Below, piece by piece: positions 1 to 64,000 of a stretch of 64,000 bases of DNA. Position 1 is the first letter of the stretch. Every line of letters begins with the position of its first letter. The notes beneath the pieces were generated by a model, which did not search any database, was not told the DNA's origin, and saw nothing but the letters and a program-made list of their open reading frames with translations. Source of the stretch: Thermothelomyces thermophilus ATCC 42464 (Eukaryota > Ascomycota > Sordariomycetes > Sordariales > Chaetomiaceae). The stretch covers positions 2,294,001-2,358,000 of the forward strand of contig NC_016475.1 of NCBI RefSeq assembly GCF_000226095.1, given 5' to 3'. A program made the translations under genes and the position numbers.

Positions 1-312
1 AACTCGTCCCTCCGACGTGTGCGGAGTTGCCGCAAGTGGCAGAGGTGGATGCTCGACGCCTTGTCTAGAGCTTTCGCCGGGCAACCAAAAGCAGATCACG
101 GGGGGGGATCCTCGCGACTTTGACGACGGGCCGGAGACTCCCAGTAGTGCTTGCCTTTGTGCGACTCGCGAATCTTGCAGCAGCAGCGAGGCAGGTCCCT
201 TGCTGCCATCACCACTCGCCGCTCTGACGAAAATACTGCACCTTTTTCTCCCCCTGCTCATCACCCCGTCACTTCAACCGAGATTGATGCTCATTGCCCG
301 CGAATAATTACA
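1..312. other. Upstream flank of the first gene
   Basis: No complete gene is visible here. An open frame continuous with the first gene begins at an ATG at 151, so an N-terminal extension of 54 codons is formally possible. Its composition is unlike the conserved body of the protein, so I treat it as leader. Confidence 0.5.
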
Positions 313-2391
313 ATGTTCCTGCACTCCGGCGCAAGTCTCCATGGCCATGAATACTCGACTCGCTCGCCCTCCAACCCCCAATCTCCCACCCACCTCCGAA
401 GCCCACTATTGCGCTCGGCCCTGTCGCCGCCGAAACAGCGCGCGCCTGCCTCCGCCGACGGGACACCGGCGCCCATTCCTCGCCAGCGAGCGGTGTCGGA
501 CTACATTCCGCGCGATCCAATGCCCGCCGTCCGCTTCCGAGAGGGGCAGGACGACCTGCCGCCAACGCCGTCGACCCACGAGGATTCAATATCCGAGTCG
601 GAGCTCAGCGACGTGACCTTTTCGATCGACGGCGCTCTGTCTCCCCGTTCGGTCCGCTCCCGGCGGCCGCGCCGGGCTTCGCGAAAGGGCACGGCGTACT
701 ATCTGGGATACCCGGCGCCGAGGATCATCGGGAAGACAAAGGTCGTGCAGAAGGTCTTATTGCCGCGATTGCTCCTGCAGCTCCAGCAGGTCTCGCAGGA
801 AGGGAGGTCAAAACCGGTCCTCGAGGTGTTCCCGGCTCTGCGCATCACAGGGCCCGTGGTAGCTCCGCGGCTGACCAAGAAGTTTCCCGGTATATTCGGG
901 GTCAAGCGCCATCTCGGATGCGACGACATTGTGCTCCTGCGGAGGGACGACGGGGACGCGAGCTGGGATGGGCCCGATAGCGAAGCCGAGGAGAGCATGG
1001 AGAGCAGGGAACTGCTGGCCGTCTTCAGCCCGTTGAAACACTCGAACGAGGCCGAGCTAGTGCTCAACGACGGATCCGTGTGGATGGCCAAACCGCTCCC
1101 CAACGGGAACTTTGACTTTGTCCACACCGACGCCGACGGCAAGGTCACGACTGCGCGATGGGCACGCAGGCAGACGGCCGGCGGTGCTGTCTCTCCGACC
1201 ACGGACTCGTCTATCTCTTCGACTGCGCCTCAGGCGCGGTATACTTTTAGCATCATAAACCCCCTGACCCGCCGTCATCCCGTCATGGCCACGCTCACCC
1301 CGTCCACGCTCAATGTTTTCGACACGTACACATCCGTCTCCCCATCGCACGCGCGCCAGCGGCCCGTCAACCGCCCACGTCGCTCCCAATCCGTGACCTC
1401 TCCGCCAACCTCTCCTCCAACCCCGGCCCGCGTTACTCCTTACTCCCCATCCGACATGTCGTTATCCGGGTCGACCAGCGATGGCGAGAACGGCTCGGCA
1501 ATCTGCATCCCCCCGTCGCCAGAGGCCGAAGCGTCGAACCGAACAGTCCACCCGATCGACGACCGTACCAAGACGCTCATCTCGATCACCGCCCTCTGGG
1601 TCTGTCTCCAGTCCGGTTGGCCGCAGAGCCACCATTCTGCTCCGGTCAGCAACGGCGAGACGGCGGCATCTTCGACGTCGCTGGCGGCGTCGTCCACGCG
1701 CCCCCGGGGCCGGAGCAGACGGAATACCTGGACCACACGGTCCTCCTCCGCGTCGGATACCCCGCAATCGCCTACCGCCGATCCGTCTCTTGCGCACGGG
1801 AATCAGCCGTCCCGCGAGACGGCGAAAGAAGCCGCGTTTCGAAAACGGTCCTCGATGCCCGTGCCGGTGCCGACATCTACGCACCTATCGGGAGAAGACA
1901 TCGGGGGCGTTGAAAGCTTCACGCCGCTGCTGTTGCTGCCGCAACCACCACGGCAACAGCTGTCGCCAGCTCGACCGCCCACTCGGAGGACGACGGTTTC
2001 GACGGCTCTTGACAGCCGCCCCCCCCATGTCAGATCATCGCCGAAACGGGCGACTAGCCTGGGCGCCGCGTTCATGCGTAAACGGTTGTTGGCGTCGTCG
2101 AGTTCTTCTAACTCGACCGTGGATCGTGGCGAGGCGCCCGAGCAAGCCGGGACCGTCAGTGCAAAGCCCCAACTTCTGCCCTCGCTTGCTACTACGCAGG
2201 GCGAAGGGGGGACGATAGAGGCCGAGACGGCGCCGCAGGGCGGTGAAAAACCTCTCGGCACCGGAGTCGGGGTGACGTTGGATTCAGCGGCATGTCGAGG
2301 ATCTGCTAGCGGAAGCAAAAAGAGCGGCGGCGGCGCTCGCTCCAAGCTTGTGCGGTGGATGTATAAGCTTAGGTCATCTTCGTCTCGCTAG
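313..2391 (+). CDS. Conserved fungal protein of unknown function, Ser/Pro-rich
   Basis: A single-exon frame of 692 residues from the ATG at 313. I do not recognise a named family. The N-terminal ~120 residues and most of the C-terminal half (roughly residues 360-640) are Ser/Pro/Thr/Arg-rich and probably disordered. A better-ordered core (about residues 120-310) has basic hydrophobic stretches such as VVQKVLLPRLLLQLQQVS, then KFPGIFGVKR, and a segment reading AELVLNDGSVWMAKPLPNG. A second ordered patch reads RYTFSIINPLTRRHPVMATL. The C-terminus is strongly basic (SKLVRWMYKLRSSSSR). No signal peptide or membrane segment is evident. An in-frame ATG at 151 would add 54 residues; I chose 313 because the protein-like Ser/Pro-rich sequence starts there. 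A cytoplasmic or nuclear regulatory role is only a guess. Confidence 0.75.
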   Translation: MFLHSGASLHGHEYSTRSPSNPQSPTHLRSPLLRSALSPPKQRAPASADGTPAPIPRQRAVSDYIPRDPMPAVRFREGQDDLPPTPSTHEDSISESELSDVTFSIDGALSPRSVRSRRPRRASRKGTAYYLGYPAPRIIGKTKVVQKVLLPRLLLQLQQVSQEGRSKPVLEVFPALRITGPVVAPRLTKKFPGIFGVKRHLGCDDIVLLRRDDGDASWDGPDSEAEESMESRELLAVFSPLKHSNEAELVLNDGSVWMAKPLPNGNFDFVHTDADGKVTTARWARRQTAGGAVSPTTDSSISSTAPQARYTFSIINPLTRRHPVMATLTPSTLNVFDTYTSVSPSHARQRPVNRPRRSQSVTSPPTSPPTPARVTPYSPSDMSLSGSTSDGENGSAICIPPSPEAEASNRTVHPIDDRTKTLISITALWVCLQSGWPQSHHSAPVSNGETAASSTSLAASSTRPRGRSRRNTWTTRSSSASDTPQSPTADPSLAHGNQPSRETAKEAAFRKRSSMPVPVPTSTHLSGEDIGGVESFTPLLLLPQPPRQQLSPARPPTRRTTVSTALDSRPPHVRSSPKRATSLGAAFMRKRLLASSSSSNSTVDRGEAPEQAGTVSAKPQLLPSLATTQGEGGTIEAETAPQGGEKPLGTGVGVTLDSAACRGSASGSKKSGGGARSKLVRWMYKLRSSSSR

Positions 2392-2900
2392 AAGTGGCGG
2401 ATAAGGAAGCTTCACTGTCCAACTGAGAGTACGGAGTAATCATATTCTTTAATCTTCTAGGCCAATGGCGTCATTTACCTAACCTAGTACAGTACCTACG
2501 GGGAATACTGCGTACGGAGCGTGTTATTAGTGTATACTCACAAAATTCCTTACCTAAGTTATGACCATAACGGATCCGCGCATGCGGGTCAGGAGGCGGC
2601 CCATAAGAACCCAGGAACCGATCGCTTAACCAGCCTTTTCGCCCGAGTAAAAAAACTCTTGTCCACCATAGCGTGGGCGTGGATGGGACCCATTCGGAGG
2701 ACAACTGCTACAAACTTGGCCCAGTCCGCCCACTCTCCCGATGCTTTGTGCCTCGGGGCGCACGTCCTTGCCCAGTCCGGCATGGCGAAACGCGGAAGCA
2801 GATCTTCCACGCCCCCCCGGACGAGGTTGTATTCGCGGAACCGCGGGCGACCACAGGGATCCGCAAACAGTCTTGGCTCCCCTGGCCCTGCACGCGGATC

Positions 2901-2974
2901 TAATCCGTACTCTGTAATCCGTACACGTACGGATTAATTACTTAGTTACACCACTGCGTAAGTGTAATCCGTAC
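2901..2974. repeat. Cluster of four TAATCCGTAC 10-mers, two facing each other
   Basis: TAATCCGTAC occurs at 2901-2910, 2915-2924 and 2965-2974. Its reverse complement GTACGGATTA occurs at 2927-2936, forming a near-perfect inverted repeat with a 2-nt spacer with the second copy. The same 10-mer recurs elsewhere in non-coding parts of the window (12046, 14869, 14887, 37469, 60188). Confidence 0.9.
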
Positions 2975-3015
2975 TTGCAGTTGCGTCACCGATTCGCGGA
3001 GAATCTCGCGCAGCT

Positions 3016-3053
3016 CCCCCCCCCCCCCCCCCAAAAAAAAAAAAAAAAAAAAA
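3016..3053. repeat. C17A21 homopolymer pair
   Basis: A run of 17 C is followed directly by 21 A. Read on the other strand it is T21G17, the same arrangement as the T10G14 tract at 18461 and the T31G14 tract at 19825. Confidence 0.9.
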
Positions 3054-3492
3054 GTGCGAACCATGGGCCCGGGCCAGGAACCAAGAACCCGCCTTCCCGT
3101 GGGCGGGTCCCTGGGATTTTCGGAAGGTGTGGTCCTGGTCCTGGTTTCGAAGCAGTTACCTCCGTAGTCATACTCCGTACTCCGTAACTACTTGTGGGGG
3201 AAAGAACACACCCCCCTCCCCAAAGCAAGGTCGATTTCCGTGTAGGGTTCCTTTCCGCGCGGCGGCCATGGGCAGGTCGCGGCTTAAATTCTCTCCTGAT
3301 GTTCTTTTTGGTTATAGAAATTGACACTTCTTAATGATAAATAATAATCCCTGACTGACCCTCCATCTCTCCTTCCTCGCCACAAAGAGACTCTGTTGTT
3401 GTGCAGTCTAGGAGCGCGCATCGATTCGGTAACGGCACAGGGACCTCTCCTCCTCCCTCTCCTCTTCTGTCCTCTCCTTTTTTTTGGGAGTC

Positions 3493-3765
3493 ATGAAGGG
3501 CACATCGGCGTTGCAGCTCCTTCTTGCTGTCGCCGCGGCGGTGGCCCCCGCCGGGGCGGCGACGGCGTGGAAAAATGTCAACATTGGCGGCGGCGGCGGC
3601 TTCGTCCCGGGCATCATCTTCCACCCCAAGGAAAAGGGGGTGGCATATGCCCGGACCGACATTGGCGGTCTCTACCGGCTGAACCCCGACGACGACTCGT
3701 GGACCCCGCTGACGGATAACCTGGGCACCAACGAGAAATGGTATATCTATCTATCTATCTATCTA

Positions 3766-3807
<42 letters not shown>

Positions 3808-4758
3808 TATACATAACTCTGCGGAACTGACGCTGACTGAACTAACAGGGGCCGCTGGGGTATCGATGCCGTCGCCGTCGACCCCCAGGATGCCGACAGG
3901 GTCTACGCGGCCGTCGGCATGTACACTAACGACTGGGACCCCAACCCGGGCTCCATCATCCGCAGCTCGGACAGGGGCGCCACCTGGGAAGTCACCGAGC
4001 TACCCTTCAAGGTGGGCGGGAACATGCCGGGCCGCGGGATGGGCGAGAGGCTCGCGGTCGACCCGGCCAACTCGGACATACTGTTCTTCGGCGCCCGCAG
4101 CGGCAACGGCCTGTGGAAGAGCGCCGACGGCGGCGTCACCTGGGCCCGCGTCGAGTCCTTCACCAACGTAGGCACCTACGCGCCCGACCCAAGCGACGCC
4201 ACCGGCCTGAACTCGGACCTGATCGGCCTGACCTTTGTCACGTTCGACTCGACCTCGAACGTGGTCGGCGGCGCCACCTCGCGCATCTTTGTCGGCACGG
4301 CCGACAACAAGACCGCCTCAGTCTACGTGTCGGAGGACGCCGGCGCCACCTGGAAGCCCGTCGAGGGCCAGCCGGGCGCCTTCTTCCCGCACAAGTGCGT
4401 GCTGCAGCCCGAGGAGAAGGCGCTCTACCTGAGCTACAGCAACGGCGCCGGCCCCTACGACGGCACCCTGGGCGCCGTCTACCGCTACGACCTCGCCGCC
4501 CGCACCTGGACCGACATCACCCCGGCCTCGGGCGGCGACCTCTACTTCGGCTTCGGTGGCCTCAGCGTCGACTTGCGGAAGCCGGGCACCCTCATGGTCG
4601 CCACCCTGAACTCGTGGTGGCCCGACGCCCAGATCTACCGCTCGACCGACTCGGGCGCCACCTGGTCCAAGATCTGGGAGTGGGCGGCCTATCCGGACAT
4701 GAACTGGTACTACGGTCTCTATGTACGCGCGTTTCTTCCATCTTCTCTCCTTTCTTCA

Positions 4759-4801
<43 letters not shown>

Positions 4802-6084
4802 TATTGTTTCTAACTTACGTTTAGACCGATAAAGCCCCCTGGATCAACGCCGGCTTCATCTCCCAGGACACCAAGCGTCTCGGCTGGATGATCGAGGCCC
4901 TCGAGATCGACCCCCACGACAGCGACCACTGGCTGTACGGAACCGGCCTCACCCTCTACGGCGGCCATGACCTTACCAAGTGGGACACCGTGACTCGCAA
5001 CGTCACCATCTCGTCGCTCGCCGCCGGCATCGAGGAGATGGCCGTCCTCGGCCTCGCCTCGCCCCCCAACGGATCCGAACTCCTGGCCGCCGTGGGCGAC
5101 GACTGTGGCTTCACCTTCCGGGAGAGCCAAGACCTCGGCACGTCCCCTCAGACTCCCTGGATGAATCCCATCTGGACTTCGACCACCGACGTCGGTGAGT
5201 ACATCTCTCTATATTCCTCCTCATCCTCCTCATCCCCCCTTTCCTGTCTCCGCTGTTTATGTTGCATCATTGATCCGCTGACCCGCGAGATCCACCCTCC
5301 CTCCTCCCCCCCAAAAAAAGACTACGCCGGCAACGAGCCCGATCACGTCGTCCGCGTCGGCAACTCTCAGGGCGCCCCGCAGGTCGCCGTGTCCGAGGAT
5401 GGCGGCGTGACCTGGAGCGCGCACCCGGGCGCCGACGGCACCACCAACTCGGGCACGCTGGCCTACTCGGCCGACGCGGACACGATCGTCTGGTCGTCTG
5501 GCAGCGCCGGCGTACTCCGCTCCCAGAACCAGGGCGCCTTCGCCGCCGTTGGCTCCCTCCCCTCGGGCGCCACTGTCGCCGCCGACCGGCGCAACAACAC
5601 CGTCTTCTACGCCGCCTCGGGCGCCTCCTTCTACCGCAGCACCGACACGGGCGCCACCTTTGCCAAGGTCGCCTCCGCCTTTGGCAGCAAGGTCGCCGCC
5701 GTCAAAGCCATTGCGGCCCACCCGGTCGTCGCTGGCGAGGTCTGGGTCGCCACCGACGCCGGCCTGTTCCGCAGCATCGACTACGGTGCCACCTTCTCGG
5801 CCGCCTCCGGCAGCATCACCGATGCCATCCAGGTCTCCCTCGGCAAGGGTGATGGCTCCGCCTGGAACGTCTACGTTTTCGGCACGGGCCCCGAGGGCAC
5901 CAAGCTGTACGCCTCGGCCGACGAGGGCGCCACCTGGGTCGACATCCAGGGCGAGCAGGGCTTCGGCTCGCTCTCTGCCAACAGGCTCGTCGGCAGCGGC
6001 AACGTCGCCGGCCAGGTCTACGTCGGCACCAACGGCCGCGGCGTCTTTTACGCCAAGGTATCCCTGTCCGCCGCCGCCAACTAA
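3493..6084 (+). CDS. GH74 xyloglucanase, secreted
   Basis: Glycoside hydrolase family 74 enzymes hydrolyse the beta-1,4-glucan backbone of xyloglucan and are secreted. Four exons (3493-3740, 3849-4722, 4825-5194, 5321-6084) encode 751 residues. Residues 1-23 form a signal peptide (hydrophobic AA/LLL core ending GAATA). Repeated Asp-box-like motifs of the type S-x-D-x-G-x-T-W (for example SSDRGATW, SADGGVTW, STDSGATW, SADEGATW) are those expected of the paired seven-bladed propellers. D56 in YARTDIGGLYR aligns with the catalytic Asp near residue 35 of mature GH74 enzymes. The Asp of DYAGNEPDHVVRVG (about D498, near 475 after cleavage) is the likely second one. The length fits a catalytic module alone; no CBM1 follows. 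Introns 1 and 2 carry (TATC)n/(TA)n microsatellites. It lies tail-to-tail with HIR1. Confidence 0.95.
3745..3802. repeat. (TATC)n-(TA)n microsatellite in GH74 intron 1
   Basis: A tetranucleotide run passes into a TA run inside intron 1 (3741-3848). The branch-like CTAAC lies 3' of it at the acceptor, so the repeat does not disrupt the splice signals. Confidence 0.9.
4763..4797. repeat. (TA)n microsatellite in GH74 intron 2
   Basis: An uninterrupted TA run of about 17 units within the 102-nt intron 4723-4824. Confidence 0.9.
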
Positions 6085-6801
6085 ACTCGGCTTCCTTCTT
6101 TGGCCGCGCGGACTGAGGAGGAGGAAATACTAGGAAGGAGGAAAAAGGGGGGGAGGGGGAAGCAATCAAAGGGAGGTCAGCTGGGTCATACTAAGTTGGA
6201 AACACGCTATTCCATCCAACTTTGCAGATTTTGAGTTTCTCTTCTTTCATCGTATATATGCACTTTCAGGGAAGAGTACATACGTCAGTTTATATATATA
6301 TGTATATGTATATATTCAGAACATAAACACAATGTTGTCTCCAGTGTTTTAAGGGCCTGGAGATCATCTCGCTTCTTACTCTCTCGTATTTACTCCTATT
6401 GGCCATTGGCTGCCTTGAAAGAGTCCGACAACGCGAAGCCCTCGCGTGCTACAGCGGTGATCGTGCCTTGCTTAACCTATCACAAAAAAATATTGCTGCA
6501 CCTCTAAGCAGTCCAACTCGCGACTTTCCCACCCAGGTGTGTTTTTGTCAGGGGACAGAAACACTGTCGAGATTGGGGCCCCAGGAGGGAAGCGAGAGGT
6601 CTTGATTCTTAGCCAGTCAAACGATATATCACAACTTACTGTCGTCTGACGATGGCCTCCAGGACGTTCTCTGTGACTACCTTGACTTCTTCGCAGGGAC
6701 TTTTCTTTGGGCGGGCGGCATTTGGCTGGGTATGCCCATGGCCCAAGCCACCGCGAGAAGCCAAAGATGGATTAATTAGTTAGTCCACTGCAGCGAGCTA
6801 A

Positions 6802-7095
6802 TTGCTCAAGGGAAATGATGCATTACGTGGTGAATTTGAAGCGGTTCTTGGGCACACATTTCCAGCAGAGGACTATGTGTATGTGAGGGAGATAGAATGG
6901 AAGGCCGTGTCGCCATTCCCCCCGATAGGCCTCATCAAGATTGGGGAGGAGGATATTCCTTACGAGGAGCCGAGAACACCAAATAGGAAGACTGTTGTTC
7001 CGGCGGGGCAAGCTGTCCAAGTATTATATCGCACGGAGGTGAAGTTCAACTCACTGCCTACTCGGAAGCTCACGCAATGCGCTATCAGCATCTAA
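6802..7095 (+). pseudogene. Possible coding relic without an ATG
   Basis: An open frame of 97 codons ends at 7095. It begins with no ATG (the first near-cognate codon is TTG at 6802). The translation is of balanced composition and protein-like (for example GLIKIGEEDIPYEEPRTP), unlike the low-complexity frames around it. No family is recognised. It could be a decayed gene, the last exon of an unrecognised small gene, or chance. Confidence 0.2.
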
Positions 7096-7223
7096 CTTAG
7101 TTAGCCTTCCGTTAACACAGTCGATCAAACTTTTGCTTTCCCTCCTTCCTCACAGCCGAGCCAAGCCTGACTGTAAGACGACTAACGAGGACGAAACCAC
7201 AAAGCGCGCGCCACAGCGCTCAT

Positions 7224-7243
7224 GTATGTATGTACATACATAC
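7224..7243. repeat. 20-nt palindrome of the ATGTATGTACATACAT family
   Basis: A perfect palindrome centred on GTAC at 7232-7235. Its 16-nt core recurs at 18425-18440 and 56154-56169. Confidence 0.85.
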
Positions 7244-8147
7244 GTACACAGAATTTTCATCTCCCAGCCCAGACCAGGGCACTCCTCCATTACGCCCATT
7301 GACCGCCACCCGGAAGGACACACCGCCCATGCCACGCCGCCCCTCTTCCCTTAGTTTGCGAGCACCAACGAAGGAAGAGAGAAACAGGGAAAAAAAAAAA
7401 GGAAAAGAAAAAAGAAAATCGAGACCGTGCCCGACCTTGCTCCCCAAGGCGGAGTCCGGTGACTCATCTAGCAAAGCGCTCCTCCACAACCGCGGAGACA
7501 TGCAAGAACGTCCGCAGAATAGATATCGCCATTCGGTATCATCCCAGACACCGTTCATCCCGTTGTGGCCGTCGCCGCCCTTTCCGTACGGGCACCCCTA
7601 TCTTCACCCAATCTGTTGTTGCCCGCCATCTCTCCCTTTCAAAAGTCGACCCCCGCCATCCCCGGTGAGGCGAAAGACGGCATCGTTGAAGCGACATACG
7701 TCCGACCGGGACGATGGAGACGCCGACGATCGAGATAGCTGGGAGAAGAGTTCGCTCATGGTTGCATACTCGAGCCCTGGAGGGGTCGAAGGGCCCTTTC
7801 GCTGCCTTTTTTTGGGGAGACTCGGTTATCATCTCCGGCCTTTATACTTTTAAGGCGTCAAATATTGCCGCTTGTAGAACCGATAGGATGCATCCAGTCA
7901 GTTGCGTCCCCCCTCCACCTTTTTCTCACTCTGTGAATTTGGCAGCGTCCTACTTTTCGTGCGCGCCAAAAGCATCGCCGTTGTTGCTGTTGAACTGCAG
8001 GGCACCTCCGTCTTGGACTTCGGTGGAAAAGGACTCTCACGTGTGGGGGGTTAATCATCTCCCTCCCACCGTCGGCCAAGGGGCCCCGGGACCGGGACCG
8101 GGCCCGACCACAAGAATAATGGGCCGTCTCAATTCGGGAGGGCAGCG

Positions 8148-11100
8148 TCACTGTTCCACTTGCATTCTCTCCGAGGCTTCGTTCTCGCCGCCTTCGCCGC
8201 CTTCGCCACCTTCTTCTTCCCAGCCGGCGGTCAATCCCAGGATGCGGGCGTACTGCACCGTCAAGCGCTGGAGGTCGCGGAATTTGCCTGGAGAAGGGGT
8301 TAGTATCCATTTAGAAAGGGTGTGAGACAAGAAGCAAAAAAAAAGAAAAAGAAGAAAGAAAAAAAGAAGAACCAGAGAAAGAAAAAGGAAGAAAAAAAAT
8401 TATTCCAAGACTCGACTCACCAAGGATGAGAACCACCCCCTTCAGCAGCTCTCTCCTGTCCCACCCGCACAGCTTCTCCTCCCGGCTGAACCACCCCTTC
8501 CCCTCCCCTCCGCCGCCGCCGCCGCCGCTCCCCTTCTCCTGCAACACCCCGCCGACGAGGGAGTTCAGCAGCTCCTCCACCTTGCCTCGCAAGCCCTCGG
8601 CGCCGATGCGCTTGGCGTACATGAACAGGTACAGGCGGAACTCCTCGCGGGCGCCGAGCGCCAGGGCGCCCGCGATGCGGTTCTCGAGGTGCGCGACGCT
8701 GACGGTGCTCTCGAAGCCCTCGAAGCCGTCCTTGGACAGCAGCGTCTTGATGAGCCGCTGCAGGGTGAAGGCGCGGCCCTTGAGCAGGAACTCGGTCGTC
8801 GTGTGGCGCTCGAGGAACGGGATAATGCCGGCCGAGACGTTGACCTCGTCGGCCGCCGCGCCCTTGTCGGAGGGCGCCCCCGTCGTGCTGTTGGTGGTAG
8901 TAGTAGTGGTGGTGGTGGTCATCGTCGTCGTCGTCGTCGTCGTCGTGGGGACCGGCCCGACGGCGGTCGACGACAGCGCGCTGATGGACGAGTCGTTGCT
9001 GTTCCAGTACTGGCTGCCCAGCGCCCACCACGACTCGGACAGCCGCTGCCAGGCGTACAAGGTGGAGGAGTAGTAGAAGCCGTCGCCGTTGCTCAGGGTA
9101 ACGACGATGGCGCCCGTGCTGTTGAGGTGCGCCGAGGTGACACCGGGCGCCGGGGTGGCGCCGTCCGGGGAGAGAGAGGTGACGGCGATGTCGAGGATGG
9201 GGGCGAGCGACACGGGCGGGTGCGGGGCGGACATGGTCTTCATGTTGAGGACGTGGCAGAGGCCGACCGAGGTGATGCAGAGGAGCCAGTGTTCTCGCGA
9301 CTCGAGAATGACGGGCTGGGACTCGAGGATGATGCCGTTGAGGAGCCTGCGGCCGGCAGGGGTCCAGGTATGCAGGGAGCCGTCCTCGCAGGCGGCCGCC
9401 CAGAAGTGTTTGCTTCCGGTCACGAGGAGGATGGCTCGCGGAAGGAAATCCTGCCACAGCCGTGCTCCGCGTTTGGAGGCGGTGATGTGAGACGGCTCGC
9501 GGGGCTTGACGGGGTTCCTGGCCTCGAGGATGACGTTCTCGGGGACCCTGGACGCCTCGTCGAGGGTGGACTCGCCCTGAAGGACGCCCCGCTGGAGCGG
9601 CCGGACGATGTGCGAGCGCACCTTGGGCACGGCCAGCCTGACCTGGGAAACCGAAATAGCGGGGTTGATGACGGCCGGCCGGAGGAATTCCGGTGTCGGC
9701 ACCACACCCTGGGCCGGGGTAGTCGGCGGAGGGGGCTCCAACCCCTCGGGAGTGTCGACCAGGACCGGTACGGGGCCGTTCGATGGCCGCTTGGCCGCTG
9801 GCTCGTCCTCTTCCTCTCCCTCCAGTGCGACGGCCTTCCGCTTGTTTCCCAAGAGCAGCGCGGCGATGCCGCCTTTGGGCAAGCCGTGAAACGGTTTGGA
9901 AAGGTCAAGAATTGCTTGTGGTGTATCGCTTTGTGCTGGTTTGGTCGATTTGGCGCCGACCAGCTGCGACTGGGGCAGAGATAAGAGACCGGTAGCGGAT
10001 GAGGAGACCAGTAACGGAGCGACCCTCTTCTTGCCGTCCTTGGTGACCTGTACTCTGGACTTCAGCTCCGCTATCCGTTCGGCCGTTTTCTCTGCGCTCT
10101 CCTCCCCCGGTGCCGCCTTGGGGCCTCCTTCTTCCTTCTGTTTTTGCTCCGGGGCGCCGTTTGTCTCGCCGTTCTTGGCTGACGACTTGGTGCCGTTGGT
10201 CGAAACCGGTCTGCCTTTGTCATCCTCGGTCTGGAAGTCTCCCATCAGAGCGCCCATCCTAGACTCGGCCCCGCGCAGCTCCCCTTCTTTGCTGTGGTTC
10301 TCGAGGTGTAGCCCATCCACATCCTCGGCAGTCCCCATGCCCTTCCTCGATCCACCGTACTTCTGCAGCGCCTTGTCGTTCTCCTCCGAGGTTGCCACCC
10401 AGCCGAGCTCACCCGTCTCGAACTTGACGGCGAGGATGGTGCCGTCCAGACTCGAGGCGAACAGGGTCTGGCCATCAGGGGTCCAAGCGAGGTCGGAAAT
10501 GGACTTGGACGCCACGTCCTGCAAGATGACGACCGGTCTCGACGTGTTGGTGTTCCAGATGCTCAGCGTCTTATCCTGCCCTGCGGACGCGATGACAGTT
10601 ACCAAGCTGGAATTGCCCTTGTCCGATCCGTTCTCGCCGGGTTTCTGGGTGTGAAACAGGCGGGGAGAGAACATGCAGACTTCGGTGGGGGCCTCGTGGC
10701 CGATCAGGTTGATCTCGCTGTCCCACCTCGTGCGCTCGATGATGGCGACGCTGCTCACGGGCCCGTTGACCGCGTTGGCGGCCGCGATGTGGTTGCCGTC
10801 TGGTGACCAGCTGCACCTACGGAAGTAGGTCGTGAGCGGGGAGCTCTTGAATGGTGCGCTGATCGTCGTCTCGAGGACAAAGTTGTTAACCATGTCATGC
10901 TGAGTCGCGTTTGGTGGTGGCGGGGTGAAGCGGAAGATCTTGATGTGTCGGTCGTCGCCCGCGGTCGCGAAGAACTTGTTTGCCGGGTCGAACGTGATTC
11001 CCTTCACGTGGCTCTGGTGTACAGCGATCGTCTTCAGCTTCTCAAACGTGTGTCCCGACCACACCACCACCTTCGAATCCAGGCCCACAGAGACGAGGAT

Positions 11101-11760
11101 GGAGTTATCGTATGACCAGGCGAGATCCTGGACATCGCTGTCATGACCGACGAGGCGCTTATGGGTCTTCCAATTCTCGACCGGCGGGGGCTCGTTTGTG
11201 CCTGCAAAACGTCAGCCGCCGAGCTTAGATAGATAGGTGCGCAGCGACCCCATCTTCCAATTCCCTACCGAAGGTCGCGGCGTGCGAAGGCGGGTTGCTG
11301 TCGAGCTGGTAGATGCAAATCACTCTATCGTCGGCGCCGGACGCAAGGTAACGGCCGTTCGGAGAGAAGCGGACAGAGTGGATAGTGCCTAAATGGTGGC
11401 TCATGTGACAGAGCTGTCGTGGTCTGCCGGAGTCAGGTTTATCGGCGTTGAGGATGGCCTCGGTCGACCAGATTCGGACGTGGCCATCTGTCGCGGTTCA
11501 GCAAAACGATTCGACAGTGGGGGGGGGGAGGGGGGGATCTGGATCAGGTCGGCGCACCTCCACCAGCGGTAGCTAGCCTTGAGCCATCGGGGGAGATGTG
11601 GCAGCTGTAGACTTCAAAGTCCTTTTGCTCCCCTGTTCAGGTTCATCGGAATTAGCATGACTTGCTGCGGAAAAAAAAAAAGGCACACCAAAAAACCCGA
11701 GGATTTGCGCTCTGCGTGCTTACCACTATGGCGTAGCCATGAAGGCTTGAGGATATACAT
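8148..11760 (-). CDS. HIR1: HIR1, histone H3-H4 chaperone subunit of the HIR complex
   Basis: HIR1 (HIRA) is a WD40 scaffold of the replication-independent H3-H4 chaperone complex in the nucleus. Five exons on the minus strand (11760-11724, 11632-11558, 11487-11269, 11201-8421, 8287-8148) join in frame to 1083 residues. The start reads MYILKPSWLRHSG, matching the conserved family N-terminus, which fixes the first 37-nt exon. WD40 repeats fill about residues 1-400 (for example NWKTHKRLVGHDSDVQDLAW, DDRHIKIFRF). A charged linker follows. The C-terminal HIRA domain (about residues 640-1000) contains GSKHFWAAACEDGSLHTWTP. A Thr-rich repeat encoded by a trinucleotide run interrupts that domain, and Gly and Glu/Gly tracts lie near the end. 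Bases 11761 onward are its promoter side, shared tail-to-head with the Lys-rich gene. Confidence 0.95.
8891..8946. repeat. Trinucleotide repeat encoding a Thr tract in HIR1
   Basis: On the coding strand ACN codons, mostly ACG and ACC, encode about 18 nearly consecutive Thr residues with one Met. The frame is kept. Confidence 0.85.
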
Positions 11761-12660
11761 GCTGTGTGGGAGGCGTCAATGGACGCGACACGTTCATGTC
11801 GAAGCTGTTGAGCGGATGTTGGAGTGAGCGCCCGTCGCAAAGGCGATCGAGATTCGCGACCAATGCATGCGATTTGCACGGCGCCCAGAGGCGTGGCACG
11901 CGCGACGCTAGAAGACGTGAAACTGTGGCTAATCAGGCCCAAAACGGTGCCCTGATTGGTTCCAGGTCAGCTTGGACCTTGCCTGCCGCGGCCAGCAGTG
12001 GGCCGGATTTCACTGGTCAGGGATCCGTCACTGGTTTAAGACAACTAATCCGTACTATACACATTCAACCCTCACTTTCTGACTTAACCCTGGATTATTG
12101 TTCTCTGCGGCTTGAGTAATTCAATAACAACAGCCAAATTATATACCAATCGGCGCTGAGAGACAGAACTCAAACCGGTCATAAAGGTGTAGGTATATAT
12201 AGTACGCTACGAGGCAGCCTTACCACGAAGGTCCGTCCTAGTGATGCAAAGCAGCTGCTCCTAGCCGCCGTGGGTTGAGCCCCCCGTATGCTTTCACAAT
12301 TCTTTTGCGCCAGACTCGACCAAGGAGACATTCACAAGTCGATGCACTCTAATCGCAAATCACATTACCCCTAAATATACTCCGTGGGTAGGGTGAAGCC
12401 TTTGGTAAATCCATGTACCCATTGCTCCCTCTTTCCACTGCTCAGCAGAAGCGAGAAACCAACCAAGCGCTTTGTTGGCAGAGGTAAACAAAAAGAAATA
12501 AAAGAGATCCAAAAGCGGAGGTAAAAACCAACGGAGGAAAGTGACGGGGCCATCCAGGGAACACATAAGCACACAGCGATAGGGTATACAGCGTCTTGTC
12601 CAAAGGGGAAGATGTCGGAACAACAGTCTCAGGGAAGGGCGAAGATACGGGCAAGTCGTT
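11761..12660. other. Intergenic region upstream of HIR1
   Basis: No gene is seen. It contains the HIR1 promoter and leader, one TAATCCGTAC copy (12046-12055), a short TA-rich stretch (about 12190-12200), and the presumed 3' UTR of the minus-strand Lys-rich gene. Confidence 0.6.
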
Positions 12661-13242
12661 TCACTTGGTAGCGGCGGGCTCCTTCTTCTTCGTCGTCGTC
12701 GTGGGCTTGGCCTCCTACGGAAACAATCGGTCAGTAGACAGGGCTAATGTGTTGCCAACGGTGGAGGAAGGAATGATAAGGCCGGCGGTGTGCCCTCACA
12801 TGGAGGAGGGTCATGGGTGATGAAGCAAGGGGAAAAGAGCGCGTGCGGGAGGGGAAGGCTGGGAAGCCGTGGATCGGAGTGCTACCTTCTCGGCCTTCTC
12901 GGCCTTCTCGGCCTTTTCGACGCTATTCTGCGTTTCCTTCTCGACCGATACCGCCTTCTTCTCCGTCTTCTTCGCGGCGGATTTGACCTACAGGGGCGAT
13001 TGTCAGTATCAAGAGAAGAGAACTACACGACCAAGAAGGCGGGTAAGGAGAGCTCAATGTGTGTCTACTTTTGTGACAAAGCCCTCTTTCTTGGGTGCTT
13101 TATTCTTGGTCACACCGATAGGTTTGGCGCCCTTGGCCTTCTTCTTGGGTGCTGCCTTGCGGGTGATGGTGGGCGCGGTGTCGATGACTGGGATAACGCG
13201 CGGCTTGGAGTTGCCCGTCTGCGACCGTGTCTCGCGAGCCAT
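12661..13242 (-). CDS. Small Lys-rich basic protein, unknown function
   Basis: Three exons (13242-13069, 12987-12886, 12714-12661) each end on a codon boundary and join to 109 residues. The splice sites are clear (GTAGAC, GTAGCA donors; TAG acceptors). The protein starts MARETRSQTGNSKPRV, has two Lys/Ala/Pro-rich patches (RKAAPKKKAKGAKP, KAPKKEGF), then VKSAAKKTEKKAV, four AEK-type units and a C-terminus reading TTTTKKKEPAATK. The composition resembles histone H1 tails or HMG-type linkers, so nuclear or nucleolar binding to nucleic acid is plausible. No known domain is recognised. The gene model is supported by phase-0 exons and compositional continuity only. Confidence 0.7.
12886..12916. repeat. 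Minisatellite encoding AEK units
   Basis: Three tandem 9-nt units (CTCGGCCTT on the plus strand) plus a diverged fourth encode repeated Ala-Glu-Lys at the end of exon 2 of the Lys-rich gene. Confidence 0.85.
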
Positions 13243-15148
13243 ATCTGCGTCCGTACTTCGAGCGGGGAGTCTGCGCAAAATGTCAACATGCAGCCATTTG
13301 TGTATACCAAGAGAGCGCAATTTAGGCGTTGATGGGAAGGAGTAAAACGGCTGGCGAAAGCTAGGAGCGGTGTGTTGGTTCCCCTCGCCCGCTGTCGCAT
13401 GAACGCGCAATCTGTCACAAGAATTGACTCACGGTAAGGAGGGCGATACTGGCGATAAGATGCAACAAGAAGAAGGGAAAAAAAAAGGGTGTCCAGCTCG
13501 GAGATGCCCTTTCCAGCCAAACGATATCGGACGCTGTTGTAGAGAGAGAGAGAAAGAGAGAGGCAAATGTGGGTGGCAGAGGAACATGGGGGCTGGTCCC
13601 GGGTGGTGTGAAGCGACGCCAGCACCACCCGCCTATCGAGGTCGGCTGCGGCCTCCTTCCCCGGAACCCTAGCAGAGGCTTGCGGTCCCAAACTCCAAGC
13701 GCTGTTTTACGGAGACCTGGTATGTTTCATGGTCTGCGCTGTTCCTCGGGCTGCCGATGCAAGGCCTTTACCTTCTCAGGGGTTTTTATCTCCTTAGTTC
13801 TCGAATACGGACTGCGCTCCCAAAGCATCGTGCTCTCAAGTCCATGATAGCTCGAGATTCACCTGAGCCCTTGCCACGCGCCTGCTAGCCTTCGACCAAG
13901 CGTCGCAATGCCGCATGGCAGACGGAATTTTTCATTGTTTTCATAGGTCCATTATCACCAGTTCTTCAAGGTCATGGATTTCCCGGCGATGCCGTGGCAC
14001 TGTTCCAAAACCTAAGAGGGGTTCAGCACACCGAGGAGTCGCTGCTGTCGAAACCCGCTGAGCTGTCTGGGGATAGATCCATCAGGTTTGAATACGTGCA
14101 GAGCACAACAGAACCAACTAAGGTTTATGGCGGTAAAGGGAGACCACGATGAATGCTGGCAGAAGAAGGGAGGCTGAATGGAGATAGGTCCATGTGTGTG
14201 GTCTCGGTGCTGATTCCCAGATTGATGTTCAGGAACGGAGTAACATGGAAGCGGACCTAAGACAATTAAGATGCAGTGGGTGTTTCGGTGGGGTCTCGCT
14301 TCGGACCGCTGCGCGGGGAGAGGTCCACCGGCTAACGGGCACTAATCGACAGTAGTAACCGCCTTGGTTGGGACCGTACTGTACTGCACATATATACCAT
14401 ACGTTCTTCATTTGTGATGGGCGTTATAGGCACTACTTGCAGTAGCAAGTCCAACACGAATATATTCCGCATCTTGACTGTAGAGTGCAAGAAGTGTATG
14501 TCCGAACCGCCTTCTTTCGAAGGCTCCGAACTCTCTTCTACCGCCATTGGGGCTAGCTTGCCATGTCTGAATTTGCCTAGAGATGAAAGAACGAATGCCA
14601 CCAAGCTAGCTCGACAAACTGTATGATCAAGTGAGTCCCTTTTTTTTTGAATGGCTGGCTGACAAGACCACTGATCACACTGAGCTGACAGACTGACAAT
14701 AGAAAAGATACAAGGAAGAAAGAAGTGCACATCCTCACCCCATCAACATTGACAAGCTCGCAATGTACCGAGGGAACTTATACATTACCTTACCACCGTA
14801 GGCAATCCGTAGTGTAGACCAGCGTTTCCCAGAGGGCCGGCAGTGGGCCTGCTAAGAGCGAAAGTAAAGTACGGATTACTACTATGTAATCCGTACATAC
14901 ATACATACCTGCTTCGTGTGGAGCCACATGATGCAGTCAGGACTGCCAGGCAGCAGCGGGGCAGTGTTTCGAGCGTATTCCGTACTTTACGGAACACTGA
15001 TCCGTCACTAGTGTATCCGGACCTCCTCTTGCCGCCTGTTTCACTTCGTTCCCAATTTCCCTCCTTGTGACTGGCACCAACCTAAGACTCGTACAAATAT
15101 ATCAACTCTCGTGACTCCTGTGGCGACACTTATATTGTTCATGTCGGG
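13243..15148. other. Divergent promoter region between the Lys-rich gene and MetAP2
   Basis: No gene is supported. It contains a TGACTCA (13425-13431), a GA microsatellite (about 13539-13562), and a hairpin of facing TAATCCGTAC copies (14869-14896). Several short frames show no protein-like sequence. Confidence 0.6.
14869..14896. repeat. Inverted pair of TAATCCGTAC 10-mers
   Basis: GTACGGATTA at 14869-14878 and TAATCCGTAC at 14887-14896 are separated by 8 nt and could form a hairpin. It lies 250 nt upstream of the MetAP2 start. Confidence 0.9.
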
Positions 15149-16944
<1,796 letters not shown>

Positions 16945-17458
16945 CATGGGTGATTGTTGTTGTTGGTGGTGGTTGTGGCAAGTCTAGGCATTTGGTATCA
17001 ACTTCTTTCTTTCCTACCCCTCGGTGTTGGTTTTTTTTTTCCCCATGGGGGTTGTTTTCCCAGCACTGTTCACGCGAATGCGGAGGGGTGTCTCTTAGTA
17101 CGATGAATCCAAAACCTTCCCCACATACTACCACCTCGTTCGAAGCACGCCGTTCCCCCCAAAGCAGGCATGACACGAGAGACGGCATCACTGGCCCGGC
17201 CCGAGTGGCGCTCTGGAGGTTGCTGTTGATCACAGCGACCCAGCCTCCCCGCGCCGTTCTATGCCAACTCTACACACTGCCTTTGGGCTCGTTTCCTCAT
17301 CATTGACATCTTCTTTCCCCCCCCCCCCCCTTTCGTTTTCACTCCTTTCGTTCTTCCTTCTTTCTTTGCGGAACATATCATCTCCATTTGAGCTGGGCTG
17401 AGGCTAGTCGTTGAGCGATGCTCCTTTCCCACTTATCCTTTTATCCCACCTGACTCGA

Positions 17459-17767
17459 TCACCATTGCCTCAACGGCTTGCTCTCGGCCCGGCGGAGAAA
17501 TCCTTCCATGAGACTATTCCTGTTCCATACTGAGGCATCCAACTTCACAAGATTGATCGCTCTCGCGTTCTCGTGTGATTCGGCGCCCGCCAGTTCTTCT
17601 GCTTCCTTCGCCTGTATTCCATCAAGATCAACGCTAGAGACTTCCCTTGAAGGAAAGCACCTGGTTGGCAGTGGCGCCAGCCAACACATGTTTCGACGCC
17701 GGTCGATATGCGCCCCATCCGCTGAGGGTGCTGAGGTGGCCGGCGGGGACACTGTCATTGGCGGCAA
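17459..17767 (-). other. Weak protein-like coding island
   Basis: A minus-strand frame of 102 codons. Its last 50 residues are protein-like and charged (EELAGAESHENARAINLVK and WNRNSLMEGFLRR). Adjacent minus-strand frames further upstream are also open and of mixed quality. No family is recognised and no splice pattern is convincing, so this could be the 3' exon of an unrecognised gene, a relic, or chance. Confidence 0.2.
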
Positions 17768-18424
17768 GCAACGAGTCGGTAGGTGATGACGTCCCCGATG
17801 CGGATCTCACAGGTTCAAGTCGGCGACCACGCGATGACAACATCTGCACCCCCACTGACGATGCGGCCGTACATGGGCATGTCAAATTCCGATCAGCGCG
17901 TCGAGATCTGGTCGCCGGCGGCTCGGATGGCTGCCGGGACCGCTCCAGCCGGTCGGTTCGTCCAGGCCCACGAGGCGGCGAGACAAAAGCAGGAACGCGG
18001 GGGGACGCAGATCGTATGTACCTTTGAAAAGCTTATTAGATTTTGAAGTTTGACAGATGCACGTGGGGATCTGCCGACAGGGCTGCGATTTCACCACCAT
18101 GCCAAGCAATGTCGTGATACCACGCTTCTTCCCGAGCGCCTTCGGCCTTCCCTCCTGTCCGTCACCTCCTCTCATTGGACAGTGGACAAGGCAAGCTTCC
18201 CGGATTCCGCACATACACTATTACGTTACTGTGTACATTGCTCGTATAGTGCACACACCAAAACACCAAGGCTTGTATCGGCAGCCCTTACCATGCGGCG
18301 GCCTTCTGCACTCTGTTTCAGCTGACATGCATTCCCCGGCAATGCATCAGTCATGTCATTCCGTCCCGTTTGCAGGAGTAAACCATAAGGTTGCCTTGAT
18401 CGTGGAGTGCCTGACCATCCATCC

Positions 18425-18440
18425 ATGTATGTACATACAT
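18425..18440. repeat. 16-nt palindrome ATGTATGTACATACAT
   Basis: A perfect palindrome 20 nt upstream of a T10G14 tract. The same word occurs at 56154-56169 and within 7224-7243. Confidence 0.9.
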
Positions 18441-18460
18441 CGATATATGTACGTACGATC

Positions 18461-18484
18461 TTTTTTTTTTGGGGGGGGGGGGGG
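18461..18484. repeat. T10G14 homopolymer pair
   Basis: Ten T are followed directly by 14 G in non-coding DNA, the same polarity as the tract in the intron at 19825-19869. Confidence 0.9.
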
Positions 18485-19071
18485 AGGAAGAAGGGGGCTG
18501 CAGCCTACACACAGATCCGCGGATCAATGACCACCACTACCAGTGGCTTGCGGAACACAAGTTTCCCAACGGCGGGCGTGGGACTAAATGGAATTTCCTG
18601 ATTCTGACTTTGAGCTTTACTGATCATGTTCGACAGGAGTAAGTTGTAGCTAGGTAGTCAGAATCAGCATCTCTCAACCCTGGACGAAGCACACCGACCG
18701 ACATGGATGCGTTCTCTGCGGTGCGCCTCCCGCGCCGTGCTTACCATTATGGCGCCTCTTTTCCGGGCTGCGGAATAACGTCTCCTGTTCAGGGCACCCA
18801 CGCTCTTCACGGTTTATAAAACTCGAGAGCTTGCATGAGCGAAGTCGGGGGGGGGGGGGGGTTGGCACGTCTCTCCTGGCTCTGTACACCAACTACACCT
18901 TAGTCGCGGCCGATCACTACTTCTTTCTGCTACGTCCAATCTCAGCTGTTACCAGAACAGCGAAAAACCACCAGCTTGCGTGCTCTGTAACAGAAATGTC
19001 GCGTCGAGCTATGGCGGTGAAAGGGAATGATGGTTGGGTGCGAAGCTGGCAAGACGAGGAGAGAAGACGTG

Positions 19072-19078
19072 TATAAAG
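19072..19078 (+). promoter_or_regulatory. TATA-like element before the selenium-binding-like gene
   Basis: TATAAAG lies 174 nt upstream of the ATG at 19252 and is followed by a GA repeat. The spacing fits a core promoter with a leader of about 130-150 nt. Confidence 0.45.
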
Positions 19079-19251
19079 AGAGAGAGAGAGCCTCCTGGAG
19101 ACTTGCTCGGGCCCCTTTCCTTTCCTCGCCGCCACCACCATCGTCAACAATCTGCTCAGACTCAGCGTCATCCCGAGGACACCTTGAGATTCGTGGTCAA
19201 ACTTCTCAAAAAATCACCGAGCTGGTCGGTCTCCCAAGGCTTTCCGTCATC

Positions 19252-19823
19252 ATGAAGTCCTCACTTGCCCACCTGATACCGGCGGCCTCCCTGGGCCACG
19301 CCATCTCCATCTCCCTGCCCCCGCTCATTCCTTCAATCCCCGGCGTCACGGAGCCCCTGAACGACCTGGCTCCGCCGCTGCCCATCCTGCAGGTTCCCAC
19401 ACCCCCGCTGGACAGCCCTCCGTTCGAGGCCAGCGATATCAAGCCCAAGAAGATTGGCTACTTCTGGACCGGCGCCGGTGACAAGAAGCACAAGGGTAAG
19501 TTTTGAGATGATTGGAACGCAGGTCATCTTCGTGCCCGCTTCTATGTACTAACGTAGAATGTGCTCCTCCAGACTTCCTCGCCACCTACAGTCTCGATGA
19601 CGTACGTAAAACGAAAGAGAACTCTTTCCTTTTGCTCATGCCACTTGTAGGCTAGTGGCATCTGACTGACTGGTTTCCAGGACACGTTCGGCACGCTTCT
19701 GTGGGTTACCGACGTGCCCACTAGCGGAAATGATCCTCACCACCTTGGGCCTTCGCTTGACGGCAAGACCCTGATTGGGGGCGGTCTCCTGTCCCTGCTC
19801 AAGACTCAGGTATGTACGGTGTG

Positions 19824-19856
<33 letters not shown>

Positions 19857-21135
19857 GGGGGGGGGGGGGTAGACAGCGGCCACCATGGCGTCGCTCGACA
19901 AGTTCCACGCTGACTCGAAGGGGCAGGACACTGCCTTCTACTTTGACACGTCCAACCCGTACCGGCCCAAGTTTCTCAAGAGCAACCGGGCTCTCCTCTC
20001 GTCCATCACGGACGAGATCCGCGCCAAACCCGACGGCGGCTTCTTCATCACCTACATGGGCTCGGCCGTCGGCACCTCCCCCGGCCGTCTGGTCGAGACC
20101 GATGCCGAGTTCAACGTGATCCACGAGTGGCCCGAGGACGTAGAGGGCACGCTGAACATCCTCGGCCAGCAGTTCAACCCCCACGGCCTGAGCATCGACT
20201 GGGAGAGGGGCAACATCCTCACCTCCGACTTTGTGGAGCCCATCAGCATCCTCAAGCCCAGCCTCGGCATCAAGAAGGCCAACACGCTCCGCCTGTGGGA
20301 TCTCAAGACGAAGAAGATCCTCAACACCATCACCATTCCGAATGTGAGTTTTGCCACGATTACCTCTCTGAATGGAAGAAAACCAAAAGTGGGAGGGGAA
20401 GGGAGGGCGGGGGGAATAAGGTCAACAGTGTTAACAGATACTCATATGAATAGGGCGGCGGTATCCAAGACGTCAAGCACATTCCTGGTAACCCCGAGGG
20501 TGCCGCTATCGCGACCGCAGTCCAAACCGGCCAAGTCTGGATCATCTACCCCCAGCGCAAGGACGCCAACGGAAAGCCCGGTGTTGCCGAGCTGCTGTAC
20601 GACCTCGGTCCCAAGGCTCGTGACACCACGGCCATCTAGTAAGGCACCCTCGCAGAAGAGAACCGAAGAATCGAGAGAAGGGAGGAAAAAGAAAAAAAGG
20701 ATCTGCTAACAAACCCTTCCCCCCCCCTTTTTTTTCTTCTCCAGCTCCGACCTCACCCAGGACGGCCGCTTCCTCTACCTGACCCTGACGACGGCCAACC
20801 ACATCGCCGCGCTGGACATCAGCGACCTCGGCAACGTCAAGCGGCTCGACGACCCGGACGAGGACCAGCCGACGATCGGGCCGCACTACGTCAAGGTGAC
20901 GCCGGACCAGAAGCACCTGCTCGTGACGGACTACTTCGTCCAGACGGGCTCCATCGGCCTCATCAACACCCCCGCCGACTTCAAGGCCCTCTACATCGAC
21001 ATCCTCGACGACGGCAGCCTCGCCTTCAACCGCTCCATCGACTTCAGCCGCGACTTCGCCAACCGCGGCGGCGGCAAGCCCCACTCCTCCGTCGTCTTTG
21101 ACCTGACGGATCCCGAGCACCCTCTCTACTACTAA
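19252..21135 (+). CDS. Selenium-binding protein / methanethiol oxidase family
   Basis: The family (SELENBP1, MTO) are beta-propeller metal enzymes; characterised members oxidise methanethiol to H2S, formaldehyde and H2O2. Six exons (19252-19495, 19573-19601, 19681-19809, 19873-20343, 20454-20638, 20745-21135) join to 482 residues, close to the usual ~470. Family landmarks are NDPHHLGPSLDG (paired His), GGGLLSLLKTQ, FNPHGLSIDWERG, TLRLWDLKTKKIL, and the C-terminal DLTDPEHPLYY. Residues 1-65 form a Pro-rich extension (ISLPPLIPSIPGV); its first 20 residues are mildly hydrophobic but are not a convincing signal peptide. The CxxC selenium-linked Cys site of animal homologues is not present at the equivalent place. 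Exon 2 is only 29 nt. Intron 3 is dominated by T31G14. The actual substrate is unknown. Confidence 0.9.
19825..19869. repeat. T31G14 tract filling an intron up to its acceptor
   Basis: 31 T are followed by 14 G and then TAG, the acceptor of the 63-nt intron 19810-19872. Only 15 nt of ordinary sequence remain in the intron. Confidence 0.9.
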
Positions 21136-21487
21136 ACGACATTCTTTTTTTTTCCTCTTTTTTGGATTTCCTTTTTGATTTCGTCTCCGTAGCTGGCTGG
21201 TGGCAAGTGGTTGGTTGGTAGCCGGTGGTTGAGGGTGGTCTTTGTGCTGCTGTCTTCTTTTCCAAAACCACCCCCAATTTAGGGGGGGGCCTTGTAAATA
21301 ACAATCCTTAATGTTTGCTTCTGAATTCGACGAGTTCTGTAATCAGAGGGCAGAACAATCCTTCCATATCGAAGCTCCCTTGTCCTCGACCGATAAACAG
21401 TAGCGGTCTCTCGTGATCGACTGGGGATGTGTTGGTCTTGTTTGTGTGGTTCCTGAGGAACGGCTTCAGGGCGACCGGAGTTCAGGA

Positions 21488-21494
21488 TGAGTCA
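21488..21494. promoter_or_regulatory. TGAGTCA, GCN4/CPC1-type site
   Basis: An exact match to TGA(G/C)TCA, 502 nt upstream of the GNAT start. Confidence 0.4.
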
Positions 21495-21706
21495 ACTCAG
21501 GTACTGTACTTCGGTTGACAGGGGGCAGGGGTTTGTTTCCCTCCTTCCACAGTCGGCGGTAGCTGTGCTGAATCCATGAATGACACTTGTGTCCCATACT
21601 GTGTAATGTCATCGTTCGAGGTCGGATGCCAAGACACGCAGAAAAATAACGTTAAATGCTCCTCCTCGCTTCTTGATCCCGAGCCCAGCGCCGAAACAAA
21701 CTCCAG

Positions 21707-21717
21707 TGACTCATTGG
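21707..21717. promoter_or_regulatory. TGACTCA adjoining an inverted CCAAT box
   Basis: TGACTCA at 21707-21713 shares its last A with ATTGG (21713-21717), 283 nt upstream of the GNAT ATG and about 107 nt upstream of the TATA element. Confidence 0.45.
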
Positions 21718-21819
21718 CGGGCCGGTGCGCGCCCTTCGCGTACTTGCCCGCTCAAATGCAGTAGTGACTTCCGTCAGATAGCCAGTCATTGAGGGGCCTT
21801 CCTGTCTCATATTATGGGG

Positions 21820-21827
21820 TATAAAAG
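21820..21827 (+). promoter_or_regulatory. TATA box of the GNAT gene
   Basis: TATAAAAG, 169 nt upstream of the ATG at 21996, followed by a pyrimidine-rich leader. Confidence 0.55.
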
Positions 21828-21995
21828 ACGCGACTCGGTGGCATTTCCGTATCCTCCTGCGCGCACTCCGCACTCAGGTCGGCTCAAGAGACTCGACTCT
21901 TTTCAACCTATCACTTTCCCCTTCCTCACATATGTCTGAGAATTCTAGGACCTAGACTTTTTTTTTTCCTTTTTTTCCCTTCTCGATCAGACAGG

Positions 21996-22902
21996 ATGCC
22001 GCCGCCCACCGAGGAGATTCGGAACTGGACGCGCCGGTTGCCGGACAACAGCAGTTATACCATCTCCACCGACCCCTCACTCATCCAGCTGGACGCCATC
22101 AATGCCGCCTTCGACACGGACATGGTCTACTGGGCCAAGCCCCTACCCCTCCCGGCGCTGAAACGCTGCGTCGAGCAGTCACTCTGCTTCGGGCTGTACT
22201 TCCACGAAGAACAAGAAGAAGAAGAAGAAGAGGCAAACAGATCAGCAAGTCCGTCATCTCCTTTTCCTTCCCTCTTCTTCTGTCTCCCGTTGTATTATCG
22301 GTTTTATGGTCCCTTGGTTGAAAGAAACCCGGACGAGATATGAAAGATGAACAAATAGAGTGTGAACTTCACACACCTACCTACCCGTCTTCAAATAACC
22401 AAACTAACAACAGCAAAAAAAACATGAACTTTTACATCCCCTCCCAACAGACACAAAAGAGGCTGCTGATCGTGCGGACAAGGCTCAAGAAGACGCAGCA
22501 GCGGCCCCCGCCCCCGCCCCTCCGAAAAAGAAGAAGATGGTCGGCCTCGCCCGCGTTGTCACCGACTACGTCACCTTCGCCTACCTGACGGACGTGTACG
22601 TGCTGCCCGCGCACCAGGGGCGCGGCCTGGGCCGCTGGCTGATGGCCTGCCTGGACGAGGTGCTGGCCTCGTGGCCGGCCCTGCGCCGGTGCATGCTCCT
22701 GACGCGGGACGAGGCCGCCGTGCGCATGTACGGCGCCACCATCGGCGCGCGGGTGCTCCGCGGGCGGGCCGCGAACGACGACGTTGGTGGGGAGCCGGAC
22801 GGGAAGGGGAAGGGGAGCCCGAAGGAAAAGGGGCTGTTCATTCTCGAGAGGAAGGGGCCCGGGATCGGGTTTACGGTTGGGGAGGGCGGCGGAGGCAGGT
22901 GA
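21996..22902 (+). CDS. GNAT-family N-acetyltransferase
   Basis: GNAT enzymes transfer acetyl from acetyl-CoA to an amine; the acceptor here is unknown. Two exons (21996-22248, 22451-22902) join to 234 residues. The donor is GTCCGT, atypical but the only candidate giving the right phase. The fold signature is KMVGLARVVTDYVTFAYLTD, then VYVLPAHQGRGLGRWLM with the acetyl-CoA loop QGRGLG at residues 140-145, and a C-terminal strand KGLFILERKG. An insertion of about 40 residues, made of a Glu run, an Ala/Pro run and KKKK, separates the strand CFGLYFHE from the core; it straddles the intron and is probably a surface loop. The promoter has a TATA box and two CPC1-type sites, suggesting amino-acid-starvation control. 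It converges on the Trm7 gene with 132 nt between stops. Confidence 0.85.
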
Positions 22903-22942
22903 AAGGGCGGCTATCAAGTCTTTTGTCAAATTTATCTTCCTT

Positions 22943-22978
22943 TTCTTTCTTTCTTTCTCTCTCTCTCTCTCTCTCTCT
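22943..22978. repeat. (TTTC)n(TC)n microsatellite between convergent stops
   Basis: A pyrimidine repeat in the 132-nt gap between the GNAT and Trm7 stop codons. Confidence 0.8.
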
Positions 22979-23034
22979 TTCGGTGATGTCTATTTGGTCC
23001 ATTCTATTGCGGGCCTTGTTCATTTGGATAGAAA

Positions 23035-24334
23035 TTATTTGCCCGGTGGTTTCCCGTACGCGCCGCCGTTGGCTCTCCTCAGCTCAATTGCCCGTTTGTA
23101 TGGCGGTGCGGTAGGCGGCTGGACCGGATCGAGAGAGACGTGGTCATCGGGTAGTTTGTAGGAGGCGTCCGAGTCGAAGGCGGAGAGATCGCCGCACGCG
23201 ACGAAGGGAGCGATCCACCGGGTGTCCTTGTCACGCGGCTCAGGGCAGAGATCGTCGACCTCGACCTCGCAGATTCCGTCTTCGTCTGTCGTCCGTGTTG
23301 TCCGCACAGGTCTGGTGTCCCAGGCACCCGTGTCGTGGTTTTGCATGAGGACAGGAGCCGTGGTGGGTGCCGATGCGTTTCTGGCTGCCAGCATCTCCGG
23401 CAGCCGGCTGCCGACGCCGAGCGGCTCCGCCAGGCTGGCTTTGAACCCCTTTGGCGGTCGGAAGTTGATGCAGACGATGAAGGCCTCCACGCTGCTCGCC
23501 CGGGACGACCGCGGCTTGGCCACGTAGACCTTCTCGAAAAAGATCTTGAGCTGCGCATAGAGCAGGTCCACGTTGCGGCCGCGGAAGATCTTGGCGACAA
23601 ACTTGCCGCCGGGCTTGAGCACGCACAGGGCCAGGTTGAGGGCTGCAAACAACAGCTGCGACTGGACATAGATGTCGAGGTCGTGCAGGCCGGTCACGTC
23701 GGGGGCGCCGTCGCTGATGACAAGATCGACGGGCTGCGACGCCTGCGGGTCCATGCTGTTGGGGTCATAGTCGGGGTCCAGGGCCTTCAGGAGAAGCGGG
23801 ACGGTGGCCGGGTGGGTGATGTCTGCGCGGAGCGTGATGATCCCCGGAAGCGGGCTGATGGGTTGCAGATCGATGGACACAATCTTGACGTCCTGCCGAG
23901 GCTGGGGTTGCTCCTTCGGCGAAGCATCATCCCCTGAGCCGGGCTTCTTCTCCTGGCCAGGAGCCTCATCCGAGGGAACAATGTTGAGCATGTGTTGACG
24001 GAGCTTGGCTTCCCGGTCCTGCCAAGCACTACGCCCGAATTTCTCGCCCTTTATGAGCACCCGTGAGAGTACTTGAGACCAGCTGCCAGGAGCCGCGCAG
24101 AGATCGACGACCCGCGTGACATTCTCAAAGAGGTTGAACTCTGCCAGGGAGAAGGGGTCAGTCAGTCAACGCAAGGTCTCAAGGGAAGAAAAAGTGACTT
24201 CGTGCTGCAGCTGCAAGTATAGTTTACTCACCCTCATCGAGTTGTAGTAGCTTGAATGCGCTTCGTGCACGCCATCCCTGCTCCTTTGCTAGCCGATAGT
24301 AGGCGTCGCGCTTGTCTTTGGACGATTTTCCCAT
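23035..24334 (-). CDS. TRM7: Trm7-like tRNA 2'-O-ribose methyltransferase (FtsJ family)
   Basis: Trm7 methylates the 2'-O of residues 32 and 34 in the anticodon loop of several tRNAs, using AdoMet with partner proteins. Two exons (24334-24232, 24140-23035) join to 402 residues. The start [20 protein letters not shown] and the motif [13 protein letters not shown] are family hallmarks. The K-D-K-E catalytic tetrad is visible as K28, D178 (VISDGAPD), K218 (FVAKIFRG) and E253 (SSVEAFIVC). AdoMet motif I reads [15 protein letters not shown] hydrophilic insert of about 30 residues (near 89-118) and a C-terminal extension beyond 265 make it longer than yeast Trm7; the core is complete. Short first exons of this type distinguish Trm7 from Spb1, which has a large C-terminal domain absent here. 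It diverges from MAK5. Confidence 0.93.
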
Positions 24335-24893
24335 ATTAGTGCGAGGGTGATGGTGGTTGGTTGCTACGAGTCTTGCGAGCCTCTAAAAAAAAAAAAAAAG
24401 GGAAAAAACAACCCCGCGATCACTCCCAAGTCACTACTAGACGTGCCGATGGCTCAGCCCTTCGAGTATCTAATAGAGGATAAGTGCAAAGGTGTAGAAA
24501 TTCGCAACGACTTCTTACGATGAGGGCTTCGAAGAATACTCGGTGAGGTTGGAGGCCACCCTGGTGCTCTCATCCAGGGTCTTGTGGGTTAATACTGAGA
24601 GTTCGATTGTACTGTGTAAGAATCATCGAGCAGGGTTGTCATTGAACTGGAACTTGATGGAGGGGCTGCTGTAATTACCTGTAAGCCTTGTCACTTTATC
24701 GGGCAGGCGGTCAAAGATTGAAGAGGCGCCTGCTGCATTCAGCGGCCGAAGCGATCGTGAAAGTGGGGCCGAGATTTCACTTTGCTGTATCAGACGTTTC
24801 CTGCATTTTTCATCGCAGAACAATGAATTTCTCGAGAGTGAATGAGGCGGCTTCCAACCATTGTTGTTCACAACCCGAACGGGAAATCTCAAC
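24335..24893. other. Divergent promoter region, Trm7 / MAK5
   Basis: A 559-nt stretch shared by two translation or ribosome-related genes transcribed in opposite directions. It contains an A15 run near 24384-24398. No gene is seen. Confidence 0.6.
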
Positions 24894-27304
24894 ATGGCCA
24901 TCGACAAGAAGAGGAAACGGAATGAAGGGCATGGCAAACGCTCCAAAGCGCCGCCTGCCAGTTCCAAGCGTCAAAAGTCGAATTCTGGGAAGCGCGTCGT
25001 TAACGTCGATGCACTTCCCTGGAAGTCGGTCGATGTGCCAGAAATGTTCGATGATGCCGAAGGCTTTTACGGCTTGGAGGAGGTTGAGGGTGTTGAGGTC
25101 GTGCGCGAGGGCGGCACTGTCAAATTTGTGAGTCTTGTAAATCTCTCGTACTCGGAATACCGCGCTTACGCTCGATTCAGGTGACTGCTGCTGACGCAGA
25201 GTCGGAGGAAGACAGTGAGGAGTTTGAGGGTTTTGATGACCCCCCAGAGGATGCCCAAGTATCTCCAGAGGGGACAGAGGTGAAGGGCTCGGCATCAGAA
25301 GAACCTGCAGCACCGGAGGCCTCGGCCAAGGAGCCTAAGGCTGCAAAGAAAGCCACCGGGGCCGATGGGAAAGACGCCCCGAAGAGGGACGCCGAGACCC
25401 AAAAGAAGGACAAGAAGAGAGGAAAGAAAGAAAAGCAGAGCTCCAAAGTCGAATCAGCAAATGGTGACCCCGAACTGGAAGCGAACGTCTTTGCCCAAGC
25501 GGCTAGCCTCGCCGAGGCCCCGGCCGAGGACAACGATCTCGACATGTCCGAGTGGGTTCCGCTTGGTCTTTCTCCCCAGGTGCTGTCGGCGATTGCGCGC
25601 CTCAAGTTCGCCAAGCCGACCGCGATCCAAGCCAAGGCGATTCCGCACATCATGAATGGCCACGATCTCATTGGAAAGGCAGCCACCGGTTCGGGGAAAA
25701 CGCTAGCCTTTGGGATTCCTATCGTGGAGAGCTGGCTGGCCAGAAGAGCCGAGGCGCAAACTACCGACAAGAAGCAGCCCATCGCTTTGATCCTTTCGCC
25801 CACTCGAGAACTCGCCCATCAGATCCGCGATCACCTGAAGGAACTCTGTGCCGGGCTCACCACCGGCCCCTACGTCTGCTCAGTAACCGGCGGCCTCGCG
25901 GTTCAGAAGCAGCAGCGTCAGTTTGAGAAGGCCGACATCTTGGTCGGGACGCCCGGCAGAATGTGGGAGCTGGCGAGCTCGAGCAACTCGGTACTTGGGG
26001 CGTTGAGGGGTATCAGTTTCCTGGTTGTCGACGAAGCCGACCGGCTGCTGAAGGACGGGCACTTCAAGGAAGCCGAGGAGATCATGAATGCTCTGGACAG
26101 GAAAGCGCCCGGGGAGGAGGTGGTGGAGGACGAAGGGGATTCGGACGACGAGACGCCGCGGCACAACCGGCAGACCCTCGTGTTCTCGGCGACTTTCAAC
26201 AAGAACCTCCAGCAGAAGCTCGCCGGCAAGGCCCGCTACAACCTCATGGGCGACGCCGAGTCGCTCGAGTACCTCCTGAAGAAGCTCAACTTTCGCGAGC
26301 CGCGCCCCAAATTCGTCGACACCAATCCGGTCTCCCAGATGGCCGAGAACCTGAGGGAAGGCCTCATCCAGTGCGGCGACCTCGAAAAAGACCTCTTCCT
26401 CTACGCCGTCCTCCTCTTGCAGCCCACCCGCCGCGCGCTAGTATTTACCAACTCGATCAACACCGTCCGGCGTCTGACGCCCTTCCTGCAGGCTCTCAAC
26501 CTCCCAGCCTTTGCCCTCCACTCCGACATGGAGCAAAAAGCCCGCCTCCGCTCGATCGAGCGGTTCAGAGCGGGCGCCAACGCCGCCAATAACAAGAAGA
26601 ACAACCCCGCGCCGTCGTCCTCGCCACCGGCGTCTTCCATCCTCGTCGCGACCGACGTGGCCGCCCGCGGCCTCGACATACCCGAGATCGACCTCGTCAT
26701 CCACTACCACGTCCCGCGCACGGCGGACGACTACGTGCACCGGTCGGGCCGGACGGCGCGCGCCAACCACTCGGGCATCTCGATCCTCCTGTGCGGGCCG
26801 AAAGAGGCCGTGCCGACGCGGCGGCTCATCGCCAAGGTGCACGCGGCCGCGGCCGCGCACATGCCGCGGGCCAAGCTGGCCAGCAGCGCCGGCGTCGGGG
26901 TCCAGACGGTCGACATCGACCGGCGGCTGGTGGCGCACCTGCGGCCGCGGGTGACGCTGGCCAAGAAGATCACCGAGACGACGATCGCCAAGGAGCGCGG
27001 GGCCAAGGAGGAGGACTGGCTGCGGAAGGCGGCCGACGAGCTCGGGGTCGAGTACGACCCGGACGAGCTGGAGGCGGCCGGCTCGTGGAAGGGCCGCGGC
27101 AGCGGGAGGAAGATGCGGGAGAAGGAGGCGGCGGCGGTGAGCAAGGCCGAAGTGAAGCAGTGGCGGTGGGAGCTCAAGGAGCTGCTGAGCAAGAGAGTCA
27201 ACACGGGAGTGAGCGAGAGGTATCTGAACGGCGTCGACGTGGATGCGCTCCTGAGGGGGGCGAGGGGGGAGTTTTTGGGTCAGGTTGAGGGGTTGGGATT
27301 GTAA
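24894..27304 (+). CDS. MAK5: MAK5, nucleolar DEAD-box ATP-dependent RNA helicase
   Basis: MAK5 (DDX24) is needed for 60S ribosomal subunit assembly in the nucleolus. Two exons (24894-25127, 25181-27304) join to 785 residues. The N-terminus is very basic (MAIDKKRKRNEGHGKRSK) and then acidic. The helicase core follows in order: WVPLGL and a Q motif (KPTAIQAKAIPHIM), Walker A AATGSGKT (about 245-252), PTRELAHQI, TPGR, DEAD at 362-365, SAT (about 413), FTNSI, ATDVAARGLDIPEIDLVIHY and HRSGRTAR (598-605). The conserved MAK5 feature LPWKSVDVPEMFDDAEGFYGLEE near residue 45 separates it from other DEAD-box proteins. The C-terminal tail (beyond about 640) is charged and helical. It converges with the next gene. 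Confidence 0.96.
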
Positions 27305-27555
27305 AATTACGGGTTTTGCATAGGGATGGAAGGCGCCGTCAAAATACCAAAGTTATGCATTTTTTTTTCTTTCCGGCTTTCTCAATAAGGGGGGGGGCTG
27401 GACTTCGCCCCCAGTCCTCCACTCTCCTCGCGCCAACAACGCCATCCCCCGAGATGAACAGACAAACAACAAACACTATCTACCCCCTCCCCAACGCCGC
27501 CCAGCAACCCATCCCCCCCGATCCGGTCGGGGCAAGGCTGCCCACAACAACTTCC

Positions 27556-28722
27556 TCACCCTGACGCGCGACGCTGCCTTTCTCTCCCCACCCGCTGCTG
27601 CCCTTTCCAAAGGCTCAGTCTCAGTCCTGGTGCGGGCTGGAGAAAAAAAACTGGGCCGACGGGCCTCGGAGGCTTGCTCCTCGCGTCGCCCTTCTCCGAC
27701 GCCGACGCTTCGGCACGGCCGGCGCTCTCCCCCGTGCGCGACGCAGTAAGCGTGTCCCCGGACAGCCTGGGCGACGGCGGTGGGCACGGCGGTGGGGAGG
27801 CGGAGGCATAATTCTCCCGCCGCCAGAAAGCGGGCTTGTGTGCCTGCTGCTGCTGTTGCCGCGCAGCCGCGGCAAGGGAGGTTGTGCAGTCCCCGGAGCA
27901 AAAGGGGCAAGGATGCGGGTTGCCGGCTGCCTTTCGGTTGAGCGCGGGCGTGGTGTGCGGCTTGGGCGGTGGTGGTGGTGGTCGTGCCTCGGGGAAGAGG
28001 AGGAGGCTCGTGACGAGGGATTTGAGCCGGAGCCGGAGCCGGAGCCGTCGTTGTCGTGGCCGTGGCCATCGCCGCCTCGTCCGGGCTTCCGCTGCCTCGT
28101 GGCTGCTGTTGTTGCCGGGCACAACACGAGCGTCGCCGGCGGCGGATGGATCCGCGAGCGGCATCTGCGAGAACGACGGGACGGTAACCACCGCGGTTGG
28201 ACCGGCGTCTCCCGCCTCCTCCTCCTCCTCCGCCTCCTTCTCCTCCTCCTTCTCCTCCTCCTCGGCGAGGTGCTCCCACAGCGAGAGGGCTACCTCCTCG
28301 TGGATGGCGGGCACGCGGACAAGGCGCCGGCAGGCCAGCCAGCCCTCCTCGCGGGACAGCCTGCCGAGGGCGCGGAGCTCGGGCAGGGTGAGCCAGCAGT
28401 CGACCTTGATGTAATCGGCACGGTGAGACCAATGCCTGTCGATGAACTCTCTGATGGCCTGCTCGGCTTCCCAGGTAGGCAGCAACCCCGGATATGACTC
28501 CCTGGGTGGTGCCACGGGGGTGCTGACGGTAGACGAGGTACCAGAACCAGAATCTAGGGTGGTCGTGCTTGGGAAGTTGGAGGTTTTCATGAGACCAGTA
28601 GCCGACTCCGCTTTCGACAAGATACGGGCCGTGGTTGGCCTTGGTGCAGATGAGGAGGCCATATGCATTTGGAGAAAGCGAATGAGGGCATTGCCAGCCG
28701 TTGGCGTAGCAGATGCAGCCAT
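27556..28722 (-). CDS. Unknown fungal protein with one ordered segment
   Basis: A single-exon frame of 388 residues from the ATG at 28722. I recognise no family. Residues 80-150 look ordered: LLPTWEAEQAIREFIDRHW, then YIKVDCWLTLPELRALGRL and EEGWLACRRLVRVPAIHEEV. This is followed by a Glu-rich coiled stretch (about 153-170). The C-terminal half is basic and Pro-rich, with a Cys pair in PCPFCSGDC that could bind metal but is isolated. The N-terminal 75 residues are Ser/Thr-rich and might be a mitochondrial presequence (few acidic residues, several Arg and Lys), which is speculative. The low-complexity 3' half has long open frames on both strands, so the C-terminal limit is less certain than the middle. 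Confidence 0.6.
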   Translation of the reverse strand: MAASATPTAGNALIRFLQMHMASSSAPRPTTARILSKAESATGLMKTSNFPSTTTLDSGSGTSSTVSTPVAPPRESYPGLLPTWEAEQAIREFIDRHWSHRADYIKVDCWLTLPELRALGRLSREEGWLACRRLVRVPAIHEEVALSLWEHLAEEEEKEEEKEAEEEEEAGDAGPTAVVTVPSFSQMPLADPSAAGDARVVPGNNSSHEAAEARTRRRWPRPRQRRLRLRLRLKSLVTSLLLFPEARPPPPPPKPHTTPALNRKAAGNPHPCPFCSGDCTTSLAAAARQQQQQAHKPAFWRRENYASASPPPCPPPSPRLSGDTLTASRTGESAGRAEASASEKGDARSKPPRPVGPVFFLQPAPGLRLSLWKGQQRVGRERQRRASG

Positions 28723-31133
28723 TCTACTGCCGCCGTAGTGGTGGAGGCTGGGGGAGGAGGGAGGGACTGTTATGCAGCAGAAGGGCGACCACGAGCAGCT
28801 GACGGTTGTATTGGGTTGAGAGGGGGTTCTGGAGATACACTACGCGCAGTCGCTGATTCTTCTGCAAGAGAGACCTGATGCAGTCTGCATCTGACTGAAA
28901 TAGCTACACCATCGGGGTGTAGTGGAGGTTGTTTTATGGCTCTGGAGGTGGCCCGGTTTAACGCAAGGCCATGCATCGTTGCTGCTTACCCCTTGTCTTT
29001 CACCTTGTCCTGACACTTGGGGCCCTTTTCCATTAACGGTGGCATCCGGAACAGCAGCAGTTGCGCTGAACAAGTGCCTTGAAAGTGGTGAGGAGGGTGA
29101 CCAGGAGGGGCTGATATCGGGGCTCGGCCGGGGTCAAGTCGGAAACAACCCACCGTTAGAGGTTGACCAACCGGCTCCGAGCCTGCCAGGAAAGCCACAT
29201 GGCTAGTGGGGTGAGAGTTTCGGCATGCTTTTCCGGGGAAACACATGGCCGGGTCCCAAAGCCGAGCCGGGGATGCAGTGCTTGTTTCCCGCAGAGAAGG
29301 GGGAACAAAGACCGCCATCTGTCGCAAGGTGCGTGCAAACCTGGCTCGCCAGGGTGTATGAACCAGAGAGCCGATTCCCCTCAAGGGTCTGAATATTGCA
29401 TTGACGGTGTGTTAGTCTCTTGGAGCATCTCTCTTCTCCGGTACAAAACCTTTGTCAGCCAAGTTCCTCTCAAATCGGAAGCCGGGAGCCCAGCCCCGAG
29501 AGTCCGTGATCAAAGAAAGACGACGCATGTGGCTGCGCGCGAAGTTCATCCGGCAGCGGACAAGAAACAACAGCCTACACAGTAAATGGCCGGAAAGAAC
29601 TAGGAGACGGAGAAGCGTCCTTCCAAGCCCGTACTCCCTCCTCCGTCGTTATCGTTTCAGGTAATCAGAGTCTGGCGACACTCATCAACTGTTGCGTCTT
29701 CAGCTCAGGGCCACCCGTCTTGGTCTGCGACGCCCATGTGAGCACATTTTCGAAAGGCTAGCAATCAGGACTTCCTTTCAAAGGCGAATACCCTCATACC
29801 TCGACCCACAAGTATTTACACCCAAAGCTCTGCAAGTACATACTGCTGCTCCAGTCAGACCGACGTGGGTTCTGCAGTAGTGCCGTGCGCACCGGATCGT
29901 GGGACCGCACCCAGTATATCCAGCTTTTTGGGAATGAGCCACGGATAGCGGTCGGCTTGGTTGACTATTCAATAGCCCAGGTATCGAGTCGGTGCGACGG
30001 CCGTTGAGGATATGGGGTAGTAGCGTGGGCGCAGTAAGGTATCAGCATGTCTAAAAATGCAGTCAACCAGACATTAGATGCAAACGACAGGAATTAAAAT
30101 ACGTTACATGTGCTTGTAGAGTCTGTATTAGGCAAGCAAAAAAATAAAAAAAAGGTAGGGGCGCATTTGAGCGGCAGCGGCGAGGAGGGCCGGTTGCAGT
30201 TGGATTGAGGTAACTTAGTACAGTAAGTAGCCTGGTAAATTTAACACCGAACTGTGGTTTGAGCCGCTTTTCAGTACGAAGATACGTACCATATCCACTC
30301 TTCCCTTGTCATGCAAGGTCAGTACGAAATACAGCACTCCCCACACCACTTTAGGTCCCTACCTTACCTACCTTAGATCCTTGCCTACGCACATATCCAC
30401 CCGACCTTCCATGCCTTACGTCAGGCGGAAACTTATATGTATGGCCCTACCTTGTGTTTCGTAGTTGTACAGTACATACACCAGGTACCTACGTCAAGGT
30501 GCGGACCTAGTGCAGGGTAGAGTACGTACCTTACCTGTATGAGCGTACATACAGTACTGTACTCTGTAATGCACTAGTTCATTCATACGGGCCCGCAAGG
30601 GACCGCCCACGTCACAGCCTTGGAGCGGCCCGAGGGCAACCGTTGCGTTCCGAGTGGAACTGCGATTGACAGGCAAGGACGACCTTCTAGCCAAGGTCTG
30701 GGGAAAATGGAACCGTCAGGCAACCAGCAACCATTGCGATTCTGAGTCGCGACTTAGGCGCATCGAGATTTCCGTCTGTTCGAGACTTATTCCACTGACC
30801 TACTGCTTCGTACCTGGGTACCAAGCACATACTTATACATACAGTACACCTGGCAAGCTGCGCTGCTTCTGCCATTATCTCCTACTTGACCGCCACCCAA
30901 GAGCCATCCTTCCATCTATCCATCGGACCAGAATTTCGAGCACGCACTGATTCGGCAGCATTCGGCAGCGTTCGCTCTCCGCCTTTTTTTTTGGCCCTGC
31001 ATCCAAGATCCATCCGGGTTAAGGACGGTGTAAGCAGAAGTTGATTCATCACAGCAGCCAGCGGGAGTTTGTAGGATAGCCGCTACCCGCATCCTCGGCC
31101 TCCGCGTCTACGCGACTTTCTTCGACCGCTGTC
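28723..31133. other. Intergenic region, divergent promoters
   Basis: No gene is supported in 2.4 kb. From about 30190 to 30560 it is AT-richer and dense in AGTAC, TACCT and GTACGTAC words, including ACCTTACCTACCTTAG near 30363. The remainder has short frames without protein-like sequence. Confidence 0.6.
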
Positions 31134-32933
31134 ATGTCGGAAGCCTACCCAAGCCCGCAACTCACAGGTGTTGGCCGTCCACCGCGAAGTGGCCGGATCT
31201 CCTCGAGCCCCTCTCTCCACGAGACGCAGCGCCCCCGCTCGCTGCATCTGCTCGTCGCCGCCAATGGCTCAAGGGACGTGGCGTTTGCGGAGGCCATCAC
31301 CGTCCGCCTTTCCAAAGAACCCCAGATCTCCACAAGAGCCATCGTCGACGACATGACACACAGGCTGGCGCAGGAGATCATCGTGCTCCAGAATCAGAGC
31401 TTGAGGAGGGGCTCCCCGGACGGCCCGAGTCCTAGGGACATCGAGTCGTGTCAGCAATCGGCGTCCGAGCTGGTCGAGTGGGCCGACCTGCTCGTCCTCG
31501 CGCCTGTCGACGCCGACACCCTCGCCAAGATGATGTGCGGCATCTCGGACACCCTGCTGCTCGAGGTGCTCCGGAGCTGGGACGCCTCCAAACGGATCAT
31601 TATGGTGCCCGGCATGAGCACCCAGATGTGGGAGAACCCCGTCACCAAGCGCCAGATGAGCAAGCTGCACCGCAAGTGGGGTTGGATCCGGGTCATGCCC
31701 CCGATCCTCTGGCATTACGATAAGAGCCCCCATCCCAAGCGCATCGTCGAGTGGGACGGCTTCAACGAGCTACTCGGCATCATCAAGAACCAGGCCGACT
31801 TTCTCAAGCTGGGCCACGACATGGAGATCAGCGCCCAGCCGGGCACGCCCCCGGCGATGAGAGCGAAAGCCCGGAGCACCCTCCCACCCGAGATCTGGAG
31901 CATGATCCTCGAGTTCACCAACGACTGGGAGCTCGCCACCTGCCTCGGCGTCTATACGAACCTCGAGATGCCCACCAGCCAGGGCTGGCGGCGCGAGCCC
32001 AAGGACCCCAATGACCCGCTCCAGGTCTTCATGCACTCGCTGGAATGGACCCTCCTCACCGCCGACACCAAGGCGGTCTGCGACAAGCTCGCCCACGCCC
32101 CGCCCACCTTCCACGACCTCTCGGCGCTCGCCGTCCACCTCATCTTCAAGTTCTCCCTCACGGGCGTGCTCACCTACATCGAGGCCAACCTCCCTCACAT
32201 CTTCAAGTGCTTCGACGGCAAGACGATCCCGACCAAGGCGTCGGCCTACTACGGCCGCACCGAAATTCTCGACTGGTGGGCCCGTTCGCCCTCGTTCCTC
32301 GAGAAACAGTACGACGTCGAGGCGCTCAACCACGCCTCGGGTCACGGCTTCGTGCACATTCTCGACTGGTGGCGCCGCTCCGGCCTGCCCCTCAAGTACG
32401 ACGAGCAGGCCTTCGAGGCGGCCTCGGCCAAGGGCCACGTGCACGTGCTCGAGTGGTGGCGCGAGGCAGGCCGGCAGGACCCCTCCATCGTCATCAAGCC
32501 CGGCCGGTCGCTGCTCGCCGCCGCCCAGTGGGGCCAGGTCGCCGTCATCCGCTGGTGGGAGGAGAGCGGCATTCCCGTCGGTCACCAGGACGCCGTGTGC
32601 AAGATGGCGAGCCGCTGGGGGCAGGTCAAGGTGCTGGACCTGTGGCGCCAGCTGAGGGGGGACGACAAGTTCCAGTTCGACAACCAGATCCTGATCGAGG
32701 CCACCCTGCACGCGCACATACCCGTGCTGGAGTGGTGGCGCCAGTACGCGCACGGGGAACTGCCGGGCATGGGCGGCCGCAAGGGGAACAGGGTGGAATA
32801 CAAGACGATGGACGTCGAGGAGGCGTTGGAGGATTCGCTGGGCGATCAGACCAAGGTCAGGAGGTGGTGGGCCGAGAACGGTCTCAACTTGGGACTCGGC
32901 ACAAGCGAGTGGATGAAAATACGGTATTTGTGA
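31134..32933 (+). CDS. Hal3/PPC-decarboxylase-like flavoprotein fused to ankyrin-like repeats
   Basis: An uninterrupted 599-residue frame. Residues 35-235 match the HFCD flavoprotein fold: HLLVAANGS, then VEWADLLVLAPVDADTLAKM, SDTLLLEVLRSWDASK, a PxMxxxMWxxPxT motif (159-171) and KWGWIRVMPPI. In active phosphopantothenoylcysteine decarboxylases the catalytic His lies six residues before the Trp of the WADLLV motif, and an Asn follows Met in PAMN. Here these are A110 and S162, so decarboxylase activity is unlikely and a regulatory, Hal3-like role is inferred. A segment near 247-268 (TLPPEIWSMILEFTNDWELA) looks F-box-like. Residues 370-570 contain five or six repeats of the form (I/V)LxWWRxSGxPxxxDxxAxxxAS, resembling ankyrin-related DWW repeats. 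No signal peptide is seen. Confidence 0.8.
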   Translation: MSEAYPSPQLTGVGRPPRSGRISSSPSLHETQRPRSLHLLVAANGSRDVAFAEAITVRLSKEPQISTRAIVDDMTHRLAQEIIVLQNQSLRRGSPDGPSPRDIESCQQSASELVEWADLLVLAPVDADTLAKMMCGISDTLLLEVLRSWDASKRIIMVPGMSTQMWENPVTKRQMSKLHRKWGWIRVMPPILWHYDKSPHPKRIVEWDGFNELLGIIKNQADFLKLGHDMEISAQPGTPPAMRAKARSTLPPEIWSMILEFTNDWELATCLGVYTNLEMPTSQGWRREPKDPNDPLQVFMHSLEWTLLTADTKAVCDKLAHAPPTFHDLSALAVHLIFKFSLTGVLTYIEANLPHIFKCFDGKTIPTKASAYYGRTEILDWWARSPSFLEKQYDVEALNHASGHGFVHILDWWRRSGLPLKYDEQAFEAASAKGHVHVLEWWREAGRQDPSIVIKPGRSLLAAAQWGQVAVIRWWEESGIPVGHQDAVCKMASRWGQVKVLDLWRQLRGDDKFQFDNQILIEATLHAHIPVLEWWRQYAHGELPGMGGRKGNRVEYKTMDVEEALEDSLGDQTKVRRWWAENGLNLGLGTSEWMKIRYL

Positions 32934-33171
32934 AGGGAAAAAAGAAGGGGAAAAGGAGAGGAAAAGGAGGGTAATGGGGGGGGGGAGGTTGCACATTTAC
33001 AGGCGCAGGGGAGACTACGAACTGATATCAACAGGTGTTGGAATTTAGGACAAAAAAAACGAGGCAAAATGAGCATATGATTTCGCATTGGGGCTGGCTG
33101 GGGGTATCTCCTTCTAAAGTGAATGAAAAAAAAAAAATCAGAGGAAAAGCAACAGGTGAAAAACATGTACA

Positions 33172-33855
33172 TCAAGCAAACTTGGCCGGATTACTGGGTA
33201 TTATCCTCCTCAGCACATCAATCTGGCGCGCGAGCCCCTTGTTCTTCAGCTCGGCCACCCCGCGCTTGTCCGTCCTCCGCATCCCGTTGGAGTACACCAC
33301 GGTAAAGTCGGGCACCACCTCCCCGGCGGCAATCTCGGTATGCGGAGTCAGGGTGCAGTGCTGTCCACACCTTGTGTCAGCATGGTTGTCTTTTATTTTT
33401 CCCAAGAGAGAAGAAAGGAAGGAGGGTTTTAAAATAAGAAGTAGGGGAGAGAGGCACACACACACCTTTCCAATCACAGCCCCCGCCCCGACCTTGGCCC
33501 CGACGCCAACGACGGTGCCCTCGCCGATGAAGGTGTCGCCCGCCTCCACGGCCGCGCCGACCTCGACGGTGACGTAGTCGGCCAGCGTGACGGCCGCCTC
33601 GGTGACGCGGCCGGACGCGCCCACGGCGCCCACCGTCGCCCGCTCGTGCACGACGCAGCGCCGCCCGATCGTGACGCGCCCCGCGAGCGAGTCGAGCCGG
33701 GCGCGCGGGTGCACCACGCTCTCGCTGTGGATCGTGATCGGGTGCGTGCCCGTCAGCACGGCCGAGTCGGCGATCACGATGGACGAGGAGAACTGCACGG
33801 GTGGTTTGGGGCCCGAGGATACCGGGGGGAGCATGGAGTGCCGTTTGGAGGACAT
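33172..33855 (-). CDS. Dynactin subunit 6 (p27), left-handed beta-helix protein
   Basis: Dynactin subunit 6 belongs to the pointed-end complex that links dynein to endosomal cargo. Two exons (33855-33466, 33360-33172) join to 192 residues. The intron carries a CA repeat at its donor. Hexapeptide repeats of the left-handed beta-helix run from about residue 25 to 140: AVLTGTHPITIHSESVVHP, VTIGRRCVVHERATVG, VTVEVGAAVEAG, TFIGEGTVVGVGAKVGAGAVIG and CTLTPHTEIAAGEVV. A C-terminal helix (RGVAELKNKGLARQIDVLRRI) is usual for the p27 family. The length agrees with homologues. It diverges from the complex I gene, 531 nt between starts. A gamma-type carbonic anhydrase-like protein is the main alternative but lacks this C-terminal helix. 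Confidence 0.88.
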   Translation of the reverse strand: MSSKRHSMLPPVSSGPKPPVQFSSSIVIADSAVLTGTHPITIHSESVVHPRARLDSLAGRVTIGRRCVVHERATVGAVGASGRVTEAAVTLADYVTVEVGAAVEAGDTFIGEGTVVGVGAKVGAGAVIGKVCVCLSPLLLILKPSFLSSLLGKIKDNHADTRCGQHCTLTPHTEIAAGEVVPDFTVVYSNGMRRTDKRGVAELKNKGLARQIDVLRRIIPSNPAKFA

Positions 33856-34386
33856 GTTTGCGTTGTCGTTCTCTCTCTCTCTCTCGATCTACCGTGTATA
33901 TTTGTGTAAAGTCCCTCGAATTGAAAATTAGTTATCCTGCTATGGCGATGCCGGCGGTATTGGTTGTGGTGATGTTATCCGTAGTGTGGCTGGCCATGGT
34001 TATTGACGTGACTGCATTTCGATCCGCCGCAACGGGCTGCGAACGCGCTGCGCGTTTGAGCTGTGTGCCAAAGAACAAGTCAAAAAGAATGCAATTGTTT
34101 TGATGAGCTTCCCCACAGGGCACTGCGTCAGTGGTCTTGGCACATTCCCGCCACAGCTTCGAGCAGAAACCCAGAGCACCCACCACAGCCGGAACCCGCA
34201 GCCAATCAGCGTGCTCCCGAAACCAAACGACAGAAAGGCGCTCAACTCGGTGCAACTGCCCCCATCGCCACGAACGAGGCCAACCTCATCTCGTCCCAAC
34301 GAAACCCCGACAGTCTTCCCCGGCCGCGGCCAATTGGCATCCCACACCTCTGCTCTGCCGGGCAGAGAGACCATTCGCCATTCGCC
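33856..34386. other. Divergent promoter region, dynactin p27 / complex I 51 kDa
   Basis: It contains a TC microsatellite at 33870-33885 just upstream of the dynactin start. No gene or clear TATA element is seen. Confidence 0.6.
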
Positions 34387-36180
34387 ATGCTGTCACGAAC
34401 TGCGGCGCCGACCAAGGCGTCGACAAGGACGATCTCGAGCGCCGTTTCGGCCATTTCCACGACGACACCTTCGCAATGCCGCTCCTTCGCTACCGTCCAG
34501 GACGCCAATGCCGCCGCCACGGTCCGCACCTACGGCGGCCTGCGTGATCAGGACCGCATCTTCCAGAACCTCTACGGCCGCTTCCCGCCCGACCTCAAGC
34601 ACGCCAAGAAGATGGGCGACTGGCACAAGACCAAGGAGATCCTCCTCAAGGGCCACGACTGGATCATCAACGAGATCAAGACTTCCGGCCTGCGCGGGCG
34701 CGGTGGTGCCGGTTTCCCTTCGGGCCTGAAATGGGTGCGTACCGGATTTCTTTCTTTCATTCCCCCCCCCCCCCCTTCTCTCTTTCTCCCCCATGGCTAG
34801 TGGCTATGGAGAGAGAGAGAGGAGGGAAGAAAAACAAAACAACTGGTCGATTGTCCATTTAGCTGACCAACCGCGCGCCCGCAGTCGTTCATGAACTTTA
34901 AGGACTGGGACAAGGACAACAAGCCGAGGTACCTGGTGGTCAACGCCGACGAGGGTGAGCCGGGCACCTGCAAGGACCGCGAGATCATGCGCAAGGACCC
35001 CCACAAGCTGGTCGAGGGCTGCCTGGTCGCCGGCCGGGCCATGAACGCCTCGGCCGCCTACATCTACATCCGCGGCGAGTTCGTCCAGGAGGCCGCCATC
35101 CTGCAGAACGCCATCAACGAGGCCTACGCCGAGGGCCTCATTGGCAAGAACGCCTGCGGCTCGGGCTACGACTTTGACGTCTACATCCACCGCGGCGCCG
35201 GCGCCTACGTCTGCGGCGAGGAGACCAGCCTGATCGAGTCGCTCGAGGGCAAGCCGGGCAAGCCGCGCCTCAAGCCGCCGTTCCCGGCCGCCGTCGGCCT
35301 CTTCGGCTGCCCGTCCACCGTCGCCAACGTGGAGACGGTGGCGGTGGCGCCGACCATCTGCCGGCGCGGCGGCAGCTGGTTCGCGTCCTTTGGGCGCGAG
35401 CGCAACCAGGGCACCAAGCTCTTCTGCATCAGCGGGCACGTCAACAACCCGTGCACGGTCGAGGAGGAGATGAGCATCCCGATGCGCGAGCTGATCGAGA
35501 AGCACTGCGGCGGCGTCCGCGGCGGTTGGGACAACCTCCAGGCCGTCATCCCGGGCGGCTCCTCGACCCCGATCCTGCCCAAGCACGTGTGCGACGACCA
35601 GCTGATGGACTTTGACGCGCTCAAGGACAGCCAGTCCGGCCTGGGCACCGCCGCCGTCATCGTCATGGACAAGAGCGCCGATGTGGTCCGCGCCATCTCC
35701 CGCCTGAGCCACTTCTACCGCCACGAGTCGTGCGGCCAGTGCACCCCCTGCCGCGAGGGCTCCAAGTGGACCGAGCAGATCATGAAGCGCTTCGAGAAGG
35801 GCATGGGCCGCGAGCGCGAGATCGACATGCTGCAGGAGCTGACCAAGCAGGTCGAGGGGCATACCATTTGCGGTACGTTTTTTGTCTTTTTTCTTCTCAA
35901 ATTTCTTTTTTTTCTTTATTCCCCTTCCTTTTGACTTGCTCCTTTGATTCATCGAGAGTATTGTTGATGCTGACTGTTTTTTGTTTTTTCTTCTCTTCCC
36001 CCCCTTCTAGCTCTTGGCGAAGCCTTCGCCTGGCCCATCCAGGGCCTGATCCGCCACTTCCGCCCCGAGCTGGAGGCCCGCATGCAAAAGTTCGCCAAGG
36101 AGACGGGCGGCGAGGCGCTGGCCGGCGGCTGGACCCACAACGCCAGGGAGCAGGGCAAGCTCGTCTCGCCGGGTATGTAA
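34387..36180 (+). CDS. NADH:ubiquinone oxidoreductase 51 kDa subunit (NDUFV1)
   Basis: This subunit of respiratory complex I binds NADH and FMN and carries cluster N3 at the tip of the matrix arm. Three exons (34387-34734, 34885-35872, 36011-36180) join to 501 residues, in line with fungal homologues. Residues 1-40 are a mitochondrial presequence (no acidic residues, several Arg, likely cleavage near CRSFA). The NADH site reads [16 protein letters not shown] (about 101-116) and the FMN region [17 protein letters not shown]. The [4Fe-4S] ligands are C399, C402, C405 ([12 protein letters not shown]) and C445 (HTIC), the last of these at the end of exon 2. Both introns contain long homopolymers (C14 in the first, T-rich in the second). 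No residues are missing. Confidence 0.97.
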
Positions 36181-37739
36181 AAAGGGGGGGATGGTTGCTA
36201 GACCGAGTGGCCAAAACGGTCTGAGCGGGTTGATGGAGGAGTGGTGCGTCCTGTACACTGCATTGTACATAGGCCTAAGTTCGCCATAGAGCGCCCGCGC
36301 GGGCTGTACTTGTTTACTTTGTCGAGTCCGAGCGGCCGATTTCGAGGCGGACGGGTCTTGGTTGGGAATGTCCCTTGTGAAGATGTGCCTCGGGGTTTCC
36401 TGCATATAGAACTCAGCGTTCCATCCACTGCGCTGCCATTCTTGTGCAGAAGGACTACGGATCTTTAAGCCTTCTGCTGCTCCTCGGCCATACTGACGAA
36501 AGCAGTGCTTCTTTGAGAGAGTCTCCTCTGTCTTTCGAGTTGGTACCAACCAGACCCTCCACTTTCTTACTATGTACTTATCGTAAGAGCTCGCCATTAA
36601 GCCGGAATAGCCAAAGCGGTTTCTGGTTGGTGAACTTTTTCTGAGGCAACAAACACGTGGTTGTGCCGTTATGGACAATCGAATCTATTGTAACCACTAC
36701 CGCGGTCGCGGAGCAGAGCAAGCTTCAGTGGCGCGGGCGCCGTTGTCGAAGAAAGGGCTCGAAAGCGCTACCTTGTCAGCGCCATCGCAAAGCTGATATG
36801 CAACCGTGAGGTAGCTCGGGATATTCCCGGTTAATGTACTGTACGGTACAAAAGACCTATTGATTGCATGGGGGAGCACGGGCATCCAACGGAAAGGTAA
36901 ACGCCGTTGAATGGAGAAGTTGCAAGCCAGCGGCAAGAGCTAGGTAGCATTACGACCAAGCCGAACCGGCTACCGCGACGCGGCCCTCGTCGGAGTATGG
37001 ATAAACACGGCCTCGAACTATGTCGGTTCGACCGGACCATTCAAGTCTGGTATCGTTACTGTTCCGGATGGATCTGGGGGGAGGGTTCCACGTTCCAAAT
37101 GGGACCCCCAAATATAAACAGATATGTCAGGGGAAGCATGGGCCTGGTTCAAGGAAAATGTCCTCCCACCATGTGTGGTGCCTGGATTGAAGGCTAGATG
37201 AGTGGCGGGATGGTTCGGCGGTGAGAAGCCTGGGTATGGCGATAATGAGGGTAACGAAGAAGAGAGGGGGTTCCTGAAGTATCAGCATGCGGATATTCGT
37301 CGGGCTTTTCCTCGGAAACCAAGGCTGAATACACTGCAACTGTGCATATAGGAAAGAGTGAAGGAGACTGTGGCAAGCACGGACTGCAGATGTGACGCCC
37401 TAGAGCCATGGAATGTATGGGATACGGAAACCTGGCACATTGTTTACACTGTTCAATACTAGTGTAAGTAATCCGTACAGGTGCAGTTAAATAACGTTAC
37501 TGGTGATCTCAGGGGTTCAAGAGTGGGGCTGCCAAGGGAAAGTTGCAGGCAAAAAGATGCAAAGAAGCGGAAAACTATTAATCTGTACGGAGTACTAGTT
37601 AGTAAACAAGACTGTTCCGCTTCCCGACCGCGTTTCCCCCGGACATCTGGCGACGACAACGACACTGGGCGTGGGCTGGCCAATGCTGATACAGACCATA
37701 TACTGTCATATCCCGGAGTAGGAAAGATCACCAACAAAG
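36181..37739. other. Intergenic region, complex I 51 kDa to PEX11
   Basis: No gene is supported. TAATCCGTAC occurs at 37469-37478 and GTACGGAGTA at 37585-37594. Several frames of 60-220 codons cross it without protein-like sequence. Confidence 0.6.
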
Positions 37740-38853
37740 ATGACAAGCGGCATCACTGTGTTCGAGCAGTTTGTGAGGTTTGGGACCGATGCCTGTACGT
37801 GATAAAAAAGAGAGTTCGCAAATCGAGTCTCGACCTCATTTCAACTCAACCACAAAGACGAAAATCCGTGGCTAAGCTGACCACCACTTTTCCCCTTTTT
37901 AATGTCTAGCAGACGGCATAGAGCGCCTTCTCCGGCTGCTTCAGGCCCTCACAACCATCCTCCTCCATTTCCCTACTCTCTCCTACTGGTTCCTGGTCTT
38001 CCTTGCCCCTTTTTCTTCCCTCCCAGCAACACTCAAAACATCCCCCACCACTATCAGCCCTACCACGCTCACCCTTCTCCGCAAACGCCTTGCCTCCCTC
38101 CGCCAGGCCGTCCGCCTCTTCCGCTTCCTCGACTCCTTCGCCGCCGCCTGGTCCGTCCTCTCCTCTCTCCAGGAGCAACCACCACCGCAAGCTCAATCAC
38201 AGCCACAGGCACGTCACGACGAGAAGGAGGGGCGCCAAGGCGGCCCGACGAAGAGAACGCCAGCGACGCCGGGACCAGCGGCAGGCGTCGTCGTCGCCGT
38301 CGTCGTCGAAAAGTGGCTGGACTTTGGCAGCAAGTCCTTCACGGGCATGTACCTCCTTCTGGAGAGCGCCGTCTTCGTCGAGGCGGTGCTGGACGTGCCG
38401 GGCCTGCGCGTCTGGGATTCGCCCGAGGCAGTGGTGCGGCTGGTGCTCGACGGGCAGCGGTTCTGGTTCGCCGGCCTGGTGTGCGGCATCCTGGCCGCCG
38501 CGGTCCGATTGGCGAGGTCAGGTGGCGGGGCCCGGGGCGGAACGGGGCAGGTGGGAGGGGGCAAGGACGGCGACAGTAAGGATGGTGGGGAGGAGAACGA
38601 CGACGAAGAGGAGGAGGAGGAGGAGGAGGTGAGAGAGGAAAGGAAGGCGGCGAGGAGGAAGGTGGTCAGGAGGTTGGCGGCGGATATCATGGATCTGGCC
38701 GTGCCTGGGTCGGTGGTGGGATGGGTGCCGTTGGCCCCCGGGTACGTGGCCGTCTTGATGTTCGGTAGCACCATCTTGACGGGGATGGAAGTCTGGGAGA
38801 GATGCGGGAGGGAGCTGGCCGCGCAGAGGGCAGCTACCATGGCGCGGCCATGA
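37740..38853 (+). CDS. PEX11-family peroxisome membrane proliferation protein
   Basis: PEX11 proteins bend the peroxisomal membrane and drive elongation and fission. Two exons (37740-37794, 37910-38853) join to 332 residues. The first exon, MTSGITVFEQFVRFGTDA, is typical of this family and fixes the start; exon 2 resumes SDGIERLLRLLQALTTIL, an amphipathic helix. Other landmarks are LRKRLASLRQAVRLFRFLDS (residues 63-82), KWLDFGSKSFTGMYLLLESA, an AFVEAVLDVP-like segment, the hydrophobic FWFAGLVCGILAAAVRLA, and a C-terminal membrane segment in VPGSVVGWVPLAPGYVAVLM. A Pro/Gln-rich linker (about 94-135) and an Asp/Glu run (about 245-255) are insertions relative to short PEX11 proteins. Intron 1 is 115 nt, and the acceptor is TAG just before CAGAC. 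Confidence 0.85.
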
Positions 38854-39628
38854 TGCTCTCTCAAGAACTTCTTCTTTCAATATTGGATTCGACGCTGTCT
38901 GATGGAAGAAACAAAATGATTACCATAGGCACCTAGTGATTCATATGCTGACGGAGCACAGGAGCCCTGAGAAACATGTGTCAGCATGGCACCAGCGCGC
39001 CATTGCAATGGTAATGAAACTTCACAAAAATAACTATGGAAATGTGAACGGATAACTTTGTGCTTGGAGCTTGTGGCATATTGACTATCCTGGCCAAAAA
39101 AAATACCCCATTCATCCTTGAGCCGGTCACGTCAGGTCCAAAGTAATTGTCATTATGTTTTCGACCTCGCAGTGAATGCTTGAGCCGCCCTAATCTCTGT
39201 TAGCATATCGAGTCTCGATGAATGTTTAAACCGTTGCACAGCGTGTGACGGCTTCTTCCACTCAGCAGAGAGAGCAGCAACCCCTGGGAAGAACCCCGCT
39301 CTCTCATGCAAGGGACGCTGTGGGGGCACTTCTCGGACCCACAGATTCTATCCGGCAGAAAAAGTAGGAAAAAAAGGCGGTGAGGCGCGTAACCCGGAAG
39401 CAAAACCTCTAAATTTTTCAGAGCTTTTTTGAGAAAAGAAGCACGCGCCTGCCCTTGAACAGCCTTGTTCACCTTCGCCTACCGAGAAGATTGTGCAGGG
39501 GCTGTGACAGCCGCTTTCCCCGACTCACAACGCGATCCTCGCCCATGTCGGCCCCGCCAGCCTGGCTATTTTCCAACAATTCTGCACTGACCGCGCAAAA
39601 ACCAGCCACTCAGAGCAGCACATCCACG
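38854..39628. other. Intergenic region before SRP40
   Basis: No separate gene is seen. From 39455 an in-frame ATG precedes the SRP40 start by 58 codons with sequence unlike the family, treated here as leader. Confidence 0.6.
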
Positions 39629-41083
39629 ATGCCGGGAAACAAGAAGCCCAAGGCCAGCGGGTCCCAGAAGAAGGGCCCCGCGGCCGCCGAGAAGTCCGGA
39701 TCGACCGCGGAGCCGCCTGCGCAGCTCCTCGATATGGTCGAATCGTTCCTTTCTGAGCACGACTTTTCCGACGCCCATCGCGCGTTCACGAAGCAGCGGG
39801 CCAAGAAGGGCTGGAAGAGCGAGAAGTCGGACGTCGCTGGGAAGGATTCTCTCGTTTCTGTCTTCAACGCCTGGAAGACTTCTTCTCAGAAGGCTACTAC
39901 CGCGACAGCGGCCAGGGCCAGCAGTGATGAGAGCAGCAGTAGCGGCGAGAGCAGCAGTAGCGAGTCGGAATCATCGGACAGCGACACCGACAGCGATAGC
40001 GACGACAATACCGATGTGGAAATGAAAGACGTAGCAGAGGAGGAGTCCTCGAGCGCTGACTCGAGCAGCAGCAGCAGCAGCGACAGCGAGAGCGAGGACA
40101 AGAAAGAAACGGCGAAGCCTGCAGCTAACCCTCTCAAACGCAAGGCTGCTTCCGAGAGCAGTGACTCGTCCGACTCCGACTCCGATTCCAGCTCTGACGA
40201 GGAGGCTCCCGCGCCCAAGAAGCAGAAGATTGCCGCCGCCCCGGCCGCCAGCGAGTCTTCTGATTCTTCCTCCGACTCTTCCTCCGACTCTTCCTCCGAC
40301 TCTGATTCGAGTTCCGACTCGAGTTCCGACTCGGATTCCGACTCCAGCTCCGAATCTGAGGCTGAGTCCAAGCCTGCGACCAAGAAGGCTGCGGCAAAGA
40401 AGGAAACGTCCAAGAAGAAGAAGACCGAATCGTCCTCCGAGTCTTCTTCTTCTTCTTCCTCCGAGTCCTCGTCCTCCGAGTCTTCGTCTTCTGAATCAGA
40501 GTCAGACTCGTCTTCCTCCGACTCCGATGACGAATCCGAGGACGAAGCCGAAGAAGCGGCCAAGGTCCCTCTCCCCGAGTCTGGTTCAGACTCCGACTCT
40601 TCTAGTGACTCCTCGTCGTCCGATTCCTCCTCAGATTCCGAGTCCGACTCGGAGAAGACCGAGACCAAGACCAAGACCAAGAGCGCCAAGTCCACCTCGC
40701 CAGCCGGCGGCGGCTCTGACTCCTCTGCCACCCTCGACCGGACCTCGCCCAAGGTCTATCCCGTGGACAAGTTTGCCCCGCTCCCGCCGGACCCGGCCAC
40801 AGTTAAGACCAACAACCGCGGTAAGGGCGGCAACAACAACAACAACAACAACAACGGCAAGGTCAACCAACCCTTCTCGCGCGTCAACCGCAACATCCAG
40901 GTCGACCCGCGCTTCGCCTCCAACGCCTTTACCGGCCACGAATGGGGCCGCAAGGCCCACGAAGACTTGAGCGTTACGCGTGGCAAGGGCTTCACCAAGG
41001 AGAAGAACAAGAAGAAGAAGGGCAGTTACCGCGGTGGGCGGATCGATACAAACGCGAAGGGGGGCATCAAGTTTGACGACTAG
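39629..41083 (+). CDS. SRP40: SRP40 / Nopp140-like nucleolar Ser-rich phosphoprotein
   Basis: SRP40 (NOLC1, Nopp140) is a heavily CK2-phosphorylated chaperone of box snoRNPs in the nucleolus and Cajal bodies. A single exon of 484 residues from the ATG at 39629, which gives a start directly ahead of the LisH-like helix pair AQLLDMVESFLSEHDFSDAHRAF (about 32-55). Residues 95-360 alternate acidic Ser tracts (Ser/Asp/Glu, CK2 sites) with basic blocks (KRKAASES, KKQKIAAA, TKKAAAKKETSKKKK). The C-terminal SRP40 domain is intact: PFSRVNRNIQVDPRFASNAF, GHEWGRKAHEDLSVTRGKGFTKEKNKKKK and the end GGIKFDD. An Asn run (about 400-410) precedes it. The two in-frame upstream ATGs (39455, 39545) would add residues unrelated to the family. 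Confidence 0.93.
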   Translation: MPGNKKPKASGSQKKGPAAAEKSGSTAEPPAQLLDMVESFLSEHDFSDAHRAFTKQRAKKGWKSEKSDVAGKDSLVSVFNAWKTSSQKATTATAARASSDESSSSGESSSSESESSDSDTDSDSDDNTDVEMKDVAEEESSSADSSSSSSSDSESEDKKETAKPAANPLKRKAASESSDSSDSDSDSSSDEEAPAPKKQKIAAAPAASESSDSSSDSSSDSSSDSDSSSDSSSDSDSDSSSESEAESKPATKKAAAKKETSKKKKTESSSESSSSSSSESSSSESSSSESESDSSSSDSDDESEDEAEEAAKVPLPESGSDSDSSSDSSSSDSSSDSESDSEKTETKTKTKSAKSTSPAGGGSDSSATLDRTSPKVYPVDKFAPLPPDPATVKTNNRGKGGNNNNNNNNGKVNQPFSRVNRNIQVDPRFASNAFTGHEWGRKAHEDLSVTRGKGFTKEKNKKKKGSYRGGRIDTNAKGGIKFDD

Positions 41084-42917
41084 ACTCCTTTAGGAAGGTC
41101 ACTTTAAACTATTTTTTTTTTTCATTGGCGTGAAGGGTTTCCCGGAGAGTGTCGCAGGCGTCCAAAAGCAGATATATATGGGTGGCTTCTGCTACACTTC
41201 CAATGTAGCTGGTTTATTAGGAGAGGCGCGATGTTTAGTTCGCCTGGTTAGGCACCTTAAGTAGACATGGCATAGCACGGAGTCTCGGGCAATCTGTGTT
41301 TTAGCTTAGATTCCGCGCCGGAATTCAGTTATAGAGGTAGCTTTAGATATTAGTCAACGACTATAGAGTGGCATTTTCGCAAAACGAGGCGATTCTTATC
41401 TCGCCTCAACGGGCATTCCAAATTACCCCACCGTTGTCATTTCTACATTGTCAGATATCCAACGTTTCTATCTCGAGTTTGAGGATTTCCGGCCGCACAG
41501 GTGTCTAAACCGTGCTGCTCGAAGGCTTTCCCGGGCCCGGTGCTCTCTCGAGGGCGTTAGGCTTCGAGCAGACGAGAATCAGCCTCAGGGGCTCGGGAAC
41601 AAGACAAGCAGCGGGCCAACCGAGGGAAACTGGTCGTCGTATTAAGTATTTCGTACTTTTGAACGAGCATGAATATTACCAGAGCTTGGGTTCCGGTAAT
41701 CAATGGCATGGAACCTACATACCTGCCTCGGTAAACATTAAGGCACATCTAGTTTGCTCGTGGCTAACGCATGCATCAGTTCCACACCCTATTAATTAGA
41801 GCAGACCGATTCCCTTGCACTTTCTAGACCGTTGGCATTCGGATAAGCACTAGCATGGTTAATCCGGATGCTGCGCAATGGGATCAATACGTCTTGCGGA
41901 GGCATCCAGGCGCGGAGAAATTAGAATCCTTCGGAGAGTACAGGGAGGAAGGGCAACTTGGGAACGGTGCAGGGGATGCCAGCCACAAATGGGCCTGGTT
42001 TGCCCAAGACAGTGGTTCCAACGGCCGCGAATCCGTCGGTGGGCTAACAAGATCCCTCGGGCTATCCTCCATTCGGGACCCGAATGGACAGGTGGTGAAA
42101 ATTATGACCCAATTAGTTTACCTGGGCAGTGGCTCGGTTGTGGGCGAAGCCAAGGTAATTAAGTTTGGGAGCGTTTTGGCTATCTTGGGCAGGTAACAAG
42201 CTACAACTCAAAGCACCGAGGGGTAAGGTTAGAGGGAGCCTCATTTCCCATATTTCCCTCCCTCAATCGACCTTCTGGAATGAGAATGCGGAGCTCGCAA
42301 TGTGAGCTGCCTCTATCGTAGTGCGACAGAAAGAACGCTTATTCTTATGATGCCATGTTGCGCCCGATATTCAGCCTTGGGGCGCGGAAAGTGGAGCGTC
42401 CGATCAAACGGGCGGGTTTCTGCGGCTTGGTGCATGCGCTGAGCGCCAGGCACGGCATGTTGTTGTTACCAACGCTACCCAGCCCGCCAAGACGAGCGCC
42501 TTCCCAGGTCGGGCACAAGCCACTGTGACCCAGCACACATTGTGTTGGCGCGCGGTTGGTCAAGATGGGCAATCGCGCTGCGAGTGACTTTGTGCCAGGC
42601 TCTCTCACCTTAATCAAGTAAGTAACTTGGAAGGGTTCACGATGCCAGAGTCCGGGCAGGGCGACGGCAGACACGCGCATCCCTCATAATCCGCGGCACG
42701 GCACTCTTGTCTCTCGCCGGAACCCCGTCACGCCTCAACAGTCGGTTGCCCGCGTGTTATTCGCAATCACCTCACCTTCTCGCCCATCGGAGCCATCGGT
42801 GTGATTACCTCTCTCCTCGAGCAAGTATCTTTGCACCAGTGCTGGAGGAACAATCGCTCCAACGATTCCGTCTTACACTCCGTTTCTTTTGGCCTGCCCG
42901 CCGAATCTCGCCAAGAC
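41084..42917. other. Intergenic region before the adenosine deaminase gene
   Basis: No gene is supported. An open frame of 113 codons at 41855-42196 has mixed composition and no recognised family. The final ~117 nt before 42918 form an in-frame extension (ATG 42801) of the next gene. Confidence 0.55.
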
Positions 42918-45206
42918 ATGGGCATATCTAGCAGCCAAAGCTCGCCCGGATCCGACCGCAATGGCGAGAAGGCTGCTGGTCAAGGAAAATTGCTAGCGCT
43001 CTCAGACATTGTCAAGACAACCCGTCGACGCCGCTTGGCTGGCCTCGTTGCTAACCCATTCCGTAGCAGCCCTTCCGAGACTGCCGCCGCCAAAGGCAGT
43101 ACCGTGACGGGCCGCGGCAGCGTGGCGGCCAAGCGGCCAAGCCAGAGGGAGGTTGCGCACCCGCCCGACATCGATAGGATTCGTGAGATACCCGGCCAGT
43201 TTCTTCGGGAGCTCCGCGGCAGTTCCGAGAAGGGTCGGCCCGGTGAGGAGAGCACTTCCTTTTGGATCAGCAAAGAGTTGGAGGAAAAGCTCGCCTCGTA
43301 CTCCGAAAAGAAAGCGCAGGAGTATAGTGATCTGCGCCAAAAGGGCACCGAGTATGAGCGCTCGCTGGGGTTTGACTCTGCCTGTACCAAGACGGCAAAG
43401 CCCATCGAGGTTAAGGCCAACGCGGTCTTTCAGCATCTCAAAAAGAACGACATTGCTCGTTTCTATGAGACGGCGCCCAAGAAGCGTGGCTACCGCGGCC
43501 AGGAGCACCCACGGTTCTACGGTGATCACTTCCTCTCCAATGCAGACCTCATCGAACAAACACAACTCTTCGCCCTGTGTCGGGCCATGCCCAAGGGCGC
43601 ACATCTCCACATTCACTTCAACTCCAATCTCCCCCCTAGTGTTCTGCTGGGAATTGCCAAGGACATGAAACGCATGTTTATCTGGAGCAACATCCCCCTT
43701 GATCGGCCAGAAGCGTATGATCTCTGCAGGATACAGTTCAGCATCATGAACGAGAAAGCAGTCGAGGAAAGAGGGGCAGGGAACCTTTTCCACAAAGACT
43801 ACGGAGGCGGGACCGTGATGCAGTTTCAGGAGTTCAGAGAGGCGTATCCCGGGGGCCCAGAAGCGGCCGATGCGTGGTTACAAAGCAAGCTGGTCTTTCA
43901 GGAGGAAGAAGCCCATAACCTTCTTCAGACCGCGGAAGGGTCAGTCCGGCTCAGGGATACTGTACAGGTCTGCCCGGCTCGCTGACGTTGTCTGTAGAGC
44001 ATGGGAAAAGTTCAATGCCCGAACCCAGATGATGAAGGGTCTGTTCAACTACAAGACCGCATATAGGAGGTACACTCGGCAGTGCCTCGACGAGTTCGTC
44101 GCCGACAATATCCAGTATGCAGAGATCAGGCCAAACTTCATGTCGTCGAACCAAGTATGGGAGGACGACGGCTCCTCCCGGATCGACAATGTCGGGATCA
44201 TGAACCTGATCATCGACGAATACGAAGCCTTCCAAAAGGACCATCAGCGTCGGATCCTGAAGGGCCTGAAGATCATCTACTGCACTCCGCGTTCCTTTGG
44301 CGAGGAGCAGGTCGGCGAGGCATTAATGCAGTGCTTCCAATTCAAGACGGACAAGAAATTTTCAACGTACATTGCTGGTAAGCCAACGGGCAGATATCTG
44401 CTCGAGCAACTTCCTCCGAGGTCGCAAACTGACAAAGCCGCCCAGGCTTTGACCTAGTGGGCGAGGAAAGCAAAGGCAAGCCTCTCAAGGCCTTCACCCG
44501 ACAATTCCTCCAGTTCCAGGCCCTCTGCAAGGCCGCCGACATCGAGATACCTTTACTCCTCCACTGCGGTGAGACACTCGACATCGGCACCGACACCGAC
44601 GGCAACCTCCTGGACGCCTTGCTGCTCGGCGCCAAGCGCATCGGCCACGGTTTTGCCCTGCCGCGGCACCCCTACGTCATGGGCGAGATGAAGCAGCGCG
44701 GCGTCTGCGTCGAGGTCTGCCCCATCTCCAACGAAATCTTGGGCTTGACGCCGAGGATAAGCGGCCACTCGGTGTACAACCTGCTGGCGAACAATGTACC
44801 GTGTACCATCAGTGCGGATAATGGGACTCTGTTTCGGTATGACCCTCGCTCCCCCTTCCCCCTTCCCCTCGCAACATATCTCCCCACTCGTCACCCCCGA
44901 CTCTTGGGCTCACACGCCTGTCCATGCTGCAGATCCCGCCTCTCGCACGACTTTTACCAGATCATTGCGGGTAAGCCGGACATGACACTCCACGGCCTGC
45001 GCCAGGTGGTCGAGTGGAGCATCGAGCACTCGTGCATGGAGCCCGAGCTGAGGAGCGAGGTGCGCGGGAGCTGGGAGAAGATGTGGGACGAGTTCTGCCA
45101 GAGGATCGTCGACGGCGAGTTTACGCTCAAGGATGGAGCCGGCGAGATGGCAGCGGAGGGAGACGTGGCCGCCGACAAGCCTGTCGGGGGGTTGCCTCCT
45201 GTATGA
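42918..45206 (+). CDS. ADGF/CECR1-type adenosine deaminase-like protein
   Basis: The ADGF clade deaminates adenosine to inosine with a Zn-dependent TIM barrel and carries a long N-terminal extension. Four exons (42918-43939, 43998-44377, 44446-44836, 44933-45206) join to 688 residues. Metal motifs are present: HLHIHF (about 228-233), LLLHCGETLD, GAKRIGHGFALPRHP, CPISNEI, and ISADNGTLF, where the distal Asp pair of ordinary deaminases is D-N, as in many ADGF-like fungal proteins. Residues 1-120 are basic and Ser-rich. The start MGISSSQS meets the N-myristoylation pattern (Gly2, Ser6), which would put the enzyme at a membrane; an in-frame ATG at 42801 would abolish that. No signal peptide is visible, unlike animal ADGF. 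Whether the substrate is adenosine or another purine is uncertain. Confidence 0.9.
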
Positions 45207-45568
45207 GGGTTATGGGTCGGATGATACGGGCGTTTGGACTGGGGAATGGCTATGGTTTCGGGTTCCTTGTTTTGATGTTCCTTTTATTCCTGCTGCTGTG
45301 CCTGTTTCCGTGGGTTTCCGCCCATTGGCGGTGATACTTTTTTCTTTTGATACCTGGCGGGCTATGCCTAACGACCGAGAGATGACCGACTCGTCACACG
45401 ACCTTATCACAATGACAAGGTTTTCTCGTCAGGTTGCCGTTCAGCACACTGCTGCAGCGGACAAGCGGACAAGCAGCGCATCGCTCGTCGCCGTGAGGTG
45501 AATCTGTTGGCGTTTTATTCAGGGAATGAAACCCACTTTGGTGAGATGCCGCGATCGAGATGCCGCGA

Positions 45569-45575
45569 TGAGTCA
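45569..45575. promoter_or_regulatory. TGAGTCA, CPC1-type site with adjoining inverted CCAAT
   Basis: TGAGTCA is followed by TTGG, the same arrangement as at 21707-21717. It lies in the region between the deaminase gene and cpc-1. Confidence 0.3.
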
Positions 45576-46119
45576 TTGGCTTGTCCTTGGTCCTGGACCC
45601 GAGGGCCTGGTCTCATCATGACTTGCCTTCGCTGTTGCTAGCTGGCCAAACCTTGCTGCCGAGGCGGCCCGAGCCCTTAAAAAAATGAAAGCCGAGTCGG
45701 GACGACCCAGCATCAACGTTCTCCAAGCCAGGCCCAATCTCTACGAACCAAAATCTCTACGAACCAAGGGACAACACGGGCAAAAGGCCGCCTTCCCTCC
45801 GACTGTTCCCCAACTCCCTCGGGAATGGCCCGGGAGTGGGTCCGGAGAGTTCCCGGCTGAACGGCAACTTTACAATCCTCGGACGAGGCATGGTTGAGAG
45901 GATCGGGGGAAAGCGGCCGGCTTCCTTGGATACGAGAGGATCGAGGTGTGCTCCTTTCCTGACATGCATGGACTTGCAATACACTCGAGACGTCGTCCGG
46001 TCCGAACCGACTTCAGCATCCTGGGCCACCAATGCAACGGAATTGTCGCAGTGGACCACAGGCAGTCTGGGGCTGCTGCAGATCATCGCGAGGGCTAGGA
46101 TCAGTTTTCTTAGCGAATG

Positions 46120-46126
46120 TGAGTCA
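46120..46126. promoter_or_regulatory. TGAGTCA, CPC1-type site
   Basis: An exact match, about 1.2 kb upstream of the first cpc-1 uORF. Confidence 0.3.
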
Positions 46127-47247
46127 CCAAACTCAATTGCAACATCACGAATGCTCAATTCCAATTGAGCACTTTGATTCGACGGCGATGCCTCGGCCGC
46201 GATTCCCTTAAAAGCACAAGGGACATATTTTCCCTGCGTTGTCCTCGAGCGCGCAGCAACATGCAGCGTGCATCAGGCCGAAGCTTTTGCAGAACCCTGC
46301 GCCAAGCGTGATTATTGTAGAAATTTTGATCGGGTCAGACATATCTCCGCGCGGCCCAGCCAGCAACGAGGACGGAATGCCGACAACTGCGGGGCGATTG
46401 ATCGGGGATTGGTTGGCAACCGAGGTTTGGTGTGATCCGTCCATTGGGATATTCTGGTACGGAGGATTCCGTTATTGCACAGGTGTGCGAAGCCGACGGC
46501 TTTCGCAAGATGCTGCGCGTCTGAAACTCGTGAGGACGGAAGCTGCGCAAGCCCAACCGGGTAGACCAGGGTGCGGAAATCGCTGCCTTTCCCATCCCGC
46601 CCCTTCCATTCTCGTTTCAAGCCCCAAAGCAGTTGAGGACACCTATTGTGCTTGCGTTCTTGCCGCGCAAGCCGGGTTTCGAGGACTGGAGAAGGCAGTC
46701 GATCGCCTTTCCTGTCCGGGGTGTCAATCGCGCGCCCTTTGGAGGCCTGGTTCCGTGCCGTCGGCGTAAGCCTGCCCGCCCTGCCCCTCCAAGCGAATCA
46801 CAGCCGTGGGTCGCCCGTGGACCTAGCGCCTTGGTCCCATTGGCTATTTGCGGACAGATGGGACACACGGTGGGGGCAGTGCAGTGGGTCGCTACAGGAA
46901 AGTACAAAAGTGTGCGGACAAAACCCCTCAAGTTCGGCACCTCAGAGAGACCAAGAAGGATATCTCAATATGACAGGAATGGTTTCCTGGATCTTTTGTG
47001 CCGATTAGATCGAATAGAAACACTAGTTCTAATATATAGTATACAAATGTCGATATCACTTTTATAACAAATTCGAAAATAGTCACTAGCCAACCCGATA
47101 AGGAAATAACATAGTTCGCTGAGCTTATCCAGACCATGGGGTACAGAAACGGTTCCTGAGTGTCCCTCGTGTTTCCTTGCACGACAAGTACGCTAGAACC
47201 TCTTGGGGTCTTGTGGGGAAATTTTCTGGAGCAAGGCCGCGTGGGAG

Positions 47248-47260
47248 GTGTGACTCACAC
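47248..47260. promoter_or_regulatory. GTGTGACTCACAC, probable cpc-1 autoregulatory site
   Basis: TGACTCA (47251-47257) sits inside a 13-nt near-palindrome, 81 nt upstream of the first leader ATG. Autoregulation of cpc-1 through such a site is known for Neurospora; here it is inferred from sequence alone. Confidence 0.55.
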
Positions 47261-47328
47261 TTTCCATTTAGGGCTGCCCGCTGCACTCGGCCAATCAAAT
47301 CACATCGCAGCCTGCAGACCCTATCCGC

Positions 47329-47367
47329 ATGTGCGCGCAAGCCTTGCCGCACTCGCTCGCTGCCTGA
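47329..47367 (+). other. uORF of 12 codons in the cpc-1 leader
   Basis: ATG at 47329 reads MCAQALPHSLAA then TGA. It could be the equivalent of the short first uORF of Neurospora cpc-1 if transcription starts upstream; no start site can be read from sequence. Confidence 0.4.
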
Positions 47368-47475
47368 TAAAAAGTCTTCCAACTCCCCCCAGTTTAGGCT
47401 GCCTGCTCTTCCTCTCCTCCAACCCCAAACTTCCACACAAAGAACAGAGTCAAGCATTTCGAGACAGCCACCAAG

Positions 47476-47484
47476 ATGCGTTAA
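47476..47484 (+). other. Minimal uORF (Met-Arg-stop) in the cpc-1 leader
   Basis: ATG CGT TAA. Its stop lies in the same frame as CPC1 and marks the upstream limit of the open extension that follows. Confidence 0.5.
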
Positions 47485-48177
47485 AGCATCCTTTTCCCCC
47501 GGTCCGACGACTTGCATTTGCAAAGTCGCCAAAATTTCTTCACAAATTTTAGCAACTACCTCCCCGCTCAACAACCACCGACTTCAGTTTCGCCTGCAAA
47601 GGTTGAACTGAACTTAAGCACACTGCTTCCCAGCTCGCGCTCAAGTTCTCAAAACAACACCGCCGCCATTCCCGGCCAAGACTTTCCAGTCTTCACCACG
47701 GATCCCAATCAGTCAAGATGGCTTCCCTCCAGTTCCTCGAGCCTGCCGGCATCATCCGCGCAACAACAGCATCTTCAGCACCTGAATCTGCCGCCTCATC
47801 AGCAAGACTTCGTCTTGTTCGATCAGCCGATCAAGCAGCGTCAACCTAGTCGCTCTGTCTCGCAAGCTTCCGCCACCGGAGGTGTCACTCAAAGTCAGCA
47901 ATACCGTCATCAGCCGTTGTTTCCGCAACAATCGGTCCCGACCTCGCCGTCTCTGCAGAACCAGCGGGTTGCTAGCATCATCCAGGCCACTGGTCACCAA
48001 GCGACGTCTTCGGTTTTCACCAATCGGTTTAGTTCTCCTGCGCAGAATCGTCAGTTCTACGCTTCGTCTGCTCCATCATCGTCGGTCGCTGTGAATCTGC
48101 AGAAGCAGAACCGGCCTGCGCGCCCGCCTGTTCCTCTTTTCTCGCAAAGCACTGGTAACAAGACCCAGCGAGGCAAG
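47485..48177 (+). other. Open, AUG-less N-terminal extension of CPC1
   Basis: 231 codons in the CPC1 frame are free of stops and of ATG. The translation is protein-like and Gln/Ser/Pro-rich with recognisable words (PPHQQDFVLFDQP, RVASIIQATGHQ, NRQFYASSAPSSSVAV, RPPVPLFSQSTGN). Translation from near-cognate codons in such an extension has been shown for Neurospora cpc-1 and is reported to be conserved in Pezizomycotina. Candidates here include TTG at 47512 and many CTG, GTG and ACG codons. The 43-codon uORF at 47718 overlaps it in another frame. Confidence 0.65.
47718..47849 (+). other. uORF of 43 codons in the cpc-1 leader
   Basis: ATG at 47718 begins MASLQFLEPAGII and ends at TAG 47847-47849. 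Its length is close to that of the inhibitory second uORF of Neurospora cpc-1 (41 codons), and its position 328 nt before the main ATG fits the GCN4-type reinitiation scheme. Confidence 0.65.
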
Positions 48178-48954
48178 ATGAACATCCAAGGTAGACACCT
48201 CCCCGCCTCGCCCCTGCCCTCTCGTCCCCAACATTGTGGCTTACACCCCACTTCAGATCTCGATCTGGACGAATTCACCGCCTTCGAGGGTGGTGCTTCC
48301 ACCACGGCGTACTCTTCCCCCGCCCTCGCCAGTGTGTTCGACCTGAGCGCTAGTGCCTCCAGCTCGACAACCACCGTGGGCACCGTCTCGCCCCAGGATC
48401 TCCTGATCCAGGAACCCTTCATGTCGGCGCCGAACTCGACTGCGCTCACGGCTTTGACCTCGCCATCTCTCTATGGCGAGTCGCCGGAGTTTGGTGACGC
48501 CTATGATGTTTCGCCCACGTTTGGAAGTGGGGACTTCGACACCGGATCCACCGACGCTTGGTACCCTCTCTTCCCTCAGGCGAACCCCCGACCTGAGGCG
48601 GCTCCAAAGCCCGCCAGTGCTGAGCAGTCTCCTGCTTCCAAGTCGGATGATTCGGGAGTAGCCTCGGCTCCGGGACATCGTCGCAAGTCATCGGGTACAT
48701 CGCCGCCATCTAGCCGTCCGTCCTCGATCGCCGGTGTTGGTTCTCGCCGTCGCGATAAGCCTCTGCCTCCTATCATTGTTGATGACCCCACTGATGTTGT
48801 TGCCATGAAGCGTGCTCGTAACACACTTGCTGCTCGCAAGTCTCGTGAACGCAAGGCACAGCGTCTTGAGGAGTTGGAGCAACGGATTGTGCAGTTGACG
48901 GCCGAGCGTGACCACTGGAAGAACATTGCGCTCGCGCATGGAGCAAAGGAGTGA
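48178..48954 (+). CDS. cpc-1: CPC1/GCN4-type bZIP regulator of amino-acid control
   Basis: CPC1 activates amino-acid biosynthesis genes under starvation by binding TGACTCA in the nucleus. The main ATG at 48178 reads MNIQ; splicing of a 66-nt intron (48191-48256) continues as DLDLDEFTAFEGGA, giving 236 residues (two exons, 48178-48190 and 48257-48954). The intron length is a multiple of three without stops, so retention would add 22 residues in frame. Activation regions are acidic/aromatic (FEGGASTTAYSSP, FGDAYDVSPTFGSGDFD). The bZIP lies at residues 173-232: basic part KRARNTLAARKSRERKAQR, with the N-x7-R signature, and a short zipper (LEELEQRIVQL) ending AHGAKE. Translation is expected to be controlled by the leader uORFs and Gcn2 signalling. 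Confidence 0.9.
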   Translation: MNIQGRHLPASPLPSRPQHCGLHPTSDLDLDEFTAFEGGASTTAYSSPALASVFDLSASASSSTTTVGTVSPQDLLIQEPFMSAPNSTALTALTSPSLYGESPEFGDAYDVSPTFGSGDFDTGSTDAWYPLFPQANPRPEAAPKPASAEQSPASKSDDSGVASAPGHRRKSSGTSPPSSRPSSIAGVGSRRRDKPLPPIIVDDPTDVVAMKRARNTLAARKSRERKAQRLEELEQRIVQLTAERDHWKNIALAHGAKE

Positions 48955-51209
48955 AAAGTTTTAAAAAAAACTGGTGCTTTGGCTTGGAATGATCGTTTAT
49001 CCTTCAATGTCTGTCGGGCATTGAAGAGGGGATTTTCACTCTCAAGTTTTTTCGTATCTTGGTTAGTTTTCCTAGGTTTCGTGGAGCCACCTTGGTTTCA
49101 CGAGTCTGCCCTTGTCAAAGCAGGCTCCGAATCGAATTTTAAGGTTTTGTCGTTAGTTCGGTCTCTTCTTCGGACCACTGAACAGGGTTTTCCTGCCTTG
49201 CAAGTGTGTATGCACAATTTGGCGTGTCAAATAGATATCGACAAAGGGTTCTTTGCCTCGGCCCTGGCGTGAGATGCTACGACCTGGGTCAGCTAGCTCT
49301 TTGTGGGTCTGCACCCAAGCAATTCATCCGGACCTGGTTGTTATAGTTGAACAATGCACAAACATCCGTCACATGTTCCTCGCCAGTTCTCTGATAGAAT
49401 CACACACCGAACTTGTTTAGCCTTTGATTACCGGTTATCCCATGAATGGAATTGCAATAGCGTATGTATGCGTTTGTACTGTATGTCACTCAGCCGAGGC
49501 GTCATTCAAGTAACCTGCGATGTTGTCCATCATTTCGATCCGTGACTAACTCCGTTCAGCTTCTGAAGCGACTCGAGGGAAGTCAGAGCGTGTGTCACAA
49601 TGTCAACATGTGGACGTACGTGTAGAGTTTCAATTCCAAGAGGAAGAGGAAGCGTTCGGTGAATATGAGCTGTTGCCCTATCCGTTGGTCGAGGAATGCG
49701 CACACACACTTTGTCCGGCGCATTGAACCAATTCTGGACATAGTCACCTGTAAGGCATTTCCAATTTCACATGGACTCCTGGCCAGAAGCCGTCTCGGTG
49801 AGGTAACGTTGCTCAGGCCTATCAACGGTCACGATTTTCTCCTTGTGACATGCTTAATAGTGGCAGTAGTCCCACGTGGATGATGATGGTGATGATGATA
49901 ACAGCTCTGAAGCATTCCACCTGTTGAAGAACACTGCGCAAACGCGCTTGAGAGCACCGATCACCTACTCGGTGCAACGTCTCTCGTGTCCTTTAGAGCG
50001 ATGAGCACTTTTTACTCGGAGAGAGCCTCTCCGTCAAGGTTAGAGGACGGGAGAAGAGAATCTGCTCGTTGGGCACAAGATGGGTATCACACAACATGGC
50101 CGGCCCACTCGGATCACTCCCCCAGCTGAAAGGTTACAGGTCTTTTCGTTTGTATGTATGTATGTACAGTACGTCCGTACATACTAGCCCGTTTAACACC
50201 CCCTCCCCCCTCCCCCTCACACCCACCATCCACGTGCACATCGTATTAACCGCAATTGCTTCTCGAACACGCCCAAAGAGCGTCAGTTTCCAGAATTACA
50301 AGCTTGGCTGCTCAACTCTTCATACCAAACCCGGCAAGCTCACATTTTTGTATATTCCTTGACACATTCGATAGGCCACAAGAAGCAAAGCCGTGGCAAT
50401 TCTAAAGCCAGCCATCAACCATTTTGCATTCAAGCCATCTCCAATGTCATCAACAAAGTCCAACACAGCCATCGACAAGTACCTAAATCTACCAGACACA
50501 CCGGGGGAAGAGACAATGAGAAGAAAAAAAAGAAAAAGAAGCCCCCCAAAACCAGGCCAAGGAAGGAAGAGGGCATTGGGTCCTAAGGAAATGAAGACTG
50601 GGCAGAATCGGCAAGGGAACAGCGATTGACCATCCGAGTTGCTGAGTTCAGTCCAAGTCTATACCGGCGCAGTGCTGCTTGCTTGACTCCCTTGCAGTCC
50701 CTCATCGTCTTTGCACCTCGGTCCATCAAAGTTTGTTTTCTTCCCCCCTTCAATATCTGAGCATGCTTCGTTCATCTCGTTCCCGGTTTGGTTTGGTCGG
50801 TACCCCTTAACACTACTATGTCGAACCATACCACATGCCATACCCCCAATTACCACATCACGCCGAGCCATGTCGTGCCATGCAGAAAGGCAACCAGAAA
50901 AAAATTCACAAGACAAAGCAACGCCGCGCCATCTTTTAACCCCGCCCTGTGCTCCTTTGGTGTCTTCCTCCTGACAAACTCCTATGCAAGCCTATGCAAG
51001 CAAGCAACCATGTCCGTTCAGACCAGAAGGGAAGTAGTTCTACAGATACAGTCCCGGTTCGAATACTTGAGGCATTGCACATCCGCCATTAAAGAAGCCT
51101 AACTTGTCGATTCTCAGTTAGACCGTAAGCGAAAGGGTATCGTGTCGTCAGTGGGAAAAACAAAGTGATGCCACCCGTTATTTGGTGGTGAGGAAACAAT
51201 GAGCGAGCC
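48955..51209. other. Intergenic region between convergent cpc-1 and a Ser-rich gene
   Basis: 3' flanks of both genes; a TGATGG-type repeat near 49881-49898 and TATGTATGTAC-type words near 50151-50166. No gene is supported. Confidence 0.6.
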
Positions 51210-54200
51210 TTAACTGACTGTCATCATCTGCATCCGTGGCGAGTCAATCGATGCCCTGCTCAGGATCGAAGGGTTACTCCGGCTGTTGGGTAGGCGTCTC
51301 GGTGGGCTCGAGCCGGGTTCCACAAAGACTCTTGTAAAGGCGGGGCTGCCATCAGGGTTCTGGTGACGGGAGTGCCGTTCACGCCGGGGAGTTCCGGCAG
51401 GGCTCTGGGTGAGCAGCTCCGCCTTACGGACAGCGTCCGAGAGCGTGTCACGCAGCTGTCCGGCCCGCTTGACCAGTTCCTGGAGACTGTTGGTGTCGAA
51501 GAAGAGTTTTGTGTCGGGGGTATTGTGGCCTGGGCCCTTAACCCGGTCGTTTTTCTGCTGCCGCTTCTTTATTGCCTCAATCACGGTCGAAACAACCGCA
51601 GAGTTCCGGCTGGGACTCGAGCATCTGCTGGGGGTGGCAGAACGTTCGTTCAATGGCCAGTTGCCGAAAATGTCGTCTTCTGGCGAAAACACGGACCGCC
51701 GTTTGGGGCTATGCCGCTCTCGTATTACCGCGGTTTTTGACATCTCGGACTCGGAAAACCCGAAGGACTTGTCGATGTGGTCGAGGAAAGAACCGTCAAA
51801 GCCGTCTTCCAGGAACTGTTCATCGATCTTAGATCGGTCGAAATCCATCGAAGGCTTCGTCGAGTCCAGATCCTCATCCTCCTCATCCGGTGACGCGAGG
51901 GCGATGATGCTCTCGGCATCTGCCCACTTTGATGCCAACGGTCCTTGAAGAATATCGAGGTCTTTACCGTGACGGCATAGGCGTTTCAGATCGTTTACCA
52001 GTAAAGATAGTTCACGTATCTGGCCAGAGTGCGCTCGGACGCTAGGCTGCGTTGCCTGGATGGAAGCAGGGACCACCACCGAAAAACTCATAGCCGAGTC
52101 TTTGCCCCCGGGAGAGCATATCGCGGATTCGTCCCCGTCGAACTCAAAGTCATCATCCCAGTCTTCACTCGCAGTCTTGGTTCCCAAACCCCAGGTCCCA
52201 AACTTCGGCAGTTGCTTGGAGCCGTCTGAGAGATCGGGAACGACAACGGGGACGCTCTGGCTCCGTATGTGGGCAGCGCCAGGCGGTTTCCGGCTGATGG
52301 TCCGACCCCCTCTCAGGTCCGGCTCTTGTTTCCCATGAGCCGTCTTCGGCCGCGGCATGCCGGAGTCAAGCTTATCGTGAACCGACGGCTCGGACCAATC
52401 GAATATGTTGCTCCTCGGCCGATCACTCATGCTATCCCGCTGACAGTCTAGGCTGCCGTTGCCACTGATGTTTCTGAGGGCTTCTCTCATCGTAGGGCTG
52501 ACGCGCCGTGAGTTGGTCGAGCTTGGCGGTGAGAGGTGGTTGCTTAGGGTATTCTCGTCGTCTTGTGCCCAGTCATCATCGTCGTCATCGTCAAAGGACA
52601 AACGCTCAAGGCTCGGGTCGGCCAGGGACGATCCATGTGTCCCGCTAAACTCAAACCCAAACCCGTTCTTGGTACCCTGGGAGTCAAACTCGGAAGAGCC
52701 GGCTTGATGCCCGGGCCTGGTCGGCACGTCAACGCCTTCGTCCTCTTCCGTGATCTTGGTTTCGCCATCCCAAGACCGGCCGAGCATCTCCTGAATCGAC
52801 AGCCTCTTTGTCCTCCCGTTGTTGGCAGTGCTAGGTGGAGACTCATCGAACACGGACTCCGCTGGCGTCTCGACGGACCTCATGCGATTGGAAGAAGCCC
52901 CTGTGCGGAAGGAATCATACATGTCGTCGCTCTTGAAGTCAGTGTCCTCGTCGTCCCTAAAGGTACCATCACGGGCTGAAACGTCGGAGCCAGCAAGAGT
53001 CACCGACCGCTCGCCGGACGGTCCTCGGCTGTGTGTGGTCACAGAAGGAGTGTGAGGGTAATTGATGGGGCTTTGGAGCGCCTTTGTGGGACCGCGTGTA
53101 ACATCAATGCTTAAGTTAGGCAAGTGATTAAGAGGTGGTAAGGGAGACGATGAGTTTCTCTTGCGCGTCCGCACGGGATGTGATGAGCCCAATTCGGGCT
53201 CTGGTTTATGATGAGGGTTTTCTTCCGTCTTGGGTGGCGCGTGCGATCCTCCGAGCCGCAGTTGAACCGGGGTTTGAGCTTGGCCGTGCGGCACAGCTCC
53301 GGGGTCCGGAACGTCGCTGCCTGCGCCGGATTTCGCGTCGATAGTACTTCGTCGCGGACGCCGAGGGTTTCCGGTTCTCGCAATCCAGTTGCTAGCCGAG
53401 CTAAAATGCATTGAAAAAGATCTTCTTGGGGGCCGGTCAGCCATTGAATCAGCCGCCGTGGCTAGATCGGCCGCGGGCAGCGAGGTATCTTGCTTGTTGT
53501 CTTGCTTGTTGCCGCTCGTGAGCTGATCAGGCGGGACCTCGACCTCATCTGTGGATACGGAAACCTCAGCCAGATGACTCGGTTTCGTGAGGTAGGCGCG
53601 AAAGTCGTGGCTCCGAGCCAACGATAACCTCCTGCGGGGGAAGAGGTTGTGGAGAGGACTACTTCCGGGCGGTAACCCAGAAATATCCCCTCCCGAAACA
53701 CTTGACCTTCGAGCGTGAAAGAATGAGGTCCATCTTCCGGATTGTCCAGCATTATCCCGCGTGGGCGCAAACGTCATGGAAGTGGGCGAAGGGTTGTAGC
53801 CGTCGAGTGGGACCTTCATCCCCCGCGAGAGTGGCTCGGCAAGCGCACCCTGATGCTGAAATTCCTGCATCGTGGCCGACCGTTGATGGCTGGTAGCTGG
53901 CCTGCGGAGCGTCAGAACCTGTGATATAGAGCCACGCCGTCTTGCGTCCCCTCCTGCGCCGTTTTGCCCAGAGGTTGTTGTTCTCTTGACCAGCTTGTTC
54001 GGAGAGGCACGCGAGGTCGGTGGCTGGCCAAGGATCGGAACACCAGAGCCGTGGGAAAAGGCCATGGAAGAGGAATCCGGGCCCACGCTGGACCTTCGGC
54101 TCCCATGCTGGGACAGCGGCCGGAGTGACAGCCTCCTTATCCAGAAATCCCTTGACGAAACCGAATCCCTCTTGTTTTCTGATATGGGCTGGGACGCCAA

Positions 54201-54539
54201 GTCACCTGGCCGTATGAAGGAGTGCCTCCTGCTGCTGGACCTTGGCAACATGGCCGAATTACCCGTCATCGGCCGGGGGGCACTCGTCGGGCTTACTGGG
54301 CTTAATGGGCTTGTCGGGTTGGAGGCAAGGGGACTCGGATATTCATCGGCGAGCTGATGGAAGGAGGAGTAGGGAAATTCCTCGGTTGGTGACGAGCAAG
54401 GGTGATAGTTTGGAACCGCACTCGTGCTGGGGCGGGGAGGGACAGCTTGCGCTCGGAAGCCATCGTAGTCGGCGGGGAATCTGTGTTGGACTGGGCTCGA
54501 CCATGGCACTTCGGGTTCGGGAGGTTGGCCAAAAACCAA
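51210..54539 (-). CDS. Large Ser-rich fungal protein of unknown function
   Basis: A single-exon frame of 1109 residues from the ATG at 54539. The first 800 residues are Ser/Pro/Arg-rich and mostly disordered, with many RRxS-type phosphorylation motifs. Small conserved-looking islands stand out: FWIRRLSLRPLSQHGSRR, FGFEFSGTHG, EDWDDDFEFDGDESA (about residues 795-810) and an ordered helical block RELSLLVNDLKRLCRHGKDLDIL with SKWADAESIIALASPDEED. Near the C-terminus a helix pair reads DTNSLQELVKRAGQLRDTLSDAVRKAEL. The WDDDFEF motif followed by a helical domain faintly recalls the Byr4/Bfa1 septation-checkpoint GAP scaffolds; this is only a lead. No catalytic domain, signal peptide or membrane segment is seen. 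Confidence 0.7.
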   Translation of the reverse strand: MVFGQPPEPEVPWSSPVQHRFPADYDGFRAQAVPPRPSTSAVPNYHPCSSPTEEFPYSSFHQLADEYPSPLASNPTSPLSPVSPTSAPRPMTGNSAMLPRSSSRRHSFIRPGDLASQPISENKRDSVSSRDFWIRRLSLRPLSQHGSRRSSVGPDSSSMAFSHGSGVPILGQPPTSRASPNKLVKRTTTSGQNGAGGDARRRGSISQVLTLRRPATSHQRSATMQEFQHQGALAEPLSRGMKVPLDGYNPSPTSMTFAPTRDNAGQSGRWTSFFHARRSSVSGGDISGLPPGSSPLHNLFPRRRLSLARSHDFRAYLTKPSHLAEVSVSTDEVEVPPDQLTSGNKQDNKQDTSLPAADLATAADSMADRPPRRSFSMHFSSASNWIARTGNPRRPRRSTIDAKSGAGSDVPDPGAVPHGQAQTPVQLRLGGSHAPPKTEENPHHKPEPELGSSHPVRTRKRNSSSPLPPLNHLPNLSIDVTRGPTKALQSPINYPHTPSVTTHSRGPSGERSVTLAGSDVSARDGTFRDDEDTDFKSDDMYDSFRTGASSNRMRSVETPAESVFDESPPSTANNGRTKRLSIQEMLGRSWDGETKITEEDEGVDVPTRPGHQAGSSEFDSQGTKNGFGFEFSGTHGSSLADPSLERLSFDDDDDDDWAQDDENTLSNHLSPPSSTNSRRVSPTMREALRNISGNGSLDCQRDSMSDRPRSNIFDWSEPSVHDKLDSGMPRPKTAHGKQEPDLRGGRTISRKPPGAAHIRSQSVPVVVPDLSDGSKQLPKFGTWGLGTKTASEDWDDDFEFDGDESAICSPGGKDSAMSFSVVVPASIQATQPSVRAHSGQIRELSLLVNDLKRLCRHGKDLDILQGPLASKWADAESIIALASPDEEDEDLDSTKPSMDFDRSKIDEQFLEDGFDGSFLDHIDKSFGFSESEMSKTAVIRERHSPKRRSVFSPEDDIFGNWPLNERSATPSRCSSPSRNSAVVSTVIEAIKKRQQKNDRVKGPGHNTPDTKLFFDTNSLQELVKRAGQLRDTLSDAVRKAELLTQSPAGTPRRERHSRHQNPDGSPAFTRVFVEPGSSPPRRLPNSRSNPSILSRASIDSPRMQMMTVS

Positions 54540-57500
54540 CCCAACCGCGGCGGCAGCGGTAGCAGTGCCGGTCCCCGCAAGCTGTGTTATCCAGGCCGGT
54601 TAGCATTCGTGATGTATCGCGCTTCCCAGAGGGCATACTCCGGGTAGCGGAAAGAAGGGCAAGGAGGTATTGTGCTTTGTGATCAGGCCGGGATTTGAAA
54701 GCAAAATCGGGCCCGACATGGTTCGTTTGCACTCTTGATTTGCGCTTCTGCCCGGTGCATTGCACGGTTTTGCTGGTCGACACTTACACTCGGCACGGCC
54801 TGCATCCTGAATGCGGGCTGTTATGTTGACGGCAAGCAGCCGTGGGAGCGAAGAGGGGCAGGGAACTCGGTGATTATGAAAGTCGTAGTTTGCATCGTCA
54901 GGGCATGACGGGAAGGGAGACGTCTTGAGGCGGAAACGAAGGGTCGAAGTACGCGGATCGCCAATGCTGCAGGCGCGTTCCCGCAGTCGAGGTTCGAAGC
55001 GCCTAACTTTCGGAAACGGATCAGGCCTGCGAAAGCACTCCGACCTGTGCGCCGAAATTCCGTCTCTGGCGAAATGGGGAATTATGCACCCAACCGGCCG
55101 TTTTGGCGAGCTCGAATACCGCGTAGTGCTGTTGGGAAACCAGGGCGTCGAGTCAGCGGGGGAGAGATGCGGTCGGCGTCGCTGCGCGCAGCAGTTGTCG
55201 GCGGAGGCAGTTCACAACAACTGATGCTACTGCCCGTTGACTTGTTTTCGCGGCGAGCTGCAATTGGCGCCAGACGAAAAGTTGGCCGCGTCAAGATGGG
55301 ACAATGGTCGCGACCGTGGGCCTCGCGCACACGTTCCTCTCTTCTCTCGCTTTAATCCGGGGAAGGAGCTACGTCCGCCCACCAACGCCGAACCAAAACA
55401 GAGAAGCCAGAACCCGCTTCAGAGACGCGACACGGGCAGGCGCACCGGACACTCAGTGGGTCTTCGCAAAAAACATGCTAAAAGAAGGGAAAGCTCGTCC
55501 TGGCAAAGCCGTCGGAGCAAAGAGGAAAGAATGAAAGGAAAACCAGAGCTGGAGAAGAAGACAGACGCGCACAACCAAGTTTGGGCGAGCGGCAGTCTAC
55601 AGTTGCACTCTGCACTCGACAAGTTGGAAGAGTGGGTGTAACAACATGGGGAGCCTGTCCAAGCGCCGGGGGGTTCTTGTTGCTGCACTACACTACGATG
55701 AAGATACGGATCCGTACGCTACCTCCGGAAGGAAGAGTGGAGAACGCTGCACTCCCTACCTTAGGCTAGTGCGAGTAGTGAGGAGCGTAGGGCGGCGTGA
55801 GCTTGTTTTGACACTGACGTGCTGACAGGGGATGGAGACGGCTGAGGCCTGGCCAGGCTTGGTTGTTCGGGAGAACACCGATTGCCAGGATTGGCTCTCA
55901 GATCGTCGCTTCTTTCGGGTATCGGTATCGGGGGCCCCATGCCCCTGGACAACAACAAACCAAAGTTACGCAGTACACTACGGATAACTCCGTATCGCAC
56001 AAACACAAAGGCTCGCCTTGGCCTCCAAGCTGCTGTGTTCACTCATTTAACTCTGGGCGACCAACAGGCTGGAACGTACGGTACACACAGGGCTGCACGG
56101 CGCTTCCTCTAATCTCGATGAGCTGCCTGTTTTGATGAGAGATGCAGCGCTGTATGTATGTACATACATCTCGCTACGCGCTTGCGCATTACGGAGCGCC
56201 CAGGCGCACACCACCAGGTCCAGTCGGTCAGCTCGTGCAGGAAATTTGACCCGCCAAAAGTTCACTATAAACGTCGGCTTCGAGATCAATTCATGGGTAG
56301 CCAGTCATCCAGCGCCGTCGCACCAACATGCAACTGCACCAGCGCCTCCCTTAACGTATCAGGCTAGAGGAAACGAATTCCACTGGCGAGGCTGCCACAC
56401 AATCCGCCACTCCTGAACCAGAGCCGCTGATGATTGTCATTGTGTGATCCGCAGGTGTGTTGAGTTGCAAAGTACTGTACATACATACATATGGATTACA
56501 AGGAATTTTGGGGGAAGGCTGAATTAGATCCGCCGCCGGGTCCGCCGAGAGTTTTCGTCGTCTTGGTAATGTATCGGGGTGGATCTCTCGACATGCCCAA
56601 CGTTGTCATGTCCATCAGACACAACAACGCATGTGCAAGCCTCGGGGCCGAATACAAGATCGCGTACTTCAAGTATTTATTGGCGTTCGTCAATATACGT
56701 AAATATCCCCATGGCAATAGCAACTGCCAACCCGCAAGTGTACAGATGTATGTACTTATGAATGTGTCCATACCATATGTTTGAATGAATGCATGTACAT
56801 ACATACCTTACGGATGACAGGAATTTCGTTTATTATACCTGTAAATACATAGATACGTAGGTACCAACCCGGTCCAGGAGCAACGGAGAGAGTCTTCTGA
56901 GCCAGGGCGCGGAGGCCGGCTCGGGAATTCCACAGCATCGCAGGGCATTCAATTACTGTACACTAGAAGATCCACCCAAACCCGATCCACCCGATCCTTC
57001 CAAGGCACGGCACAACGCCCCAGTGTCAGTGGACAATGGAAGCATGAGGCCATGCGAACCATGCAGGGCAGGCATGACTGCCGGGAACGCGAAACAGTCT
57101 TACAATGCTGCATTAGCGAATGACGGTCTCGGAAGCCGACTCCCAAGGTCCATCCCGCCAGTTGCCATGGATAGCTTTGTCCGTACCACAGTATGTAATA
57201 TTCCCAGTCCCATGGGCGACGACGCGACCCTCCATCTCCACATTCCCTTCAAGATGACGTCGACTATCCATCAGCCTTGCTACCATATGTCTCGAGAGCG
57301 GGCATGCAGCTCACGTTTCCGAAATTGGCCTGCAAAACATGCCATGCTCACTCTCATTTCTCAACTACTGAAGAATGGCCCGATGTTCATCCTAGAACAG
57401 GAATAACCAACGAATGGATATCAAGTTCGGCGAAGCGATTATCGGAACCAGCCCAGTTATGGAAACGGCTCTGACACAAGATGTGTAATAGTTCCGCGAA

Positions 57501-60500
57501 GTTGTTGATCTGTGTGTTACTACCGAGTAACCTCCTGCCAATAACTGAGCTGCCCAGCTCCATAGGAGAGCAGTGATCCAAAGCGTTCCTCGAACACGGG
57601 TTCCCACATTCTGCCCCGCGGCATGTTGTAAGCGCACTGTCAGCAACCAAAACATCCCGAACAGCACGGGTTCAATCACTCGGCACATTCTATACCTACA
57701 GGTAGCGTACATGCACATCCATGATGCGTGTACACATGTAGAGCATGTGTTTGTCGGTGAGACCCTCGCAGCTGGAAAGTTTCATCCCCCCGTTCAGGAC
57801 CCCTCCATGGCCTCCGGCACACTCCAGCTGCAAAACTTCAATAAGGTTGGGACATCCGCATCCTGGCAACCCGGCTTCGTTGGCGACGGTCAGATGAGAC
57901 GATGTAAAATAGTTTTTTTTGATAACTATTAAACAAGGCATGTGCCTGTCGTTTTACCCAGCTTTTATTTTCCCAACCTGCGGCTCGGATTCCTACCCGC
58001 ACTCACCTCTGCTCATTGATGTCTCAAGCCAGGTGACCGACACCTCATGCGGCCTCGAGTGTCGCATCGAAATGGTCATGGAGATTTAGGCAAGACAGCT
58101 CCACCACAATAGACCAGGAACCGCCGGGGATGTCCGGCCTTCCGCATAACGGTTTCCGATTCCATTTGCTCTGGCGCGGACATCTACATACTATTACATA
58201 TTTTGGCGACAGGTCCCTGTCCTTGCTCGGCCGAAAACTTGGTCATTATTGCCTAAGAGTATTTATTCTCTCTCCGCTCTAAAGCACTCTCCATCAAGCA
58301 CACAACAGACGTTCCCATGCTCGTGGCACAATACACTGCAGTCGCTGTTCCGCAGAAGAAAAGAAGAAGAAAAAAGAGTTAACTCTGCTGCAAGACAGCC
58401 CGCGCTGAGCGGAATGAGCAGAAGGCTGGAGACGCGGCAATACGGTGCTGTTGCTACACGGCCGGCCGGGCATCTGCTTTGCTTGTCTTATACTAGTACA
58501 TCACGTATAGTAGCACCCTCGGCCGAGCTACCGTAACTCAAGTGCTCACCCAGCCTTTGAGACTTGAGAGGTTGGGGGGGGGGGGACGGGGGAGGAGGGG
58601 AGGGGAGGAAGGGGGCTAGGGGCGAGGACGACTTCATGGAATCGTTGTTGATGCCGTATGCCCTCCATCGTGTCACCCTGTGAGCGAAGTTTGATGGTTT
58701 GACCACAAGCCGGCGCCCTGTGACACCCACAATGGATTCTTCTTGTTTTTTTCCTTCCCCCCGTCAAGGACAAACAACGACGTTCCAGATTAGCAACATA
58801 GTTGTGTGAGGTAGTCTTAGAAGCGTTGTACAGGACGAGTGTTTCGTTCGTGCTCTTTCCCCGTCGTCCTATCAAACCGACCGCGTCGAATTACTCCGTA
58901 TATAGTATGCAGCTCAGACCTCTGCAACGCATCAAGCCGTCCCGCTTCACCATGGACCCGCTGCCGTATACTCCGTAGCCATTGTTGCGTATACCTCAGC
59001 TTGTCCCGGGAGTCTTCCCAAGGGTTGTGCACGATATATTGATCACACGCGGGATCACAAATCTTCAACTAGGCCAATTGTCATGGAAAAGCGGGCCAGG
59101 GCAAAGGTTAAAGAGCGGGAGTTTGAGCAGCTTCCCCGTCGGGTCTTCGCATGTGCAAGAAGAGCCCAAGGAGATTTCCTCTAAGAACCGAAAAGCCACC
59201 ATTCACTGTAGCAAGCCTGGTGCCTGGTAAGCTTTCCGTCCGCGGCAACGCATCCCGTGAATGTCTGGGAACATCTAGGAACAGATCGCCCAGCGGCGGA
59301 GGAGCTGAAACAGAAAGAGAGGGTTGCTCCTTCGACGTGGAAGGCTGGCTTCTGCAGGGAAGTGCAACAGCGGAGAAGAAACATCCAGCACCAGGCGTGT
59401 TCGTACATACCCTCTAAGCCTTTCTCAGTTCTCTGCTATGTTTCCGTACCTAAAAAGACATCCTGGGATAAGCCTGGTGCCGGCTCTCTTCTTCAGGAAC
59501 CATAAGAGATACTTTGTGAAATGTGAGTTTCAATGCTTATTGAAGACACCATTGCAGGCAAATGACCCTATCTCATCAAAGAAGAGCCAAGCGTGCCAGG
59601 GCTGATGAATGTTCCGAGTCCTCAGGGAACTGCTTTGCCCGGGTTGGATCCGGATAGGGGCTGCAGCGACTTCAGTCACACCTATTACCAATCCGGTCAC
59701 CCGGTGACCGAAAAGCGAAACGACCCGCCGATTCCACGCAGGCAATATTTCCCCAGGGGCGAATTGGGTCTCGATTGAGCCGCAAGGGCAACCGCATCAT
59801 GCGCTCGCAAAATGCTGTAGCAAATGGCATAGGGTCGCGTCAGAAGTTACCAACAGATTGCCGTCTGCAGGGACAGCCCCGGCTGAACGGGATTGAGGAG
59901 TTGACCTGAGGTGATGCGATCGCGTTTCCGATTGGCGAGGTGTAACACGTCGACGCGGAATCGCGTTACTAGGCCGAGCCGCGTTTAAATTGCGAAGGCA
60001 CCCATTTTTTTCCAAAAAAAAAATTGTCAAGCTGGCCATACATGGCCAAGTTCTTCCGAAGCTGGGTCATTCGTAAGTGTACGGAATACACGAAATACAC
60101 GAAATACGCTGGTTTCCTTAAAGGTTGTATGCAGTCGGGAGGAACGCAGCCAGGATTACGGACGTAGTGGTACCATAGAGCTTATATGTACGGATTATGC
60201 TCCAGCGCGACAAGCGCCGAGCACCCGCATCCTGACCAACCAGACCTTAGCAAGTTGCCAGTTGTTTGACGGCTGCAGGAGAACGGCAGTTTCAGCCACA
60301 GGCAGAATCACTTGTCCCACCACCTGAAATTCGCCCCGCCTGCAGCTTGCCAGGTGCCATTTCCAAAAATCAGGTACCTACCAAGTACTCCGAGGACCAG
60401 GGCATACAGATTGCACTAGAGATTGCACTAGGGCACCACGAGCTTGGGTTCAAACATCCCAATTCGGCAAGAGGGTGTGCGCTCACTACAAACCCGTGAT

Positions 60501-60553
60501 CTGTCTTTTGCCGGTCCCAGATCATTCACTAAACCAAATCGCCGAAGCCTGCC
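54540..60553. other. Gene-free stretch of 6 kb
   Basis: No open frame longer than about 150 codons with protein-like sequence is found. It holds the promoter of the Ser-rich gene and the upstream region of GCN20. AT-richer sequence with ATGTATGTACATACAT (56154-56169), related CATACATAC words (56477, 56791) and TACTCCGTA words (58892, 58969) lies between 55700 and 60200, plus G12 at 58574-58585 and GTACGGATTA at 60188-60197. Confidence 0.55.
56154..56169. repeat. 16-nt palindrome ATGTATGTACATACAT
   Basis: Identical to the copy at 18425-18440. Confidence 0.9.
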
Positions 60554-62948
60554 ATGGAGGCCGAGATCCGCGCCGTGCTCCCGAACATCGACCCGGTGAT
60601 TTCGGAGTACTCGGCCGGCTACCTCACCCATGCCTCCACCGCATGGGCCGGTGACGAGGATGCCTCCGGGCGGTCCCCGCTCGACGAGGCCGCAGCTACC
60701 ATCACGGAGCTGCTCCTCTCGGCTTCCGGGAACGCCGGCGCTGCCACCCACGACAAGATTCGCAGCCTGGTCGAGAAGTGGGTAGACAAGTACGCTGCCG
60801 CCAGCAACAGCGAGGAGCGGAGGGGCCCGGCTGTCAGGCGTCTCGACCAGACCATCCAGGTGAGCGCTCAGAGGAACATCTCCTCGACCTTGGCCGTCGC
60901 CACCGGCTCGGTCGACCTCGAGTCGGCCAATACCCGAAAGGTCGAGTCCAAGGTCGACAAGAGGAAGCTCGAGAAGGCCGAGCGCAAGATCGCCGCCAAG
61001 CAGAAGAAGAAGACCTTCAAGACCGTCGAGTATGAGGCTTCGCGCCTGCTCAACCAGCCAGACCCGACTCAGTCGTACGAGGAGTTCTACATGGCTGTCA
61101 ACCCCCTGCAGATGGGTAGCCAGGGAGGAAAGTCCAAGGACATCAAGATTGACAACTTCGACGTGTCGATCGGAGGAAATAGGATTTTGACAGACACCAG
61201 CCTTACTCTTTCTCACGGCCATCGTTACGGCCTCGTTGGTCACAACGGTGTCGGCAAGTCGACTCTCCTCAGGGCTTTGTCCCGAAGAGAAGTGCCCATC
61301 CCCACACACATCTCTATCCTTCACGTCGAGCAAGAGGTATGTCTGAGTTGCCCACTTTTTTTTTTGTTCCTTTTTCTTCGCTATGTTGCAGGCACGTGGC
61401 TAATAGCGACGGCAGATCACCGGTGACGATACTCCGGCACTCCAGGCGGTCCTGGACGCCGATGTCTGGCGCAAGGTGCTGCTCAAAGAGCAAGCGGTAA
61501 GTTCGTCGTGGCCTTGGAGGCTTATACGCGCTCTCTGCCCCTCCATCTAACTCGCACTTTAGGAAATCACCCAAAAGCTGGCGGATATCGAGGCTCAGCG
61601 AGCGTCGATGGCCGACACGTCAACCGACGCTCTCAGGCTCGACAAGGAGCGCGAGGCCCAAGATCAGCGCCTCGGAGACATCCAGGCCAAGCTCGCCGAA
61701 ATGGAGTCCGACAAGGCGGAATCCAGGGCTGCCAGTATTCTGGCAGGTCTCGGCTTCTCGCCCGAGCGGCAGCAATACGCGACCAAGACCTTCTCTGGTG
61801 GCTGGAGGATGCGTCTCGCCCTTGCGCGCGCCCTGTTTTGCGAGCCCGACCTGCTGCTTCTCGACGAACCTTCCAACATGTTGGACGTTCCCTCGATCAC
61901 CTTCCTTTCTAATTACCTGCAAAGCTACCCTAGCACCGTTCTCGTCGTGTCTCACGACAGGGCGTTCCTGAACGAAGTCGCCACCGACATCATCCACCAA
62001 CATTCTCAGCGGCTCGACTACTACCGCGGCGCCAACTTTGACTCCTTCTATGCCACCAGGGAGGAGCGGAAGAAGACGGCCAAGAGGGAGTACGAGAACC
62101 AGATGGCGCAGCGTGCCCATCTCCAAGCATTCATCGACAAGTTCCGTTACAACGCGGCCAAGTCGTCAGAGGCCCAGTCCCGCATCAAGAAGCTGGAGCG
62201 CATGCCGGTCCTGGAGCCGCCAGAGACCGAGTACAGCGTGCGTTTCAAGTTCCCAGAAGTCGAAAAGCTCTCGCCGCCCATCGTCCAGATGTCCGGTGTC
62301 ACGTTTGGCTACACAAGGGACAAGATCCTGCTCAGGAACGTCGACCTCGACGTCCAGCTCGACTCGCGCATTGGCATCGTCGGGCCCAACGGGGCGGGCA
62401 AGACCACAGTGCTCAAGCTTCTCATTGGTAAATTGCAGCCGACGAGCGGCACCATCTCGCAGCACCCCCGCCTGCGCATCGGCTACTTCGCTCAGCATCA
62501 CGTGGACGCGCTCGACCTCAACGCGAGCGCCGTCAGCTTCATGGCCAAGAACTACCCGGGTAAGACGGACGAGGAGTACCGCCGGCAGCTGGGCGCCTTT
62601 GGCATCACGGGCACTACGGGCCTGCAGAAGATGGCGCTCCTGTCCGGTGGTCAGAAGTCCCGTGTCGCGTTTGCCTGTCTGGCCCTTACCAATCCCCACA
62701 TCCTGGTCATGGACGAGCCGTCCAACCACCTGGATATCGAAGCCATGGACGCCTTGGCCGACGCCCTCAAGGAGTTCCAGGGCGGCGTCTTGATTGTGTC
62801 CCACGACGTGACCTTGCTGCAGACGGTGTGCACCTCGCTGTGGGTGTGTGAAAACGGCACGGTGGAGAAGTTCCCGGGCGACGTGCAGGCCTACAAGAAG
62901 AGGATCTCAGCGCAGGCTGACGCGGCGGGTGTGGTCAAGGCTCATTAA
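60554..62948 (+). CDS. GCN20: GCN20-type ABCF ATPase
   Basis: GCN20 binds GCN1 and the ribosome and is required for activation of the eIF2-alpha kinase GCN2, which in turn induces GCN4/CPC1. Three exons (60554-61336, 61416-61496, 61563-62948) join to 749 residues. The N-terminal 190 residues (start MEAEIRAVLPNIDPVISEY) are the GCN20/ABCF3 GCN1-binding region, which distinguishes it from ARB1 and New1. Two ABC domains follow: Walker A GHNGVGKST (about 228-236), signature FSGGWRMRLALARAL, Walker B LLLLDEPSNMLD; then, after the ABCF linker, GPNGAGKTT (about 562), LSGGQKSRVAFACLA, ILVMDEPSNHLD and SHDVTLL. There are no membrane segments. All ATPase motifs are intact. It transcribes toward the putative tubulin gene. 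Confidence 0.96.
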
Positions 62949-63990
62949 TCGAGAACATATATGGTAGTATGTACATGGTCTGCAATAGCAGCGCTTTGGT
63001 GGGGTTAGCATTATGGCCGTCGAGGCAGGTATGAATCGGCATAGCTGGTCTGTCTCACGAAACCCCATGTGCCGACATGACACCCCCCTTTGATCGCAAT
63101 CAAGAGGCTTGAATGCCGTACACTACCCACGAGAGGAGGGTAAGCCTCATTCTGCTGCCTGTGGCGTTTTCATGGTGCCTGCCTATCGGTTCCCGGAGGT
63201 ATGCCGAACGGTCGTAGTGGTTAATCCCATATGTTGTGCTCCCTCCAGCACTTCTTGTGTTGAAGACTCTCTGACATAAACAAGACAAATTCAGAAAACC
63301 AAATTCGGGCCAAAGACAACTCGATTTCATGTCCCGGAGTTGGGGGTGAGGTAGGTATCCGTGCGAGGTAATGGACAAAGTTAAGTTGGTCGAACCGCCT
63401 GATCAGGCAGACGCCGCGGATGTGCCCGCGAGTTACGCCAACAGTTCTGGAGACTTTGCTAATGTCCTGCGTGCAATTGATTGACAGTAGTGCGAGAGTT
63501 TGGTCCCATGTCTACATTCTCGTTCCTAGCATAGTGTTTTCTGAAAGACCGTGGTGTTTTTGCGGTTATCTTTTTCGTGGCATTCTCCATTCCGATATCG
63601 TGCCTGCCCGTCGAGCCTGAGAGGTTTCAGCAATTGCCCCTCCAAAAAAGGCACCAGAGAAAAGACGAAATTGGCCTAGCGCGACGCGCTTCCTCATCTG
63701 CCTCCAATCGAATAAGGAATGGTGTAAACAAGCGAGAACGCAGGGACCACCGAGACAGCCAGTCGAGCGAGTCTTGCCCGATTTTGGGCGTGCCTGATCT
63801 CCACTCGGCAGCAGCAAGCGGTGAACGATCCTCGCCTTTTCATTTCTCGCCCAAAATCAAACAATCTCCTCTTGCCGACCGACTTCTCCACCACCCGACA
63901 GCTTTTCCACAGCACACGTCCGCTCAACATCGGTTTCCCTCCTGCAGCTCACATCGCTTTGCAGACCAGCTTTTTACGAAAACCATCAAA
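62949..63990. other. Intergenic region, GCN20 to a probable beta-tubulin gene
   Basis: GCN20 3' flank followed by a pyrimidine-rich promoter and leader (about 63850-63990) ending in AACCATCAAA before ATG. No gene is seen inside. Confidence 0.6.
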
Positions 63991-64000
63991 ATGCGTGAGA
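63991..64000 (+). CDS. First codons of a probable beta-tubulin gene (cut by the window edge)
   Basis: The last ten bases read ATG CGT GAG A, that is Met-Arg-Glu and a codon starting with A. Beta-tubulins begin MREI, and alpha-tubulins usually begin MREV or MRG, so the fourth codon favours beta. The leader is pyrimidine-rich and the start context (CATCAAAATG) is strong. Only three codons are visible, so this is a guess based on the N-terminus. Confidence 0.4.

Follow-up and report, generated by a model that had tools for sequence, protein, structure and literature searches.

The closest described system is cpc-1 of Neurospora crassa and its homologues in the Pezizomycotina (PMC5487733). In 100 Pezizomycotina cpc-1 genes the leader contains two upstream open reading frames, uORF1 with 3–6 codons and uORF2 with 35–70 codons, and all uORF2s analysed are situated in the −1 frame relative to CPC1 (PMC5487733). 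In N. crassa extracts uORF1 permits reinitiation and uORF2 represses. The near-cognate codons NCC5 to NCC8 initiate in vitro, loss of any of NCC1 to NCC4, the four candidates furthest 5′, has no detectable effect, and no toeprints at near-cognate codons are reported. In vivo, N. crassa leader footprints outside the uORFs are found in the CPC1 frame, with a near-cognate reporter output of <1% of the main AUG output (PMC5487733).

The codons themselves are widely shared among the 100 sequences. CUG (NCC6) is present in 77 (four of them UUG), AUU (NCC7) in 74 (ten as AUC or AUA) and ACG (NCC8) in 98, every one with A at −3 and G at +4; in N. crassa the sequence GTCTTC is found directly 5′ of NCC8 (PMC5487733). 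The arrangement has thus been known for cpc-1 of related fungi since 2017 (PMC5487733), and the locus reported here is an ordinary further example.

The CPC1 locus and its open leader frame

The locus is found in a 64,000-nucleotide stretch of Thermothelomyces thermophilus ATCC 42464 (termed the window, whose positions are used throughout). It is very probably a cpc-1 gene (a GCN4 homologue) with a Pezizomycotina leader, in which near-cognate starts yield a CPC1 of about 396–426 residues that bypasses uORF2. The main features are as follows.

47476–47484, + strand: uORF1, Met-Arg-stop (ATG CGT TAA), 3 codons, in the CPC1 frame; context ACCAAGATGCG, A at −3
47485–48177, + strand: CPC1 N-terminal extension frame, 231 codons, 0 stops, no in-frame ATG
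47718–47849, + strand: uORF2, 44 codons with stop, −1 frame relative to CPC1; A at −3, G at +4
48178–48190, + strand: main ATG and exon 1 (MNIQ plus one base); context GGCAAGATGAA
48191–48256, + strand: probable intron of 66 bases (GTAGAC ... GCTTAC ... TTCAG), from sequence only
48257–48954, + strand: CPC1 exon 2 with the C-terminal bZIP domain; main protein of 236 aa

The main open reading frame, 258 codons when unspliced, carries a C-terminal bZIP of GCN4 type according to both Pfam and structure matches. The score for bZIP_2 (PF07716) is 25.5 bits, above the cut-off of 22.3, and that for bZIP_1 (PF00170) is 25.4 bits, under the cut-off of 27.6. GCN4 is the best match among solved structures (2dgc_A, E-value = 1.1e-09). 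Removal of the probable intron gives the 236-residue protein. The intron is itself in frame and free of stops, thus its retention would yield a CPC1 of 258 residues.

An earlier reading, made from the sequence alone, had stated that the bZIP frame is open and without ATG for 231 codons, from a Met-Arg-stop uORF to the ATG at 48178, and that the main form has 236 residues. The first statement is exact by frame scan, and the second holds with the probable intron removed. The first in-frame stop 5′ of the main ATG is the TAA at 47482–47484, which is the end of uORF1. Because uORF1 shares the CPC1 frame, the extension can reach no further 5′ than this stop and is limited to 231 codons. This nearest CPC1-frame stop begins 236 bases 5′ of the uORF2 ATG; the frame is stop-free from there to the main ATG, and the 231 codons compare with a threshold of at least 160. 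The other two plus frames of the same region show 4 and 6 stops and the minus frames 6, 16 and 10. Of the 231 residues encoded, 40 are S, 33 Q and 25 P.

The sequence-only reading also gave uORF1 correctly but omitted uORF2, which overlaps the extension and probably explains what the long form is for. Its maximum of about 467 residues for CPC1 is the correct sum of 231 and 236 but is a stop-to-stop upper bound; the counterparts of the conserved starts would lead to 426 or 421, 406 and 396 residues. Its comparison with the near-cognate architecture of Neurospora cpc-1 and the Pezizomycotina (PMC5487733) is borne out, with the specific parts of that architecture present in the window. The two uORFs, with 3 and 44 codons, fall within the published ranges of 3–6 and 35–70 (stops included), and the −1 frame of uORF2 agrees with all published analysed cases.

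The seven bases CAAGATG are common to the ATGs of uORF1 (47472–47478), uORF2 (47714–47720) and the main open reading frame (48174–48180).

Near-cognate codons between the uORFs

The CPC1 frame displays eight near-cognate codons between the two uORFs: ATC, two TTG, AAG, two CTG, ATT and ACG. Four are candidate counterparts of the N. crassa initiation codons.

47608–47610, + strand: CTG in frame, G at −3, candidate NCC6 counterpart; would give 426 aa
47623–47625, + strand: CTG in frame, A at −3, candidate NCC6 counterpart; would give 421 aa
47668–47670, + strand: ATT in frame (gccgccATTc), candidate NCC7 counterpart; would give 406 aa
47698–47700, + strand: ACG in frame, A at −3 and G at +4, NCC8 counterpart; would give 396 aa

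Thus a CUG (NCC6), an AUU (NCC7) and an ACG with A at −3 and G at +4 (NCC8) are all found 5′ of uORF2. The sequence GTCTTC (47689–47694) ends three bases 5′ of the ACG at 47698. Codons were matched to the NCCs by order, context and GTCTTC, not by alignment, and either CTG may represent NCC6. When 47485–47717 was shuffled 20,000 times, an in-frame ACG with A at −3 and G at +4 was present in 599 shuffles, the same with an ATT upstream in 239, and with a CTG upstream of the ATT in 46. By homology, CPC1 forms of 426 or 421, 406 and 396 residues are most likely produced besides the 236-residue form.

Openness and codon usage of the extension

Openness was compared with two chance models, dinucleotide shuffles of the extension region (n = 20,000) and a first-order model built on flanks regarded as non-coding. 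The CPC1 frame is also open in 626 of the 20,000 composition-preserving shuffles (3%), and at least one of the three frames in 1,955. Under the first-order model, 231 open codons have a probability of about 2.7e-4. Three ORF-poor stretches (45210–47475, 48955–51200 and 54610–60420) served as controls; on both strands, none of 16,488 placements shows 231-codon openness, and no run exceeds 200 codons, the longest observed. Across all six frames, the 64-kb window contains 51 stop-to-stop runs of at least 231 codons, genes and non-genes together, thus length alone is no proof of coding. Openness alone is weak evidence for coding.

The last of the control stretches, 54610–60420, is nearly 6 kb long and has no listed ORF of at least 150 aa on either strand; its longest stop-free run is 200 codons.

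The codon table was trained on 3,801 codons from six long ORFs with introns left in; five of these show a Pfam match above cut-off and one (4888–6084) has matches below. Over the whole extension the CPC1 frame scores best, with 9 of 1000 shuffles as good (18 of 1000 for the synonymous part alone), and the remaining two frames are random-like in full score (874 and 806 of 1000). The CPC1 frame leads the next one by 0.1203, a slightly larger margin than in any of 330 overlapping control windows (maximum 0.1195), and the best-frame score is matched or exceeded in 8 of these 330, which overlap heavily. By segment the signal is weak: 79 of 1000 shuffles are as good 5′ of the ACG, 347 of 1000 from the ACG to the end of uORF2, and 47 of 1000 after uORF2. 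Where the extension overlaps uORF2, synonymous codons favour a third frame (20/1000), and in the 3′ flank, regarded as non-coding, one frame attains 38/1000. The undisputed exon 2 shows no synonymous signal either (317/1000), and the codon profile reported for N. crassa cpc-1 is unusual and non-optimal (PMC7554675); for both reasons the codon test is blunt for this gene. Codon usage modestly favours the CPC1 frame. The layout of the leader, with its uORFs and near-cognate codons, is the stronger line of evidence.

Candidate conserved peptide patches

Two peptides of the extension are situated where conserved patches are described. Both were likened to the published patches by position, not by comparing residues.

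47803–47829, + strand: QDFVLFDQP, CPC1 frame, within uORF2; possible counterpart of the published best-conserved patch overlapping uORF2
48130–48150, + strand: VPLFSQS, CPC1 frame; starts exactly 16 codons 5′ of the main ATG

A published conserved 7-codon stretch likewise begins 16 codons 5′ of the main AUG, and in those authors' fungal cpc-1 alignment dN/dS is 0.348 between NCC8 and the main AUG vs 0.144 in the main open reading frame (PMC5487733). A search of bacterial and archaeal contigs with the extension gave 166 pattern matches, none confirmed, and of viral contigs with the whole 489-codon frame 5 pattern matches, again none confirmed. The peptides DFVLFD, PPVPLFS, VPLFSQS and QDFVLF gave no match in a literature text search.

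A primer from the Leptosphaeria maculans cpcA paper (PMC3199737), which by eye reads SPQDFV in one frame, was considered as a relative of QDFVLFD and rejected. Its placement is ambiguous, as the main open reading frame here also has SPQDLL. In addition, the names in the primer table seem out of register.

Alternative explanations

The frame may be open by composition and history alone, the leader being C-rich and stop-poor, with upstream initiation as noise that gives no useful product. The 626 open shuffles, the 51 equally long runs in the window, the weak codon signal by segment and the reporter yield of <1% in N. crassa in vivo (PMC5487733) are all consistent with this, but the set of near-cognate codons and their contexts argue against it, and this explanation is considered unlikely. 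Still less probable is an extended product that arises without near-cognate starts, by +1 (or −2) frameshifting of ribosomes translating uORF2. The frame relation is suitable, since relative to CPC1 uORF2 occupies the −1 frame here, as in all published analysed cases, and the authors of the 2017 study named the possibility themselves (PMC5487733). However, elimination of NCC5, 6, 7 or 8 led to loss of specific products in N. crassa, although the larger products were reduced but still present when all four NCCs were removed (PMC5487733), and uORF2 here shows by eye no slippery heptamer of the CTT-AGG type.

Alternative splicing that skips the main ATG could also join the extension to CPC1. Frame-keeping pairs do exist: the acceptor at 48256 can be joined with a donor at 47894 (363 bases, 47894–48256) or at 48050 (207 bases, 48050–48256). 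But the donors appear weak by eye (GTCAGC and GTCAGT) and depend on the branch-like site at 48240, the branch-like patterns tried being found nowhere else in 47401–48300. Either event would remove the main ATG and leave only non-AUG starts, and translation would again depend on a start codon further 5′. This route is judged very improbable, on a par with frameshifting.

Proposed expression of the extended CPC1

Initiation at near-cognate codons 5′ of uORF2 is the preferred reading. Scanning ribosomes would mostly translate uORF1 and, under plentiful amino acids, reinitiate at uORF2, so that little 236-residue CPC1 is made. Some ribosomes may initiate between the uORFs in the CPC1 frame, at the CTG at 47608 or 47623, the ATT at 47668 or the ACG at 47698. 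These would cross uORF2 in another frame and yield an extended CPC1 of about 396–426 residues. As such forms start 5′ of uORF2, they would escape its repression.

The S/Q/P-rich composition and the short hydrophobic motifs suggest that the extension is probably disordered, with motifs that may modulate activation or stability. It is conceivable, though rather doubtful, that the long CPC1 is functionally distinct, with QDFVLFD and VPLFSQS as extra activation or stability elements, and that it is formed even when uORF2 silences the short form. One mRNA would then give a basal long factor and a short factor induced by starvation.

The locus is a further case of a central amino-acid-starvation regulator with a putative hidden extension, started from non-AUG codons and overlapping a regulatory uORF that is read in a different frame. 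Gene prediction that requires an ATG would miss 160–190 residues.

Comparison with other bZIP leaders

The leader of S. cerevisiae GCN4, likewise a bZIP homologue under uORF reinitiation control, carries four uORFs. GCN4 has no analogous N-terminal extension according to PMC5487733. The mammalian C/EBP beta (PMC5487733) and ATF4 (PMC5972666) are bZIP proteins as well, with alternative starts or uORF control that responds to eIF2 phosphorylation. Their leaders are not known to be homologous to that of cpc-1. In ATF4, uORF2 extends across the main ORF start (PMC5972666).

The likeness to N. crassa cpc-1 is closer. Both loci have a short uORF1, a uORF2 in the −1 frame and about 700 bases 5′ of the main AUG that are open in the CPC1 frame; both display CTG, ATT and ACG in order 5′ of uORF2, with the ACG after GTCTTC, and a C-terminal bZIP. 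However, uORF1 is in the CPC1 frame here but in frame 2 in N. crassa, and the N. crassa CPC1 frame is open to the mapped 5′ end, whereas here it is bounded by the uORF1 stop (PMC5487733). The difference in the frame of uORF1 shows that the locus is distinct from that N. crassa sequence. Two uORFs and a long in-frame extension, with lengths that vary, are also described for further Pezizomycotina cpc-1/cpcA genes (the 100 sequences of PMC5487733; L. maculans, PMC3199737). The L. maculans cpcA gene is described as intronless (PMC3199737), in contrast to the probable 66-base intron found here after codon 4.

A search for studies from 2018 on that test the CPC1 extension, covering few subscription journals and judged mostly by how papers were listed, found none. 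The Cochliobolus Cpc1 paper (PMC12345223) contains none of the five terms tried for uORFs and start codons, and the available portions of PMC11550727, PMC7049704 and PMC5676045 add nothing on the cpc-1 leader to PMC5487733.

Candidate promoter-side elements

Two candidate elements are found 5′ of uORF1.

47251–47257, + strand: TGACTCA, match to the CPRE motif, about 220 bases 5′ of uORF1
47366–47374, + strand: TATA-like sequence GATAAAAAG, read by eye

A transcript that starts just 3′ of the TATA-like sequence would include uORF1, uORF2 and the extension. The CPC-1/CPRE binding motif is given as TGA(C/G)TCA (PMC7554675), and autoregulation through CPRE is reported for Aspergillus nidulans cpcA (PMC3199737). 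Sites of the TGACTCA type are not enriched in the window, with 7 matches vs 7.52 expected by chance, thus the site at 47251 is not significant alone. Searches of the whole window with Rfam (at the gathering threshold) and ARAGORN gave no hits.

A 13-codon open reading frame (stop included) extends from 47329 to 47367, and its ATG is situated just 5′ of the TATA-like sequence. With transcription from a more 5′ start, it would form a third uORF.
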